Positions 1 through 58,525 of a stretch of DNA of 58,525 bases are shown here, piece by piece (position 1 is the stretch's first letter; every line of letters starts with the position of its first letter). The DNA is taken from assembly GCA_007694185.1 (NCBI GenBank), contig RECD01000202.1, positions 1 to 58,525 on the forward strand. The letters run 5' to 3'. The DNA is from Planctomycetaceae bacterium (lineage in GTDB: Bacteria > Planctomycetota > Planctomycetia > Pirellulales > Pirellulaceae). A program made the position numbers and the translations under genes. The notes under the pieces were generated by a model, which worked only from the letters and a program-made list of their open reading frames with translations, made no database searches and had not been told where the DNA came from.

Positions 1-112
1 TGGGTGGCACCTTTTGGAGGGGAGTGGCTGATGCGGGCGGGGGCGATAGACTTTTTGGGTTGTGGTTTGTGTTTTGCGAGTTGTTGTCGCGGCCTCATTT
101 TTTGCTTGACTC

Positions 113-2002
113 ATGTTTTGTTCGTCTTCTGCTCCGCAGGTCGATTCCGATGACGGGACTGCGTCTGTCCTCAATGTGGCGGCTTACCAGTTCGCCCAGC
201 TGGGGGAATTGGCTGAGCTGCGGCGGGAATTGAAGGAACTTTGCTTTCGGATCGGGCTCAAGGGAACGATCCTGCTGAGCGAGGAAGGGATCAACCTGTT
301 TGTCGCCGGCGAGCGGGATGACATCGACGGGTTGCTCGGCTTTTTGCGCCGCGTCCCGGGTTTGGCGGGCTTGGAGGTGAAGGAGAGCTGGACGGCTCAG
401 CAGCCGTTTCGGCGGATGTTGGTGAAGATCAAACGCGAGATCATCGCCTTCGGTGTCGATTCGGTTCAGCCGGCGGTCCGGACGTCTCCGAAGTTGTCAG
501 CCGCGACGCTCCGCCGATGGTTGTCCGAAGGGAAGCCGATCACGCTATTGGATACCCGCAACGACTACGAGGTTCAGCTCGGTACGTTCCGCAACGCCAT
601 CGACCTGAACATTCGCGACTTCCGCAGTTTTCCGGAGGCGGCAGAAAAGTTGCCCGAGGAGACCAAGGGGCAGGCCGTGGTGATGTTCTGCACCGGAGGT
701 ATCCGTTGCGAGAAAGCGGGGCCTTATCTGGAGCAGCTCGGGTTTCGCGAGATCTATCAGCTCGACGGGGGCATTCTGAAGTACTTTGAAGAGTGCGGTG
801 GCGAGCATTACGATGGCGCCTGCTTCGTGTTCGACCAACGGGTGGCGGTCGGACCGGATTTGCTGCCGACCGGCGTGAAGCAGTGCTTCGCTTGCCAAGC
901 GACGCTCGGTGAAGAGGAGCTTCGGTCGCCACAGTACGTCCCGGGTGAATCGTGCCCGCACTGCTATCTGCCACCCCAGCAGCAGCGGTTGCGTCAGCTT
1001 CAAAAGCGGCAGGAGAAGCTCGATGGGATCGCGTCGCAACTGCCGGGATGTGTCCCTTATCCGAACGTGCGGGCGATGCACGTCCCACGGGCGTTGGCCG
1101 GTTTGTCGGCACTCGACTATCTGACTCGCTTCTACCCCGGCATCGACCGGGCGGGCTGGCAGGAGGCTTTGGCAAATTCGGCGGTGCGGTATCGGGGCGA
1201 GGCGATCGATGCCGAGACGGCGGTTCGTGAAGGCCAGCGGCTCGAGCACCATGAGGGGATCGTGGTGGAGCCGGCGGTTGCCACCGACATCCGCATCCTG
1301 TTCGAGGACGAGTCGATCGTGGTCATCGACAAGCCCGCGCCGTTACCCGTCCACCCCTGTGGCCGCTTCAATCGAAACAGTCTGGAAAGCTTTTTGGCAC
1401 AGGCCTATCGTCCTGAGAAGCTGCGGATGGCCCATCGGCTTGACGCGAACACGAGCGGGTTGATGGTTTTCAGTCGCAAGTTCAGCATCGCGCAAAAGTT
1501 GCAGGATCAGTTCCATCAGCGGACGGTCGAAAAGCGGTATTTGGCATCGGTTCATGGCCTGCCGCCTCACGACGCATTTGTCTGCCGCGAACCGATCGGC
1601 CGGGAGGCGGGGGAACATGGGGCGCGAACGATCGACGCGGGGGGGCTGGTCGCGGAAACGGGGTTCCGCGTGCTCCGCCGGATGGCGGATGGCACCAGCC
1701 TGCTGCTGGTCGAACCGCTGACCGGCAGGACGAATCAGATCCGCGTTCACCTGTGGCATCTCGGTATCCCGATCGTGGGCGATTCGCTTTATCTCCCAGG
1801 CCGTCAACTCGGGAATCAGGCGACGCGTGTGGCTGATTCGGCACCGATGTGCTTGCACGCCTGGGCATTGGCATTCGACCACCCGCTGACGGGCGAGCGA
1901 CTGCGGCTGCGTTCGTCTCGGCAACTCGCCTGGGCCACTTCGCTCGATGGCCCGGCTCGGCAGCCTTGTGAGCCCGTGTTTCCGCCGGAGGGCGGCCGTT
2001 GA
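113..2002 (+). CDS. TrhO-type rhodanese fused to RluA-family pseudouridine synthase
   Basis: A 629-residue fusion of two RNA-uridine-modifying enzymes. Residues 1-240 match TrhO (YceA), which hydroxylates U34 of tRNAs: an N-terminal domain with [11 protein letters not shown], then a rhodanese domain whose loop [11 protein letters not shown] carries the predicted active Cys193. A Cys-rich stretch follows (CFACQ and CPHC, a possible zinc site), then an S4-like segment. Residues about 375-600 are an RluA-type pseudouridine synthase, with the catalytic-loop motif HRLDANTSG (Asp444) and the C-terminal motif [11 protein letters not shown]. The start is the first ATG before conserved sequence; no clear ribosome binding site is visible. 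The gene converges on an oxidoreductase gene 53 bases downstream. The domain calls are secure. The exact target uridines are unknown. Confidence 0.93.
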
Positions 2003-2055
2003 GCTCAGCGATCGTTGAGCAGGAATCAGGCGGGCTTACTCGGCGGGACCGCGGT

Positions 2056-3183
2056 TCAAACTGGCCCGAGCAGTTCAGCCAAGTCAACCTGCCGCCGTTC
2101 GTGGTCGCTTTGGTCGGCGGCCGCGAGGACGCTGGCGGCGCGGAAGGCATCGTCCAGGTCGTTGCGGCGCCGGACGAGGCTGGTGACGACCCGATGGAAC
2201 TGGGTCAGCATTTGGTCGCCGACCGACAGTTCGGTATCCAGCGACTCCAGATGCCGACCCGCCTCGTCGAACCAAACCAAGTTGGTCGGTAAGTCGATGA
2301 AGGCGAGGCCATGCTCACAGCAGATCTGCATCGCGGAGGGCGGCCGAAACCCGATCGCCTCGTTCCAAGCTGCGGGAATGTATTGCCCGCAACTGAGTTG
2401 GCACATCACTTCGGGCGCCGAGCCATGCGCGGCAAACCGCAGGCTGAGGCACTGGTAATCTGGCCGGTGTGCGGGATCGGAAACTTTGGGGTCGCCTTCT
2501 TCCGATTGCGGCACCGTGCCCGCTAGGTTCGAAGCCGACGGATTTGAAGCTGTTGTGTTCGGGAGTGGGGCGAACGGCTGGTGATGGATCAGGGCGGTCA
2601 CGGACGACGGTTCGCGGGCGACGACATAGCGGCACCAATCGATCAATTCCACCAACTCACGGCGGCTCTCGGCCAACGGATCGCTATCGCAGATTCCGCC
2701 CGGCCGTGAGGGCACGACCGGCAAGCGGCGGTGGCAAAAGACGAGCCTCGGTGCCCCGAGTTTCGTGGCGATCAGTTCTTTGAGTCGCAAAGTCGCGGGG
2801 GCAAAACGCCGCGGCAACTCGGCCATGAAGGCGATCCCGGACTCATCGACTCGGCGATAAACCTCTGCGTCCGCGATCGGATCGAACTGCAAATCACCGG
2901 CCCAGTAGACCGCCTTGCCGGCGTCACAGGCCGCCAGAACGGGTAACCAGCCGTGCCAGGAGCGTTCTAGGATCATCACCGCGTCGATATCAGCCCGGCT
3001 GACCATCGCCCGGTAACCATCGACCATATCGGCCTGGAACTCCGCAGCGATCGGTTCGGCCTTCTTGCCGACGCCACAGCAAACGGCACGAACATCGAAC
3101 CGTTCCCGAAGCGTTCGCAGCGCCGGACGGTGGCGGGTCAGCCATGCGGGCCCGACTTCGATCAACCCGATCCGCAGCTTCAT
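2056..3183 (-). CDS. Gfo/Idh/MocA-like oxidoreductase, degenerate
   Basis: A 375-residue protein with the layout of the Gfo/Idh/MocA family: an N-terminal Rossmann-like half (begins MKLRIGLIEVGPAW) and a C-terminal substrate half. These proteins normally oxidise or reduce sugars with NAD(P). The glycine-rich loop is altered (GLIEVGPAW instead of a clear GxGxxG), and the usual EKP catalytic lysine motif is not seen; the matching place reads KAVYWAGDLQFDP. It may be a non-catalytic or atypical member. GGAG lies 9 bases before the ATG and supports this start. There is no signal peptide. The following 297 bases, up to the next gene on the plus strand, hold both divergent promoters but no gene. 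Confidence 0.75.
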   Translation of the reverse strand: MKLRIGLIEVGPAWLTRHRPALRTLRERFDVRAVCCGVGKKAEPIAAEFQADMVDGYRAMVSRADIDAVMILERSWHGWLPVLAACDAGKAVYWAGDLQFDPIADAEVYRRVDESGIAFMAELPRRFAPATLRLKELIATKLGAPRLVFCHRRLPVVPSRPGGICDSDPLAESRRELVELIDWCRYVVAREPSSVTALIHHQPFAPLPNTTASNPSASNLAGTVPQSEEGDPKVSDPAHRPDYQCLSLRFAAHGSAPEVMCQLSCGQYIPAAWNEAIGFRPPSAMQICCEHGLAFIDLPTNLVWFDEAGRHLESLDTELSVGDQMLTQFHRVVTSLVRRRNDLDDAFRAASVLAAADQSDHERRQVDLAELLGPV

Positions 3184-3480
3184 GAGGTGGTGCTCCGTCG
3201 ACTTTCCCGACCTGGATCAGCCGTCATGACTGTCTCAACTCGGCAAATCAAAAAATCTGAAAAACAAATCCAAACAGCGACGTTGCCGTTTGCCCCTCTA
3301 GGGACACCTGAGGGGAGAATGTGGACCAGAAAAGATCTTGGTGATTGCTGGTGCGGGGCGGCTTCTTAGAATCACGCCGTCGCGATTTGACTAACCGTCA
3401 AAGTCCGCGTGGCTCCCGCATTGGCCGGCACGTTGCCGTCTCGCGGGAATTTGTTTTTAAACCAAGAAGGGAGTGACTTC

Positions 3481-3885
3481 ATGTTCGCTTTGCTGATTGC
3501 GGCAGTTGTGGCAAATTTCTCGGCTGTTAAGGCTCCGACCAGTGACTATGCCACTGCCTATCAGGAAGCTCAACAGGACGGCAAACCGCTGATGGTGGTT
3601 GTCAGTGCCCAGAGGTGTCCGGCATGTGTCTCGTTGAAGAATACCACGCTTCGGGAGCTCGAGTCATCGGGCCAACTCGAGGATGTTCGCCTGGTGACCG
3701 TCGATAGCGACGCGGAACCGAAACTGGCGAGCCAATTGATGCGAGGCCAGATGATCCCGCAGATCATTGTCTTCAGTCAGCCTGAGGTAGGCCGCTGGCA
3801 GCGGACGCAATTGACGGGTTACCAAACGACCGGCACGGTTCGCAACCTGTTGCGAAAGGTCGTCTCGCCGCTGCGACGCGGCTGA
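3481..3885 (+). CDS. Small secreted thioredoxin-fold protein with CPAC
   Basis: A 134-residue protein with a hydrophobic N-terminal export signal (MFALLIAAVVANFSAV) and one thioredoxin-like domain. The redox motif is CPAC in SAQRCPACVSLKN, and the cis-Pro region is GQMIPQIIVF. It probably acts on disulfides or cysteines outside the cytoplasm. The start is chosen at 3481 because AAGGGAG lies just upstream and the signal peptide begins there; an upstream in-frame start at 3409 adds an unconvincing tail. The gene ends 30 bases before a strong hairpin. It is one of three secreted thioredoxin-fold or CxxC proteins in this window. Its partner protein is unknown. Confidence 0.82.
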   Translation: MFALLIAAVVANFSAVKAPTSDYATAYQEAQQDGKPLMVVVSAQRCPACVSLKNTTLRELESSGQLEDVRLVTVDSDAEPKLASQLMRGQMIPQIIVFSQPEVGRWQRTQLTGYQTTGTVRNLLRKVVSPLRRG

Positions 3886-3914
3886 TCTTTCGGGTCGTCC
3901 CGGATGGTTCAACC

Positions 3915-3942
3915 GGGGGAGACCCCTTGTGGCGTCTCCCCC
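3915..3942 (+). terminator. GC-rich hairpin between thioredoxin-fold gene and murB
   Basis: A perfect 9-base stem (GGGGGAGAC / GTCTCCCCC) around a 10-base loop, 30 bases after the upstream stop codon. No T-tract follows, so it is not a standard intrinsic terminator. It could end transcription with Rho or protect a 3' end. Confidence 0.4.
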
Positions 3943-4037
3943 GCGATCGGGTATCTTGGTGAAAATCGTGAAACCCAACGCCGGCGGCTGCCGGTTGGGA
4001 AGGAACCCTCACCCACCCTTTCGGCTTCGTTTCTCTG

Positions 4038-4925
4038 ATGAGCTCGGTTGCATTCCCCGGCAAGGTTGCCCATCTGATTCGGTTCGACGAACCGTTGGCA
4101 CCCCACCTGTGGTTGGGAATCGGTGGTCCGGCAAGGTATTTTGCTGAGCCGAATAGCCGCGAGGAACTGATCGAGATCGTTCGTGAGGCTTCGCGGGCGG
4201 GCATCGTGCCGCGGATTTTGGGTGGCGGCAGCAACCTGCTGGCTCGGGAATCGGGTGTCGACGGGTTGGTGATCTCACTTGCGTCCGTCGACATGAGTCG
4301 CATGGAGGTTGCAGGCGATCGCTTGACCGCGTGTTCCGGCGCGAAGTTGTCGCATGTCGTCACGCATGCCGTCGAATCCGGCTTGGCGGGGCTCGAAAGT
4401 CTGCTCGGGATCCCGGGTACGGTCGGTGGGGCCTTGGTCGGCAACGCGTGTGCTGGCGGGCAAGACATCGGCGCGGTCACGTCACGGATCGAAGTGCTGA
4501 CGGCTGACGGCGAAACCGAGTGGATCGACCAAGAGGCGGGGCAATTTTCGCATCGCCGTTCGAACTTGGGGGGCGAGTTGATCTTGTCGGCCGAGTTTCA
4601 GTTGACGCCGACGGAAGTGGGCGCGTTGACCAAGCGGCTTCAAAAGCTGTGGATCGTGCGGAACGCGAGTTTGCCGCAGGGACGGTCTCGGATCGCGTGG
4701 CCGTTCGTCGACCCCGACGGGGCGACGGCCGAGCGGCTGATCGCCGATATCGGCTTAGCGGGACTCCGCGAGGGTGGTGCGTCGCTGCTTGCCGAGCATC
4801 CCGGGGTGCTGGTCGCGAAAGACGACGCCACGAGCGACGATTGTCTGAAGTTGATCGAACGGGTTCGGGAACAGGTGCTGTTGCAGACCGGAATCGACTT
4901 GCAGACAAGCCTGCAAATTTGGTAA
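4038..4925 (+). CDS. murB: UDP-N-acetylenolpyruvoylglucosamine reductase homologue (MurB)
   Basis: A 295-residue MurB homologue. MurB reduces UDP-GlcNAc-enolpyruvate to UDP-MurNAc with FAD and NADPH in peptidoglycan synthesis. FAD-domain features are present: GIGGPARYF (near residue 30), GGGSNLL, and the long loop LLGIPGTVGGALVGNA. The substrate-side motif FSHRRSNL (near 173) matches the family YR.S motif. However, where the family has GSxFKNP with the catalytic serine, this protein reads AWPFVDP (220-226), and the C-terminal LexE-type motif with the catalytic Glu reads GIDLQTSLQIW. The proton donors therefore appear to be missing. The gene is followed by an FtsQ-like gene, as in classic dcw clusters. 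Family call sure; catalytic competence doubtful. Confidence 0.88.
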   Translation: MSSVAFPGKVAHLIRFDEPLAPHLWLGIGGPARYFAEPNSREELIEIVREASRAGIVPRILGGGSNLLARESGVDGLVISLASVDMSRMEVAGDRLTACSGAKLSHVVTHAVESGLAGLESLLGIPGTVGGALVGNACAGGQDIGAVTSRIEVLTADGETEWIDQEAGQFSHRRSNLGGELILSAEFQLTPTEVGALTKRLQKLWIVRNASLPQGRSRIAWPFVDPDGATAERLIADIGLAGLREGGASLLAEHPGVLVAKDDATSDDCLKLIERVREQVLLQTGIDLQTSLQIW

Positions 4926-5030
4926 GCAGCAGATCCCGTCAGGTCGCATGCGTCCGTATGCTCGCCGCGATCCCGTCGGTCGTTTGATCGCAAGGATGTT
5001 CCGCCACCCCGTCGTCGGAACGACTCTCCC

Positions 5031-5036
5031 GGGAGG
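5031..5036 (+). promoter_or_regulatory. Ribosome binding site deciding a TTG start
   Basis: GGGAGG lies 8 bases before the TTG at 5045. It fixes the start of the FtsQ-like gene, for which no nearby ATG is available. Confidence 0.65.
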
Positions 5037-5868
5037 CTGCGCAATTGGCGGCAAAAGGCGAAGCCAAGTCTTCTTACTCGCGGCTGCCGGTTCAAAACCT
5101 GCTGCAACGGTTGATCCACGCGCCGACGATCATGGCCCTGCTGTGGCCGTTGATCCTGGTCATCGGCGGGTACATCGCGTGGCAACGTTGGGGTTCGGAG
5201 CAGATCGCGCAGAAGTACTACGGGTTGGACCCATCGCAGATCCACGTCACGCAACCGCCTGAATACATCCAAGCGGATATCGTATCGGCCGTCTACCGCG
5301 ACACGAAATTGGATCAATTGTCGCTTTTGGACCCGTCCGCATCGGCCCGGATCGCGTCGGCTTTCGCGTCCCATCCGTGGGTCCGCCGCGTGTTGGCGGT
5401 CAGGAAATTACCTGGCGGCGTGGTCGATGTTCACGTTCAGTACCGCAGCCCCGTGGCGATGGTATTCGTGATCAGCCGGCACCCGGAGGTTTCGGGGCGT
5501 TCATTTTTTGCGGTCGACGACGAGGGCGTGTTGCTACCGACGACCGAATTCACACGGGATCAAACGATGAGTTACCCTCACATCGAAATCCCGGATGTCT
5601 ACCCGACCGGAGGGGTCGGCTCCGGTTTTGGCGATCCGCGGGTGATCGCGGCGGCGAAACTAGCCAGCTTGCTGTTTCCCTACCGCGAATCGTTGAAACT
5701 CCGCAGCATTCAGCTCGATCCCGCCAACCGCAACGCCCCGGTCCCGCAGTTCCAGTTTGTAACCCGGGACGGTCAGACTTTTCCGTGGGGAAGTGCCCCG
5801 GGCCAAGAGATGCCTGGGGAACCTCGCAACGAGGACAAATTGCGGTCGTTGTTAGCGAAAGCGGGCGA

Positions 5869-6771
<903 letters not shown>

Positions 6772-6856
6772 GGGTGGGGCTCCGCAGGGAATGAGGAAGG
6801 ACGGTCGGGGAAGGGTAGTGACGACCCCGCCGGACAGTACCCGCGGGCCGCACCGG

Positions 6857-9304
6857 CTAGCGTTTGTTGGTGGGGCGTTTCCGCTTATTCGGCGGCAAGG
6901 CCTTGGGGGGCTCCGGCTTGACCTGTTCGCGGATCCGTTCGGTCAACGACTTCTTGCCCGCCGTCCGCGTTGACGTCACCTTGCCATCGACCACACCCCC
7001 GGCGTCGCCCGCCGGGAACGCCGCGATCGGTTTCGGCGGCGGCAGGGTGCGTTTCACGATGAGCCGCTCGGCGATCCCCCACAAGCTGCTGGTGATGAAA
7101 TAGATGCACAAACCGGCAGGCACGCGGAAGAAGAAGATCGCCATCATCAGCGTCATGATGGTCATGATCTTCTGGGTCATCGCCGTCTGCTCGTCGGTCG
7201 GCGGCGGCATGAACAACTTCTGCTGGACCAGGAACAACGCCACGACGAACACCGGCAAGATGTTGAAGTACGGTCCTAACCAGCCGGTCCCTCGACCCGC
7301 CAGGTAATCCCACAGCCAATCGCCCCAGTAATACAGCATGTCGGGACCGGCCAAGTTGCTGGCCCAAGCCTGGTTCGAAAAGAACGGTTCCTGCCGCAAC
7401 TCCAGATCGACCGACAGGCAGCGGTACAGTCCGATGAAGATCGGCAACTGCAACAAGGCCGGTAAACAGCCCGCCAGCGGGTTGAACCCGACCCGTTTTT
7501 GAAACTCGCGCTGCGCCTTGAGCCGCGCTTCCATGTCGTCCTTGTACTTCTCGGCGATCTTCTTCAGTTCCGGCGCGAGCTCCTGCATCCGCTGAGCGTT
7601 GACTGCGGCGTTTCGGCTGATCGGGAAGAGGCAGAACCGGACCAGGCAGGTCAACAGGATGATCGCCAAACCGTAATTGCCGATGCCCCAGTTGATCCAG
7701 TGCAAGATCCAGCCGAGGAACCGCGAGACACGGCCGAACCAGCCGTATTCGATCGCGTCGCTCAACCCCAGGCTGGCAAGCATATCGGGGTCCTTGGGGC
7801 CCGCGAACAGCCGCAGCGATTCGCGGATCGAACCGCCCGGTTGGACTTCCGAGACCAGGCTGTCGACGAAAAAGCTGACGTTCACCGCCCGTTCCTGGTG
7901 AATCGGGATCTCGCGTGGGTCGGCGACGACCGTCGCGGCGGAGCGGCGAAAGTCGGTGAAGTATTCCGTCCCCTCGGGGGGCAACAGGGCGACGACGAAG
8001 TACTGTGCGTCGACGGCGGCGTACCGGAGCGACCGATTCTGTTCCGCCTCGTCCTCGCCAAAAATGGTCGGGTCGGGATCGCGAGGCTGGTTTTTGGCTC
8101 TTTTCAGCAGATCGTAGCCGCTCAGCAGTCGGTGTCGGTCGCGAACGGTGTTGTAGACGACGTCGCGGGCGGCAGCACCACCGAGCATGTTGGGGCTGAT
8201 CTTGGTCGAGTACCACCAGCCTTCCAATGTGATCCCGTTCGGCCCTTCCAGGCGGTACGCGAGTCGCTGCGGCTGTTCCCCCTCGTTCTCGACCTGGACG
8301 TCCATATCGATCAGGTAGCTGCCGGGAGTGATCGCGAACGACCGGGTGATCTTCACCGGCCCGGTCGCGGCGCTGCCGAGCTGACGCTGGGACAACGGCA
8401 ACGAGAATACGACTTCCTGATCGACCGATTCGGCCGCCTTCACCTCGTGGTCGTAAATCGCCTCGCCGATCCACTCCAACCCCTCGATGCTGGTCGTGCC
8501 GGTCGGCAGGTTGCGATCCCCCAGTTGGCTGAGGGTGACTCGGCAGGACAGGCGATCAAGGTTGCCGAGCACCTCATCCGCGCCACCGGTGCTCGACAGC
8601 CGGATCAGGTCGAGCGGGTGTTCGGACAATACGGCGGTCAAAATCAGCGGCGGCCCCTCCCGATCCGGACGCACCACTTCCAGCGACACCGACTGACCCG
8701 GACGGGATTGTGCCAACCGCTCGTTGAGTTCCCTGGACGAAGTGATCGCCCGTCCCCCGATGGCGATGATCCGGTCTCCGACTCGCAAGCCGGGTCCCTG
8801 GCTCGTCTCGTCCGGCACGGCCAGCGCCGCCGGCGTTCCCGGACCCACGACGCCGACGATGCAACCGTCCCGATCGGGCGATGTCTTACCAGCCAGGTAA
8901 CCGAGATAGCCGCTGGTCGTGTCGACTCGGCGATATCGCAGCTTTCCTTCGGCGTTCCGTTCGGTCAATTCCAACCGTTCGATCGCGCCGCCGCGCGAAT
9001 TCAGCGTGGCGAGCAGGAAAAAGCCCGATTGCGGGTCCATCGACCCGAGGGTGATCAGCGACGGGCGATCGGGGCGTGGCTGTTCTTCCGGGGCGTCGGC
9101 CGGGTCTGCGTCCGCCGCGATGGGGGGCCGGGCATCGTCATCCTGTTCCGCGACCGGGTCTGCCTCCGCCGGTTCCACCACGCCCGCAGGTCCATCCGCG
9201 ACCGGTTGGGGTGCGGGGGGCGGTGCGAACAGCGAGTTCAGCAGGATATAGATCGCCAAAAACAGCGAAGAGCTAATGAACCAAACAAGGAGGCGGCGTT
9301 CCAC
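6857..9304 (-). CDS. yidC: Membrane protein insertase YidC with embedded PDZ-like domain
   Basis: About 815 residues. YidC inserts and folds inner-membrane proteins. N-terminal helix VERRLLVWFISSSLFLAIYI, then an acidic Pro/Ala linker, a large periplasmic domain, and the conserved C-terminal Oxa1-type core: WGIGNYGLAIILLTCLVRF, a basic coiled region with AELKKI-like helices, FNPLAGCLPALLQLPIFIGLY and further helices. The tail is Lys/Arg-rich, as in YidC forms that bind ribosomes. Inside the periplasmic domain, residues about 147-224 look like a PDZ domain (GLRVGDRIIAIGGRAITSS, then SVSLEVVRP), which ordinary YidC lacks. The start is uncertain: GTG at 9304 begins at the helix; an in-frame TTG at 9412 would add 36 poorly convincing residues. 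Confidence 0.93.
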   Translation of the reverse strand: MERRLLVWFISSSLFLAIYILLNSLFAPPPAPQPVADGPAGVVEPAEADPVAEQDDDARPPIAADADPADAPEEQPRPDRPSLITLGSMDPQSGFFLLATLNSRGGAIERLELTERNAEGKLRYRRVDTTSGYLGYLAGKTSPDRDGCIVGVVGPGTPAALAVPDETSQGPGLRVGDRIIAIGGRAITSSRELNERLAQSRPGQSVSLEVVRPDREGPPLILTAVLSEHPLDLIRLSSTGGADEVLGNLDRLSCRVTLSQLGDRNLPTGTTSIEGLEWIGEAIYDHEVKAAESVDQEVVFSLPLSQRQLGSAATGPVKITRSFAITPGSYLIDMDVQVENEGEQPQRLAYRLEGPNGITLEGWWYSTKISPNMLGGAAARDVVYNTVRDRHRLLSGYDLLKRAKNQPRDPDPTIFGEDEAEQNRSLRYAAVDAQYFVVALLPPEGTEYFTDFRRSAATVVADPREIPIHQERAVNVSFFVDSLVSEVQPGGSIRESLRLFAGPKDPDMLASLGLSDAIEYGWFGRVSRFLGWILHWINWGIGNYGLAIILLTCLVRFCLFPISRNAAVNAQRMQELAPELKKIAEKYKDDMEARLKAQREFQKRVGFNPLAGCLPALLQLPIFIGLYRCLSVDLELRQEPFFSNQAWASNLAGPDMLYYWGDWLWDYLAGRGTGWLGPYFNILPVFVVALFLVQQKLFMPPPTDEQTAMTQKIMTIMTLMMAIFFFRVPAGLCIYFITSSLWGIAERLIVKRTLPPPKPIAAFPAGDAGGVVDGKVTSTRTAGKKSLTERIREQVKPEPPKALPPNKRKRPTNKR

Positions 9305-9541
9305 GAAGAAAACTATGGGCAGAAGTTCGGTTACGGTCGGTCCGACCGCGGAAACGGCTGACGCGGGAACGCAAGCCTCGGACACGCTCCGTATTTTGCC
9401 CGAGTGGGACAAATCGGGAAAGCCGCAACCGCCGCGTCAGGGACGATTTTTCCGGCAACCTCTCAGTTCACCGACGTTTTGTCATGCCGATGGGGTCGTG
9501 CTGCCGATCCTATTTGGGAGATCTAGGAAGGAAAAACCGAA

Positions 9542-10624
9542 ATGTTCAATCCTGCAATCCGTCGACGTCACTGGCTGGCATGGGCCGCAACCTCACTCAT
9601 CCCGCCCGGTTGGGGGGGCACCGATTTGTGTGCCCAGGAGGCGACGGTCGCCGCCCGACCGCTCGCCGCCACGCAGCGGGCCGACGTGGCGATCGCGACA
9701 ATCGGTCAACTGGAGCCGGCCGAACCGGGGGGCCGGCGGCCTGTGGTGACCGCGTTGGCGGTCGATCCGCTGGGCAGGTGGTTGGCTGTCGCCGGTGACG
9801 ATCTGGTGGTCCGACTGCTCGAAACCGAACGGCTGACCGAGTTGACGAGGATGGTCGGTCACCGAGACCTCGTCCGGTCGCTCGATTTCCGGGCCGACGG
9901 GCGGGCGCTGGTGTCTGGTGGCAATGACGGAAAACTGATGGTTTGGGATGGCACCCGCGACTGGAATTTGGCTGGCCAATGGGACGAATTGCCGCCGATC
10001 CACCGCGCCCGCTTCTCACCCGATGGACGACGATTGGCGCTGGTCGGTTTCCGTAGCGAGCCACTGCTTCTTGGCGGAGAAAGTCCGCAGCGGTTGCGGG
10101 CCGAGGGCGAGGACTTGCGGGGGCTGGTGATCAACCCGCAGGGCAGCCGCCTGGTGATCGCCGATCGCTCCGGGAGCTTGAGTCTGTTCGCTTTGCCGAC
10201 CGGCGAGCCGATCGGGCGGATCGAAACGACGGCCATGCGAGTCCGTGAACTGGCCGAATTGCCGGGAAGTGACCGGGTGGTGATGGTGGGCGAGGACGGC
10301 GTGATCACGATCGTCGATTTGGCGGGTCAGGCGGCGACGCGCACGATCAGCCTGTTGCCGTGCAAGCTGTTCGCGATCGCGGCGATCGGTCGGGAGCGGA
10401 TCGCGGTGGCAGGCAGCGACAATCGCATCCGCTTGGTCGATTGCTCGACGGGTCAGGTCGTCAGCCACCTCGACGGGCATCAGGGATCGATCAGTTCGCT
10501 CGTTCACGCCGGCGGTTTTCTTTACAGCGGCGGGTTCGACACGACGGTTCGGAAGTGGTCGGTCGCGAGCGGACAAAATGAGCGGTTGGCAGAGAAGGAT
10601 CGCATCGAAAAGCCGAATCGCTGA
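9542..10624 (+). CDS. Secreted WD40-repeat beta-propeller protein
   Basis: A 360-residue protein with an export signal rich in hydrophobic residues near the start (HWLAWAATSLIPPGWGG) and about six to seven WD40-type blades. Repeats end in motifs such as DDLVVRLLETE, NDGKLMVWDG, DRSGSLSLFALPTGE, EDGVITIVDLAG, SDNRIRLVDCSTGQ and FDTTVRKWSVASGQ. It is probably a scaffold or binding protein; no catalytic motif is seen. A good ribosome binding site (AGGAAGGA, 3' end about 7 bases upstream) supports the ATG. It lies 71 bases upstream of a giant surface-protein gene on the same strand and may be co-transcribed with it. Confidence 0.85.
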   Translation: MFNPAIRRRHWLAWAATSLIPPGWGGTDLCAQEATVAARPLAATQRADVAIATIGQLEPAEPGGRRPVVTALAVDPLGRWLAVAGDDLVVRLLETERLTELTRMVGHRDLVRSLDFRADGRALVSGGNDGKLMVWDGTRDWNLAGQWDELPPIHRARFSPDGRRLALVGFRSEPLLLGGESPQRLRAEGEDLRGLVINPQGSRLVIADRSGSLSLFALPTGEPIGRIETTAMRVRELAELPGSDRVVMVGEDGVITIVDLAGQAATRTISLLPCKLFAIAAIGRERIAVAGSDNRIRLVDCSTGQVVSHLDGHQGSISSLVHAGGFLYSGGFDTTVRKWSVASGQNERLAEKDRIEKPNR

Positions 10625-10695
10625 GGCGATCCGGGTTGGGACGCGAGCGGGTTTTGTCAACAGGGACGTTTTCGGGGCATCGGAGGCCACCGCGG

Positions 10696-13600
10696 ATGGG
10701 CAGATCGATTGGGACCAAACGGCGACAACGCCGCGGCACGTTCGCTGCTGGCCGGGTACGCGTTCCGGCCACACGGCGGCTGGTCGCCGAACGGCTCGAA
10801 CCGCGCATGCTGCTGGCCGCCGACCCGCTTCACGTCGGCATCGTCTACATCGAAACCGATTTCCTGGAATCCGAATCGGGCAATGGTAGCGACGAGGTAG
10901 CCGACCGGTTCCTGTTGTCATTCACGGGCGGGGCGGCCGATACACAGCTCCGCGAAATCCGCATCTCGCTCGACAAAGACCAAGACGGTTTGTCGGTCGG
11001 CGACCTGATTTTCGACACGGAAGCGGGCGGCCGCGGCAAAGGGGCTTGGCACCCGTTTCGGGTCGCCCGGATCGATTCGGTCTCCGGCGAACGGGCAAAC
11101 GTCGAGGCCGAAGTGACAGACGGCAGCACCGAGTTGCTGGTTCGGCTCGATCAATTCCGATCGGGTGACCTGCTGGAATTCACGATCGATGTCGACGAGG
11201 TGTTGAGGAACCACGCGGACTTGGACCGGTTCAACGCGGCGCTCGACGTGATCGCCAGCGGCCAAGAGATGCAGGACTCGTGGTTCTGGGCCGATTTCGT
11301 CGCGCCGCACTACGAACCGCTGACGCTGGAAACGTTGTTTGTCGCCGATTACGGCAACCCGAAAGCCGAGTTCGGTTTGCGGTTGCCGCCGAACCAAGGG
11401 CCGCCGCCCGACAGCTTCCCCAGCCGCACCGCCGCCGCGATCACGACCGGGGTCCAGCAACCCAAGCCGATTTCGATCGCCGGGACGGTCTGGGTCGACA
11501 ACGACCTCGACTTGGTACGCCGGTCGAGCGAACCCGGTCTGGCCGGCGTGGAATTGACGCTGCTGCGCCAGGACGCCGGCAGCGGCGCGTGGCTCGACAC
11601 CGGGTTTCGCCAAGTCACGGATTCTCAAGGCGGCTACGAGTTCGGCACCTCGCTCGGGCTGATGCCCGGCAATTACCGCGTGGTGCAGTCGCCGGTCGCG
11701 GGTCTGTTCGGCGTCGGCGCCGTGGCGGGATCGGTTGCGGATCAGCCGACCGGAAGGGTGATCGACCAGAATATGATCAGCGACATCCACCTGTTGCTGG
11801 GGGATACGCACGGCCGGGATTACGACTTCGCTCACGCCCGACCGGCGGAACTGAGCGGCGCCGTTTACCTGGACCACAACGACAACGGCCGGCGAGATGC
11901 CGGCGAACCGGGCCTGGGAGGCTCGCGGATTCGCCTGGTGCCGATCGAAACGCTGGTCGCGATCGAGCCGATCGAGACGCTCAGCCGCGCCGATGGCTCG
12001 TTCGTGTTCGAAGGTCTGCCGCCCGGCAAGTACGAACTGATCCAAGTGACTCAGCCGACGGGACTGCAGGACGGCGTCGATCGGCCCGGGACTGTCGACG
12101 GCCAGACCGTCGGCATCGCGGACGAGCCTGGCGACGCGATCCGTGGCATCGAGTTGCTCGGGGGCAGCGTCGGCATCGATTACTGGTTCGGCGAACTCGC
12201 CCTGGGCGAATTGTCCGGCGGAGTGTACCTGCCGCCGCCGGGTGAGGATTGTGGGGTCAGCCCCGATCGGAAGCTGCCGCTAGCAGGGGTCGTGATCGAA
12301 TTGCTCGGCCCCGGCGGGGTCACGGTCGCCAGCACGACGACCGGGGTCGACGGCCGCTACCGCTTCCAAGCGATCCCCAAAGGCGCCTACACGATCGTCC
12401 AGACCTCGCCCGAAGGCCTGCTCGGCGGCCGCGCCTTCGTCGGGATCATCGACGGCATCACCGTCGGGTCAGCGGTGGACTTGGGGATGATCTCCGAGAT
12501 CCTGATGCCGGCCGGCGGGATCGGGACACGCTACGACTTTTGCGAAGCGGCTCCCGCATCTCTATCGGGGTACGTTTACCACGACGCCAACGACAACGGG
12601 CGGCGTGACCAAGGCGAATCGGCGATCGCCGACGTCGAAATCGAGTTGCACGGGACCGCCGGTCAACCGGTGCTCAAAACGCGAACCGACGCCCAGGGAC
12701 GATACGAGTTCAGCGGGCTGGTGCCTGGCGAATATCTGGTTCGACAAGTCCAACCGGCGGGCTACTTCGATGGCACCGATTCGGCTGGTACGGTCGACGG
12801 CATCACGGTCGGTGTGGCGGAAAACCCGGGTGATCGGATCACCGGGATCGTGCTCCGTCAGGGCCAGACCGGCATCGATTACAACTTCGGCGAGCTGTTG
12901 CCCGCTTCGATCGCCGGGCGTGTCTACGCGGATGACAACCGCAACGGCCAACTCGATTCGGGAGAGCGTTTGTTGGCGGGGGTCGTCATCGAGTTGTGGG
13001 ACGCCGAGGACAATCGGGTCGACGCCCGGCTGACGGACGATTCGGGTGTCTACCGGTTCGAAGGCTTGCGGCCCGGCACCTATTCTCTGCGTCAGACGCA
13101 GCCGAGCGAATTTTTCCAAGGCGAGGAATTGCCCGGCACGTTCGGCGGCGACACGACGCTCGAAAATCGGATCGACGCGATCCGGTTGCCTTCCGCCGCC
13201 GTCGCGACCGACTACGACTTCACGGAACTGACGCCGGCGAGGATTTCCGGATACGTCTTCCGTGACGGCTCGGTGATCGTCACGGAACGGATGCCCGAGT
13301 CGGAGGAATTGCGGCGTTTCCGGGATGGCGTTCGCCGGCCGGATAGCCTCCCGATCTCCGGTGTCCTCATCCAATTGCGCGACGAGTCGGGGCGACCGGT
13401 GGCGACGGAGCGGCTGTTGCCAAGCGTCGGCGCGGACGGGATCCAGATCGTGACCGATCAGCAAGGGTACTTCGAATTCGTCGGGCTCGCCCCGGGCGGA
13501 TACAGCCTCTATCAGATCCAGCCCGCGGGCTATGTCGACGGCTTGGACACCGCGGGCCCACTCGGGGGCGTCGCGATCAATGCCGCCGACTTGGCGAACG

Positions 13601-14949
13601 ATCCGTGGTTGAGCGAGTTGGCGGCGCGGTTGCGGTCCGACCCGGCGACCGACCCGAACCATGACGCGATCGTCGGGATCTGGCTGGCTCCCGGTGACCA
13701 CGCCGCAGAGAACTGGTTCGCGGAAATCGAAGTCGTGTTGGTGGAACCGAAGTTGCCGGAACCGCCGCCACCGCCCCCCGCTCCGCCATTGCCGCCGCCT
13801 CCGGCACCACCCGAACCGCCGACAGAGCTTCAACCGGCACCGCCGCTGCTCGCACCGGCGGTCGAGTACTCCGATATCTGGGTACCCGTTTGGGACACCT
13901 TCGCTGGCGGACTGCATGTGTCGAGTTTCGGCATTCACGACCAACACCTGACGACGCTGTTGGCCGACTCCGAGTACGTCGTGACCTGGCACCTCAGCGT
14001 CCTCAATGGCGGCTTTCCACGGGGTAACGATCAACGGGGTGGGCTGTTCAAGTACACGTCGGGGCGCGAGTCATCGGGACCGGCCGAGCCGCCCGGACGG
14101 ATCGGGCGTTGGTTGTTCGTCGACCGGGCGGGACGCCGTGTCGAGTTCGGCCAGGCGTTTCTGCTGGGAGTGGAAGACGGCATCCCGCTGGTCGGTGACT
14201 TCAACGGCGACGGGGCCGATCAGATCGCGATCTATTCGGGAGGCCAATGGTTCGTCGACCTCAACGGCAATGGCGTTTGGGACCACGGCGATTTGTGGCT
14301 CAAACTCGGCACCGAATTGGACCGGCCGGTGGTCGGCGATTGGGACGGTGACGGCAAAGCCGATATCGCGATTTTCGGACGCCAATGGGAAGGCGACCCC
14401 GAAGCGATCCGGCGAGACCCCGGGTTGCCGACGGTGGCGAATAAACGCCGTCGCCATCAGCCGCACGCGTTGGTGTCGCAAACCGACCGGAACCTTCGCA
14501 ACGAGTCAAATCGGGAAGTCGTCCGTGGGCGCCTGACCGATCTGGCCGTCGATGCCGTGGACCATGTGTTCCGCTATGGCGAACCGCCCGATACGCCGGT
14601 GGCGGGGGATTGGAATGGTGACGGGGTCGATTCAGTCGGCATCTTCCGCGGTGGTCGCTGGACGCTCGACTCGGATGGCGATGGTCGCTTGACGAAGGAT
14701 GATGACACGGCCGAATTCGGCCAACCGGGCGATATCCCGATCGTCGGCGACTGGAACGGCGACGGGACCGCGAATCTGGGGGTCGTTCGGGGCGACTGGT
14801 GGATCATCGACAGCGACGGTGACCGCCGACTGACCGACAACGACTACCGCGTGCGGATCGAAAAACCGAGTGAAGATGCCCGACCGGTCACCGGGGATTG
14901 GGACGGGGATGGCCAGGACGAATTCGGTTGGTACGACGAAGCGGGCTGA
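10696..14949 (+). CDS. Giant LEPR-XLL surface protein with SdrD-B repeats and FG-GAP-like tail
   Basis: About 1417 residues. The Arg-rich N-terminus leads to LVAERLEPRMLLAADP, the LEPR-XLL motif found at the N-terminus of very large planctomycete exported proteins. At least six SdrD-B/Cna-B-like modules follow, each opening with a variant of SGYVYHDANDNGRRDQGE and containing a G.Y.F.GL.PG.Y strand (for example YEFSGLVPGEYLVRQVQPAG). A proline-rich linker lies at residues about 1018-1050. The C-terminal third has repeated NGDG/DGDG blades such as VVGDWDGDGKADIAIF, typical of FG-GAP/VCBS calcium-binding propellers. GGAGG 9 bases before the ATG at 10696 supports that start over an upstream one at 10636. 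Likely a cell-surface or secreted adhesive or structural protein. Confidence 0.9.
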   Translation: MGRSIGTKRRQRRGTFAAGRVRVPATRRLVAERLEPRMLLAADPLHVGIVYIETDFLESESGNGSDEVADRFLLSFTGGAADTQLREIRISLDKDQDGLSVGDLIFDTEAGGRGKGAWHPFRVARIDSVSGERANVEAEVTDGSTELLVRLDQFRSGDLLEFTIDVDEVLRNHADLDRFNAALDVIASGQEMQDSWFWADFVAPHYEPLTLETLFVADYGNPKAEFGLRLPPNQGPPPDSFPSRTAAAITTGVQQPKPISIAGTVWVDNDLDLVRRSSEPGLAGVELTLLRQDAGSGAWLDTGFRQVTDSQGGYEFGTSLGLMPGNYRVVQSPVAGLFGVGAVAGSVADQPTGRVIDQNMISDIHLLLGDTHGRDYDFAHARPAELSGAVYLDHNDNGRRDAGEPGLGGSRIRLVPIETLVAIEPIETLSRADGSFVFEGLPPGKYELIQVTQPTGLQDGVDRPGTVDGQTVGIADEPGDAIRGIELLGGSVGIDYWFGELALGELSGGVYLPPPGEDCGVSPDRKLPLAGVVIELLGPGGVTVASTTTGVDGRYRFQAIPKGAYTIVQTSPEGLLGGRAFVGIIDGITVGSAVDLGMISEILMPAGGIGTRYDFCEAAPASLSGYVYHDANDNGRRDQGESAIADVEIELHGTAGQPVLKTRTDAQGRYEFSGLVPGEYLVRQVQPAGYFDGTDSAGTVDGITVGVAENPGDRITGIVLRQGQTGIDYNFGELLPASIAGRVYADDNRNGQLDSGERLLAGVVIELWDAEDNRVDARLTDDSGVYRFEGLRPGTYSLRQTQPSEFFQGEELPGTFGGDTTLENRIDAIRLPSAAVATDYDFTELTPARISGYVFRDGSVIVTERMPESEELRRFRDGVRRPDSLPISGVLIQLRDESGRPVATERLLPSVGADGIQIVTDQQGYFEFVGLAPGGYSLYQIQPAGYVDGLDTAGPLGGVAINAADLANDPWLSELAARLRSDPATDPNHDAIVGIWLAPGDHAAENWFAEIEVVLVEPKLPEPPPPPPAPPLPPPPAPPEPPTELQPAPPLLAPAVEYSDIWVPVWDTFAGGLHVSSFGIHDQHLTTLLADSEYVVTWHLSVLNGGFPRGNDQRGGLFKYTSGRESSGPAEPPGRIGRWLFVDRAGRRVEFGQAFLLGVEDGIPLVGDFNGDGADQIAIYSGGQWFVDLNGNGVWDHGDLWLKLGTELDRPVVGDWDGDGKADIAIFGRQWEGDPEAIRRDPGLPTVANKRRRHQPHALVSQTDRNLRNESNREVVRGRLTDLAVDAVDHVFRYGEPPDTPVAGDWNGDGVDSVGIFRGGRWTLDSDGDGRLTKDDDTAEFGQPGDIPIVGDWNGDGTANLGVVRGDWWIIDSDGDRRLTDNDYRVRIEKPSEDARPVTGDWDGDGQDEFGWYDEAG

Positions 14950-14969
14950 GTTAAAGGCCAGCGCCGGCG

Positions 14970-16979
14970 TCAGGCCGCGTGTTGCGAGTTGACCGGGACA
15001 TCCGTTGGCCGACAGAGGCTCTGATAGAACCGATTCCGTCGGATCAAGTCCTCGTGATTGCCGGTGTCGACGACCAGCCCTTCGTTCATCACGAGGATGC
15101 GATCGGCCATCACCAACGACGTGGGACGGTGGGTGACCAACAGGCCCGTGCGACCGGTCAGAAACTGGCCGAGCGCCTCGTGGATCAGGCACTCGCTTTC
15201 CAAATCGATCTGGCTGGTCGCCTCATCGAGGATCAGGATGTCGGGATTGCGGAGAAACGCCCTGGCCAAGGCGATCCTCTGCATCTGACCACCGGACAGG
15301 CGGGTTCCGGTCGGGCCGAGCAACGTGTCGTAGCCGTCCGGGGTTTTGTTCATGATGAAGTCGTCGGCGTAAGCCATGCGGGCGACCTCGACGATTCGCT
15401 CCCGGCTCGCCTTGCGGCAGCCGTAGGCGATGTTGTTGGCGATCGTGTCGTCGAACAGCGTCGTCCGCTGGGTCACCAACCCGATGCGGCGGCGGATGTC
15501 GCGGATGCGCATCTGGTCCAGCGGCACGCCGTCGATCGTTACCGAGCCCTGCTGCGGATCGTCGAACCGACACAGCAGGTTGATCAAGGTGCTCTTGCCG
15601 CAACCGTTGGGGCCGACGACCGCGATCGTTTCGCCGTGACGTAATTCCAGATTGACCCCCCGCAACACCGGCGGGCCTTGCGGGTATCGGAATTCGACGT
15701 TCTCGAACACCACCCGCTGATGCGGACGGCTCGGCGAGAGGGAACGCTGCGGATTTCGGACTCGCACGGGCCGATCGATGATCTCGAAGAGCCGCTGAGC
15801 TGCCGCGATCCCCCGTTGCAGGTCGCTCCAGACCTCCGCCAATTTCCGCGCCGGGTCGGCCGCGCCGATCAGGAATCCGAAGAACAGCAGGATCTGGCCG
15901 ACCTCCAAAGGATGGAAACTCATGCGGATGCCGAGCAAGTGTGTCTTCTGGTTGACCACCAGGTAGCCGCCCGCGACGATCCCCAAGCAGACGACGATCG
16001 TTCCCAGCAGTTCCGACGTTCCGCGTGCCAGCGTGCTGTAGAACGACATCCGCATCGAACGCTGAAAGTAGGTGTCCAAGCCGCGTCCGAACTTCGCCCG
16101 TTCGGCGGCTTGCGTGTTGCAGATTTTAACCAAGCGGATGCCGGCAAAGGAATCGTTCAGCATGGCGAACATCTGGCTCATCTCGCCCATCACGCGTCGC
16201 GACGCCCGCCGGATCGCCCGCGACAGGGTCGAAGTGACGATCAGGACCAAGGGCGAAACGATCATCACCAAAAACAGTAACCGCCAACAGACGAAGGCCG
16301 CCCCGCCGATGCAGACGATCAGCTTCAACGGCTCTCGAACCAATTTTCCCAACAGGGTGCTGACGCCGCCGTTAAGTTGCCCGACGTCGTTGGTCAGCCG
16401 ACTGGTCAACGTCGCCGAACCGGTGTCGCCGAACTCGTCGAGATCCAATTGCAGCGCTCGGCGATAAAACAGGGCCCGGACCGCCATCGCCGTCCGCTCG
16501 GTGACGAGATGAACCAGCATCAAGTTGGCGATCAACGCGCCGAGCTTGATGACCGTCCCGACCAGCAAAAATCCCATCAGCAGCAACAGCGTCGCGTAGG
16601 GCGTTGTTGGCAAGCCGTCCATCCACGGACGCACCTGCTGGAACACCGTGGTCGAGCGAACCATGCTCTGGCGGCTCGCTTCCTGGACACGAATCCTGCT
16701 TTCCAATTTCCGACGCCCGGCCGGTTCCGCGACCGCGAGTTGCCCCCGGAGATCGTTCAAATGCTGGTCATGCGACTCGATCTGCTGCTGCGCGGCGACG
16801 ATCTTCTGATCGACATAGGTCGGCAGGCTGTCGCCCCGAAACACGATCTCGACCAGCGGGTAAATCGCGCCGATGTTGATGCCCCAAAACCCGGCGATCA
16901 GCATCGAGGAGAGGATCACACCGAACATCGCCATCCGCTGGCGAAAGGCCATTCGAAACACTCGAACGAAATCCGTCAT
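14970..16979 (-). CDS. MsbA-like ABC exporter (fused permease and ATPase)
   Basis: A 669-residue half-transporter. Residues 1-400 form a six-helix type IV (exporter) membrane domain; the ATPase follows with Walker A GPNGCGKST, signature LSGGQMQRIALARA, Walker B ILILDEATSQID and H-loop VTHRPTS. Exporters like this work as dimers and move lipids, lipid A precursors, drugs or peptides; the substrate here is not identifiable. Between helices 1 and 2 there is an unusually long, charged, heptad-like insert (about residues 50-115) that should lie outside the membrane. A GAGGTG box upstream of the ATG supports the start. It converges with the LEPR-XLL gene, with only 20 bases between. Confidence 0.92.
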   Translation of the reverse strand: MTDFVRVFRMAFRQRMAMFGVILSSMLIAGFWGINIGAIYPLVEIVFRGDSLPTYVDQKIVAAQQQIESHDQHLNDLRGQLAVAEPAGRRKLESRIRVQEASRQSMVRSTTVFQQVRPWMDGLPTTPYATLLLLMGFLLVGTVIKLGALIANLMLVHLVTERTAMAVRALFYRRALQLDLDEFGDTGSATLTSRLTNDVGQLNGGVSTLLGKLVREPLKLIVCIGGAAFVCWRLLFLVMIVSPLVLIVTSTLSRAIRRASRRVMGEMSQMFAMLNDSFAGIRLVKICNTQAAERAKFGRGLDTYFQRSMRMSFYSTLARGTSELLGTIVVCLGIVAGGYLVVNQKTHLLGIRMSFHPLEVGQILLFFGFLIGAADPARKLAEVWSDLQRGIAAAQRLFEIIDRPVRVRNPQRSLSPSRPHQRVVFENVEFRYPQGPPVLRGVNLELRHGETIAVVGPNGCGKSTLINLLCRFDDPQQGSVTIDGVPLDQMRIRDIRRRIGLVTQRTTLFDDTIANNIAYGCRKASRERIVEVARMAYADDFIMNKTPDGYDTLLGPTGTRLSGGQMQRIALARAFLRNPDILILDEATSQIDLESECLIHEALGQFLTGRTGLLVTHRPTSLVMADRILVMNEGLVVDTGNHEDLIRRNRFYQSLCRPTDVPVNSQHAA

Positions 16980-17364
16980 GACGGCATGTCACCTCAAGGC
17001 AATCCGGCTCGACCAGCAGCGACCGAGCGGTAAGGGGGGCGGCGGTAAGGGGCGAGTCGGCTGGAGCTCGCGAAGTGAACGTTTTTCCTGCCCAGCGTTT
17101 AACCGATTCCGGCTCAGGCCGTCCAGGCTAAAAAACGGAGCCGGGGTTGCACACGCCACCCCCCACGCGGGTACCACTGGGCCATTGGAGGGGTCGCCAG
17201 TCGACACGTGGCGGAAGAACAAGAAGTTGGTTTTGTGAGGATTCGAAGGATTTTTCACTGAAGATCTGTTGGTGGGCGGAGTTATCTGACATAATCCTGA
17301 CTTGAGCGGGTTGTTCCGACTCGCTCCTTTTCCCCCGCCCCGCCCACCTGCCCACCGCCCCAAC
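16980..17364. other. Divergent intergenic region, no gene seen
   Basis: 385 bases between the ABC exporter and the thioredoxin gene, which are transcribed away from each other. It should hold both promoters. Around 17280-17300 an AT-richer patch (GTTATCTGACATAATCC) may be a -10 region for the rightward gene, but no convincing -35 lies at the right distance. No tRNA or small ORF with recognisable content is seen. Confidence 0.4.
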
Positions 17365-18576
17365 ATGAAACTGATCAACCTTCGGCTGCTACTGCTGCTA
17401 GCATTCTGCGGCGTTTCCGCCATGACCGTCCTTTGGGTCCCGGCCGGTCGCGACCAAGTTTTGGCGCTCGAATCCGAAACCCCGTCGAGTGACGAAGAAG
17501 AGACCGTCTTGGGGATCGGCTCCGCGGCCCCCAAGCTGGACGTGGAACACTGGATCCAAGACGGCAACGGCTTTTTCAAGCCGGTGACCGAGTTCGAGGA
17601 AGGCAAGGTGTATGTCGTCGAGTTTTGGGCGACCTGGTGTGGACCGTGTCTCGCCAGCATGCCGCACTTGGCGGAATTGCAAAATCGCTACCGTGGCCAG
17701 GGGGTTCAGATCGTCAGTATCAGTGACGAACCGCTCGAGGAGGTCACCACATTCCTGAAGCGAAAGACGACGACGGCCGACGGTGACGAGACGACTTTTG
17801 CGGAAATCACGTCGGCTTACAGCTTGACGACGGACCCCGATCGCTCGGCGCACGAAGCCTACATGGAGGGCGCTCGCCAGCAGGGCATCCCGACCGCGTT
17901 CATCGTCGGCAAGGACGGCAAGATCGAATGGATCGGTCACCCGATGGAAATGGACGAGCCGCTCGATCAAGTCGTCAGAGGCGCTTGGGATCGAAAAAAG
18001 TACCTCGAGATGTTCGAGGCGAAGCGTTCTTTCGACGCGTTGCTCCAGCAATTGACCCAAATGGTTAACCGGGGTCGCTTTCCGGAGGCGGTCGAATTGG
18101 TCGATGGCGAATTGAAGAAGTCGCTGCCGCCCGAGATCACGACTCAACTGAACGGCATCCGCTTCCAGATCAAGATGATGGGCGGGATGATCGACGAGGA
18201 GTTAACGACCGCTTTGGTGACCCGTTTGGCCGATTCCAAAGGGGACGCGATCGGTGTCGCTCGGATCGCTTTTCAGCTACTGCAGGCGAACCAGAATCCC
18301 GCTGCCCAAGGACAACCCGGCTTGGTGTCGCTGATGAAGTCGTCGATCGAAGCGATCAATGAAGAGATCGAAGGGGCGGAAAAGCAGTTGCAGCCGCTGC
18401 TGTTCGATACCGTCGCCCACCTGCATGAAGCGACCGGCGACCTCGACGCCGCGATCAAGGCCCAGGAAGCCGGTATTGAACGGGCCGACCCCGCGACCAA
18501 GGAACGGCTCGGCCGCTACTTGGAACAGCTCCAGGAAGCCAAGGAAGCCGCCAGCAACCCGCCTGCGGACAACTGA
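17365..18576 (+). CDS. Membrane-anchored or secreted TlpA-like thioredoxin with helical C-terminal domain
   Basis: 403 residues from the ATG at 17365, which directly precedes a signal/anchor helix (LINLRLLLLLAFCGVSAMTV); an in-frame TTG at 17302 adds 21 unconvincing residues. The thioredoxin domain (about 50-205) carries WATWCGPCLASMPHL, with a CGPC redox motif as in TlpA/ResA proteins, and the cis-Pro segment GIPTAFIVGKDGKIEWIGHP. The C-terminal 190 residues are helical, with TPR-like features (EATGDLDAAIKAQEAGIERA). It probably reduces disulfides or cytochrome c precursors outside the cytoplasm, or senses redox state. The downstream DUF3754 gene follows after 47 bases on the same strand. 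Confidence 0.88.
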   Translation: MKLINLRLLLLLAFCGVSAMTVLWVPAGRDQVLALESETPSSDEEETVLGIGSAAPKLDVEHWIQDGNGFFKPVTEFEEGKVYVVEFWATWCGPCLASMPHLAELQNRYRGQGVQIVSISDEPLEEVTTFLKRKTTTADGDETTFAEITSAYSLTTDPDRSAHEAYMEGARQQGIPTAFIVGKDGKIEWIGHPMEMDEPLDQVVRGAWDRKKYLEMFEAKRSFDALLQQLTQMVNRGRFPEAVELVDGELKKSLPPEITTQLNGIRFQIKMMGGMIDEELTTALVTRLADSKGDAIGVARIAFQLLQANQNPAAQGQPGLVSLMKSSIEAINEEIEGAEKQLQPLLFDTVAHLHEATGDLDAAIKAQEAGIERADPATKERLGRYLEQLQEAKEAASNPPADN

Positions 18577-18623
18577 CGCGAGAGGCGGTCACCGCCTGAA
18601 CAGAATTCGCAACGAGCATCACC

Positions 18624-20027
18624 TTGTCCGTCCGCTCCCTCTTCAAAATCGGATGGAACGATTGGAGCGACGGTCAAGAGCCGGAGGTGATCGGTCCCGC
18701 AGCCCGACACTGGGCGGTCGAATGCTACGTCCCGATCAACTCGGGTGACCTGCGCGAGTTTCTATTGGCGCGACACCGCAGCGCCATGCCGACGGTTGCC
18801 GTCGCCGCGTCACGGTTCGATCGATCCGGTTCGGATCGGTCAGCGCAGGGCCGATCAGCATCCGGCGCCCCGGACCACTCGCTCGATGAAGTCTTTACGC
18901 GGTTTGCTGACCTGCTGCACCATCACTACCGGCCGCTCTTCTACCAGTTCGCTCATCGCTACTCGAGGCTCGATCCCGACCGGGACACCCGGCCGATCGA
19001 CTGGATTTCGGCGATCAACTGTTTCTCGACACCCACTTCCTCGACACCCACCTCCTGGTCACATCCGGACGAAAGGCAGACGCTGGAGGATGTGCGTCGG
19101 ATTGCCGACGCCGGCCGCACGGTGCTGGTCGATGCCGGCTACACGGAACTGCCCCGAGAAGTGCTCGAGGACGCCATCGGTCAATGCAGCCACTGGGGCG
19201 TGCCGTTGGATGTCGATCTTGACCTGTTCGACGCGATCAGTGTCTACGCCCGCGGGGACGTCGTCGGCAGGCGTGCCAAACGCCGCTGGCAAACGTACTA
19301 CAAACGGGTGGTCTACGACGTGCCGCTCTACCAACGCGTCGTCGTGATGTTCAAACTTCGGCCGGGCAGCTGTGCCGACGAGTTGGACGACCGCATGCTG
19401 CACTTGCGGATGTTCAAAAACATTCCCAAGAACGATATCGACATGCTGCTGCCGGGCACGCGGGTGCGGTTCAGTTGGGTCGACTACCTACGCAACTTCG
19501 TCCCCTCCTTGGGCGGCATGGGGCTGACACTCGTCAAGCTCCTGCGGCTGCTGCTGTTTTTGGCGGCGATCACGGTCAGCATCGCGATCGCCTTCGTTTG
19601 GCTTTGTGTGGCGATGCTCAGCTACGCCGGTCGCAGCCTGAGAAATCACTGGCACGCCAAAAATCTGCACATGCTGAACCTGACCCGCAGCCTCTATCAT
19701 CAAAAGCTCGACAGCAACGCGGGCGTCGCCTGCCGGCTGCTGAAGGAAGCGGAGAGCCAACGCTATCGAGAGATCCTGTTGGCCTACTGCCTGTTGCTGG
19801 AAGCGGAGTCGCCCCTGTCCATCGACCAGCTCGCCTCGCGGGTGCGGCGGTACGTCAAGGAATGGATCGACGTCGAGGTCGCGTTTCGTGCCCAGGAAGC
19901 CGTCCAGTTGCTGGACGCTTGGGGAATCGTCCGCCGCGATGAGGATCTGCGGTTATCGGTGGCAGCACCGGACGAGGCGTTACGTCAATTGTCCGCCCAC
20001 TGGCAAGCCTCCTTCGAGGCGGATTGA
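18624..20027 (+). CDS. DUF3754 (TMEM143-like) membrane protein
   Basis: A 467-residue protein resembling the DUF3754/TMEM143 family, whose biochemical role is unknown. Diagnostic segments are VPLYQRVVVMFKLRPG, followed by FKNIPKNDIDMLLPGTRVRF and two hydrophobic segments (about residues 285-335, KLLRLLLFLAAITVSIAIAF), then a helical C-terminal part (YHQKLDSNAGVACRLL, EAESQRYREILLAYCLL). The start is TTG at 18624, with no strong ribosome binding site. The N-terminal 100 residues are poorly conserved in appearance. It lies downstream of the thioredoxin gene and converges on the DUF1501 gene 88 bases away. Confidence 0.72.
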   Translation: MSVRSLFKIGWNDWSDGQEPEVIGPAARHWAVECYVPINSGDLREFLLARHRSAMPTVAVAASRFDRSGSDRSAQGRSASGAPDHSLDEVFTRFADLLHHHYRPLFYQFAHRYSRLDPDRDTRPIDWISAINCFSTPTSSTPTSWSHPDERQTLEDVRRIADAGRTVLVDAGYTELPREVLEDAIGQCSHWGVPLDVDLDLFDAISVYARGDVVGRRAKRRWQTYYKRVVYDVPLYQRVVVMFKLRPGSCADELDDRMLHLRMFKNIPKNDIDMLLPGTRVRFSWVDYLRNFVPSLGGMGLTLVKLLRLLLFLAAITVSIAIAFVWLCVAMLSYAGRSLRNHWHAKNLHMLNLTRSLYHQKLDSNAGVACRLLKEAESQRYREILLAYCLLLEAESPLSIDQLASRVRRYVKEWIDVEVAFRAQEAVQLLDAWGIVRRDEDLRLSVAAPDEALRQLSAHWQASFEAD

Positions 20028-20115
20028 TCGCTCACTTCGAGCGAGGGTCGAAAGGCGCAAGCGGCACGAGCGCTGCGGCGGAAACCCCGCAGCAAGCCTG
20101 CCCCGGCCGTCACCA

Positions 20116-21573
20116 TCAAGCCAGGATCTCACGCACCACCCGCGCCGGTTCCACCCCGGTCAACCGTTGGTCGAGCCCCTGAACGCGGTAGGTCAACCGG
20201 GTGTGATCGAGCCCCAACAGATGCAGGATCGTCGCGTGCAGGTCTCGGACGTGTACCGCATCGGTAGCCACGTCGAATCCCAGTTCGTCAGTTTCGCCGA
20301 ACGTCAAACCCCGCCGCAAGCCGCCGCCGGCCATCCACAGCGAGAAGGCGTTGGGGTGATGGTCACGGCCGTCTCCGCCCGAGCCCTGCGTCATCGGCGT
20401 CCGGCCGAACTCCCCGCCCCAAATGACCAGCGTCTCGTCGAGCATCCCTTGATCGCGCAAGTCGCGGATCAAGGCCGCGCAAGCCCGATCGGTGTCGCGG
20501 CAATTCTTCTTCAAGTCGTTGACCAAATTGCCGTGTTGGTCCCACGCCTCGTGGTAGAGTTGGACGAACCGCACGCCCCGCTGAACCAAGCGGCGGGCTA
20601 GCAAGCAGTTGTTTGCGAACGACGCCCCGCCCGGTTCGGCGCCGTAAGCTTCCAGCGTCGCGGCCGACTCGCGGTTCAGGTCCATCACCTCCGGGGCGAC
20701 ACCCTGCATCCGGAACGCCATTTCGAAAGCGTTGATCCGGGTGGCGATCTCGGGGTCGCCGACCGTTGCCAGCCGCAGCCGATTCAGCTGATTGATCGCA
20801 TCGAGCGAATCACGCTGGGCACCCTGGTCGATCCCCGGTGGGTTGTTCAAATACAACACCGGGTCACCGCCGGCACGGAACTGCACGCCTTGGAAATGGC
20901 TCGGCAGGAACCCGCTGCCCCAACACGAATTGCCGCCACTGGGCCCTTTCGATCCGCTGCTGAAGACGACAAACCCCGGCAGATCCTGAGTTTCACTCCC
21001 CAGTCCGTACAGCGTCCAAGCACCCAAACTCGGCTTGCCAAAAAGTTGGCTGCCGGTGTTCATCTGCAATTGCCCCGGCGCGTGATTGAACGCGTCGGTA
21101 CGCAGCGATCGGATGATCGTCAAATCGTCCGCGACCTCGGCCAGGTGCGGCAACAATTCGCTCAGTTCCGCCCCCGATTCCCCGTGCCGCGTGAACTTGA
21201 ACTTGGGGCCCAGCAACTTGCTGTTGGGGTCGATGAACGCCGCCCGATACCCTTCGAGCAATTCCGGTGGCGGCAACGTCCCATCGAACTCGGCGAGCAT
21301 CGGCTTGTGATCGAGCGTCTCGAATTGGCTGGGACCACCCGCCATGAACAGGTAGATGACGTTCTTGATCTTCGCCGGGAAATGCGGCGGGCGGGTCTCC
21401 AGCGGATGACGCGACGCAGACGAATCGTCGCCCACAGTGCCGCCGTCGGGAGAGCCGGTTTCCTGGGCAGCGGCCGCATCGGGGCCGAGCAGCGAACGCA
21501 GCGCGATGCCGCCCAAACCGACACCACACCCCCGCAGAAACCAACGTCGCGCGATCGATTCGGGCTCGTTCAT
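20116..21573 (-). CDS. DUF1501 protein with Tat signal
   Basis: 485 residues. DUF1501 proteins are sulfatase/phosphatase-like exported proteins of unknown function, hugely expanded in planctomycetes. A twin-arginine signal (ARRWFLRGCGVGLGGIALRS) opens the protein, implying export in folded form. Family segments: KIKNVIYLFMAGGPSQFETLDHKP, shortened here as FMAGGPSQFETLDHKP; TIIRSLRTDAFNHAPGQLQM; GVRFVQLYHEAWDQHGN; and ETLVIWGGEFGRTPM with GRDHHPNAFSLWMAGGG. The ATG overlaps the stop of the upstream UspA gene (ATGA), so the two are translationally coupled. DUF1501 genes usually follow DUF1549/DUF1553 genes; pairing with a UspA gene is uncommon. Confidence 0.93.
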   Translation of the reverse strand: MNEPESIARRWFLRGCGVGLGGIALRSLLGPDAAAAQETGSPDGGTVGDDSSASRHPLETRPPHFPAKIKNVIYLFMAGGPSQFETLDHKPMLAEFDGTLPPPELLEGYRAAFIDPNSKLLGPKFKFTRHGESGAELSELLPHLAEVADDLTIIRSLRTDAFNHAPGQLQMNTGSQLFGKPSLGAWTLYGLGSETQDLPGFVVFSSGSKGPSGGNSCWGSGFLPSHFQGVQFRAGGDPVLYLNNPPGIDQGAQRDSLDAINQLNRLRLATVGDPEIATRINAFEMAFRMQGVAPEVMDLNRESAATLEAYGAEPGGASFANNCLLARRLVQRGVRFVQLYHEAWDQHGNLVNDLKKNCRDTDRACAALIRDLRDQGMLDETLVIWGGEFGRTPMTQGSGGDGRDHHPNAFSLWMAGGGLRRGLTFGETDELGFDVATDAVHVRDLHATILHLLGLDHTRLTYRVQGLDQRLTGVEPARVVREILA

Positions 21574-22142
21574 TCGGTCATCTCGAATTGGTGTTCCGGA
21601 TGCCGGACGACGACGACCGGACAACCGCAGGTTTGCACCACCCGCTCGGTAACGCTCCCCAGCAGCAAGCTGGCGATCTTCGAATGCCCCTGTGAACCGA
21701 TCACCAACAGATCGATGCCCCGGGACTCGACATACTGGTTGATCTCTTTCACCGGGTGACCGATGCGGATGTCTCGGAAGACCGTCAAGCCGATCCACCA
21801 GTGTTGGTCGACCGCTTCCATCCGCTGGGCGGCTCCCGATTGCATCGAACGCACCAACTCGGCGTACTGACCGATATGCCCGGGCGCCTCGTCCGCGGCC
21901 ACGTCGGCCGCTTCGGAAGACTCCGTCGCTGCCAATTCCAGGCGTCGCAAGTAGTCTCGGGTCTCTTCGCCGGAACCGGTGAAGTCCGGATGCATCGCGA
22001 GTTGGCCGACGTGCTCGAGTACATGCAGCAGATGCAAGTCGGCTGAGAAGGTTCTCGCCAAGGCCGCCGCATAATGCACCGCGTGGTCGGCCGGTTCGCT
22101 AAAATCGGTCGGAACGCAAACCTTCGTGATCTTCAATCGCAT
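21570..22142 (-). CDS. Universal stress protein (UspA family), single domain
   Basis: 190 residues from ATG 22142; a longer form from 22199 is possible, but GGGAG lies before the inner ATG and the family fold begins at KITKVCVPTDFSEPADHAV. The C-terminal ATP-binding motif G-x2-G-x9-G-S is present: GSQGHSKIASLLLGS, followed by VTERVVQTCGCPVVVVR. A 45-residue acidic insertion in the middle is longer than usual. UspA proteins bind ATP or AMP and act in stress responses. The gene is coupled to DUF1501 by an ATGA overlap, and diverges from a serine hydrolase gene across 55 bases that must hold both promoters. Confidence 0.9.
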   Translation of the reverse strand: MRLKITKVCVPTDFSEPADHAVHYAAALARTFSADLHLLHVLEHVGQLAMHPDFTGSGEETRDYLRRLELAATESSEAADVAADEAPGHIGQYAELVRSMQSGAAQRMEAVDQHWWIGLTVFRDIRIGHPVKEINQYVESRGIDLLVIGSQGHSKIASLLLGSVTERVVQTCGCPVVVVRHPEHQFEMTE

Positions 22143-22197
22143 CGCCGTGACACTCCCGTACTCGCTGCCTTCCACGCCCGCCAAATCGAGCCCTTCC

Positions 22198-23358
22198 ATG
22201 ATACCTCGTCACGCTCCGACCGGTCAGCCCGCGGGGTTTTCCGCGGCCCCGCGTCGGGCCTTTCTCGCCTTCGCTAGCTCCCTTTCGATCGGATCCTTGA
22301 TGACCCTGCAAGCCCAAGCCGAAACCGTCCCATCCCGTTTCGAACCTGCCGCAGGTCCTTTGCGCGACGCGGTGAACGTGGGGCGGATCAACGCCGCGGC
22401 GATGTGGGTTCGCCAAGGCGACGCCGAAGCGACTTGGAACTTCGGCAGCTCCGATTCGGCTGATGACCCGTTTCTGATCGCTTCGATTTCGAAAACGATG
22501 ACGGTCGCCGGGATGTTGGCGTTGGTGGACGACGGCGAGATCGATTTGGACGCGAAGGCGTCGCGTTACCTTCCTGAGTTCACCGGCGACGGCCGCGAAG
22601 GTGTCTTGGTCTGGCAACTGTTGACCCACGTTTCGGGACTTCCGGACCAAGTAGCCAACAACGCCGAGTTGCGATCGAGCCATTCGCCGCTGGCCGCTTT
22701 CGTCGCTGCGGCGCTCCGCGCGCCGCTCGCATTCCCCCCCGGGACGGCTTATTCCTACAGCAGCATGGCGATCCTGCTGGCGGCCGAAATCAGCCGCCGG
22801 ATCAGCGGCCTGTCGCTGCCCGAATTGCTCGCCAACCGTCTGTTCCGCCCGCTCGGCATGACGACCACCTCGCTCGGTCTGGGCGGCCGTGATCCGGAGA
22901 AATTGATCGCGTGCCAGGTCGAGAGCGCCGCCCCAGAATCGGGAGCCGGTGATGCCGCTGCTCGCCAGTGGGATTGGAACAGCCGTTACTGGCGAGATTT
23001 TGGGGCACCTTGGGGAGGCGTCCATGCTTCGGCCCGCGATGTCGGCCGATTCCTTTGGGAGGCGATGCACCCGAGCGGCCTGACTTTGCGGGCAGCAACC
23101 TATCGCCGGATGACGACGAACCAAAACCCGGCCGGTTTGACCCCACGCGGTTTGGGCTTCGGGGTCGGCAAAGCGGCGAGCAGCCGCTACGGGTCGCCGC
23201 TCGCCTTCGGACACACCGGCGCCACCGGGACACTCGCTTGGGCCGACCCGAAGACCGACACCGCCTGCGTCGTGCTGACCACCCTCCCAGGAACGGCGAT
23301 GAAGCCACACCCTCGACAACTCGCTTCGGATCTCGTCGGCCAACTCGCGATGTCCTGA
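22198..23358 (+). CDS. Secreted serine hydrolase, beta-lactamase/class C PBP family
   Basis: 386 residues. The N-terminus RRAFLAFASSLSIGSLMTLQAQA is an export signal (ending AQA). The beta-lactamase-fold catalytic elements are SISK (SxxK nucleophile, IASISKTMTVAGMLAL) and YSYSS at the YxN/YxS position. LLTHVSGLPDQV and LFRPLGMTTTSL are standard family segments, and HTGATGTLAW is the KTG-like HxG box. Members include esterases, D-amino-acid hydrolases and low-molecular-weight peptidoglycan carboxypeptidases; resistance to beta-lactams cannot be inferred. The start at 22198 is chosen because the signal peptide begins there; an in-frame GTG at 22126 overlaps the divergent UspA gene. Confidence 0.9.
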   Translation: MIPRHAPTGQPAGFSAAPRRAFLAFASSLSIGSLMTLQAQAETVPSRFEPAAGPLRDAVNVGRINAAAMWVRQGDAEATWNFGSSDSADDPFLIASISKTMTVAGMLALVDDGEIDLDAKASRYLPEFTGDGREGVLVWQLLTHVSGLPDQVANNAELRSSHSPLAAFVAAALRAPLAFPPGTAYSYSSMAILLAAEISRRISGLSLPELLANRLFRPLGMTTTSLGLGGRDPEKLIACQVESAAPESGAGDAAARQWDWNSRYWRDFGAPWGGVHASARDVGRFLWEAMHPSGLTLRAATYRRMTTNQNPAGLTPRGLGFGVGKAASSRYGSPLAFGHTGATGTLAWADPKTDTACVVLTTLPGTAMKPHPRQLASDLVGQLAMS

Positions 23359-23637
23359 AGCGGCCGATCACGGCCGGCCCAGCGACGCCGATGCCAGCCA
23401 CTCAGGCCCCGCCCAACGAAGCTTTGGGACGAACCGAATCGTGGTCGCGGTGGTGCGGCATCATTTCCTGTTCCGCGTGGGCAAAGCGTGTCGATCGAGG
23501 CCGGATCGGCTAAAATGGGGACAGCGCGAGTCGAGCGGGAGATTCCCCGCCGTGACATCGCCACGCGATCTCATTCGGTGGCAACGAGATCAGCCCCCAC
23601 GCCACTTCCCAACCTTTCCGCCCGCAGAACTCTTGGT

Positions 23638-26600
23638 ATGGACTCCTCCCACAACAAGACAATCAGCCCGGTGTCCCCTACCGCCCGCCGGACGGCCGCA
23701 CCGTTTTTCATGACGGCACTGACTCTCGGCCTGGTCCTCAACCCGGGAATCGCCCAAGGCGATTGGCTGACATTTCGCGGCGATTCTTCACGTTCGGGCT
23801 ACTCGCCCGAACCGCTCGGCGAGGAGCTGACGGTACGCTGGAGTCACGATGCGGGCGCCCCAACACCCGCTTGGCCGCGGTCCGGCAGGCTACCTTTCGA
23901 CCAGGCTTATCACACGGTCGTGTCGGGTGACGCCGTGTTCTTCGCCAGTTCGACCGATCACTCCCTTTATCGCGTCGACGCCCGAACCGGCGCCGGCGAG
24001 CCGATCTTCACGTCCGACGGCCCGCTCCGCTTCGCCCCGACGATCTGGCGTGACCGGCTGTTCCTGGTCAGCGACGACGGTTACCTCCATTGCCTGACGT
24101 TCGAGGGCGACACGATTTGGAAGCATCGAGGTGGCCCCAGCGATGCGAGGCGGTTGGGCAACGAGCAGTTGATTTCGAAATGGCCTGCCCGGGGCGCGCC
24201 GGCGGTCGTCGGCGACACGGTTTACTACGCCGCGGGTATCTGGCCGACCGACGAAATTTTCGTCTACGCCCTCGATTGTCAAACCGGCGATCCGGTTTGG
24301 GTCAATGACGATTCGGGCGGGCTGTACATGCCCCAGCCTCACGGTGGCGCGGATGCCGAAAGCGGCGTTTCGGCTCAAGGATACTTGGTCGTTTCAGGCG
24401 ACGATTCCAGCGCTGTCGCGTTCCCAAAACCCGCAACTGCGGACGCGACCGATGCGGCTGACGACCGAGACGATTCGCGGCCACGACTGCTGGTTCCGAC
24501 GGGCCGCGCCGTCCCCGCCGCCTTCGATCTGGCGACCGGTAAATTCGAGTACTTCCATCTCCAACAATATGGCCAGCGAGGTGGTTTCGCCACGATGGCC
24601 GTCGGACCGATGTTCTTCAACAGCGGCATCGCGTTCGATCTCGCCAGCGGCCAGGCCGGCGAGACCCTCGGCGGCGGCCCGATGGCGGCGCTGCCAGGAG
24701 GTCTGGTCCGCGCCGATGGCAAACAGGTGGTCGCTTACCGCTGGGTCGAACAGGAGAAGGCGGATCGCCGCGGCCAGGTTTCCAAATCTTGGGGACTCGC
24801 CCCACTCTGGACGACGCCGAATGTCGATGGCGGCACCTCCCTGATCGTCGCCGGTAAAACGGTTGTCGCCGGTGGCGATGGTCAGGTGACCCTGCTCGAT
24901 GCCGAGACCGGTGAACTGCAAGCGGCGTTCCAGGTTACCGGCAACGCGTACGGGTTGTCAGCCTCCGGCGGACGCCTGTTCGTCAGCACCGATTCGGGCC
25001 ACGTCTATGGGATCGGTAAAGCTGATTCGGATCGTCCCGGTTCAGGTCCGATTCGCCATGTGTCCGTCGCACCTGCCGAGTCGCTCTGGCCGGCCGACCC
25101 GTCGGTCGCGGCTGCGGCGGCCGAGATCCTAGCGAAGGCGGATCTGCATGGCGAAGGCGCGAACGCGCAAGGCTATTGTCTCGATTTCGGCTGCGGTGAC
25201 GGTCACTTGGCGTACGAATTGGCGACCCGCAGCAACCTGCGGGTCTACGGCGTTGACGACGATGCCGCCGCCATCGTCGCCGCCCGCCAACGGCTGATCC
25301 GAGCCGGCGTTTACGGTTCCCGGGTAACCCTGCATCATGTCGATGACCTGGCCAAAACCGGCTACCCGAATTACTTCGCCAACCTGGTCGTCTCGCGACG
25401 CAGCCTGTCACAGCCCCAAGCGACGTTCCTCGAGTCAGGCTGGCAGGCGAGCCAACGCCCGTACGGCGGCGTGGCGATTTTCGGCCCCGCCGGAAAGATG
25501 CGAGTCGAACGACGCGGGGCCCTCGAAAAGGCGGGCGAGTGGACTCACCAGTACATGAGCGCCGCCAACCAACTCTGTTCGACCGACGAACGGCTCGAAG
25601 GGCCACTCGGCATGCTCTGGTACCGCGACATCGCGATCGACGTCCCTCAACGCCACGGCCGAGCACCGGCGCCGCTGTTTTACGACGGCCTGCTCTACCA
25701 CGAGGGGATCGACGAACTCGTTTGCGTCGACGCGTACAACGGGACGGAGGTTTGGCGTTATCCGTTGCCCGGAATCCTCAAGGCTTTCGACGGCGACGAA
25801 CTGATGGGTGTCGCCGGGACCGGCAGCAATTACTGCGTTGGACCGACCGGGGTTTACGTCCGGCTCGAAGACCACGCCCTGCGGATCGATCGCCGCACCG
25901 GCAAGCTGCTCGGCAAGTTCTCCGCGCCGCTTCAAACCGATGGCCAAGTTGGCATTTGGGGCTACCTGTCATTGGAACAGGGGATCCTCTTCGGGTCGCT
26001 CGCCAACCCGGAGCATGTCGTGACTTTCCGCTACCGAGCCACCAGCGGCAACATGGCGGACCAACTGACCGAATCGTCGACCCTGTTCGCGTTGAACGCC
26101 GAGTCGGGTGAACTGCTGTGGCGATTCGACGCCCAAGATTCGATCCGCCACAACGCGATCGCGGTCGGTGACGACCAGGTTTTCCTAATCGATCGGCCGT
26201 TGGCCGATTTCGATCGCAGTCGCGACGGCAAACCGGCCGCTGGCCAGCACCCGACCGGCACCTTGATCGCCTTGGATGCCAAGACCGGCGAAGAGCAATG
26301 GCGAAACGGAGACCAGATCGACGGCACGACGCTGTCGCTCGCCCCCGAGTACCGCAAGTTGCTGATGAGCTATCAGCCGACGCGTTTCTCATTGGCCTCC
26401 GAGGTCGGTGGCCGACTGGCCGTGTTCTCGACCGAACAAGGCGAGATGACTTGGTCGAAAGAGGCCAGCTATTCCAGCCGCCCGCTGATCAACGACTACA
26501 CCGTCTACGCCCAAGGCGGCGCCTGGGATTTGCTCAGCGGTGAGCAACGCCCGTTCAACTTCAGCCGCTCGTATGGCTGCGGCGTCCTGGCCGGCTCCCG

Positions 26601-27642
26601 TCACATGATGGTTTATCGCTCCGCGACCCTCGGCTACTTCGACCTGCTCAAAAATGAACAGACCGAGAACTACGGCGGCATGCGGCCCGGTTGTTGGATC
26701 AACGCGCTCCCGGCCGGCGGCCTGGTGCTGGTCCCGGATGCCTCGGCGGGTTGCGTTTGCAGCTACCTGAACCAATCCTGGATCGCGCTGGAACCGGTCG
26801 GTGTTCGCCCCCCGACCTTGCAACCCGACGGCGGAGCATTCTCTGAAGGTCTCGACGTGACCGTCACGCACGACGACCGCGAAGCCGTGTTGCGGTACAC
26901 CCTCGATGGCAGTTCCCCGAACGTCGATTCGCCGATCTACACCGAACCGCTGACCCTCGCCGCAACGACCCGCCTGCGGGTCCGAGCGTTTTCGGCCGAC
27001 GGTCAGGTCAGTCGCCCCGGCGAAGCCGAGTACCTGATCGACCCCACGCTCGTTGACCTCGACGATTCGCTGTGGCGGGTCTGGGACACCGATCATCCGC
27101 AGGTCTCCTCCGCTCCCAGCAACTGGTCGGTCGAGAATGGCGTCGTCCGACAACGCTCGAACATCTTCGTCGGCAGTGCCACCGACCCGAACCCCGAAGT
27201 GGAACGTTACGGGACATTGCGGATTTTCGAAGGGCCCGGCGGCAGCGACTTCCGAGACGGCGAAATCGAGATGGAAATCCGCTCCGCAGATGATGACAGC
27301 ATCGGCTTCGCTTTCCGAGCCCAAGACGAAAGTCGGCATTACCTCTGGGCGACCGACTTGCAACGCAAGTTCCGGATCTTGGCTCGCAAGGACGGCGACG
27401 ATTACCAGGTGTTGGCCAAGAACGGATCGAGCTACCAGAAAAACACCTGGCAGCGGGTTCGAGTCATCCTGCAAGGCAGCCGCATCACCGTGGAGGTTGA
27501 TGGCGAAAAGGACTTTTCGATCGAAGACGACCGCTTCGCAGCCGGAACGCTGGCCCTCTACAGTTGGGGTTCTGACAACGTCGAGTTCCGCAACATCGTG
27601 ATCCGCCCTGCCGAGACCGATGGAAACTCCGGCGGCGATTGA
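23638..27642 (+). CDS. Secreted PQQ-type propeller protein with internal SAM-methyltransferase domain
   Basis: 1334 residues with a signal peptide (FFMTALTLGLVLNPGIAQG). Layout: PQQ-like beta-propeller blades (about 45-480; e.g. DWLTFRGDSSRSGYS, LLDAETGELQAAFQV); a class I methyltransferase domain (about 490-610) with SAM motif I LDFGCGDGHLAYEL (from residue 515), acidic post-motif VYGVDDDAAAIVAARQRL and VDDLAKTGYPNYFANLVVSR; a second set of propeller blades (about 650-1050; VDAYNGTEVWRYPL, LDAKTGEEQW); a chitobiase/hexosaminidase C-terminal-type domain (about 1055-1140; LRYTLDGSSPNVDSPIYTE); and a concanavalin-like domain (about 1145-1320). The reading frame is open throughout, so the fusion is not an assembly of pseudogenes. 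How a secreted protein would obtain SAM is unclear. The preceding 279 bases hold no recognised gene. Confidence 0.9.
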   Translation: MDSSHNKTISPVSPTARRTAAPFFMTALTLGLVLNPGIAQGDWLTFRGDSSRSGYSPEPLGEELTVRWSHDAGAPTPAWPRSGRLPFDQAYHTVVSGDAVFFASSTDHSLYRVDARTGAGEPIFTSDGPLRFAPTIWRDRLFLVSDDGYLHCLTFEGDTIWKHRGGPSDARRLGNEQLISKWPARGAPAVVGDTVYYAAGIWPTDEIFVYALDCQTGDPVWVNDDSGGLYMPQPHGGADAESGVSAQGYLVVSGDDSSAVAFPKPATADATDAADDRDDSRPRLLVPTGRAVPAAFDLATGKFEYFHLQQYGQRGGFATMAVGPMFFNSGIAFDLASGQAGETLGGGPMAALPGGLVRADGKQVVAYRWVEQEKADRRGQVSKSWGLAPLWTTPNVDGGTSLIVAGKTVVAGGDGQVTLLDAETGELQAAFQVTGNAYGLSASGGRLFVSTDSGHVYGIGKADSDRPGSGPIRHVSVAPAESLWPADPSVAAAAAEILAKADLHGEGANAQGYCLDFGCGDGHLAYELATRSNLRVYGVDDDAAAIVAARQRLIRAGVYGSRVTLHHVDDLAKTGYPNYFANLVVSRRSLSQPQATFLESGWQASQRPYGGVAIFGPAGKMRVERRGALEKAGEWTHQYMSAANQLCSTDERLEGPLGMLWYRDIAIDVPQRHGRAPAPLFYDGLLYHEGIDELVCVDAYNGTEVWRYPLPGILKAFDGDELMGVAGTGSNYCVGPTGVYVRLEDHALRIDRRTGKLLGKFSAPLQTDGQVGIWGYLSLEQGILFGSLANPEHVVTFRYRATSGNMADQLTESSTLFALNAESGELLWRFDAQDSIRHNAIAVGDDQVFLIDRPLADFDRSRDGKPAAGQHPTGTLIALDAKTGEEQWRNGDQIDGTTLSLAPEYRKLLMSYQPTRFSLASEVGGRLAVFSTEQGEMTWSKEASYSSRPLINDYTVYAQGGAWDLLSGEQRPFNFSRSYGCGVLAGSRHMMVYRSATLGYFDLLKNEQTENYGGMRPGCWINALPAGGLVLVPDASAGCVCSYLNQSWIALEPVGVRPPTLQPDGGAFSEGLDVTVTHDDREAVLRYTLDGSSPNVDSPIYTEPLTLAATTRLRVRAFSADGQVSRPGEAEYLIDPTLVDLDDSLWRVWDTDHPQVSSAPSNWSVENGVVRQRSNIFVGSATDPNPEVERYGTLRIFEGPGGSDFRDGEIEMEIRSADDDSIGFAFRAQDESRHYLWATDLQRKFRILARKDGDDYQVLAKNGSSYQKNTWQRVRVILQGSRITVEVDGEKDFSIEDDRFAAGTLALYSWGSDNVEFRNIVIRPAETDGNSGGD

Positions 27643-27795
27643 GCTCATCGTGGAACCCGCTTGGCCGAATCCCTTGCCGGGATGTGATCGCGCTAGCATT
27701 CGCACCCCGCCTGGGTGCCATGCCTTGCCTTCGTCTTCCCGAGCTGGAAGCCGTTCCTTTCGCCTCTCGGTCCCTGCCTCCCCATCGTTTTGATC

Positions 27796-28362
27796 ATGTC
27801 GACCGCGAACCCAGCCGACACTTCCGACGCCGCTCCCACGATCGCCCAGATCGGGATCGTCACCGTTTCTGACCGTGCCTCAAGCGGTGAGTACGAGGAT
27901 CGGGGTGGGCCGGCGATTCGGGACTACTTGAACGAGGTGTTGGCGAGCCCTTGGCAGGGTCTGACGCGGCTCATCCCGGATGACCGATCGACGATCGAAG
28001 CGACCCTCCGTGAGTTAGCCGATCTCGGTTGCCCCCTGATCGTCACCACCGGCGGCACCGGCCCGGCACCGCGCGACGTGACGCCGGAAGCGACCGAAGC
28101 GGCATGTGAAAAAATGCTGCCGGGGTTCGGCGAGCGGATGCGGGAGGTGTCGCTGCAAAAGGTCCCCACCGCGATCCTGTCGCGTCAGACCGCCGGGATC
28201 ATAAAATCGTCATTGATCGTCAACCTGCCAGGCCAACCGAGGGCGATCGCGGAGTGCCTCGATGCCGTCTTCGCCGCGATCCCCTACGCGATCGACCTGA
28301 TCGGCGGCCCAAGACTCGAAACCGATCCGCAGCGGTTGGTCGCCTTTCGCCCAAAGAAGTGA
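27796..28362 (+). CDS. mog: Molybdopterin adenylyltransferase (MogA/MoaB family)
   Basis: 188 residues. The protein adenylylates molybdopterin before molybdenum insertion. Family motifs: IGIVTVSDRASSGEYEDRGG at the start, the MPT-binding loop TTGGTGPAPRDVTPEAT, and IVNLPGQPRAI near the end. The ATG at 27796 precedes the conserved core by 17 residues; an upstream in-frame ATG at 27715 adds a non-conserved hydrophobic stretch. It is followed after 65 bases by a small membrane protein. MogA and MoaB cannot be separated by eye. Confidence 0.93.
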   Translation: MSTANPADTSDAAPTIAQIGIVTVSDRASSGEYEDRGGPAIRDYLNEVLASPWQGLTRLIPDDRSTIEATLRELADLGCPLIVTTGGTGPAPRDVTPEATEAACEKMLPGFGERMREVSLQKVPTAILSRQTAGIIKSSLIVNLPGQPRAIAECLDAVFAAIPYAIDLIGGPRLETDPQRLVAFRPKK

Positions 28363-28427
28363 ACGGGTCAACACGCGATCTGCGGCGGCAGACATCTCCA
28401 TCACGGTAAACGGCTCGAACCTGAACC

Positions 28428-28904
28428 ATGGCTGACTCGGAATCGCTCGTCGGACCTGCTCCGCCCGCCACATCGGAGGCCCCTTCGTTGCGGTTATCGC
28501 CGCGGTGGTTGACGTTGATCTTGAAGGTCATCGGCGGCGTTACCATGCTCGCTTTTGCCGCCGCGGTGATGCCGCAAGCCTGGATCGTGTCGATCGGCGA
28601 ACGACTCGGTTTCGCCCCCTTTCCCGATGCCCCGCTGACTCATTACCTAGCCCGCAACCTGTCGCTGATGTACGGTTTCGTCGGCGGCCTGATTTGGTGG
28701 ATCGCTTCCGACTTGGCCCGATACCGGTCGCTGGTCAGTCCCTTGGCTGTCGCCGTGGTGCTGTTCGGGCTGAGCCAGGCGGTGGTCGATACCCAGGCCG
28801 GCATGCCGATCTGGTGGATTGCCTATGAATCGGTTTCCACCATCCTGGGCGGCGTGATGCTCCTGCTGCTCGACCGATTCACCGATCAAGTCGCCGCAGA
28901 CTAA
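28428..28904 (+). CDS. Small four-helix membrane protein, unknown function
   Basis: 158 residues with a polar N-terminal 25 residues and four predicted transmembrane helices: VIGGVTMLAFAAAVMPQAWI, SLMYGFVGGLIWWIASDLA, LVSPLAVAVVLFGLSQAVVD and ISTILGGVMLLLL-like (STILGGVMLLLLD). No catalytic motif is seen. The same-strand MogA gene ends 65 bases upstream. Seven bases after its stop codon a long inverted repeat begins, which may end its transcript. Confidence 0.72.
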   Translation: MADSESLVGPAPPATSEAPSLRLSPRWLTLILKVIGGVTMLAFAAAVMPQAWIVSIGERLGFAPFPDAPLTHYLARNLSLMYGFVGGLIWWIASDLARYRSLVSPLAVAVVLFGLSQAVVDTQAGMPIWWIAYESVSTILGGVMLLLLDRFTDQVAAD

Positions 28905-28911
28905 GCAATGA

Positions 28912-28995
28912 GCGGTAAAAAAGTGTCCGGAACCTTTTGCGAGGAACTCGCCCTTCGGGTGCTTTGCACAAAAGGTTCCGGACATTTTTTACCGC
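28912..28995. repeat. Long imperfect inverted repeat (REP/MITE-like or terminator)
   Basis: Two 27-28-base arms, GCGGTAAAAAAGTGTCCGGA and onward on the left and its reverse complement on the right (ending GGACATTTTTTACCGC), flank a 29-base core that itself contains CCCTTCGGG. The arms differ by one inserted G. The structure ends in a T-run on both strands, so it could terminate transcription in either direction. Its precise ends and symmetric arms suggest a dispersed repeat rather than a simple terminator. Confidence 0.8.
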
Positions 28996-29107
28996 ACGAT
29001 CCTAACCCGCCCGCCCGCTCCATTTGCCACGGCGCAACGGACACGGCGATCGCTTGCCCTTTCCTTGCCCAAGAACCCAGCGACTCCCGCTAGCGAGCTC
29101 ACCCGCT

Positions 29108-29491
29108 ATGCCGTTATCCGAATCCGACCCACGGGTGTTTTTCGCCGCCGAGCGAACGCTGATGGCTTGGATCCGAACGGGGATCGCCATCATGGCGATC
29201 GGCTTGGTCGTGTCACGATTTGGGCTGTTTCTGCGACTGATGGCAGCGCGAGATGCCGGCCCGGGTGAACCGACCCTCGTCCATCCGGACCCGTCCGCCT
29301 TGCTCGGGGTCACCTTTGTCGTCGTCGGGTCGATCGCGATCCTGATCGCCGCCTACCAGCACAGCCGTTTCGTCCGCACGTTGAAGCCAATCGATCTGGC
29401 CCCCGCCTACTCGGGCAACGTCTCGATCGCCATCGCGCTGCTGATCGCCAGCCTCGGCGGTGTTCTCGCCCTTTATCTCTGTCTGACCTGA
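29108..29491 (+). CDS. DUF202 (YidH-type) membrane protein
   Basis: 127 residues. The N-terminal signature FFAAERTLMAWIRTGIAIMA is typical of DUF202, a small inner-membrane family of unknown function. Three hydrophobic helices are visible: IAIMAIGLVVSRFGLFL, ALLGVTFVVVGSIAILIAAY and VSIAIALLIASLGGVLALYL. The ATG at 29108 starts just before the signature; an in-frame start at 29024 would run into the intergenic repeat region. It converges on the pckA gene 59 bases away. Confidence 0.87.
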   Translation: MPLSESDPRVFFAAERTLMAWIRTGIAIMAIGLVVSRFGLFLRLMAARDAGPGEPTLVHPDPSALLGVTFVVVGSIAILIAAYQHSRFVRTLKPIDLAPAYSGNVSIAIALLIASLGGVLALYLCLT

Positions 29492-29550
29492 CCACACGAC
29501 GCCGCCCGGCCCGGCCAGGAAAACCGGGTGCGACCATCGGTTCGACCGGC

Positions 29551-31167
29551 TCAACCCGTGACGGATGGACCGCTGATGGGAACCGGGCCGGCCGCCCGGA
29601 TCGCGTCGCTAGAGCCGGTTTCGAACTTACGAAAATTTTCGCGGAACAGGTCAGCCAAGCGGTTGGCCATTTGATCGTACGATTCCGGGTTCGCCCAAGC
29701 GTCGCGCGGCCAAAGTAAATCCTTCGGCAGATCGCCTGCGGTAACCGGGACATGGAATCCGAAGACCGGATCGGTGCGGGTCAGGGCTTGCGCCAAAGTG
29801 CCGTTGTGGATCGCGTCGATGATCCCCCGCGTCAACCGCAAGTTCATTCGCCTGCCGACCCCGTAGCCGCCACCGGTCCAGCCGGTGTTGACCAACCAGA
29901 CATTGACGCCGTGTTGGCGAATCTGGTCCGCCAACAGCTCCGCATACTTCGCCGGGTGCCAGACGAGAAACGCGGCGCCGAAACAGGCGCTGAAGGTCGC
30001 CGTCGGCTCGTTGATCCCCATCTCGGTTCCGGCCACTTTGGCCGTGTACCCGCTGATGAAGTGGTACATCGCCTGCTCGGGCGTCAATCGGCTGACCGGC
30101 GGCAGCACGCCGAAGGCGTCGCAGGTCAGAAAGACGATGTTCCGCGGGTGTTGGCCGACGCAAGGGACCATGGCCCCCGGAATGAACTCGATCGGGTAAG
30201 CGACACGGGTGTTCTCGGTGATCGATGCGTCCTCGTAATTAACCTCGTGCGTGCTGTCGTCGTAAACGACATTCTCCAGCACCGCGCCGTAGCGGATCGC
30301 TTGGTAGATCTCCGGCTCGTGATGTTGCGACAGATGGATCACCTTGGCATAGCAACCCCCTTCGATGTTGAAGATGCCGTCATCGGTCCAACAGTGTTCG
30401 TCGTCGCCGATCAGGGCTCGGCGCGGGTCGGTCGATAGGGTCGTCTTGCCGGTGCCGCTCAGCCCGAAAAATAGCGTCACGTCACCGGGGTCGCTGGTCG
30501 AGCAGTTCGCGCTGCAGTGCATGCTGAGCACACCCCGACGCGGCATCTCGTAGTTCATCACCGTGAACACGCCCTTCTTCATCTCGCCGGCGTACTGCGT
30601 GCCGAGGATCACCAATTCGCCTTGCTCGATGTTCAAATCGATGCTGGTGCGACTGGTCATTTGAGGCGTGTAGGGGTTGGCCGGGAAACTGCCCGCGTTG
30701 AGGATCGTCAAGTCGGGCTCGCCGAAGCCAGCCAACTCTTCCATCGTCGGGCGGATCAGCATGTTGTGCATGAACAGCGCGTGGTAAGCGCTCTCGGCGA
30801 TCACCCGAACCTTGATTTGGTGGGTCGGGTCCCAGCCGGCGAAACCGTCGAAGACGAAGATCCGCTTGCGGGTATTGAGGTAATCGATCGCCCGTTGGCG
30901 GTTGATCAAGTAGGAACGTTCGGTCAACCGGATGTTGATGTCGCCCCACCAAATGTTGCTGGAGCTTTCCGGGGAGTCGACGATCCGCTTGTCCTTCGGA
31001 CTGCGTCCCGTCTTGTCGCCGCTACGGGTGGCTAGCGCCCCGCTGGCCGCGATCGCCGCGTGCCGGTCGATGATCGCGTATTCGTACAGCCGTGCCGGCG
31101 TGGCGTTGCGAACGATGTTCTTGACGGTCAAACCGTAGGGAGACAGATCGGTCGGGTTGATGCTCAT
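29551..31167 (-). CDS. pckA: Phosphoenolpyruvate carboxykinase (ATP)
   Basis: 538 residues, the usual length. It converts oxaloacetate and ATP to PEP, CO2 and ADP, the first step of gluconeogenesis. Visible motifs: GRSPKDKRIV (substrate-binding Arg), the kinase-1a P-loop GLSGTGKTTLS (near residue 240), metal-binding LIGDDEHCWTDDGIFN, and NEPTATFSACFGAAF. It lies at the end of a run of minus-strand genes, 82 bases after a cytochrome c peroxidase-like gene. Confidence 0.97.
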   Translation of the reverse strand: MSINPTDLSPYGLTVKNIVRNATPARLYEYAIIDRHAAIAASGALATRSGDKTGRSPKDKRIVDSPESSSNIWWGDINIRLTERSYLINRQRAIDYLNTRKRIFVFDGFAGWDPTHQIKVRVIAESAYHALFMHNMLIRPTMEELAGFGEPDLTILNAGSFPANPYTPQMTSRTSIDLNIEQGELVILGTQYAGEMKKGVFTVMNYEMPRRGVLSMHCSANCSTSDPGDVTLFFGLSGTGKTTLSTDPRRALIGDDEHCWTDDGIFNIEGGCYAKVIHLSQHHEPEIYQAIRYGAVLENVVYDDSTHEVNYEDASITENTRVAYPIEFIPGAMVPCVGQHPRNIVFLTCDAFGVLPPVSRLTPEQAMYHFISGYTAKVAGTEMGINEPTATFSACFGAAFLVWHPAKYAELLADQIRQHGVNVWLVNTGWTGGGYGVGRRMNLRLTRGIIDAIHNGTLAQALTRTDPVFGFHVPVTAGDLPKDLLWPRDAWANPESYDQMANRLADLFRENFRKFETGSSDAIRAAGPVPISGPSVTG

Positions 31168-31249
31168 GGGGTACCGCGATTCCGGAAAAGGGGCCTGGTA
31201 ACGGCCGGGAGGCGAGCTCGCTGCCGTCCGTTGGCAGCGTCGTCAGCCG

Positions 31250-32545
31250 TCATCGTGGTGGTTTTGCCGCCGGGGTCAAGCGGGATTGACGACCAGGCGA
31301 TTCGACAAACGGGTCCGAGTATCGCGGGTCGGTCAGCAACTTCGCGTCGGTGAGCGTTTTCAGGAAGGCGACCAAAGCGTCGACATCGGACTGGGCTCGG
31401 CCCAATCCGGACGACTCGAGGTTCTGCAACCGCCGGTCGAGATTGACGTGAGGACGGATGCTCCAATTGTAGTGCTCGACGACCGATTCCAAGGTGCGGA
31501 ACCGACCGTCGTGCATGTAGGGTCCGGTCAACTCGACGAACCTAAGCGACGACGATTTGAACCGGCCGAAATCTTCCTCTCGCGCCGTGATCCCACCCAA
31601 CCCCGGATCGACGGCGGGATCAGTCCGCTCGAAGTCGTCGACATCGATCCCGTTGGCGACCGGCTGATCGACAAAGAAAAATGCCGCTTGCGTCGCGTCG
31701 AAATGGAGTGGGTCGGCAACGTGGGGGGCTGCACGGTGCGGGTCGGCGGAATGACAAGACGCGCAGCGGGCCTCGCCAAAAAAGAGCGATTTCCCATGAT
31801 TCTCCTCCTCCGTGAAGTTTTCAAACGGGCGGTCGACCGAGCCGGCGCGGGCCAAACCACGATCGAATCGGGAATCGAAAGAGACGATCGAACGGATGAA
31901 TTGGGCTAGGGCTTGGCCGATCCGAGACGCGTCGACTTCAACGTCTCCGAATGCCTCCTGAAACAGTGGCGGGTAGAGCGGGTCGTCAGCCAATTGCCGA
32001 ACGAGCGACGCCAGATCGTGCCCCATCTCGATCTCGTTCTCGATCGGCTGCAACACCTGCGCTTCGAGCGACTCGGCTCGCTCGTCCCAAAAAAATCGCC
32101 CGCGGGCGTAGTAACGCAAGTTGATCAGGCTCATCGAATTGCGGCCGACGCGCCGCCCGTCAAAACCGATGCTCAGCCGTTCGTCATCGGTGAAGGCGAT
32201 CTCTTGCCGGTGACAGGAAGCGCACGAAGTCGTGCCGTTGGCCGACAGCGTCACGTCGTAAAACAGGACCCGGCCGAGCGTCGCGCCGGCGTCGGTGATC
32301 GGGTTTTCAGCCGGCGTGTTGTCGAACCGAGCCGCCAATTCGCGAACGTGCTCGGGCAGGTCCACTTCCGCATACCGATAGGGGGTCGCCGGCAACCGCA
32401 GGGCCCGCGGGACCGCAGCCTGAATCGGCGAATCAGCCACCACAGGTCGGACGCTGGCCACGACCGTCAACCCAATTCCGAAGCAAAGCGTCACCGCAGT
32501 CATCAAACGAGTTGCCCAACGCCGCCGTCGAAACGATTCCGTCAT
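31250..32545 (-). CDS. Diheme cytochrome c peroxidase / MauG-like protein
   Basis: 431 residues with a signal peptide (LMTAVTLCFGIGLTVVASVR). Two c-type heme sites, both CASCH, lie near residues 105 and 263, spaced as in bacterial cytochrome c peroxidases (CASCHRQEIAFTDDERLS and CASCHSADP). GRVLFYDVTLSANGTTSCA-type sequence and GPYMHDGRFRTLESVVEHYN are family segments. It may reduce H2O2 or modify a partner protein. ATG 32545 is preferred over TTG 32551 because AGGA lies 8 bases before it. Downstream of the giant hydrolase-dehydrogenase-cytochrome gene (174 bases), so the two may share electrons. Confidence 0.92.
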   Translation of the reverse strand: MTESFRRRRWATRLMTAVTLCFGIGLTVVASVRPVVADSPIQAAVPRALRLPATPYRYAEVDLPEHVRELAARFDNTPAENPITDAGATLGRVLFYDVTLSANGTTSCASCHRQEIAFTDDERLSIGFDGRRVGRNSMSLINLRYYARGRFFWDERAESLEAQVLQPIENEIEMGHDLASLVRQLADDPLYPPLFQEAFGDVEVDASRIGQALAQFIRSIVSFDSRFDRGLARAGSVDRPFENFTEEENHGKSLFFGEARCASCHSADPHRAAPHVADPLHFDATQAAFFFVDQPVANGIDVDDFERTDPAVDPGLGGITAREEDFGRFKSSSLRFVELTGPYMHDGRFRTLESVVEHYNWSIRPHVNLDRRLQNLESSGLGRAQSDVDALVAFLKTLTDAKLLTDPRYSDPFVESPGRQSRLTPAAKPPR

Positions 32546-32719
32546 CCCCAACGTCCTTTCCTCATGATTCGGTCCGAACGCCTAACGAGAAGGTCGAATG
32601 ACCCGCCGACGAAACAACGCTGGGAGGTATGCTTTCAACCACTTGTTCAAACTTGGACCTACCACTGGGACCGCATTTCATGGACAAACTCAACTCCGAC
32701 CCGCTCGCTTTCGCCATGA

Positions 32720-35700
32720 CTACCGCAAGCTGAGCAGGTAGGCCAAGAGGTCGGCGGCTTGGCGGACGGTCAGTGAGTCGAGCAGGTTTTCGGGCATCAA
32801 CGACCGATCACTCGCCCGCTCCGCTTCGACTCGCTCCGTTTCGATCTCGATCAGCCGCCCCGTGCCGTCGCGCAGCCGGATCGAACCGGCGGACCGGTCC
32901 ACCAACCGTCCGGTGAAGGCTTGTCCTTCGTCGGTCAAAACGGTGATCGCCCGATAGGCTTCGGCGATTTCGGCCGAGGGGTCGATCAGGTGTCGCAGCA
33001 TTTCTCCAGCCACGGGGTATTTGCCGCCGACCCGTGAAAGTTCCGGGCCGACATCGAGCCCCTGGCCATGGATCGCGTGGCATTGGGAACATTGGCCACG
33101 ACCTGCCAAAAAGAGCTGACGTCCCGAGTCGGGGTCGCCGTCGACGGCCAGGACCTGAGCGGGGTCAAATCCCGCCCCGAGTCGCGCGACCCGCCGTGAT
33201 TCCGGCAGCCACGGTTCGAATAATTCGGCGATCACCGGATCGGCGCCGGTCGACTCGTCCAGAATCAGCGACAAGCTTGCCGGATCGAGCCGGTCGGCCG
33301 CGAACGCCGTGGCCAACGTCAAAGCCCCGCTGGGGGTGGCGAGCAACTCGCGGATGGCGGCCAACCGCTGAGCCGGCTCCGCGGCGTCCTTGCCGAGTTC
33401 CTCCGGCAAACTCAGATCCGGTGGCGGTGAAACCGCTTCGCTGGTGCTCGGTTGGTCGCCGGGTGGAAGCCCTTCGATCCAGCGAGCCAGCAACGCGACA
33501 CCCGCTCGGTCGACCCCGTGTGGCCCGATGGGCGGCATGCGGCCGGATCCGAGTTTCGCGGTCCGGTAAAGCAACACCGATCGCGCTGGGTCGCCGGGGG
33601 AGATCAAGCGGGCGGCGTCCAAACGGAAATCGCCACGCATCGGAGTGACATCGACCAGACCCGTGTCGGCGAGCGACTTGGTGTGAGTCACGTCGACCGC
33701 GACCGACGCATTGCCCCCTTCCAAATGGCAGTGGGCACAATTGGCGTGCAGGTAAGACCTGGCCCGCAGGTCGACCGATTGACGCACGTCGTGAGGATCA
33801 ACCAACCGCCGCGGGTCGCGGTGCAATTCGGGCTCGCGGGCCGAATCGGTGCGAATCCAGCCCGCTGCCAACAAACCGTGCCAACCGTCCGCGTCGACGT
33901 CGCCGGTTGGTGACAGGGTGCCGCGGAGCTGCGGTTCGGTCATCCCCAACGCCTCCCCTCGCCACGGGGTGTGGCAGGTCCGGCACTGGCTGCGTGCGGC
34001 AAAGGCCCAGTTCAGCTCCATTCGGCCATCCGGCGAAGCGGGATCGGTGATCGTCAATTGACGGAACTCACCACCTGCCTCGACCAGTTTCGCATCGCTC
34101 GCCGCATCGTCCCAGCGGAACGTCGAGTGGCTCCAATCGCCGAGCCCGAGCGATTTGGCGATCTGGGTTTCGATCGGCCGCCGGGTATCGGGATCGCCCG
34201 CGACCAATTCTATAAAGTAGGTTTTGGCCAGCACCGTGCCGGTCGGAAACAGCCCGCCCGTGCGAAACCAGTCGAACGTCGTCTGGGGCGTGGCGAAGAA
34301 CGTCGGAGGCTCGTCCCCGGGGACGGCCATCCAATACTCCGCCGTCGCGCCGTCGCGAAACATCGGGGCGGCGATCCGGTAGGGGACGACGCCGGCGGCG
34401 GGGACGAGCGGATCGGTGGAACTGACCAACCCGGTATCGCTGAGTCTGCGCGGGAAACTGGCGGTCGATTCCGCCGCGGGATTCGGTTCCAGCCGATGGA
34501 TGGCCGACCGGCCCGCGCTGTTGTAATCGAGCACCAACAGTTCGCCGTCGTGATCGAGTTCGAACGAGACCGGCTTGACCGCACCGACCGCGATCTCGCG
34601 AAAGCCCAACACCCGCTGGGAATCGAACTCGGCCGCCCACAACCGCCGCGTGATCCAATCACCGAAGACGTACTGGCCATGAATCTGCGGGAACCGAGAA
34701 CCGCGATAAACGACGCCGCCGGTGACGGAAGCGGCGTCCGCGTGAGACAGTGCGATGTCGGCCGGCAAGATCGGCGTCGGGCCGGGCCGAGCGTCCGGAC
34801 GGGCGTCGCCGGGGCCTTCCTTGATCGGCCAACCGTAATTGCCCCCAGGCCGAACGCGATAAATCATCTCCCACGCTTCCCACCCAACATCTCCCACCCA
34901 CAGGTCGCCTGTCGGCGGGTCAAAACTCATCCGCCACGGGTTGCGAAACCCGTAGGCATAAACCTCGGGTGCCGCCCCCTCCAATTCGACGAACGGGTTG
35001 TCCGGCGGGATCGAATAGCCACGGTCAGGAAGCGGTCTATCCATGTCAATCCGCAGGATCGCGGAGTAGACGTCACCGACATTCTGTCCGTGATCGTAAC
35101 TGTCAGGCGGGGAGGGCGAGGTCGCGTCGCCGGTCGAAATGTAGAGCATGCCGTCGGGACCGAAGGCGACGGTGCATCCGTTGTGGCCGCCCGAATCGAA
35201 CAGCAGAATCGTTCGCTCGCTCTCCAACACCAACTCGGGTGGCTCCCCGGCACGCAATTCAAAGCTGGCGATGTGCGTCCCTTCAGGACGCCGGGCCCCA
35301 CGTGAGACGAGGTAGCAGATGACGACCCTGCGGTTGCTTTGGAAATCGGGATGAAACGCGATGCTGTAAACCGAAATTCGCTTCGCATCCTCGGGCCCAT
35401 GCCCACTCAGCGGTGGCGGCGTCTGGCTAAAGTCGGCCAGCAGCGTTGCCCCCGCAGGCGGCGTTTCCCCCCCCGCGTCGCCCGACGGTTCGCTCCCGGA
35501 TCGCTTGCCACCGTCCCGCCATTCGTCCGCCAGGAACGTGAAGATCTTGCCGTCTTCTTGGCAGACCAGCATCCGGTTCGGTTCGGCCCCGGGCAGATTC
35601 GGCATCGCATGCACCGAAACCGGCCGATCGAACTCCAAACCGGGATAGGCGTTGCGGAGGACAAACGGCGGGGCGGGATCGGGTGAGCCGACTAATTTCG

Positions 35701-37495
35701 AACCGTCCCACGGGACCCGTCGGCCAGTGGCCTCCGCCGCCACCGACTCGGTCCAACTCGCCACCTCGGTCGCGACCAACAACGCCATCGCCCCGCCACG
35801 GTTGTCCTTGCCGACGATCGCTTGGCGGTCGTAGTAGTCTCGCAGACTCTGCTGCTTGCCGGTCCCGGTGCAGACGTCGGTCAGCCGCCCGTCGTCGCCG
35901 ATCCGCCGTTTCAATCCCGCCCAGGCCCTCCGGATCGCCGGCTCGAAACGTTCGCCTTCCAACCACCCCTGTTGGACGCCACGGAGCATCGCGTAGGTGA
36001 TCATGCAGGTCGCGGTCAATTCACGGTAGCTCTCCGGCCGATCGATGACCTGGTGCCACATGCCGCCGTCGCCCTGATGCGGCAGCAGCGCCGTCAGGTG
36101 ATTTTGGAAAGCCGCGAGCATCTCTTCACGTTCCGGACGAGTCTCCGGGATTTGGTCCAGGCAGAGCGCCAAGCCGAGTGCGGGGAAGCCGTTGCCTCGA
36201 CCCCAAGCCGATTCGTCCAGCGGCGAATGCCGGTGCAACCCGTCGGCTCGAAGATTCAAATCGAGCATGTACCGCAGATGCCGTCCGGCAACCTGAAAAT
36301 ATCGATCGTCACCCGTCAATCGGCCCGCTTCGACCAACATCGGCGTGCTCATGAAGACCGCGTCACTCATCTCCGAATGCCCGGGCATCACTTCGACCAG
36401 ATTGCCGTCGGAGTCGAAGCCGCGGTCGCCGACCTGCTTGACGAGCTCCACGAACCGCGGATCGCCGCCGGTCCGCGCGAGCTCGGCGAATACCAGATGC
36501 CCTGCAAAGACACTGCCGCTGCTCCTTTCGTCGATCGTCTGCTTCCCCAACCACTGACTCGCGATCTTCACGACATCGGCTGCCATCTCCGCATCGCCCA
36601 GCAGCCGAGCCAATCGCAACCGCCCTAGCACGGCCGTTCCCTGCAGGTACTCGACAGGCTGCAACGTGTGGCCGTAGTGCTTGGCCAGTTCGATCGCCAC
36701 TTGCCGAGGCGTGCGTGCGACCCGTGCCCGCAGCGTCTGTCGAGCGGAGGAGGGAGCTTGCGGTGCGAGCCGTTGCCAAGAGCGGACCAAGTCTTCCCAG
36801 TCTGCATCCGTGGCGGCACCTTGCGTCCCGACATCGAGCCGCCAGGCCGGGATGCCTCCGACTCCGGCGACGTCCCCTGTGGGCAACGCGGCGGCCAAAC
36901 TTCCCTCATCCAAGCCGTTGCCCGTCCCCGGGCCGCGCCAAGCGGTCTCGGCTCCCTCGGCCTCATGAACCTCGATCACCGCGTCAAAGCCCTCGATCGC
37001 CAACCACCGCCACAAATACTGCGCCTCAACCGCCGTCGAACTGCGGTAGCCGTCCTCCGGGGGCGGAAACCGCAGCGGCGCCGACGACACGGCATCCCCG
37101 GCAGTGGGGCGAACCAACGGCACGAGTGTGATCGTCCAGTCGTCCGCATCGGTCGACACGAGCAACCGGCGGCGCAACTCCTCCGCCGCCCCGACGCTCC
37201 GATCGGGGCCATTCAATCCGGCCACGATCACCAACCGCCGAACCGGATCGGTCAACCCTTGATCCGTCGCAGATTCAGCGGGTTGAGGGACCTTCGCGAT
37301 GATCGGCAGGTCGTCGCGGGTCACGCCGATCGGCACCTCATTCGACTCCGGTCGAATCGACGAAACTGACAGCGAGTTCGGTTGGTCGGCTTGGTTTTGA
37401 GCGACCGCCTGCGGCCGGGCGAACCAAGTGGCCACGAAGGCGAAGAGCACCAAACTGAACGGCAGCGGTCGCCAAAGGGAAATCAAAGAACACAT
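32720..37495 (-). CDS. Chimeric GH88/105-like hydrolase, sugar-dehydrogenase propeller and cytochrome c protein
   Basis: 1591 residues with a signal peptide (PLPFSLVLFAFVATWFARPQ). Regions in order: an N-terminal domain (about 40-215) of unclear identity, with a faint M14-peptidase look (LVIVAGLNGPDRSV, AVIEVHEAEG); an alpha-barrel (about 220-590) with the GH88/GH105 motif DESAWGRGNGF and MSDAVFM; a glucose/sorbosone dehydrogenase six-blade propeller (about 620-1000; HNGCTVAFGPDGMLYISTGD, YAYGFRNPWRMSFDP, GGNYGWPI); and a cytochrome region with CRTCH, CAHCH and CSQCH, ending in a planctomycete heme-binding domain (GPELSRVGGKYP). It could hydrolyse oligosaccharides, oxidise the sugar and pass electrons to heme. 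The ATG at 37495 is chosen because upstream sequence is a non-codon-sized tandem repeat. Confidence 0.88.
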   Translation of the reverse strand: MCSLISLWRPLPFSLVLFAFVATWFARPQAVAQNQADQPNSLSVSSIRPESNEVPIGVTRDDLPIIAKVPQPAESATDQGLTDPVRRLVIVAGLNGPDRSVGAAEELRRRLLVSTDADDWTITLVPLVRPTAGDAVSSAPLRFPPPEDGYRSSTAVEAQYLWRWLAIEGFDAVIEVHEAEGAETAWRGPGTGNGLDEGSLAAALPTGDVAGVGGIPAWRLDVGTQGAATDADWEDLVRSWQRLAPQAPSSARQTLRARVARTPRQVAIELAKHYGHTLQPVEYLQGTAVLGRLRLARLLGDAEMAADVVKIASQWLGKQTIDERSSGSVFAGHLVFAELARTGGDPRFVELVKQVGDRGFDSDGNLVEVMPGHSEMSDAVFMSTPMLVEAGRLTGDDRYFQVAGRHLRYMLDLNLRADGLHRHSPLDESAWGRGNGFPALGLALCLDQIPETRPEREEMLAAFQNHLTALLPHQGDGGMWHQVIDRPESYRELTATCMITYAMLRGVQQGWLEGERFEPAIRRAWAGLKRRIGDDGRLTDVCTGTGKQQSLRDYYDRQAIVGKDNRGGAMALLVATEVASWTESVAAEATGRRVPWDGSKLVGSPDPAPPFVLRNAYPGLEFDRPVSVHAMPNLPGAEPNRMLVCQEDGKIFTFLADEWRDGGKRSGSEPSGDAGGETPPAGATLLADFSQTPPPLSGHGPEDAKRISVYSIAFHPDFQSNRRVVICYLVSRGARRPEGTHIASFELRAGEPPELVLESERTILLFDSGGHNGCTVAFGPDGMLYISTGDATSPSPPDSYDHGQNVGDVYSAILRIDMDRPLPDRGYSIPPDNPFVELEGAAPEVYAYGFRNPWRMSFDPPTGDLWVGDVGWEAWEMIYRVRPGGNYGWPIKEGPGDARPDARPGPTPILPADIALSHADAASVTGGVVYRGSRFPQIHGQYVFGDWITRRLWAAEFDSQRVLGFREIAVGAVKPVSFELDHDGELLVLDYNSAGRSAIHRLEPNPAAESTASFPRRLSDTGLVSSTDPLVPAAGVVPYRIAAPMFRDGATAEYWMAVPGDEPPTFFATPQTTFDWFRTGGLFPTGTVLAKTYFIELVAGDPDTRRPIETQIAKSLGLGDWSHSTFRWDDAASDAKLVEAGGEFRQLTITDPASPDGRMELNWAFAARSQCRTCHTPWRGEALGMTEPQLRGTLSPTGDVDADGWHGLLAAGWIRTDSAREPELHRDPRRLVDPHDVRQSVDLRARSYLHANCAHCHLEGGNASVAVDVTHTKSLADTGLVDVTPMRGDFRLDAARLISPGDPARSVLLYRTAKLGSGRMPPIGPHGVDRAGVALLARWIEGLPPGDQPSTSEAVSPPPDLSLPEELGKDAAEPAQRLAAIRELLATPSGALTLATAFAADRLDPASLSLILDESTGADPVIAELFEPWLPESRRVARLGAGFDPAQVLAVDGDPDSGRQLFLAGRGQCSQCHAIHGQGLDVGPELSRVGGKYPVAGEMLRHLIDPSAEIAEAYRAITVLTDEGQAFTGRLVDRSAGSIRLRDGTGRLIEIETERVEAERASDRSLMPENLLDSLTVRQAADLLAYLLSLR

Positions 37496-37613
37496 CGTCC
37501 GTCGCCCCGCGTCGGGGGGCTCCTTGGCAGCAGGCGGGTGGGGGATCAACGGGGACAACGGTTGGCGAAGTGAACAACCGAAGCGGCCGCCGGTTGTGGA
37601 ACTCGACCGGCGT

Positions 37614-37680
37614 GGCCATCGACCGGCACCGGCCATCGACCGGCACCGGCCATCGACCGGCACCGGCCATCGATCAGCAC
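37614..37680. repeat. 17-bp tandem repeat, about four copies
   Basis: GGCCATCGACCGGCACC is repeated exactly at 37614, 37631 and 37648, with a partial diverged copy from 37665. The unit is not a multiple of three, which argues against coding. It lies between two minus-strand genes, in the 191-base gap. Confidence 0.9.
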
Positions 37681-37686
37681 AGGGCG

Positions 37687-39327
37687 TCAGTCGGCGAAGC
37701 AGTAGAGACGGGTACGGGTGCGGACGTAGAGCCGACCGTCCGAGATCGCCGGCGTCGCCGCGGTCGCCTCCGCCATGTCGTTGCGGCTCAATACCCGCAG
37801 TTCCGGACCGTCGTCGATCACCGTCAAGATCCCAGGTTCGGACGTGACGTAAATTTTACCGTCACCGTGAACGGGCGAAGCGAGGTAGTTGCCGACGGTC
37901 CCGATCCGCTGACGCTCCCAGACCGGTTCGCCACGCTCGATGTCGAACGAGCTGGCGATGCCGCCCTGCTTGACCAGAAACATCCGGTCGCCGGCGACGA
38001 GCGGCGACACGATGTGGGACGGAGCCTTCGACGGGTGCGACCACAGCACATGGGTCTGCGAAACGTCTCCTGATCCGCCTCCACGCACCGCTTGGATCGA
38101 AGACTGCTTCTGAAGTTCATCCAATTCGGCAGTGATTTTGGCGATGTCTTGTACCGATCCGAGCCTTTCGCGAACCTCGCTTGCCGACAGGCCGCCGCGG
38201 TTCGACGGATCGAGGAACGCCAAGTCGATCTCGTCCCCTTCCAATACCCCGTCGCCGTTGATGTCACCCCGTTCAAACTTTTTCCAGAACGCCTCCGGAA
38301 TCGGCTTGTCTTTGTTCAACCGATGTTGGTTGGCGAGGATCTCCTCACGGGTGATCTTGCCGTCCCCGTTGACGTCGGCGGTCGCCAGCCACTGATAGGT
38401 GATACCGGAACTTTCGACCGATACGTAAGCCACGCCGTCGCGAACCACCGGCGTCGTCTTGATATTTCGACAATGCAGGTCTGCGAACCATTTCCGTTCG
38501 CCGGTGTCGTAATCGTAACCGATCAGTTTCCCGGTTCCCGCAACGACGACCTCCGGCCCATCAGCGGTTTCACAGATCACCGGATGGGAGTAGCTGCATG
38601 CCATGTCGCCGCGATCGTCTTGCCAAACGATCTCTCCCGTCCGCTTGTTCAACCCGTAGGCGGCCGGAAACAGGTCATCATCCTGCGCGAAAAACAGTCG
38701 CTCGCCATGCACCACGGGCGAAGCGCCCGGCCCCCAGTCGAACACGAAGTAGGGTTCCGGGATCTCCGTTTGCCACACCGACTCGCCCGACGCGGCGTCC
38801 AGCGCCATCAAACCCAGCCTGGCATGGTAGAGATACACCCGCTCATCATCGGCCGCCGGCGTTGACGACGCGTAGCTGTTGGAGGCATGCACCAGCGGCA
38901 ACGGGTCCCCTTCGATCGGGAAGTCTCGCTGCCAAAGCGGCTTGCCGGTGGAGGCGTCGAAGGCTTGCACCCGAAACCGGTCGCCCGGCAACTCCCCGAT
39001 CATCGCGGTCGCGAAAATGCGGCCCGCGGCGATGCAGGGCGAACCGATCCCGTCACCGACCTCGGCTGACCAACTCAAATTTGCCGACGTCGGCGAGAAC
39101 TCGACCGGCAGCCCGCGATCGGACAACGACACGCCGGTGCAGTTGGGGCCTCGCCATTGCGGCCAATCCTCGGCGATGGCCAGGGACGAGCCTGCCAGCG
39201 TCAAAGCCATCGCCCCGAGCGACAACAGGCTTGGCCGAACGGCAGCCGAACTCCAGTCTGAAATTGCAACAAGCCTCCTGCCAACTGAGCGATGGGGGGG
39301 CTCGGTAGCGAATAACGACGACGGCAT
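37687..39327 (-). CDS. Secreted PQQ-like propeller protein with inserted EF-hands
   Basis: 546 residues. Export signal around SLLSLGAMALTLAGSSLAIA, then DWPQWRGPNCTGVS, the usual opening of planctomycete BamB/PQQ-type propellers. Blades include FDASTGKPLWQRDF, LDAASGESVWQTEI and YDYDTGERKWFADL. Between blades (about residues 310-375) are two EF-hand calcium loops, DVNGDGKITREE and DINGDGVLEGDE. It might bind PQQ as a dehydrogenase or act as a scaffold; catalytic residues are not clear. GAGGAG 7 bases before the ATG at 39327 supports this start. It precedes the giant chimeric gene on the same strand. Confidence 0.88.
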   Translation of the reverse strand: MPSSLFATEPPHRSVGRRLVAISDWSSAAVRPSLLSLGAMALTLAGSSLAIAEDWPQWRGPNCTGVSLSDRGLPVEFSPTSANLSWSAEVGDGIGSPCIAAGRIFATAMIGELPGDRFRVQAFDASTGKPLWQRDFPIEGDPLPLVHASNSYASSTPAADDERVYLYHARLGLMALDAASGESVWQTEIPEPYFVFDWGPGASPVVHGERLFFAQDDDLFPAAYGLNKRTGEIVWQDDRGDMACSYSHPVICETADGPEVVVAGTGKLIGYDYDTGERKWFADLHCRNIKTTPVVRDGVAYVSVESSGITYQWLATADVNGDGKITREEILANQHRLNKDKPIPEAFWKKFERGDINGDGVLEGDEIDLAFLDPSNRGGLSASEVRERLGSVQDIAKITAELDELQKQSSIQAVRGGGSGDVSQTHVLWSHPSKAPSHIVSPLVAGDRMFLVKQGGIASSFDIERGEPVWERQRIGTVGNYLASPVHGDGKIYVTSEPGILTVIDDGPELRVLSRNDMAEATAATPAISDGRLYVRTRTRLYCFAD

Positions 39328-39686
39328 CGGCGGGCTCCTCGAGTGGTCGGGTTGCAAACGGACGAACGACCGATCTCGGCCGAGCAGGAGATGGCCGGGT
39401 AACCCGACTGCGACCTCGGCGATCCGATGTTCATCGCAGGCGGGCTGCTGGCCAAATCAACGCCGAACCGTTCCGGCATCCGAGGCTCCTTTGTAATGTC
39501 CAGACCACGGCGAAACAACTTTTTGTCACCGGCCTGCCCGTCGAGCGGGCCCCCCCCAAGCCGGTTGCTGCGTTGACCAAGGCGTCTGGAATCGGAGGAC
39601 GACCGACGCCTGACCCGCCGCAAAGCTCTTCGGGGAAGTCCGCACCGCCCTTGCCGGCGACTCTCACTGACGGCAACCCGACGCGG
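39328..39686. other. Intergenic region, no gene seen
   Basis: 359 bases between two minus-strand genes. I see no tRNA, repeat or convincing terminator. It presumably carries the promoter of the PQQ/EF-hand gene. Confidence 0.4.
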
Positions 39687-41831
39687 TCATTCCGCCAACA
39701 TCTGCTCGACGAGCTTTTCGGCCAATTCCTGCCGTTTTTCGGGCGTGTCGTGCAACAGTCGCAAACCGTCTTCGCCGGCGGCGAAATAGAAGATCTGATC
39801 GAGCTGCTCGTCATCGATCAACCCTTGCTGGTGGAACAGGGCCACTTCGGCCAACCGATCGATCCGATCGGGCTGGCTGGTCGCTAACAGACTTTCGATC
39901 CGCGACGCGGCGTGCTGAGGCTGCAGCGGCGGCATCGCCCGAACCACGATCCGGGCATCGATTCCATCGAATGCCGGTTGCATCAACTCGGCCAGGATGG
40001 TCGCGATGGTTCGCCGCTGGGCCCCCATCAAAACGTCTTTCTTATTGATCGTTCTTGAAACCGCCAACGTCTTGCCGGTCGCGCAGTCGATCACGCGAAA
40101 GCGAGCGTCGTATTGGGGATCGCCGTTACGAGCCAGCTTGGCGACCACATCGAAATGGAACAGCAGGTCGATGCCTTGGTCACGGGCCGATGCGATCATC
40201 CGGTTCGCTGGGCCGACACCGAGGTAATCGATGCCGGGTACCCAAGTCATCGGCTGCCCGGTCCCCGGAGGCGCGATCCGCCCGCCAGACATCACGTACT
40301 TCGCCGCCACGTCGTTCGCCTCGGCGTTCAAGTTCGGTAGCGCCTTTCCGAAGTCACCCGCACCGGCTCGTCGCGCCAATTCGGTTCTCAAAATATCGGC
40401 CAACATCCCGACGTTCTTTTCAAGCGCCGCATGGGTGTAGCCTTGGACGTCGATCGGCGTGTAGGCCACCGCGGCGGCAGCACGTCCAGGTTGCCCCGGC
40501 ATCCCGCCCATCGCACCACCGCCCATGTCGAACCCGGTGCCGGCCATGTCGAAACCGCCGCCGTCCTCTTCGGTGAACCCCGCCCCCCCCATGTCACTTC
40601 CCGCGCCAGCCATGCCCGCACCCGGCATACCCGCGCCCGGCATGCCCGCACCCGGCATACCCGCACCCGGCATACCCGCGCCCGGCATGCCCGCACCCGG
40701 CATGCCCGCGCCCGGCATACCCGCACCCGGCATGACCGGCATACCCGCACCCGGCATACCCGCACCCGGCATACCGCCCGGCATCGCCATGCCACCCGCG
40801 CCCGGGGCACCCGGCATACCCGCGCCCGGCATGCCGCCAGGCATACCGATCGATTCTTCAGGACCACCCGCCTCTTCGAATCCGCCGTCACCCCCGCCAC
40901 CGGAACGGTTGCGAGCCGCACCGCGACCGCCTCGCATCGCGGTCCGTCCGCCGCGGTTGGTGCCGACGACGTCTTCTAACTTCATCCCTTCGCGAATCGG
41001 CTCGGCGTCCCCTTCCAAGTCCTCCGCGATGTTGGCGGTCACCGACAGCCCAGCCCGCAAAGCCCAGGTCGGGCGACGGACCAGCGCGCTATACCCGACC
41101 GCCGCGAAATCGGCGGCAGCGGACTCACGCCCCGTCACCAAATGGGCATGAAAAAAAGCCAACGCTTCCCGTTGGTCACCGCGGGCCGCACTGATCGCGG
41201 CACGCTGCTTCAAATTCGGTTGAAAAGGTGCTGGCCCCACAGCCCCAGGTCGATTCACCTTTTCGAAGGCTGTTCGGGTGAGCATGCCGAGCAGGCCGTT
41301 CATCAAGCCCGCGTTGCCAGCCCGTTGCCCCGGCATTCCCCCCGGCATGCCACCTCCACCGCCGTACTCGTCTTCGTACATTTCTTCCCCCGGCATCGAA
41401 GCACCGCCCGGGTCGTAATCGACGCCCATCATGCCGTCGTCCGACCCACCCGGCATTCCACCCGGGGCTCCTGCGGGCATTCCGCCCGGGGCACCAGCGG
41501 GCATTCCACCCGGGGCACCTGCGGGCATTCCGCCCGGAGCTCCGGGCGGCATTCCGGCTGAGCCGGCTCCCGCGTTCGACTGCTGGGCGGCGGAGTTAGC
41601 AGAGTCCTGGATCGCCAAACCGACCGAGTTCGCGTTGCCACCACCTTGAGCCCAACCGAATTCGCCGCCGCCGATCAGCACCATCGGGACGAAAACGAGT
41701 GTCGCGGCAAGCCGCCCAAAAAATATGGCCGGCAGTGAAGTCGTTGGTGACAACCCCATCCTGCGAGGACAGCGGCAGGTGTGTCCGCCTGAGCGGGCGT
41801 CAAAGACGTCGTGCAGGATCGATCCGAGCAT
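39687..41831 (-). CDS. Secreted Gly/Met/Pro-rich repeat protein, unknown function
   Basis: About 714 residues. After a hydrophobic segment ([19 protein letters not shown]) come repeats of GMPAGAPG, then a globular helical region ([33 protein letters not shown]), a second low-complexity tract built from MPGAG pentapeptides, and a C-terminal globular domain of about 260 residues ([39 protein letters not shown]) that I do not recognise. The low-complexity parts look collagen- or elastin-like and may be flexible spacers. GGAG 9 bases before ATG 41831 supports this start; ATG 41759 would sit nearer the signal peptide. It diverges from the dockerin gene across 288 bases with no gene. Confidence 0.78.
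40614..40775. repeat. 15-bp tandem repeat encoding MPGAG
   Basis: About ten units of a GGCATrCCCGCrCCC-type 15-mer, with silent changes between copies and one break (GMPVMPGAG). It lies wholly inside the Gly/Met/Pro-rich gene, in frame. Confidence 0.92.
41455..41555. repeat. 24-bp tandem repeat encoding GMPAGAPG
   Basis: About four in-frame copies of an octapeptide-coding unit near the N-terminus of the same gene. Copies differ mainly at third codon positions. Confidence 0.88.
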
Positions 41832-42119
41832 CGCAATCCACTCCGGCGAGGTCCGGTCGTCGCGGCCGCAATTGACCGCGAGGACTTCCCCGCGAACGAT
41901 GAACCATACAGAAAAGTGAGCTTTCGATTCGCCTTTGATTCTAACCGATCCGGATGGGGGGCGTGGCCGCAAACTTTTGGCCAATGTCGAAGATTTTGTG
42001 ATGTCCGCGGAACTTCCTGCCTTGACGACGCTTCAAAGTAGCGGCCTCTTGGGTTAATTTGAGCCGGGGTGACCGCGTCGCGAAGGTCGCCCTGCTCAAT
42101 CGAACGATCGAGTCATTGA

Positions 42120-45089
42120 ATGACCAAGCCGAATTTTTTTCGCCGCCGCCGACACTCTGCCGCGAGTGGGCACGACAATCGTGCTCGCCGCCGGTTGCTG
42201 GTTGAAACGTTGGACCAGAGGATGGTTTTGGCGTCCTTAGCGGGGTTCGTCTTCGAAGACGCGAATGAGACTTGGCGGCACGACGCAGATGAGAGCACCC
42301 TTGGGCAGCGGCTGGTTTTTGCGGACTCGAACGACAACGGCTTGCCGGACGACGGCGAAGCTTTCGCACTGACGAATCCTGACGGCTCGTTTTCGCTGGA
42401 TGATCTCGGTTCCGACCCACAAATCATTCGCCTGTTCCAAGCCGCCCCTTCGCAGGTTCCGCATTTTCCGATCCGGCCTGAACCCAATGCGGACGCGATC
42501 CACTTGGGGGCCTCGGGCGGTACCGGCAGCGCTCACGGTCTGGAACTGGCTCGGCTCAGCGGCGATTCGACCGCGCTGTTGAAAGCTGCCAGCGGAGCGA
42601 TCTTGGTCGATTTGGGTGACGGCTCTGCGGACGGAGTCGAATTGGGCGGCACGCCTAAGACGCTCGCCCCTCTACCGGACGGCCGCTGGCTCGCTTTGGC
42701 GGATGACAATTTGGGTAACCGTGCGTTCCTGATCGGTCCCGGAAACCTGGTCGAGCCGATCTCGCTGCGCGATGCGGTTCCCGGTAGCGGCGATATCGGT
42801 GATGTGAACGGTGGTCCCGCAGACTCGCCTGGTGGATGGGCCGACGTCGCGGTGGGTGCGGAAGGAACGGGCTACCTCCTGCCCACCAGCCTTGCTGGTG
42901 AAGCGGTGCCGCTCCATCGGCTCGATCTGACCGCGACGCCACCTGCTGCCCCGACCCAAACGTTGGTGGCGTCCACGACCCGATTGATCGCCGGCGAAGG
43001 GGGCACGACCGTGATCGCCGAGCCGACCGATTGGGGGCTCGACGTATCGCTTTGGAGCAACTCGACCGGCACGATCATCTCGCCACAGCCCGTCGCTATT
43101 CCCGGCGGCATCCAAGTACTCGCGTACGGCGAAGCGACCGCGCTGCTGTATGTCCTGGTTTCCGGCGATGCCAACGAGACCGAGCCTGCGATCCGCGTCC
43201 TCGACGCGGCCGCCGGCTTTGCCCCGCTTCAAACGATCCGTGGGCTGATCGGTCTCAAGACGATCGATACCGATCGCGGTGTGATTTTCGCTTTCGACCC
43301 GGCCGAAGGACGGCTACAAGCGATCGATGCGGTGATGGCCGAAAGGATCGGCGACTGGACCCTGCCGCTGACCGACGGTTTCGGGGCAAACGGCCTGGGC
43401 GACGATGTGACCGAGATGGCGATCCTACCAGGCGGCGATGCGTTGGTATTGCTGGGTGCCGGTGTCGTTCACCGCGTTGCGATCGGTTCGGTCGACGCCC
43501 ACCGAGTGCATCTCGACGGCTCGCGCCCCGGGTTCCCGCTGCGGTTTGCCGCCACGGTCGACGGGGAAAACTCGCCGCCGACTTTCGCGTACCCGCTCCA
43601 GTTTTCCACCCTAGCCGGGGTCACTTTGAGCCTCTCCGACGGCTCGCTGACTGCGGGTGCGAGTGACGCGGATGGTGATCCGTTTGTCGTGGTTCGTTCC
43701 AGTTCCCCGGCGAACGGCACCGTGCGAATCACTCCTCACGGAGCCATGACCTACACGCCTCGGTTCGGATTCGTCGGCGCCGACTCCTTCCAGATTTTTC
43801 TGCACGACGGCCGCGGGGCGTCGGCACCACAAACGGTTTCGATCGACGTCTTGGAAAACCCGAACCCGCCGCCGGCATTCGAAGTCGGGGTGCGACCGAT
43901 CCCGCAAGCCGTCAAGCCGGGCTTCGTCGCCGGACAACTCGAATCGGTCGGATTCCTCGGACCGGTGGGGATCACCGTTCACGACCCGCGGTTCGAAGTC
44001 TTCGGTGACCAGATCCTGATCCAGGAAGGGGCGGTTTTTGAAGGCTATCCCGGGGTGACGTTCGAAACGCAAATCACGGTCACGCACCCGCCCACCGACT
44101 ACACGCTGACCACGACGTTGACGATGGAACTGTCGGAGGAGTATGCCACGATCGACGACATCCAGCCTCGTGAAGTTTGGATTTCCGAATCGACTTCGGG
44201 CGCGATCGTTGAACTGACCGTCTTCACCACCGACCTCAACACGCCGCTGATTCTGACCGTCGACGACCCGCGGTTCGAGATCATCGGCGACCGGACACTG
44301 CGATTGAAGGCCGGCACGCATCTCAGCCCCGGCACACTGGCGCTGCGAATCACCGCTTCCGAAGACCGGGTCGGTGGCCAAGCGATGTCGGTCCCGTTCA
44401 CGCTGAACGTGACGGCAGTCCCCAGCGTACCCGAAGCCCCGCAATCGATCGGGCTCACCAACCGCTCCGTCACCGAGCTGATTCGGGGTGACGAGGTCGG
44501 CACCGTCACCGTCAACGGCCAATCGATCGCCGGACGCTACGCCGCCTCCGTCGACGACTCGCGGTTCGAAATCTCCGGCAATCTCCTGAAACTTCGGGAT
44601 GGCGATTACCTCAGCCGGGCCGATCAGCACGAAGCCCGAATCGTGATCACCGTCGTCGACCTCGACGGCTACCACCCGGCCTACTCCGAGCCGTTCACGA
44701 TCACCGTCCGAGAGAACCCGAACCCGTTCCACAACCCTGCCAACCCACTTGACGTCAACGGCGACGGCCAGATCACCCCGCTCGACGCGTTGCTGATCCT
44801 GAACGCCATCTCCCAAAACCAGGGTGGCGGCAACATCGAACAGTTCCCGGTCACGGGTTATTACTGGGATGTCAACGGCGACGGCGAAATCACCCCGCTC
44901 GATGCCCTGCTGATCCTCAACTACATCAACCTGCAGCAGGGCCCGCCGGCTTACAGCGGCCCCGACTCGGTCAACCCGGCTCCGTCCGAATCCGAAGGGG
45001 AAGACGACCAACTCGCCGATCCGGTCCACCTGATGCCGATACCGACGATCGAATCGGACGAGGATGAGCTGAAAAAGCGCCGACTGTGA
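42120..45089 (+). CDS. Large secreted protein with LEPR-like N-terminus, cadherin-like repeats and dockerin
   Basis: 989 residues. The Arg-rich start RRRRHSA and then LLVETLDQRMVLASLAG is a variant of the LEPR-XLL motif. An SdrD-B-like start (AGFVFEDANETW, DSNDNGLPDDGEAF) is followed by a low-grade propeller-like region, a tandem-95/cadherin-like repeat (NGTVRITPHGAMTYTPRFGF, then ADSFQIFLHDGRG), several repeats sharing DDPRFEI and DSRFEISGNLLKLRDGD, and a C-terminal type I dockerin pair (DVNGDGQITPLDALLILNAI and DVNGDGEITPLDALLILNYI). Dockerins bind cohesins with calcium; no cohesin is seen here. The acidic tail ends in EDELKKRRL. Likely a surface or matrix protein. Confidence 0.9.
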   Translation: MTKPNFFRRRRHSAASGHDNRARRRLLVETLDQRMVLASLAGFVFEDANETWRHDADESTLGQRLVFADSNDNGLPDDGEAFALTNPDGSFSLDDLGSDPQIIRLFQAAPSQVPHFPIRPEPNADAIHLGASGGTGSAHGLELARLSGDSTALLKAASGAILVDLGDGSADGVELGGTPKTLAPLPDGRWLALADDNLGNRAFLIGPGNLVEPISLRDAVPGSGDIGDVNGGPADSPGGWADVAVGAEGTGYLLPTSLAGEAVPLHRLDLTATPPAAPTQTLVASTTRLIAGEGGTTVIAEPTDWGLDVSLWSNSTGTIISPQPVAIPGGIQVLAYGEATALLYVLVSGDANETEPAIRVLDAAAGFAPLQTIRGLIGLKTIDTDRGVIFAFDPAEGRLQAIDAVMAERIGDWTLPLTDGFGANGLGDDVTEMAILPGGDALVLLGAGVVHRVAIGSVDAHRVHLDGSRPGFPLRFAATVDGENSPPTFAYPLQFSTLAGVTLSLSDGSLTAGASDADGDPFVVVRSSSPANGTVRITPHGAMTYTPRFGFVGADSFQIFLHDGRGASAPQTVSIDVLENPNPPPAFEVGVRPIPQAVKPGFVAGQLESVGFLGPVGITVHDPRFEVFGDQILIQEGAVFEGYPGVTFETQITVTHPPTDYTLTTTLTMELSEEYATIDDIQPREVWISESTSGAIVELTVFTTDLNTPLILTVDDPRFEIIGDRTLRLKAGTHLSPGTLALRITASEDRVGGQAMSVPFTLNVTAVPSVPEAPQSIGLTNRSVTELIRGDEVGTVTVNGQSIAGRYAASVDDSRFEISGNLLKLRDGDYLSRADQHEARIVITVVDLDGYHPAYSEPFTITVRENPNPFHNPANPLDVNGDGQITPLDALLILNAISQNQGGGNIEQFPVTGYYWDVNGDGEITPLDALLILNYINLQQGPPAYSGPDSVNPAPSESEGEDDQLADPVHLMPIPTIESDEDELKKRRL

Positions 45090-45184
45090 CTCGGATTTTG
45101 GCGATTTTGACGGTCAGCGCGTAAGTTTCCGGCTGGCAGGGCGGAATCCTCGGTTTTTCTTGACGACGCGCCCCACGCGGCTCA

Positions 45185-45196
45185 GATCACGTGATC
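45185..45196. promoter_or_regulatory. Perfect 12-bp palindrome upstream of DUF1573 gene
   Basis: GATCACGTGATC lies about 135 bases before the gene start and just before TGTGTGGTAATCT, which could be an extended -10 element. It could be an operator, but there is only one copy. Confidence 0.25.
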
Positions 45197-45331
45197 GATT
45201 TGTGTGGTAATCTTCAGCGTCCCTTCACTTTTGTGTCTGAAAGGCAACAATCGGTTGCCTGTTAGACGCACTTGGCTCTGCCAGGGACGATTCACGTTCG
45301 GCCCACGCGCCCTTCCAAAACCGATCCTCTC

Positions 45332-46339
45332 ATGTTTCGCAACCCTTCTCAGGGATGGATTTCCATCCTGCTGCTCACCATCTGCTGGTTGCCGTTCAGC
45401 GGCTTAGCTCGTGCCGACTGGGCGACCGCGATGTTTCCGGTCAAAAACCACGACTTCGGTGACGTCGCCGTCGCGTCCAAGAGCGAGTATCGGTTCGCGG
45501 TTCGAAACGAGACCAACCGCGCCGTGCATATCAGTTCGGTGCGAACGAGTTGTGGCTGCACGACGGCGACCGTCGAAACGTCTTACATCGAACCGGGCCA
45601 GGTCGGATCGATCCTGGCAAAATTCAACACCGACACGCATCGCGGCAAGAAGGGAGCAACGATCACTGTCGTTTTCGACCAACCCGGCTATGCCGAAGTG
45701 CGTCTGCGGGTCGATGGCTACATCCGCAAAGACCTCGTTTTTTCACCTGGCGCGGTCGAGTTCGGCAAGGTCCCCACGGGCCAGGAATCGATCAAGACGA
45801 TTCGGATGTCTTACGCCGGACGCGAAGACTGGCAGGTGGTCGATGTCCAAAGCCGCTTGCCGTGGTTGACCGCCAAGGCGTCGCTCGAAAACCGCTCGGG
45901 CGGAAACGCCACTTACCTGGTCTCCGTGCGACTCGATCCGGGGGCTCCGGTGGGAACGTTCCAGGACGAGTTGATCGTGGTGACGAACGATCGGACCAGA
46001 CCGCGGATGCCGCTCTTGGTAAGCGGTGAACTGGAGAGCGAATTGGTCGTCTCCCCGCACTCGTTGGCGTTGGGTGAAGTCAAACCGGGCGAAGTGATCG
46101 AGAAACGCTTGGTCGTGAGGGGCAAAACGCCGTTCCTGATCGAGTCGATCCGGGTGAAAGGTTGGGAGGTCGATTACGATGCACCGACGGAAATGAAAAC
46201 CGCACACGTTTTGCCGATCCGGCTGACCGCCAATGGGGACGCCGTGGGCCAGTTTTCCGGCCGACTGATCGTCACGACCGGAGGCGGGTTGTCCACCTCG
46301 TCGTCGTCCACCGTGACCGCGATCGTCCGCGGCAAGTAA
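45332..46339 (+). CDS. Secreted DUF1573 protein
   Basis: 335 residues. Signal peptide ISILLLTICWLPFSGLARA, then a DUF1573 domain: FPVKNHDFGDVAVASKSEY, with the family RTSCGCTTA motif, where the two cysteines are conserved in DUF1573. A second immunoglobulin-like domain follows (LVFSPGAVEFGKVPTGQES) and probably a third (VVSPHSLALGEVKPGEVIEK). These beta-sandwich proteins are abundant in planctomycetes and Bacteroidetes and are thought to act outside the cytoplasm. The ATG at 45332 is chosen over an upstream in-frame TTG at 45272 because the signal peptide begins there. The next 297 bases hold no gene. Confidence 0.88.
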   Translation: MFRNPSQGWISILLLTICWLPFSGLARADWATAMFPVKNHDFGDVAVASKSEYRFAVRNETNRAVHISSVRTSCGCTTATVETSYIEPGQVGSILAKFNTDTHRGKKGATITVVFDQPGYAEVRLRVDGYIRKDLVFSPGAVEFGKVPTGQESIKTIRMSYAGREDWQVVDVQSRLPWLTAKASLENRSGGNATYLVSVRLDPGAPVGTFQDELIVVTNDRTRPRMPLLVSGELESELVVSPHSLALGEVKPGEVIEKRLVVRGKTPFLIESIRVKGWEVDYDAPTEMKTAHVLPIRLTANGDAVGQFSGRLIVTTGGGLSTSSSSTVTAIVRGK

Positions 46340-46636
46340 CCCTGTCGGTTCCCCAGGTCTGGCCAGAGGCGTCTGTTCGCGGGGCGGGTCCGAGAGGAAT
46401 CCGCCGGCCCGTTTTTGCGGTTCGGCCTTTACAGGCTAGCCGACGGACGTGACACTGTGGGGCTGGGTGGCGTTGTTGACCATGCCCCCCAACGGGTAGG
46501 AGCTCTACCGCGTTCGGTCGGGGGCACCCCGCTATCAGGCCTTTCTTCGATCCGCAGGGATGGAGGGAAGGTTTATTTTTTTAGTGACTCCTCACGCTCC
46601 GCGTTCGCTTTGTTCCGAGTCTAGAAGGTGTATGTC

Positions 46637-47113
46637 ATGAACGAATCGGTACCCATGACGCGTCAGGGATACGAACGGCTGAAGGCCGAAGTCCATCGCT
46701 TGGAAACGGAGGAAATGCCGTTGGTGACCCAACTGTTGGCGGACGCGCGCGCCGAAGGCGACCTGAAGGAGAACGCCGAGTACCACGCCCAACGCGAAAA
46801 CCAGGGCATGTTGATGGCGAAGATCAACCAGATCAAAAGCAAGCTGGCGAATGCCGAAATCATCGACACCGCGACCCTGCCACGCGACGTCGTCTCGTTC
46901 GGCGCTGCCGTCAAGGTCAAGGACCTCGAGTTCGGCGATGAGGAGACCTTCACGTTGGTCGGCACCGGGGACGAGGATTACCAAACCGGTAAGATCTTGT
47001 TGACCAGCCCGATCGGCCAAGGCTTGCTCGGCAAAAAGGTAGGCGAGGTCGCCGAGGTGAATGCCCCCGCAGGGCTGCTGAAATTCGAAATCCTCGAAAT
47101 CGCCTTCGACTGA
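46637..47113 (+). CDS. greA: Transcription elongation factor GreA
   Basis: 158 residues, the usual length. GreA enters the RNA polymerase secondary channel and stimulates cleavage of backtracked RNA. The N-terminal coiled coil carries the catalytic acidic tip in [20 protein letters not shown], with D and E residues of the family; the C-terminal FKBP-like domain ends [24 protein letters not shown] 8 bases before the ATG at 46637 decides this start over the GTG at 46628. A short spacer of 115 bases separates it from the next same-strand gene. Confidence 0.97.
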
Positions 47114-47228
47114 TCCCAGCCGTCACTCCCTGCCGGCCGCGTCGTCCCGACGCTCCCTGCCGGCACGCGGCCTCCCGCCGCTCCATGCACGGGGCTCGCA
47201 CCGCACCCATAGGAAAGTCGCTGAACCG

Positions 47229-48065
47229 ATGAGTGGCGAAGAGCGTCGGAATCCGAGTCCTCATGCCGCCGAATCGGATGGCGACTCACTTGACCCGCAG
47301 CCATCGGGTTCTTTGCCCCCAGACCGACGGCACGAGGGCCTGACCGGACAAGCTCCGGCTGGCGAGCAGCCCGCCGACACGGCTTCGCCCGCGGCACCCG
47401 CCCGGCCCGACGAATCGCCGCAGGGCGCCGGTTGCCTGCCGGCAATCCTGGCGGCCACGGTGCTGATGGGGATCGTCTTCTTCATCGTCTTCGGATTTTC
47501 CGCCTGGCTGATTTTCCAGAAACGTGGCGATTTGGCCTCGCGAACCCTGAGGGCGACGGTCATCCCGCAACTGGAGCAGACGCGGCTTGACCCAGACGAA
47601 AAGCAGCAGGTGATCCGCCAACTCTCCGACCTGGCGGATGACCTCGATGCCGGCCTGTACGAGAATTGGCAGGCGGGTGGGATCATGCAGCGACTGATCG
47701 ACACGCCAATGATGCGGTGGGGTGACTTGGTGGCCGTCAACGCCTGGGCGGGCAAAAACTTGCCCGAAGCCCAACAGGCCGATGCCAACAAACAGATCTC
47801 GCGGTTTTTTCGCGCCGTGGAATTGGAACAGGCAGGTGGCCGCGACATCCATGACGTGCTCGCTCCCGTCGCCGGCCCTCCCAACGCAATGGGCTTCGTC
47901 GGACTTCGCCCTGACCTGGATTCCGGCGCGGTCGCGGACGTCGTGAAACGCGCCAAACTGGTCGCCGATCGGGCACAGATTCCCGATCAGCCCTACGAAC
48001 CGGTATCCTTAGCTCGGGTCGTCCGGCGGCAGATCGAGATCGGCGGCCGCGAGGGGGCGAAATGA
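47229..48065 (+). CDS. Single-pass membrane protein, unknown function
   Basis: 278 residues: a disordered, Pro/Asp-rich N-terminal 70 residues, one transmembrane helix (LAATVLMGIVFFIVFGFSAWLI, about 72-95) and a helical C-terminal domain of about 180 residues (QQVIRQLSDLADDLDAGLYE; KQISRFFRAVELEQAGGRDI). No known motif is recognised. AGGAAAG lies 11 bases before the ATG. It lies between greA and a phytoene-desaturase-like gene, all on the plus strand. Confidence 0.72.
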   Translation: MSGEERRNPSPHAAESDGDSLDPQPSGSLPPDRRHEGLTGQAPAGEQPADTASPAAPARPDESPQGAGCLPAILAATVLMGIVFFIVFGFSAWLIFQKRGDLASRTLRATVIPQLEQTRLDPDEKQQVIRQLSDLADDLDAGLYENWQAGGIMQRLIDTPMMRWGDLVAVNAWAGKNLPEAQQADANKQISRFFRAVELEQAGGRDIHDVLAPVAGPPNAMGFVGLRPDLDSGAVADVVKRAKLVADRAQIPDQPYEPVSLARVVRRQIEIGGREGAK

Positions 48066-48168
48066 CCACGCGATGCTTCTCCGCAGCCCGTCCGGGAACC
48101 GCCCCCGGACCTTGACGCTTCCGAAAATGACATGACGTTCCCTCCGTTTTTTGCAAGGACTCGCCGGC

Positions 48169-49737
48169 GTGTTCAAGAGATCTTCTTCAGGTAGCAAACG
48201 GGTCACGATCGTCGGCGCCGGACCAGGCGGTTTGGCCACCGCGATGCAATTGGCTCACTCCGGGTTGAATGTCACCCTGCTCGAAAGCCGAGACGTGGTT
48301 GGCGGCCGGACCTCCGCGATCGAAAAGGAAGGTTTCCGTTTCGACTGCGGCCCGACGTTTTTTCTCTACCCCCGGGTCCTCGAAGAAATCTTTCGCTCGG
48401 TGGGCTACGAACTGCGGCAAGAAGTCCCGATGAGGCGACTCGATCCGCAGTACCGGCTGACGTTCGCTCAAGGCGGTCAGCTCGATTGCACCGGCGACAT
48501 GGACGAGATGGATCGCCAGATCGGGGAACTCTGCCGCCAAGATGTCGGGAAGCTACGGCGATACATGGATGACAACCGCGTCAAACTGGCGAAGTTCCGC
48601 CCGATCCTCGAACGCCCCTTCAATTCCCCCCTCGACCTGTTGCGTCCCTCCCTGCTCGGCGCGGCCCGCCACGTTCACCCGCTCCGTTCGCTCGACGAGG
48701 AACTCGGACGTTACTTCACCGACCCTCGCTTGAGAATCGCCTTCGCTTTCCAGAGCAAGTACTTGGGGATGTCGCCATTTCAATGCCCGAGCCTGTTCAG
48801 CATCCTGTCGTTTTTGGAATACGAATACGGCGTCTATCACCCCATCGGCGGTTGCTCGCGGGTCAGTGAACGGATGGCAGAATTGGCCCGCTCGATGGGC
48901 GTTGACGTGCGACTCGGTGAGCCGGTCCGCGAATTGAAACTGAACGGCCGACGGGTGGTCGGGGTCAAAACCGATCAGGCCGAATACGCGTCCGACGCGC
49001 TGGTGGTCAACGCCGATTTTGCCGAAACGATGAAACGGCTCGTCCCGGACGGGCTGCGACGCCGCTGGAACGATCGCCAACTGGCGAGTAAAAAGTACTC
49101 CTGCAGCACCTTCATGTTGTATCTCGGTATCGAAGGACGCTACGACGACCTGCCGCATCACAGCATCCACATCAGTGGCGATTACGAGCGAAATCTGGCC
49201 GAAATCGAATCTCAGCATGTGCTCAGCAGCGACCCGTCGTTCTATGTTCAAAACGCCGGTGTCACCGACGACACGCTGGCCCCGGCCGGCCACAGCACCT
49301 TGTATGTTTTGGTGCCGGTCAGCCACCAGCACGAGAACATCGATTGGCAAAAAGAGGCCGACCCGTTTCGCGAGCGGACGCTGGACGCGTTGGCCCAAAT
49401 CGGCCTGGGCGACCTCCGCGACCGAATCCGTGTCGAACACCGGATCACGCCGGACGACTGGCACTGCGATTACCAAATCTACCGCGGGGCGACGTTCAAC
49501 TTGGCTCACAACCTCGGCCAAATGCTGCATCGCCGACCCCACAATCGCTTCGAGGAACTCGACGGCGTCTACCTCGTCGGCGGCGGCACCCACCCCGGCA
49601 GCGGCCTGCCGGTGATCTACGAATCGAGCCGCATCTCCAGTCGGCTGCTGCTGAAAGACCTCGGCTACCGCACCGATTTCATCGACGAAGCCGCCCTGCC
49701 GCTCTCGGCCCCCGCGTCGCTCGCCGCAGCGACCTGA
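48169..49737 (+). CDS. Phytoene desaturase family FAD oxidoreductase (CrtI/CrtN-like)
   Basis: 522 residues. N-terminal FAD-binding motif VTIVGAGPGGLATAMQLAHS, then GGRTSAIEKEGFRFDCGPTF, and the C-terminal family signature GVYLVGGGTHPGSGLPVI. These enzymes desaturate phytoene or diapophytoene in carotenoid synthesis, or act as related isoprenoid oxidases; pink planctomycetes make C30 carotenoids. The exact substrate cannot be told from sequence. GTG at 48169 is chosen because AAGGA lies 9 bases before it; a TTG at 48151 is possible. No crtB-type synthase gene is adjacent. The last 73 bases overlap the convergent gene. Confidence 0.9.
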   Translation: MFKRSSSGSKRVTIVGAGPGGLATAMQLAHSGLNVTLLESRDVVGGRTSAIEKEGFRFDCGPTFFLYPRVLEEIFRSVGYELRQEVPMRRLDPQYRLTFAQGGQLDCTGDMDEMDRQIGELCRQDVGKLRRYMDDNRVKLAKFRPILERPFNSPLDLLRPSLLGAARHVHPLRSLDEELGRYFTDPRLRIAFAFQSKYLGMSPFQCPSLFSILSFLEYEYGVYHPIGGCSRVSERMAELARSMGVDVRLGEPVRELKLNGRRVVGVKTDQAEYASDALVVNADFAETMKRLVPDGLRRRWNDRQLASKKYSCSTFMLYLGIEGRYDDLPHHSIHISGDYERNLAEIESQHVLSSDPSFYVQNAGVTDDTLAPAGHSTLYVLVPVSHQHENIDWQKEADPFRERTLDALAQIGLGDLRDRIRVEHRITPDDWHCDYQIYRGATFNLAHNLGQMLHRRPHNRFEELDGVYLVGGGTHPGSGLPVIYESSRISSRLLLKDLGYRTDFIDEAALPLSAPASLAAAT

Positions 49738-50567
49738 GCCGTTACCCCCGCCGACAGAATCCGATCGATCGGGAACGGCTTGGTCAGCACCTCGCTGATG
49801 CCGCTGGCATACGCTTCCCGCAAATCCTCCGCAGTAGGCTGCCACGCCAACCAAACGTGCCGACGCGAAAGCCCCGCGGGCAACGCCGTGCTCGTCGCCT
49901 CCAATCGCTCTTGCCACACCTCCGCCGTGGCCGGCGGGGCGATCGAATCGTCCCACAAAATCGTGTCGAATCCGGCATGCAACGCGGGCAGAAAACGTCG
50001 CTGCCAGGCGACGGGCAATCCGGAGGTCAAACCGAGTTCCAGCAGCGGTTCGGCAAACTCATATCGATCGCACAAAACCAACAAGCCTCGCGGCATTCCC
50101 GCTGTGACCACCCCTGCCCGCGGCCGTCCCGATCTACTCGACCCCATTCCCAAATCACCCGCAGGCGGTGACAGACAGGGCCCCAACCACTCGGGAAACA
50201 ATTCCCGCCACCGACTGAATCGCAGCGTCCGACCAACCGGTCCCGGGACACTCCCCCCAGGCCATGGCATACCCGTGCGGGCCTCGCCGTCACAGAGGCT
50301 GCCGAGCAATGCGAGCGTTTCGCATTCCTGAGATTCCAAATACCGGTTGACGAACAACGACCAAGCCCGCGTCGAGGGACCCCAGCGGAACGGTCGCGAA
50401 AAAATCACCCGCCGGACATGTCCCGCCGGTCGCAGCGTCGCCGATCGAACACTCCCCCGGACCGCGATTTGACCCACACCCCGGCGACATGCTCGGAAGA
50501 TCTCCGAGAACTCGGGATGCCGGGTGGGGCCGATCCACAGCAGCGTGGCGGGTTGCTCGGCAATCAC
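49665..50567 (-). CDS. Protein with degenerate receiver-like C-terminal domain
   Basis: 300 residues, no homology recognised in the N-terminal half. Residues about 155-275 resemble a response-regulator receiver: acidic LCDRYEF at the first strand, GFDTILWDDS at the phosphoacceptor-strand position, then HVWLAWQPTAEDLREAYASG and ISEVLTKPF, matching the conserved Lys-Pro of receivers. There is no DNA-binding domain. GTG start; only 3 bases separate it from the stop of the upstream HTH-EIIA gene, so the two form an operon. Its end overlaps the convergent oxidoreductase gene by 73 bases. It may be a phospho-independent signalling partner. Confidence 0.6.
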   Translation of the reverse strand: MIAEQPATLLWIGPTRHPEFSEIFRACRRGVGQIAVRGSVRSATLRPAGHVRRVIFSRPFRWGPSTRAWSLFVNRYLESQECETLALLGSLCDGEARTGMPWPGGSVPGPVGRTLRFSRWRELFPEWLGPCLSPPAGDLGMGSSRSGRPRAGVVTAGMPRGLLVLCDRYEFAEPLLELGLTSGLPVAWQRRFLPALHAGFDTILWDDSIAPPATAEVWQERLEATSTALPAGLSRRHVWLAWQPTAEDLREAYASGISEVLTKPFPIDRILSAGVTAQVAAASDAGAESGRAASSMKSVR

Positions 50568-50570
50568 GGC

Positions 50571-51272
50571 TCAACTCTCGGTCAAGGGCTGCTCGGCTTC
50601 CAACAACAACGCGTGGGCTGCCGCGGGCCCGGAACACTCCCGCAGGCTTTCGAGAAACCCGGGTGACCCAAGCATCCGGCTGAGCCGCGCCAAAATCCGC
50701 AGGTGAACCGCATCGTCAAAGGAGCAAATCAGGAAAAAGATGTCTGTCAAATGCCCGGATGACGAAAACGATAACGGTTGCGGAGCGATCCCCAAAGCGA
50801 TCACCGAATCCGACAAGATCGATGCCTGCGGCCGACGCGGGTGCAATAACGCCACGCCGTTGTCCAGCGCCGTGGGATGCAGATCTTCACGAGCTTGAAC
50901 CGCTTCTGCCATCGCCACCGCGTCCCACATCAGCCCCCCGTGGGTTGCCAATTGACACATGTCGCGGATCGCCGAGCCACGCGTTCGCGAATTGAGTGGC
51001 ACCGCGATCCGCTCGGGTGGACAAAAATCGGCGATCGACCAGAGCGGGTGCGCCGGTTCTGCACGGTGAAAAGCCGCTTCAAACTTGACCAACTGCTGCT
51101 CGTCGCTGATCCCGATCCGGGCCTCCAGCCAATGATGGATCTCGGCTTCCGAAAAACGGAACTCGCCACCGACCCGACGAGCCGGCAACTTGTCCTGCTT
51201 GACAAGCTTCAACACCTGATCGGGGGTGATGTGCAGGTAGGCGGCCAATGCCGCGATGTCAAAATCTTCCAC
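50571..51272 (-). CDS. Excisionase-type HTH fused to PTS EIIA (PtsN-like) domain
   Basis: 233 residues from GTG 51272 (GGAG 5 bases upstream). Residues 1-55 form a MerR/excisionase-type helix-turn-helix (IAALAAYLHITPDQVLKLVK, RRVGGEFRFSEAEIHHWLEA). Residues about 85-225 match PTS EIIA-2/PtsN: RGSAIRDMCQLATHGGLMWD and DLHPTALDNGVALLHPRRP, with His144 in the phosphorylation-site position. EIIA-Ntr proteins take phosphate from NPr and control enzymes or transporters. A fusion to DNA-binding HTH suggests direct transcriptional control. No sugar-transport EIIB/EIIC is nearby. A longer form from 51521 would cover the divergent promoter and is rejected. Confidence 0.83.
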   Translation of the reverse strand: MEDFDIAALAAYLHITPDQVLKLVKQDKLPARRVGGEFRFSEAEIHHWLEARIGISDEQQLVKFEAAFHRAEPAHPLWSIADFCPPERIAVPLNSRTRGSAIRDMCQLATHGGLMWDAVAMAEAVQAREDLHPTALDNGVALLHPRRPQASILSDSVIALGIAPQPLSFSSSGHLTDIFFLICSFDDAVHLRILARLSRMLGSPGFLESLRECSGPAAAHALLLEAEQPLTES

Positions 51273-51384
51273 AAAAACTCCGCGGACTGGGAAGCCTGGG
51301 TGAGCGGGGTTGGCGACGCATGTCGTGACGGTTGAGCGTGTCGCCCTGTATACGCCAAATCCGTGAAGAATTCGAGTGGCACGC

Positions 51385-51413
51385 TTGCTTGCGGTGTTGC
51401 CAACCCTGATAAT
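51385..51413 (+). promoter_or_regulatory. Candidate sigma-70-type promoter
   Basis: TTGCTT (51385-51390), a 17-base spacer, and GATAAT (51408-51413), followed about 50 bases later by the gene for a secreted CYRC protein. The fit to the housekeeping consensus is good and the position suits that gene. Confidence 0.55.
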
Positions 51414-51462
51414 CAGGTGTCGATTTTCGACAAGGTAATCCCTCACTTCAGGAGAAGTTCGT

Positions 51463-52023
51463 ATGTCTCGATTGTTTTTGGGCACCGTGTTGTCCGCCGC
51501 TTTGGTCGCCGGATTCGTCACTGCCGCAGATACCGCGACCGACGGTCTGAAGCAGGGTGATCCGATCGGGGCGTTCTACGTCACCAAGGTCGCCGGTGCA
51601 TCGGAAGATGGTGTCAAAGTCGGCCAAGAACTCTGCTATCGCTGCAAGTATGGCCAACGCCCGATGGTGATGGTGTTCACCCGCAAGTCGAGCGACAAGG
51701 TCAACCAACTGATCGCCGAACTCGACAAGGCCGTCGCCGAAAATTCGGATGCCCAACTCCGCGGTTTCGTGACCGTCATGGGCGAAGACCAGGCCGCGCT
51801 CAAGTCGACCGCGAAGCAGATCGTGGATGATTCGAAGGCTAAGATGATCCCGGTCGCCGTCTCAGACAGCCCCAACGGTCCGGCCAACTATCGGCTCAAC
51901 CCCGATGCCGAAGTGACCGTCATCGTGGCGACCGAAAGCCAAGTGGTGGCCTCGCACTCGTTCACCGCCGACGCCGTCGACGTCGCCGCCGTGATCAAGG
52001 AAGTCCGCCAAGCGATCAACTGA
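51463..52023 (+). CDS. Secreted protein with CYRC redox motif
   Basis: 186 residues with a clean signal peptide (LFLGTVLSAALVAGFVTAA). The mature protein has a CxxC motif, ELCYRCKYG, followed by RPMVMVFTRK, which suggests a thioredoxin- or peroxiredoxin-like fold, though the usual family motifs beyond CxxC are not clear. The conserved-looking end VTVIVATESQVVASHSF fits an alpha/beta fold. AGGAG lies 8 bases before the ATG. A promoter (51385-51413) and a strong intrinsic terminator (52113-52148) flank it, so it is probably a single-gene unit and well expressed. Confidence 0.85.
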   Translation: MSRLFLGTVLSAALVAGFVTAADTATDGLKQGDPIGAFYVTKVAGASEDGVKVGQELCYRCKYGQRPMVMVFTRKSSDKVNQLIAELDKAVAENSDAQLRGFVTVMGEDQAALKSTAKQIVDDSKAKMIPVAVSDSPNGPANYRLNPDAEVTVIVATESQVVASHSFTADAVDVAAVIKEVRQAIN

Positions 52024-52112
52024 TCGCCCAACCCGCTGACCGCGACGATCTCGCAAATCGCTGGCCGCGTCCTCGGATGTCGGTCTCGGTCGAATTGATC
52101 GCGCACCGCTTG

Positions 52113-52148
52113 CGGACGGCCCGACTTCTTCGGGCCGTCCGTTTTTTT
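52113..52148 (+). terminator. Rho-independent terminator
   Basis: A 12-base stem (CGGACGGCCCGA / TCGGGCCGTCCG) with a 5-base CTTCT loop followed by seven T. It lies 90 bases after the secreted CYRC gene. Confidence 0.92.
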
Positions 52149-52275
52149 GCGTTTCAAGACGAACCCACTGCACCGATCGAGCAGACCTTCCCCTACCGCT
52201 TTTCAACCGCTTTTCAGCTCGCGAACCGCTCTTCAGCTCGCGGGTTGCACCAACCGATGGCCGACCTCCGGTCTG

Positions 52276-53076
52276 TCAGTGCCGGCCATGCCAAGCCGGG
52301 TCGTTGTAACGCTCGGCCAACAATCGCTCAGTCAATTCCCTCGGCCACTCCCTCGGCGGTGCGATCGCGTTGAATCCTTCCGCCAAATCTTCGGTCAACC
52401 GTGCCGGGTCGAGTTCCACGTTGGTGACGAAATCGAGGTGGTCGCGGCCGCCGCGATAATCGGGTTGCCGAGGTGGCGTTCTTAAGCAGCGTTGCAACCT
52501 GCCCAAATCCGCCGCGTGCAGGATCGTGCCGTGATAGAGCAGATGATCGCGAGCGATCCGCAAGCTATTGCCGGAAAACTTGCGTCCGGCGAGCGTTAAG
52601 TCACACGTCCCCTGCCAGCGCACCCCGGAGACTTGGCACGAGACCGCCTTCAGCAAACGGCTCATCACCCAAGCGTGCGCCGCATCGACCCGCCTTAAAT
52701 CAGCCCGGCGGCGCAAGTCCAAAACGAGGCTGTACATCAAGCAGCCCGGACCGCCGACGATCGCCGCACCACCACTGCAACGTCGCAAAACCGGAATCCC
52801 CTCCCGGTCGCAATATTCCCGATCGACCTCCACGTCCCGCTTCGACCCCCGACCGATCACCACGACCGACGAAGCGAACGACCAAATCCGCAACGCCTCC
52901 CGAGAAGCGGGGGCCTCTTCCGCCTCCACCAACAACGCCTCATCCAACGCCAATTCCGCCGCAGGACTCCCGAGCGACAATTCCAGGCGGCTCAAGGCGA
53001 ACGAATCCCCCTCGGCACCGTTTGCCTGCATCCCGTCGCCACGCTCTTCTCCCCCAACTGTCTCGCCTCCGAACAT
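52276..53076 (-). CDS. Lipoate-protein ligase / octanoyltransferase family protein
   Basis: 266 residues of the biotin/lipoate A-B ligase fold. Family landmarks: IWSFASSVVVIGRGSKRDVE, the substrate loop RRCSGGAAIVGGPGCLMYSL, and GTCDLTLAGRKFSGNSLRIA with the lysine that binds the lipoyl-AMP carbonyl, then HGTIL. It attaches lipoate or octanoate to carrier domains; whether ligase or transferase is not decidable here. ATG 53076 is preferred over the adjoining GTG 53079. The 251 bases upstream are AT-rich (including an inverted repeat around 53183-53202) and hold no gene. Confidence 0.88.
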   Translation of the reverse strand: MFGGETVGGEERGDGMQANGAEGDSFALSRLELSLGSPAAELALDEALLVEAEEAPASREALRIWSFASSVVVIGRGSKRDVEVDREYCDREGIPVLRRCSGGAAIVGGPGCLMYSLVLDLRRRADLRRVDAAHAWVMSRLLKAVSCQVSGVRWQGTCDLTLAGRKFSGNSLRIARDHLLYHGTILHAADLGRLQRCLRTPPRQPDYRGGRDHLDFVTNVELDPARLTEDLAEGFNAIAPPREWPRELTERLLAERYNDPAWHGRH

Positions 53077-53330
53077 CACTCACCAACCCCCGGAACGTAT
53101 CCTCGTGTTGTTAAAACGCGACGGTTGTAGCGTCAATCAAGCAAACGGGGAAAGATGGCAAAAACACGCCGCCACCGGCACAGGAAAAACGTAATTTTTT
53201 CCGGTTTTTACTTAATTTTTGCTTCCTCCCTTCTTATTCTGGATTGTGGAATACGGGTGCAGCGCCTCGTCTCTACGGACGAGCGAACGGAGTCCCCGCA
53301 GGCAGTTTCCCGCACCTTTGGGTAAGCATC

Positions 53331-55313
53331 ATGACACGGCACATCAGAATGAACTCGCGGCAATCGGTTCGCGTTCCCAGCAGAAATCGGTCAGCCGAAA
53401 CGTTTCGCAGCGGAACCCGCCAGCGGCTTCGCGCGCGTCTGGCCCGGTGGATCTCTGGCAGCCCTGTCCAATCGGTGTTGGCCTGGGTGGTTGTCGGCAC
53501 CGTCGGGCTGAGCGCCTGGGCGGCCGGTGTAGCGACCGCGCAAGACGCTTGCTGCTTTCAACCCGCTTATCGGTTGCAGTGCGACACGGTGATGCAACCG
53601 CAGACGGTGCAACGATTCCGGATCGCTCACGAAACGGAGATGGTAGAGGAGGAAATCGTCTCGCTCCGTCCGGTACTCCGTACCCGGACCGAAGAACGCG
53701 AAGTGCGAGTGGCGCGTCCCGTCGTCGAAACGAACTACCGCGAAGAACGCTACACGATTCAGCGGCCGGTGATCGAAACCTCGTACCGCGACGAGGAATA
53801 CACCGAAACCCGCTACGTGACCGAAACGTCCGAGCGTGAGGAACGGGTGACCTCCTTCCGCCCGGTCACCGAAACCCAAATGCACCAGCAGCGGCACGTC
53901 GTCCAACGTCCGGTGGTCGAGACCCAATTCCAGACCCGGCAACACGTCGTCCAGCGCCCGGTGGTCGAGACCCAATTCCAGACCCAACAGCATGTCGTCC
54001 AGCGTCCCGTCGTCGAGACCCAGTTCCAGACCCAACAACACATCGTTCAGCGGCCGGTGACCACGATTCAAAACCAGACGGTCGACCGCGGCGGGTTTGT
54101 CAATCAACAGTTCATCCAACCCGGTCAGACGACTTTCGGGCTGCAGTGGATGCCGCGTGCCGTGCAAACGACCGGCCCGCTGGGGATTTTTAGCATCAAC
54201 CGCGGCGCGGCCGTTTGGACCCCCCAGGTGACCCCGCCCACCATCACCAACCAAACGGTCTATCAGCCGAATTGGGTGAACCAGCAGGTCGCCCAGACGT
54301 CGTTCGTTCCCGAGGTGCAGCAGCAGCAAGTCCCCGTCCAGGTGATGCGGATGCACACCGAAACGGTCAGCCAGCAGGTTCCCATCCAAGTCACGCGGAT
54401 GCAATCCGAAACGGTGACCGAGCAGGTTCCCGTTCAGGTGACGCGGATGCAGTCCGAAGTCGTGTCGCAGGACATTCCCGTGACGACGACCCGGATGGAA
54501 CCGGTGGTCGAGATCCGCAAGGTCCCGGTCACCGTCCAACGACCCGTGACCGAAACGAAAACCCGCCGCGTGCCCATCCAGCAACAACGTTGGGTCAGCG
54601 AAGAGCAGGTTCGTCGGGTCCCCGTGACGACCACCCGCATCGAATACGAAACCCGCAAGGAACCAGTCGAGGTCAAGTACTTCGAGCAGGAACGGGTGGT
54701 CCAAAAGGTCCGTCGCCCCGTGACCCGCCAGATCTATGTCCCCTACACCGAAACGGTGATGGTCCCCCGGCAAGTGGTCCAACGGGCCCCGCTGAGCTAC
54801 TACGACCCGTTCTCGTCAGCGATCGTCAGCGGTTATTCCACACTCGAATCGACCACGATCGCCCCCGCGTCCGCGGCACCAGCTCCTCCCAGCCCCCCAA
54901 CGACCTCGAACGGGGCGTCCTCCACGACGCCACCGAGCGATTCGGTCTACAGCCAAAGGCCGGAAGTGAATGGTGACCAAACGCCGTCCGGTGCCGACTC
55001 GAAAGCGACTGACGACGCCGACGAAAAACTCGGACCTTCCGTGCTGTCAGGCCCCGAGAACGCGGACGACTCCCCACGACCTCGCCTCCAGGGCGTCGAA
55101 ACTTCCAGTCCCTCCGATCGCGACAATGACACCCTGCTGCCGCCGCGAGGCGCAGACGATTCGCAAAACGGCGATCAGCCCAACGGGACCGGGACCGAAT
55201 CGAATGGTGGTGCAAAGCCGAGCGATCAAGACGAAGTCGACCAACCGTTGCTCGAAGCCAACAGCGCCACCTACCGCATCCGCTACCGGCCGCAATACTC
55301 CCGCAGCCTCTGA
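53331..55313 (+). CDS. Secreted YTV-like repeat protein
   Basis: About 660 residues. Export segment SVLAWVVVGTVGLSAWAAGV, then dozens of short repeats with alternating basic, Val and Glu/Gln residues: first ETYREERYTIQRPVIET-like units, then four near-identical HVVQRPVVETQFQTQQ units (53895-54086), later VPVQVTRMQSETVTEQ units of 16 residues and RRVPIQQQRWVSEEQVRRVP. This resembles the YTV-motif proteins of planctomycetes, which have been linked to the cell wall proteome. The C-terminal 160 residues are Ser/Asp/Pro-rich and ordered poorly. Few cysteines (DACCF near the mature start). Start 53331 is chosen over 53244 because of the signal segment. Confidence 0.82.
   Translation: MTRHIRMNSRQSVRVPSRNRSAETFRSGTRQRLRARLARWISGSPVQSVLAWVVVGTVGLSAWAAGVATAQDACCFQPAYRLQCDTVMQPQTVQRFRIAHETEMVEEEIVSLRPVLRTRTEEREVRVARPVVETNYREERYTIQRPVIETSYRDEEYTETRYVTETSEREERVTSFRPVTETQMHQQRHVVQRPVVETQFQTRQHVVQRPVVETQFQTQQHVVQRPVVETQFQTQQHIVQRPVTTIQNQTVDRGGFVNQQFIQPGQTTFGLQWMPRAVQTTGPLGIFSINRGAAVWTPQVTPPTITNQTVYQPNWVNQQVAQTSFVPEVQQQQVPVQVMRMHTETVSQQVPIQVTRMQSETVTEQVPVQVTRMQSEVVSQDIPVTTTRMEPVVEIRKVPVTVQRPVTETKTRRVPIQQQRWVSEEQVRRVPVTTTRIEYETRKEPVEVKYFEQERVVQKVRRPVTRQIYVPYTETVMVPRQVVQRAPLSYYDPFSSAIVSGYSTLESTTIAPASAAPAPPSPPTTSNGASSTTPPSDSVYSQRPEVNGDQTPSGADSKATDDADEKLGPSVLSGPENADDSPRPRLQGVETSSPSDRDNDTLLPPRGADDSQNGDQPNGTGTESNGGAKPSDQDEVDQPLLEANSATYRIRYRPQYSRSL
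53895..54086. repeat. 48-bp tandem repeat in the YTV-like gene
   Basis: Four units starting at 53895, 53943, 53991 and 54039, each encoding a variant of HVVQRPVVETQFQTQQ. The first three are nearly identical at DNA level; the last is diverged. They are in frame. Confidence 0.92.
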
Positions 55314-55789
55314 TCGACGCTCCCCAACCGATCCGGCACAACTCCTTCACGGGCACTCAACCCAAAACGCGCCACGCATCGCTGATGGTCATTTCTGTTT
55401 AGGAGTGCCCGCACTCCGTCGAGCGGTTCGGATTTGATCCGTCGAAGGATCGGCTCGCCAGCTGATCGACTCGGCTTTTTACTCGGGTCGTCCTTCAGCC
55501 TTTCGAAGCTAGCAAACCGAGACCACCCGCCAGTTCGCAATTGCCCAGTGAACTCGGCTTCCCGGAACGATCAGGAAGCTGAAAAATATTTGGGTCACCT
55601 CAGAAAATGCGACGAAACCAAGCGTAGCTTCAAAGCCCTGGGTTTTGGTGTATTGGTTCAGCGGAACCTGCGATATCGGGAGCGGCATCTAGCGTTGTGG
55701 GAGAGCAAAAATGGGTTGGTTTCGTGCTTGCGGGGGCCAGCTCATCACTCCGGCAGCACGCTGAGGAATTCGCTGCACAGCCTGTACTT
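55314..55789. other. Intergenic region between convergent genes, no gene seen
   Basis: 476 bases. It includes a small hairpin, GGAGTGCCCGCACTCC (55402-55417), and a few short AT-rich patches. No tRNA, mobile element remnant or terminator with a T-tract is recognised. An open frame across 55434-55943 has no family resemblance and runs into the antiporter gene. Confidence 0.4.
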
Positions 55790-56944
55790 TCATGACCCTG
55801 AACCAGGTTTTCGGGGCACGCCAGCCGCGTCCGCGTCGGCTAGCTCGACGGTGGCAAGGTGGTCTCCCCTGACATGCCGGATGATCCCGAACACGATGGT
55901 CACCAGTGTCAGCGGCGCGATCACCCCGAGTAGCAGTTGCTGAAACGACCTTGCGGTATCGGCAGGCAACGTCGCGGTGATGATGATCGAGATGGTGTAC
56001 GCCACGTAGCAAGCCAGCAGCAGGCAGCCTTCCCAGCGATCGATCCGATGGCCCGTGAAGAAGATCGGCAGGCAGGCGATGGCGACGGCGATCATGACAG
56101 GGATGTCGAGCCACAGTGCGCTCTGCGAGACGGCAATCCCGGCGGGTGAGACCAGGCTCGCGATCCCCAGCACCCCCATGATGTTGAACAAGTTGCTGCC
56201 GACCACGTTCCCCACCGCAATGTCGCGTTCTCCACGAATCGCGGCGACAAGCGACGTGGCGACTTCGGGGAGTGACGTTCCGATCGCGACGATCGTCAGT
56301 CCGATCACCAATTCCGACACGCCGAGCCCCCGTGCGATGGTCGTCGCCCCGTCGACGAACCATCGTCCGCCGAGGACCAACAGCAACAGCCCGCCGACGA
56401 GCAACGCGGCGTTCACGAGATAGCCACTTGGATTAGCAGCAGCAGTCGTGACGCCGAATTCCGCCTCATATTCGGCGCGAATCGCCGCTTGTTCCCCGCG
56501 GCTCTTGACGATCGCCCAAAGCGTGTAAACGACCAAGCCGGTTGTCAGGGCCAACCCGTCGTATCGGCCGATGCTGCCATCCCATGCCAACAGGCCGACG
56601 GCGAGCGAAAGGCCGACCATCAGGGGAACGTCAAACCGGATCAGTTGTTGCGATACCCGCAGCGGGACGATCAACGCCGAGATCCCGAGAATGAACAGCA
56701 CGTTGAAGATGTTGCTCCCGAGAACATTTCCGATCGCCACGTCCGGCTGATCCGCCAGCGTGGACCGGATGCTGACCACCAGCTCTGGCGCACTTGTCCC
56801 GAACGCGACCACCGTCAAGCCGACGACCAGTGGCGAGATGCCGATCGCGACCGCCAACCGACTGGCCCCTCGGACGAGCAGTTCCGCGCCGAGGGTCAGG
56901 ATCCCGAGCCCCACAATCGACATCAGGCTCGCCATCATCAGCAT
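55790..56944 (-). CDS. Calcium/sodium antiporter of the CaCA family (YrbG-like)
   Basis: 384 residues with ten to eleven hydrophobic helices in two inverted halves. Each half has the cation-binding alpha motif: GTSAPELVVSIRS with NVLGSNIFNVLFILG in the first, and GTSLPEVATSLVAAIRGERD with NVVGSNLFNIMGVLG in the second. Family members exchange Ca2+ or K+ for Na+ or H+ across the inner membrane. The ATG at 56944 is chosen because GGAGG lies 8 bases before it; an upstream start at 56959 is less likely. An unknown gene lies 48 bases upstream on the same strand. Confidence 0.93.
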   Translation of the reverse strand: MLMMASLMSIVGLGILTLGAELLVRGASRLAVAIGISPLVVGLTVVAFGTSAPELVVSIRSTLADQPDVAIGNVLGSNIFNVLFILGISALIVPLRVSQQLIRFDVPLMVGLSLAVGLLAWDGSIGRYDGLALTTGLVVYTLWAIVKSRGEQAAIRAEYEAEFGVTTAAANPSGYLVNAALLVGGLLLLVLGGRWFVDGATTIARGLGVSELVIGLTIVAIGTSLPEVATSLVAAIRGERDIAVGNVVGSNLFNIMGVLGIASLVSPAGIAVSQSALWLDIPVMIAVAIACLPIFFTGHRIDRWEGCLLLACYVAYTISIIITATLPADTARSFQQLLLGVIAPLTLVTIVFGIIRHVRGDHLATVELADADAAGVPRKPGSGS

Positions 56945-56992
56945 GGATTCAACCTCCAATACCGCAAAGGAACAACCGCGCAGGCGCCTGCC

Positions 56993-57565
56993 TCAAGATA
57001 ACGCTTCATCTTCAAATTCACCCGGTTCGAAGTCGATCGGAACCGTACAACCTTTGGGTTCGATCTTGTTGATTCGAAAATCCCAGCGTTTGAAAAAACT
57101 GAGCGACCGCTCCCAACGCGCGATCGCCGCCAAGAGCTGACGAGTTCGCGGATCGCTTTGATCTGGCAGCGCACTCAGGACTTCCCGACATCCGCTGGGG
57201 ATCCCCGCCATCAGTAACGCGGTCGCGAAGTTGCGGCGGTAACGCAGCGGGACGTCGCTGCGTTCCCAAGTGCAGCCGGGTTTCAGGACAAGTGAGCGAA
57301 AAATTCGCAGCGCCTCAGCGACTTCCCCGGTTCGCAAATGACAAACGCCAAGGGCATCCATCGACCAGGCGTCGCGGCCACCCGCTTTCAACTTGGCGAT
57401 CATCGCGGCGTAGTCACGATTTCGGTCACACGCTTTCGCTTTGGCGGACGGGCCGGTCTGACCGACGACGGATAGGGAGGAATCGGCGTCCTGGCCGGTC
57501 GCGAGATGCTGGAATGCGGGCGACTGGTTGGCTGCGGGAACGGGAGAGGAAACAGAATTGGACAT
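56993..57565 (-). CDS. Hypothetical TPR-like protein
   Basis: 190 residues, cytoplasmic by appearance (no signal). A helical segment with TPR-like spacing is seen at ALGVCHLRTGEVAEALRIFR and NFATALLMAGIPSGCREVLS, each ending in a small residue turn. The N-terminal 45 residues look disordered. No specific function is recognised. It precedes the antiporter gene by 48 bases on the same strand. Confidence 0.6.
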   Translation of the reverse strand: MSNSVSSPVPAANQSPAFQHLATGQDADSSLSVVGQTGPSAKAKACDRNRDYAAMIAKLKAGGRDAWSMDALGVCHLRTGEVAEALRIFRSLVLKPGCTWERSDVPLRYRRNFATALLMAGIPSGCREVLSALPDQSDPRTRQLLAAIARWERSLSFFKRWDFRINKIEPKGCTVPIDFEPGEFEDEALS

Positions 57566-57684
57566 GTTCAGAATCCGGGTGGTGAAACGAAAGATCGTGC
57601 GCCGCGAACAGAACGGTTTCGAACGAAACCGTCAGGGTCGCGGGGCGAGAACAGGGAACCGAAGCGACAACCGAGGGGTCGCGG

Positions 57685-58107
57685 TTACACCTGCAAACGA
57701 ACTTCCCACACCTGAAGAGATGCCCAGAGCGAGCCGACGGATCGGCCAAACATTTGGCCAACAACGGGCTGACGGGCGAGCCCCAAGCAGTCACCACACA
57801 GGGCATACGGATAGCCCGGTTTGGTACCGTCAGGCGACTGGCGGGATCCGGTGGCATGCCAGGCGGGCGAGTCGAGTAACCGGGCAGCGTCATAGCGGTC
57901 GGCCGGCCGATCGCCATCCCTGTTTTCCAACGAATCGCCGGAAACGGCGCCGGAAGCGGCAACGGGCACTGCGGACGGGTCGGCAGCGGGCCAACTGACA
58001 CAGCAACTTACGAACAGACCGACTAGCGTCGACGCCAACGCGACCATCCGCCAATGATTTGGCGAACCGGTTCGAGCAAAACGCAAGGGTTCGACAGGTC
58101 GGAGCAT
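57685..58107 (-). CDS. Small exported protein, unknown
   Basis: 140 residues (or 120 from an inner ATG at 58047). A hydrophobic segment, MVALASTLVGLFVSCCVSW, looks like a signal or lipoprotein signal, with a cysteine pair near the cleavage site. The mature part is Gly/Asp-rich with another CxxC (ALCGDCLG). No homology recognised and no good ribosome binding site. The call rests on codon-consistent length and the signal segment, so it is tentative. Confidence 0.5.
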   Translation of the reverse strand: MLRPVEPLRFARTGSPNHWRMVALASTLVGLFVSCCVSWPAADPSAVPVAASGAVSGDSLENRDGDRPADRYDAARLLDSPAWHATGSRQSPDGTKPGYPYALCGDCLGLARQPVVGQMFGRSVGSLWASLQVWEVRLQV

Positions 58108-58334
58108 GTGGAATCGACGGGATACCCGCAGCAGCGATCGCGCAAAAGACGATCGCAGATGAGTATTTCAGGGCGGGTCAAAACGTCAAGAGCCAACGAA
58201 AAGATTTTAAGTCTCCGTTCGAACCTTCAAGATTTCGACAGCCACCGCCAAGCCCATCGCCATGATCGTCTCGGTCAGTGCCAGCCATTCGAGGCTGTCA
58301 TCGAGCCACGACCGGGCGGCAACGGAACCTCACC
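58108..58334. other. Upstream region of the last minus-strand gene, no gene seen
   Basis: An AT-richer patch (around 58195-58215, AACGAAAAGATTTTAAG) is the only promoter-like sequence. I see no RNA gene or protein-coding signal. Confidence 0.35.
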
Positions 58335-58524
58335 GCCCCAACGGGGCGAACGGAGCAACACCGCAATGGCCGTTGTTCACGGGCGGCCACGCCGTTTTTG
58401 CGGCACAGCCCGAATGGCGGGATCGCGTGTTGCCTCAGGTTGCCCCGTTGGGGCAATCGCTTAGGGGGACGGCAAAACCCAGGGCGTTGCCCGTGGGCTT
58501 ATCACCGTTTGTGCCGTTGGCACA
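58335..58524. repeat. Cluster of short palindromes with an AAC or GTT core
   Basis: GCCCCAACGGGGC (58335-58347) and its exact reverse complement GCCCCGTTGGGGC (58442-58454), then CCCAGGGCGTTGCCCGTGGG (58479-58498) and TGTGCCGTTGGCACA (58510-58524). Each is a short GC stem around a GTT or AAC loop. The spacing and shared core suggest a REP-type intergenic element that continues past the window edge. Confidence 0.65.
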
Positions 58525-58525
58525 C

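Follow-up and report, generated by a model that had tools for sequence, protein, structure and literature searches.

Methyltransferase folds reused without catalysis are known from SAMTOR and METTL14, intracellular proteins in which the fold is kept for sensing or structure. In PRMT5-MEP50 and TYW4, both intracellular full-length enzymes, a methyltransferase fold works beside a propeller. The gene described here lies in a planctomycete window (the whole stretch of 58,525 nucleotides that was analysed). Its product resembles the former pair in keeping the methyltransferase fold and the latter in having it beside propellers, but it and its homologues differ from all of these in being shortened and, as predicted, exported. 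SAM sensing of the SAMTOR kind would be an analogy only for this family. The parts of the protein have closer relatives. Its blade sequences are like those of PQQ_2/BamB-type propellers, except that here one chain carries two propeller-sized halves with another domain between them. That domain shares strands 1-5, motif I, the acidic end of strand 2 and the PGG turn with class I small-molecule methyltransferases (Methyltransf_25/31; 3dlc, RebM 3bus), and differs from them in its predicted export, in the lack of room for strands 6-7 and the cap, and in the frequent loss of an intact motif.

The gene has a continuous frame of 1334 residues, as the first-pass annotation had described, and no frameshift was found. 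A signal peptide is followed by propeller 1, the methyltransferase-like domain, propeller 2, a CHB_HEX_C_1 domain and a concanavalin-like domain (Table 1). The signal peptide has its hydrophobic core at about residues 23-34 and an AxA-like site preceding a DW pair.

Table 1. Features of the propeller-methyltransferase-like gene, in positions of the window.
Feature	Position	Strand	Residues and basis
Whole gene	23638..27642	+	1334 aa plus stop; open reading frame, Pfam
Predicted Sec-type signal peptide	23638..23760	+	about residues 1-41; hydrophobicity rule, not SignalP
Propeller 1, PQQ_2/BamB-like blades	23758..25077	+	residues 41-480
Shortened class I methyltransferase-like domain	25093..25515	+	residues 486-626
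SAM motif I DFGCGDG	25183..25203	+	residues 516-522
Acidic D540, strand 2 end	25255..25257	+	family alignment
P608-Y-G-G611 turn at strand 5	25459..25470	+	conservation, profile
Propeller 2, opening with WTHQY motif	25519..26805	+	residues 628-1056
Four cysteines C981, C1019, C1039, C1041	26578..26760	+	present in all rows complete there
CHB_HEX_C_1 domain	26824..27015	+	residues 1063-1126; Pfam
Concanavalin-like domain (PF06439)	27244..27606	+	residues 1203-1323; Pfam

Counting Pfam matches above curated cut-offs, PQQ_2 (PF13360) matched four stretches (90.8 bits, cut-off 27.6), which places the blades in the PQQ_2 propeller superfamily. The middle domain was matched by Methyltransf_25 at residues 515-589 (32.6 bits, cut-off 27) and by Methyltransf_31 at 514-590 (31.3 bits, cut-off 27), and the C-terminal domains by CHB_HEX_C_1 (53.2 bits, cut-off 22) and 3keto-disac_hyd (42.5 bits, cut-off 26.8). 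The PQQ-type blades, class I methyltransferase domain, chitobiase-type domain and concanavalin-like domain proposed earlier were thus all recovered. None of the 25 NCBIfam matches listed, of 27, reached its cut-off. The protein scored far below the curated values for both the BamB equivalog (TIGR03300, 45.6 bits versus 285.2) and PQQ-dependent alcohol dehydrogenase (TIGR03075, 37.1 bits versus 480.05), and by these models belongs to neither. The profile of propeller 1 nevertheless matched BamB structures (8orr, 6.8e-18), with a best stretch of about 100 residues. The first-pass annotation had been unsure whether the architecture was already recorded. The component pieces are recorded as Pfam families, and no description of a propeller-methyltransferase-propeller protein was found in open-access full text among the matches listed, judged by title and the start of the abstract.

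The similarity of the middle domain to methyltransferases is not due to chance, since Methyltransf_25 individually matched 67 of the 68 members of the clade that includes the window protein (clade A; E <= 0.01) and the domain profile found the solved methyltransferase 3dlc at 9.6e-15. It also found RebM (3bus, 9e-10) and 6uv6, an entry named D-glucose O-methyltransferase (9.4e-6). The similarity is significant over strands 1-5 and assigns the domain to the class I methyltransferase fold family. Its earlier description as an insertion in the middle of a propeller was right about its presence, but its placement would be better described differently. The flanking regions are 440 and 429 residues long and BamB chains are about 360-400, so lengths and profiles suggest that it lies between two propeller-sized halves.

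We found 112 homologous ORFs with a middle segment of matching length, several of them in single-contig genomes. One relative, from such a genome (G048), comprises the middle domain and its two propellers in a single open frame of about 1000 aa. The idea that the layout is an artefact, arising from a frameshift, a gene fusion by misassembly or two separate genes, is refuted by such homologues with the whole layout in one frame, and we give it practically no credence. The family alignment had 113 rows, 68 in clade A (window included) and 45 outside it. Judged from sequence, the window gene encodes a protein of a large planctomycete family, whose members are predicted to be exported and have a shortened methyltransferase fold between propellers. 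Outside clade A the domain was still homologous to methyltransferases; the profile found 3dlc at 1.7e-9 and Methyltransf_25 matched 23 of the 45 rows. The two C-terminal domains were less widespread, with letters over the CHB_HEX_C_1 region in 16 and over the PF06439 region in 13 of the 113 rows. No match was found in plasmid records at 1e-20 and no relative in viral contigs.

The signal peptide, also part of the earlier description, agreed with the hydrophobicity rule and recurred among the relatives: a signal-peptide-like hydrophobic core (>= 1.6) stood just before the conserved DW in 100 of the 104 aligned rows whose N terminus was present. This argues against a misassigned start, under which the protein would be cytoplasmic, where SAM is available. 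An in-frame GTG does lie upstream at 23488 (a start there would give 1384 aa), and no strong ribosome-binding site was seen by eye before the ATG at 23638, but we consider this explanation very improbable. Tat export of a protein carrying bound SAM was rejected as well. The loose pattern RRx[FLVIM] occurred in only 13 of the 104 rows, several of which had the arginines ahead of the likely start Met, and a general Tat route able to carry bound SAM is therefore not indicated.

The methyltransferase-like domain appears to be shortened. Motif I and PGG are 92 residues apart, compared with 93 in UbiE, and strands 1-5 are normally spaced. Between PGG and the WTH that opens propeller 2, clade A has 23 residues (range 23-24) and the other rows have 47 (19-58). 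In UbiE controls a median of 88 residues follows PGG (in the 16 of 30 control sequences that fit the pattern). Strands 6-7 and the cap therefore do not fit, and by this length argument the domain would lack the complete seven-strand fold, in which strands 6-7 come after strand 5.

The window protein has the motif I of active enzymes ([DE]xGxGxG, here DFGCGDG) and an acidic strand 2 end, D540, which we take to be the ribose-binding position of active methyltransferases. Within the family this motif was patchily distributed. DxGxGxG was found in 49 of the 68 clade A rows and in none of the 45 others, and was thus not intact in 64 of 113. The 19 clade A rows with a broken motif included near relatives of the window protein; the close relative L002 reads FGVDDGQ. 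By parsimony on a slightly looser pattern the motif changed state 11 times over all rows and 10 times within clade A. On a slightly looser pattern, 51 of 68 clade A rows had the motif, compared with 27 of 30 UbiE controls (the 30 best-scoring of 59 genomes), in which the remaining three had only G to A; the control rows are more alike than those of clade A (mean identity 59% versus 45%). The motif I glycines ranked 28, 30 and 36 of 141 domain positions in clade A, where the five most conserved were A581, P608, G610, G611 and G560. P608 and G611 had a weight of 1.0 in both clades. The domain has dN/dS of 0.07-0.36 in 19 pairs and is therefore kept under purifying selection.

We suggest, with moderate confidence, that a methyltransferase fold has been reused here as the core of an exported protein, serving structure or ligand binding, and that the protein most likely does not work as a methyltransferase. 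Loss of activity with retention of the fold was among three options raised in the first-pass annotation, and it is the one favoured by the family data: the motif is absent from every row outside clade A and broken in part of that clade, and the C-terminal part of the fold has no space. An ancestral methyltransferase domain may have become lodged between two propellers, where it would now serve as a rigid spacer or interface fixing their relative arrangement, possibly with a residual binding pocket. The protein's own task, probably to bind or process an extracytoplasmic substrate, would fall to the propellers. Conservation is highest in propeller 2 (mean 2.84 bits in clade A, with 2.36 for the methyltransferase domain and 2.36 for propeller 1), and in the window protein the two carbohydrate-type C-terminal domains may assist. 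A disulphide from C514 or C519 to C733 was considered. All 68 clade A rows and 2 of the 45 others had C733, but the bond stays only a candidate because four clade A rows without C514 nonetheless keep C733.

Structure models did not add to the case for a spacer or interface, as neither showed the domain packing against the propellers and both were of low confidence. The full-length model, built from three sequences, had pLDDT 43.3 and pTM 0.33 and was set aside; the domain model had pLDDT 56.5 and pTM 0.59. A Foldseek search with the domain model yielded nothing at E <= 0.001 (the best row was RebM, 0.075). VIA-align gave a best Z of 5.8, below the tool's safe level, with mostly methyltransferases among the 50 matches listed; PRMT5-MEP50 entries were among the weak structure matches.

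The conservation around the SAM site also exceeds what a pure spacer needs. The five SAM-contact positions had 6.2 changes in clade A against a domain average of 17.4 (permutation P ~0.01). In the same clade D516 was present in 67 of 68 rows (6th of 141 positions), residue 540 was acidic in 57 of 68, and motif I (515-524) averaged 3.23 bits, above the domain mean of 2.36. Conservation of SAM-binding residues across homologues, which had been put forward as a check, was accordingly seen within clade A, and some ligand binding may therefore persist there. Outside clade A the slowing of these positions was not clear (P ~0.10). The clade A domain, the window's included, could then act outside the cytoplasm as a receptor whose ligand is SAM, SAH or a related adenosyl or nucleotide compound, and pass its ligand state to the propellers, a sensor as SAMTOR is inside cells; another nucleotide or metabolite as ligand had been among the three options. 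We regard a receptor as fairly unlikely, given the broken motifs even among near relatives beside a nearly invariant UbiE control, and D570 near strand 3 in just 60% of clade A by weight. Furthermore, no extracytoplasmic source of SAM is known to us. Slightly more doubtful still is that clade A binds SAM, SAH or another adenosyl metabolite outside the cytoplasm and uses it as a signal or, with lower probability, for methyl donation. If so, its members would amount to receptors with a SAM fold at work beyond the cytoplasm, and a SAM-type metabolite would be present in the planctomycete periplasm or surroundings.

Whether as an enzyme fold captured as a building part, with the motif losses as natural replicates, or as a sign that adenosyl metabolites are sensed or used by some bacteria beyond the cytoplasm, this widespread family would be informative. 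The question can be tested directly, since clade A contrasts with the other rows. Automatic annotation meanwhile risks labelling its proteins methyltransferases.

The remaining option, that sugars are methylated while being exported, was not supported. An active enzyme on a polysaccharide or other exported substrate, with propeller 2 providing the missing substrate-binding part, would fit the intact motif I of the window protein, the RebM and 6uv6 matches and the carbohydrate-type domains. We nevertheless judge it improbable, in view of the missing room for strands 6-7 or the cap, the lack of known SAM outside the cytoplasm, the motif losses across the family and the gene neighbourhood. Our context set comprised 22 sequences (the window, L002 and 20 further stretches; L002 and L128 denote one locus, and some loci had short flanks). 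Few gene clusters were common to at least three of them, and by eye these looked generic (DUF1501 proteins, for example); in the loci examined no partner gene other than generic ones extended beyond near relatives.

Among the neighbours, the serine hydrolase upstream of the gene was seen again beside a single near relative (L127), and the MoCF-type gene downstream beside two (L127 and L042).

The gene encodes one continuous frame of 1334 residues, open throughout, as the first-pass annotation had proposed, and a methyltransferase-type domain does lie amid propeller blades. Pfam matches above the curated cut-offs placed Methyltransf_25/31 at residues 514-590 with PQQ_2 blades on both sides, followed C-terminally by CHB_HEX_C_1 and a concanavalin-like domain. 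These carbohydrate-type C-terminal domains are an addition in this protein: judged by alignment occupancy rather than by searching for the domain, 13 of 113 rows carry residues across the concanavalin region. The proposed signal peptide also recurred. The N terminus was missing in 9 of 113 rows; among the other 104, a simple hydrophobicity rule (not SignalP) found a strongly hydrophobic stretch immediately ahead of the conserved DW with which propeller 1 begins in 100, and a loose AxA pattern fitted 103.

Features of the window and of a paralogous locus in the same genome
Feature	Position	Strand	Remark
Studied gene	23638-27642	+	1334 residues
C733 codon	25834-25836	+	cysteine in 68/68 clade A rows vs 2/45 others
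C981, C1019, C1039, C1041	26578-26760	+	propeller 2
MoCF_biosynth (molybdopterin-binding) gene	27715-28362	+	72 bases downstream of the studied gene
Second PQQ_2 propeller protein	37690-39357	-	without methyltransferase match
Paralogue L078	G000:C210:14500-20500		outside clade A; open frame 1351 aa; middle domain CLVVGSERGRL, without SAM motif

The exported architecture is real and widespread. A set of 117 loci, partly hand-picked, yielded 113 distinct ORFs that were 600 aa or longer and had a phmmer match to the query at 1e-20, comprising the window protein and 112 homologues. All 112 homologues held at least 110 residues in the middle-segment columns (a length test), and 111 came from the same phylum, including the closest named relative found, from a Planctomycetaceae MAG (L002; 72% identity in the best segment). 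With the whole protein as query, matches occurred in 62 of 392 genomes of a phylum sample and 94 of 199 of a family sample at 1e-30, and in 39 of 297 of a class sample at 1e-70; the samples overlap and many matching rows are more distant paralogues. Among the matches listed in searches of open-access full text, no paper described the architecture.

The remaining homologue, L003, came from a MAG titled Verrucomicrobiales. Family members were found on four contigs of this MAG (L003, L169, L170, L172, L174) and L003 is therefore no lone stray contig; one member was 64% identical to the window protein across the central part. In the MAG's phylum, 8 of 194 genomes, this MAG included, matched the central 321 residues at 1e-10. 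Either the family exists in a second phylum or the title of the MAG is wrong. These searches gave 25 rows, of which some overlap, two are fragments and some belong to the L002 genome; among them the motif I aspartate was present only in L168 and L169, second handles for the L002 and L003 genes.

In a FastTree phylogeny of the 113 rows, built on propeller columns alone, 68 rows including the window protein formed clade A (support 92, unstarred); the 45 rows outside (B) did not form one clade. All but one of the 68 clade A rows, and 23 of the 45 in B, gave a stand-alone Methyltransf_25 match, and in a few of the remaining rows (e.g. L101, L109) the middle domain was hardly recognisable. By its profile, B is still a methyltransferase relative, matching the solved methyltransferase structure 3dlc at 1.7e-9. 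Conservation of the SAM-binding residues, a check proposed in the first-pass annotation, differed between the two groups: clade A kept D516 in 67/68 rows, the full DxGxGxG motif in 49/68 and an acidic residue at 540 in 57/68, whereas the B counts were 0/45, 0/45 and 31/45. Under a slightly looser pattern, intact versus broken motifs required 11 changes on the tree when all rows were counted and 10 inside A, a count that cannot separate gain from loss. Near relatives of the window protein vary, with GCGDG kept in L040, GVDDG in L002 and GSGDA in L003. Within the methyltransferase-type domain, C514 was present in 64/68 clade A rows vs 8/45 others and C519 in 56/68 vs 3/45.

We consider it most likely that a methyltransferase fold was captured and now serves as a core with a structural or binding role. 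A bolder reading, that clade A proteins are extracytoplasmic SAM-type receptors, is less likely. The motif evolves more slowly than its surroundings in clade A, because the five SAM-contact positions (516, 518, 520, 522, 540) averaged 6.2 changes, whereas randomly drawn sets of domain positions averaged 17.4 (P about 0.01, with no correction for the generally slow change of glycines), and motif I (515-524) averaged 3.23 bits vs 2.36 for the domain. In B the corresponding means were 16.2 vs 20.9 (P about 0.10). Within the domain, conservation in A was highest at A581, P608, G610, G611 and G560, followed by D516. In the working methyltransferase UbiE, represented by the 30 of 59 genomes that scored best, the motif aspartate and middle glycine were invariant, the first-glycine position was cysteine throughout, and alanine was the sole replacement of the last glycine (3/30). 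The clade A motif is thus looser than that of a working enzyme, a comparison weakened because the UbiE set is more alike (59% vs 45% mean identity). The whole domain is under purifying selection: in 19 pairs, several with synonymous sites near saturation, its dN/dS was 0.07-0.36. Propeller 1 gave values of 0.07-0.23 and propeller 2 values of 0-0.18, with one pair that could not be computed.

The methyltransferase-type fold is also shortened. Spacing from motif I to the PGG turn was like that of UbiE (median 92 residues in A and B vs 93), but much less of the domain follows PGG: the next domain starts after 23 residues in clade A (23-24) and after 47 in B (19-58), vs 88 residues past PGG in UbiE (16 of 30 control sequences fitted the pattern). 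Because of these short lengths there is no room, at least in clade A, for strands 6-7 and the cap. In active enzymes the cap shapes the substrate pocket. Although blades flank the domain, as first annotated, it probably sits between two propellers rather than inside one, since the flanking parts (440 and 429 residues) slightly exceed the BamB chains matched, both profiles match propellers, and the two are mutually related (hhalign probability 93). Part 1 matched designed PQQ-type propellers and BamB, with best stretches of about 75-110 residues; part 2 matched quinoprotein dehydrogenases more weakly (1kv9, 1.1e-7).

The ancestral activity was probably located in propeller 2, because this is the best-conserved part of the protein and its four cysteines were present in every row complete there (65/65 in A, 45/45 in B). 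They may form a metal site or two disulphides. No shared gene neighbourhood was found in the loci examined, apart from near relatives or generic genes. The MoCF_biosynth gene recurred near the family gene in two near relatives, L127 and L042.
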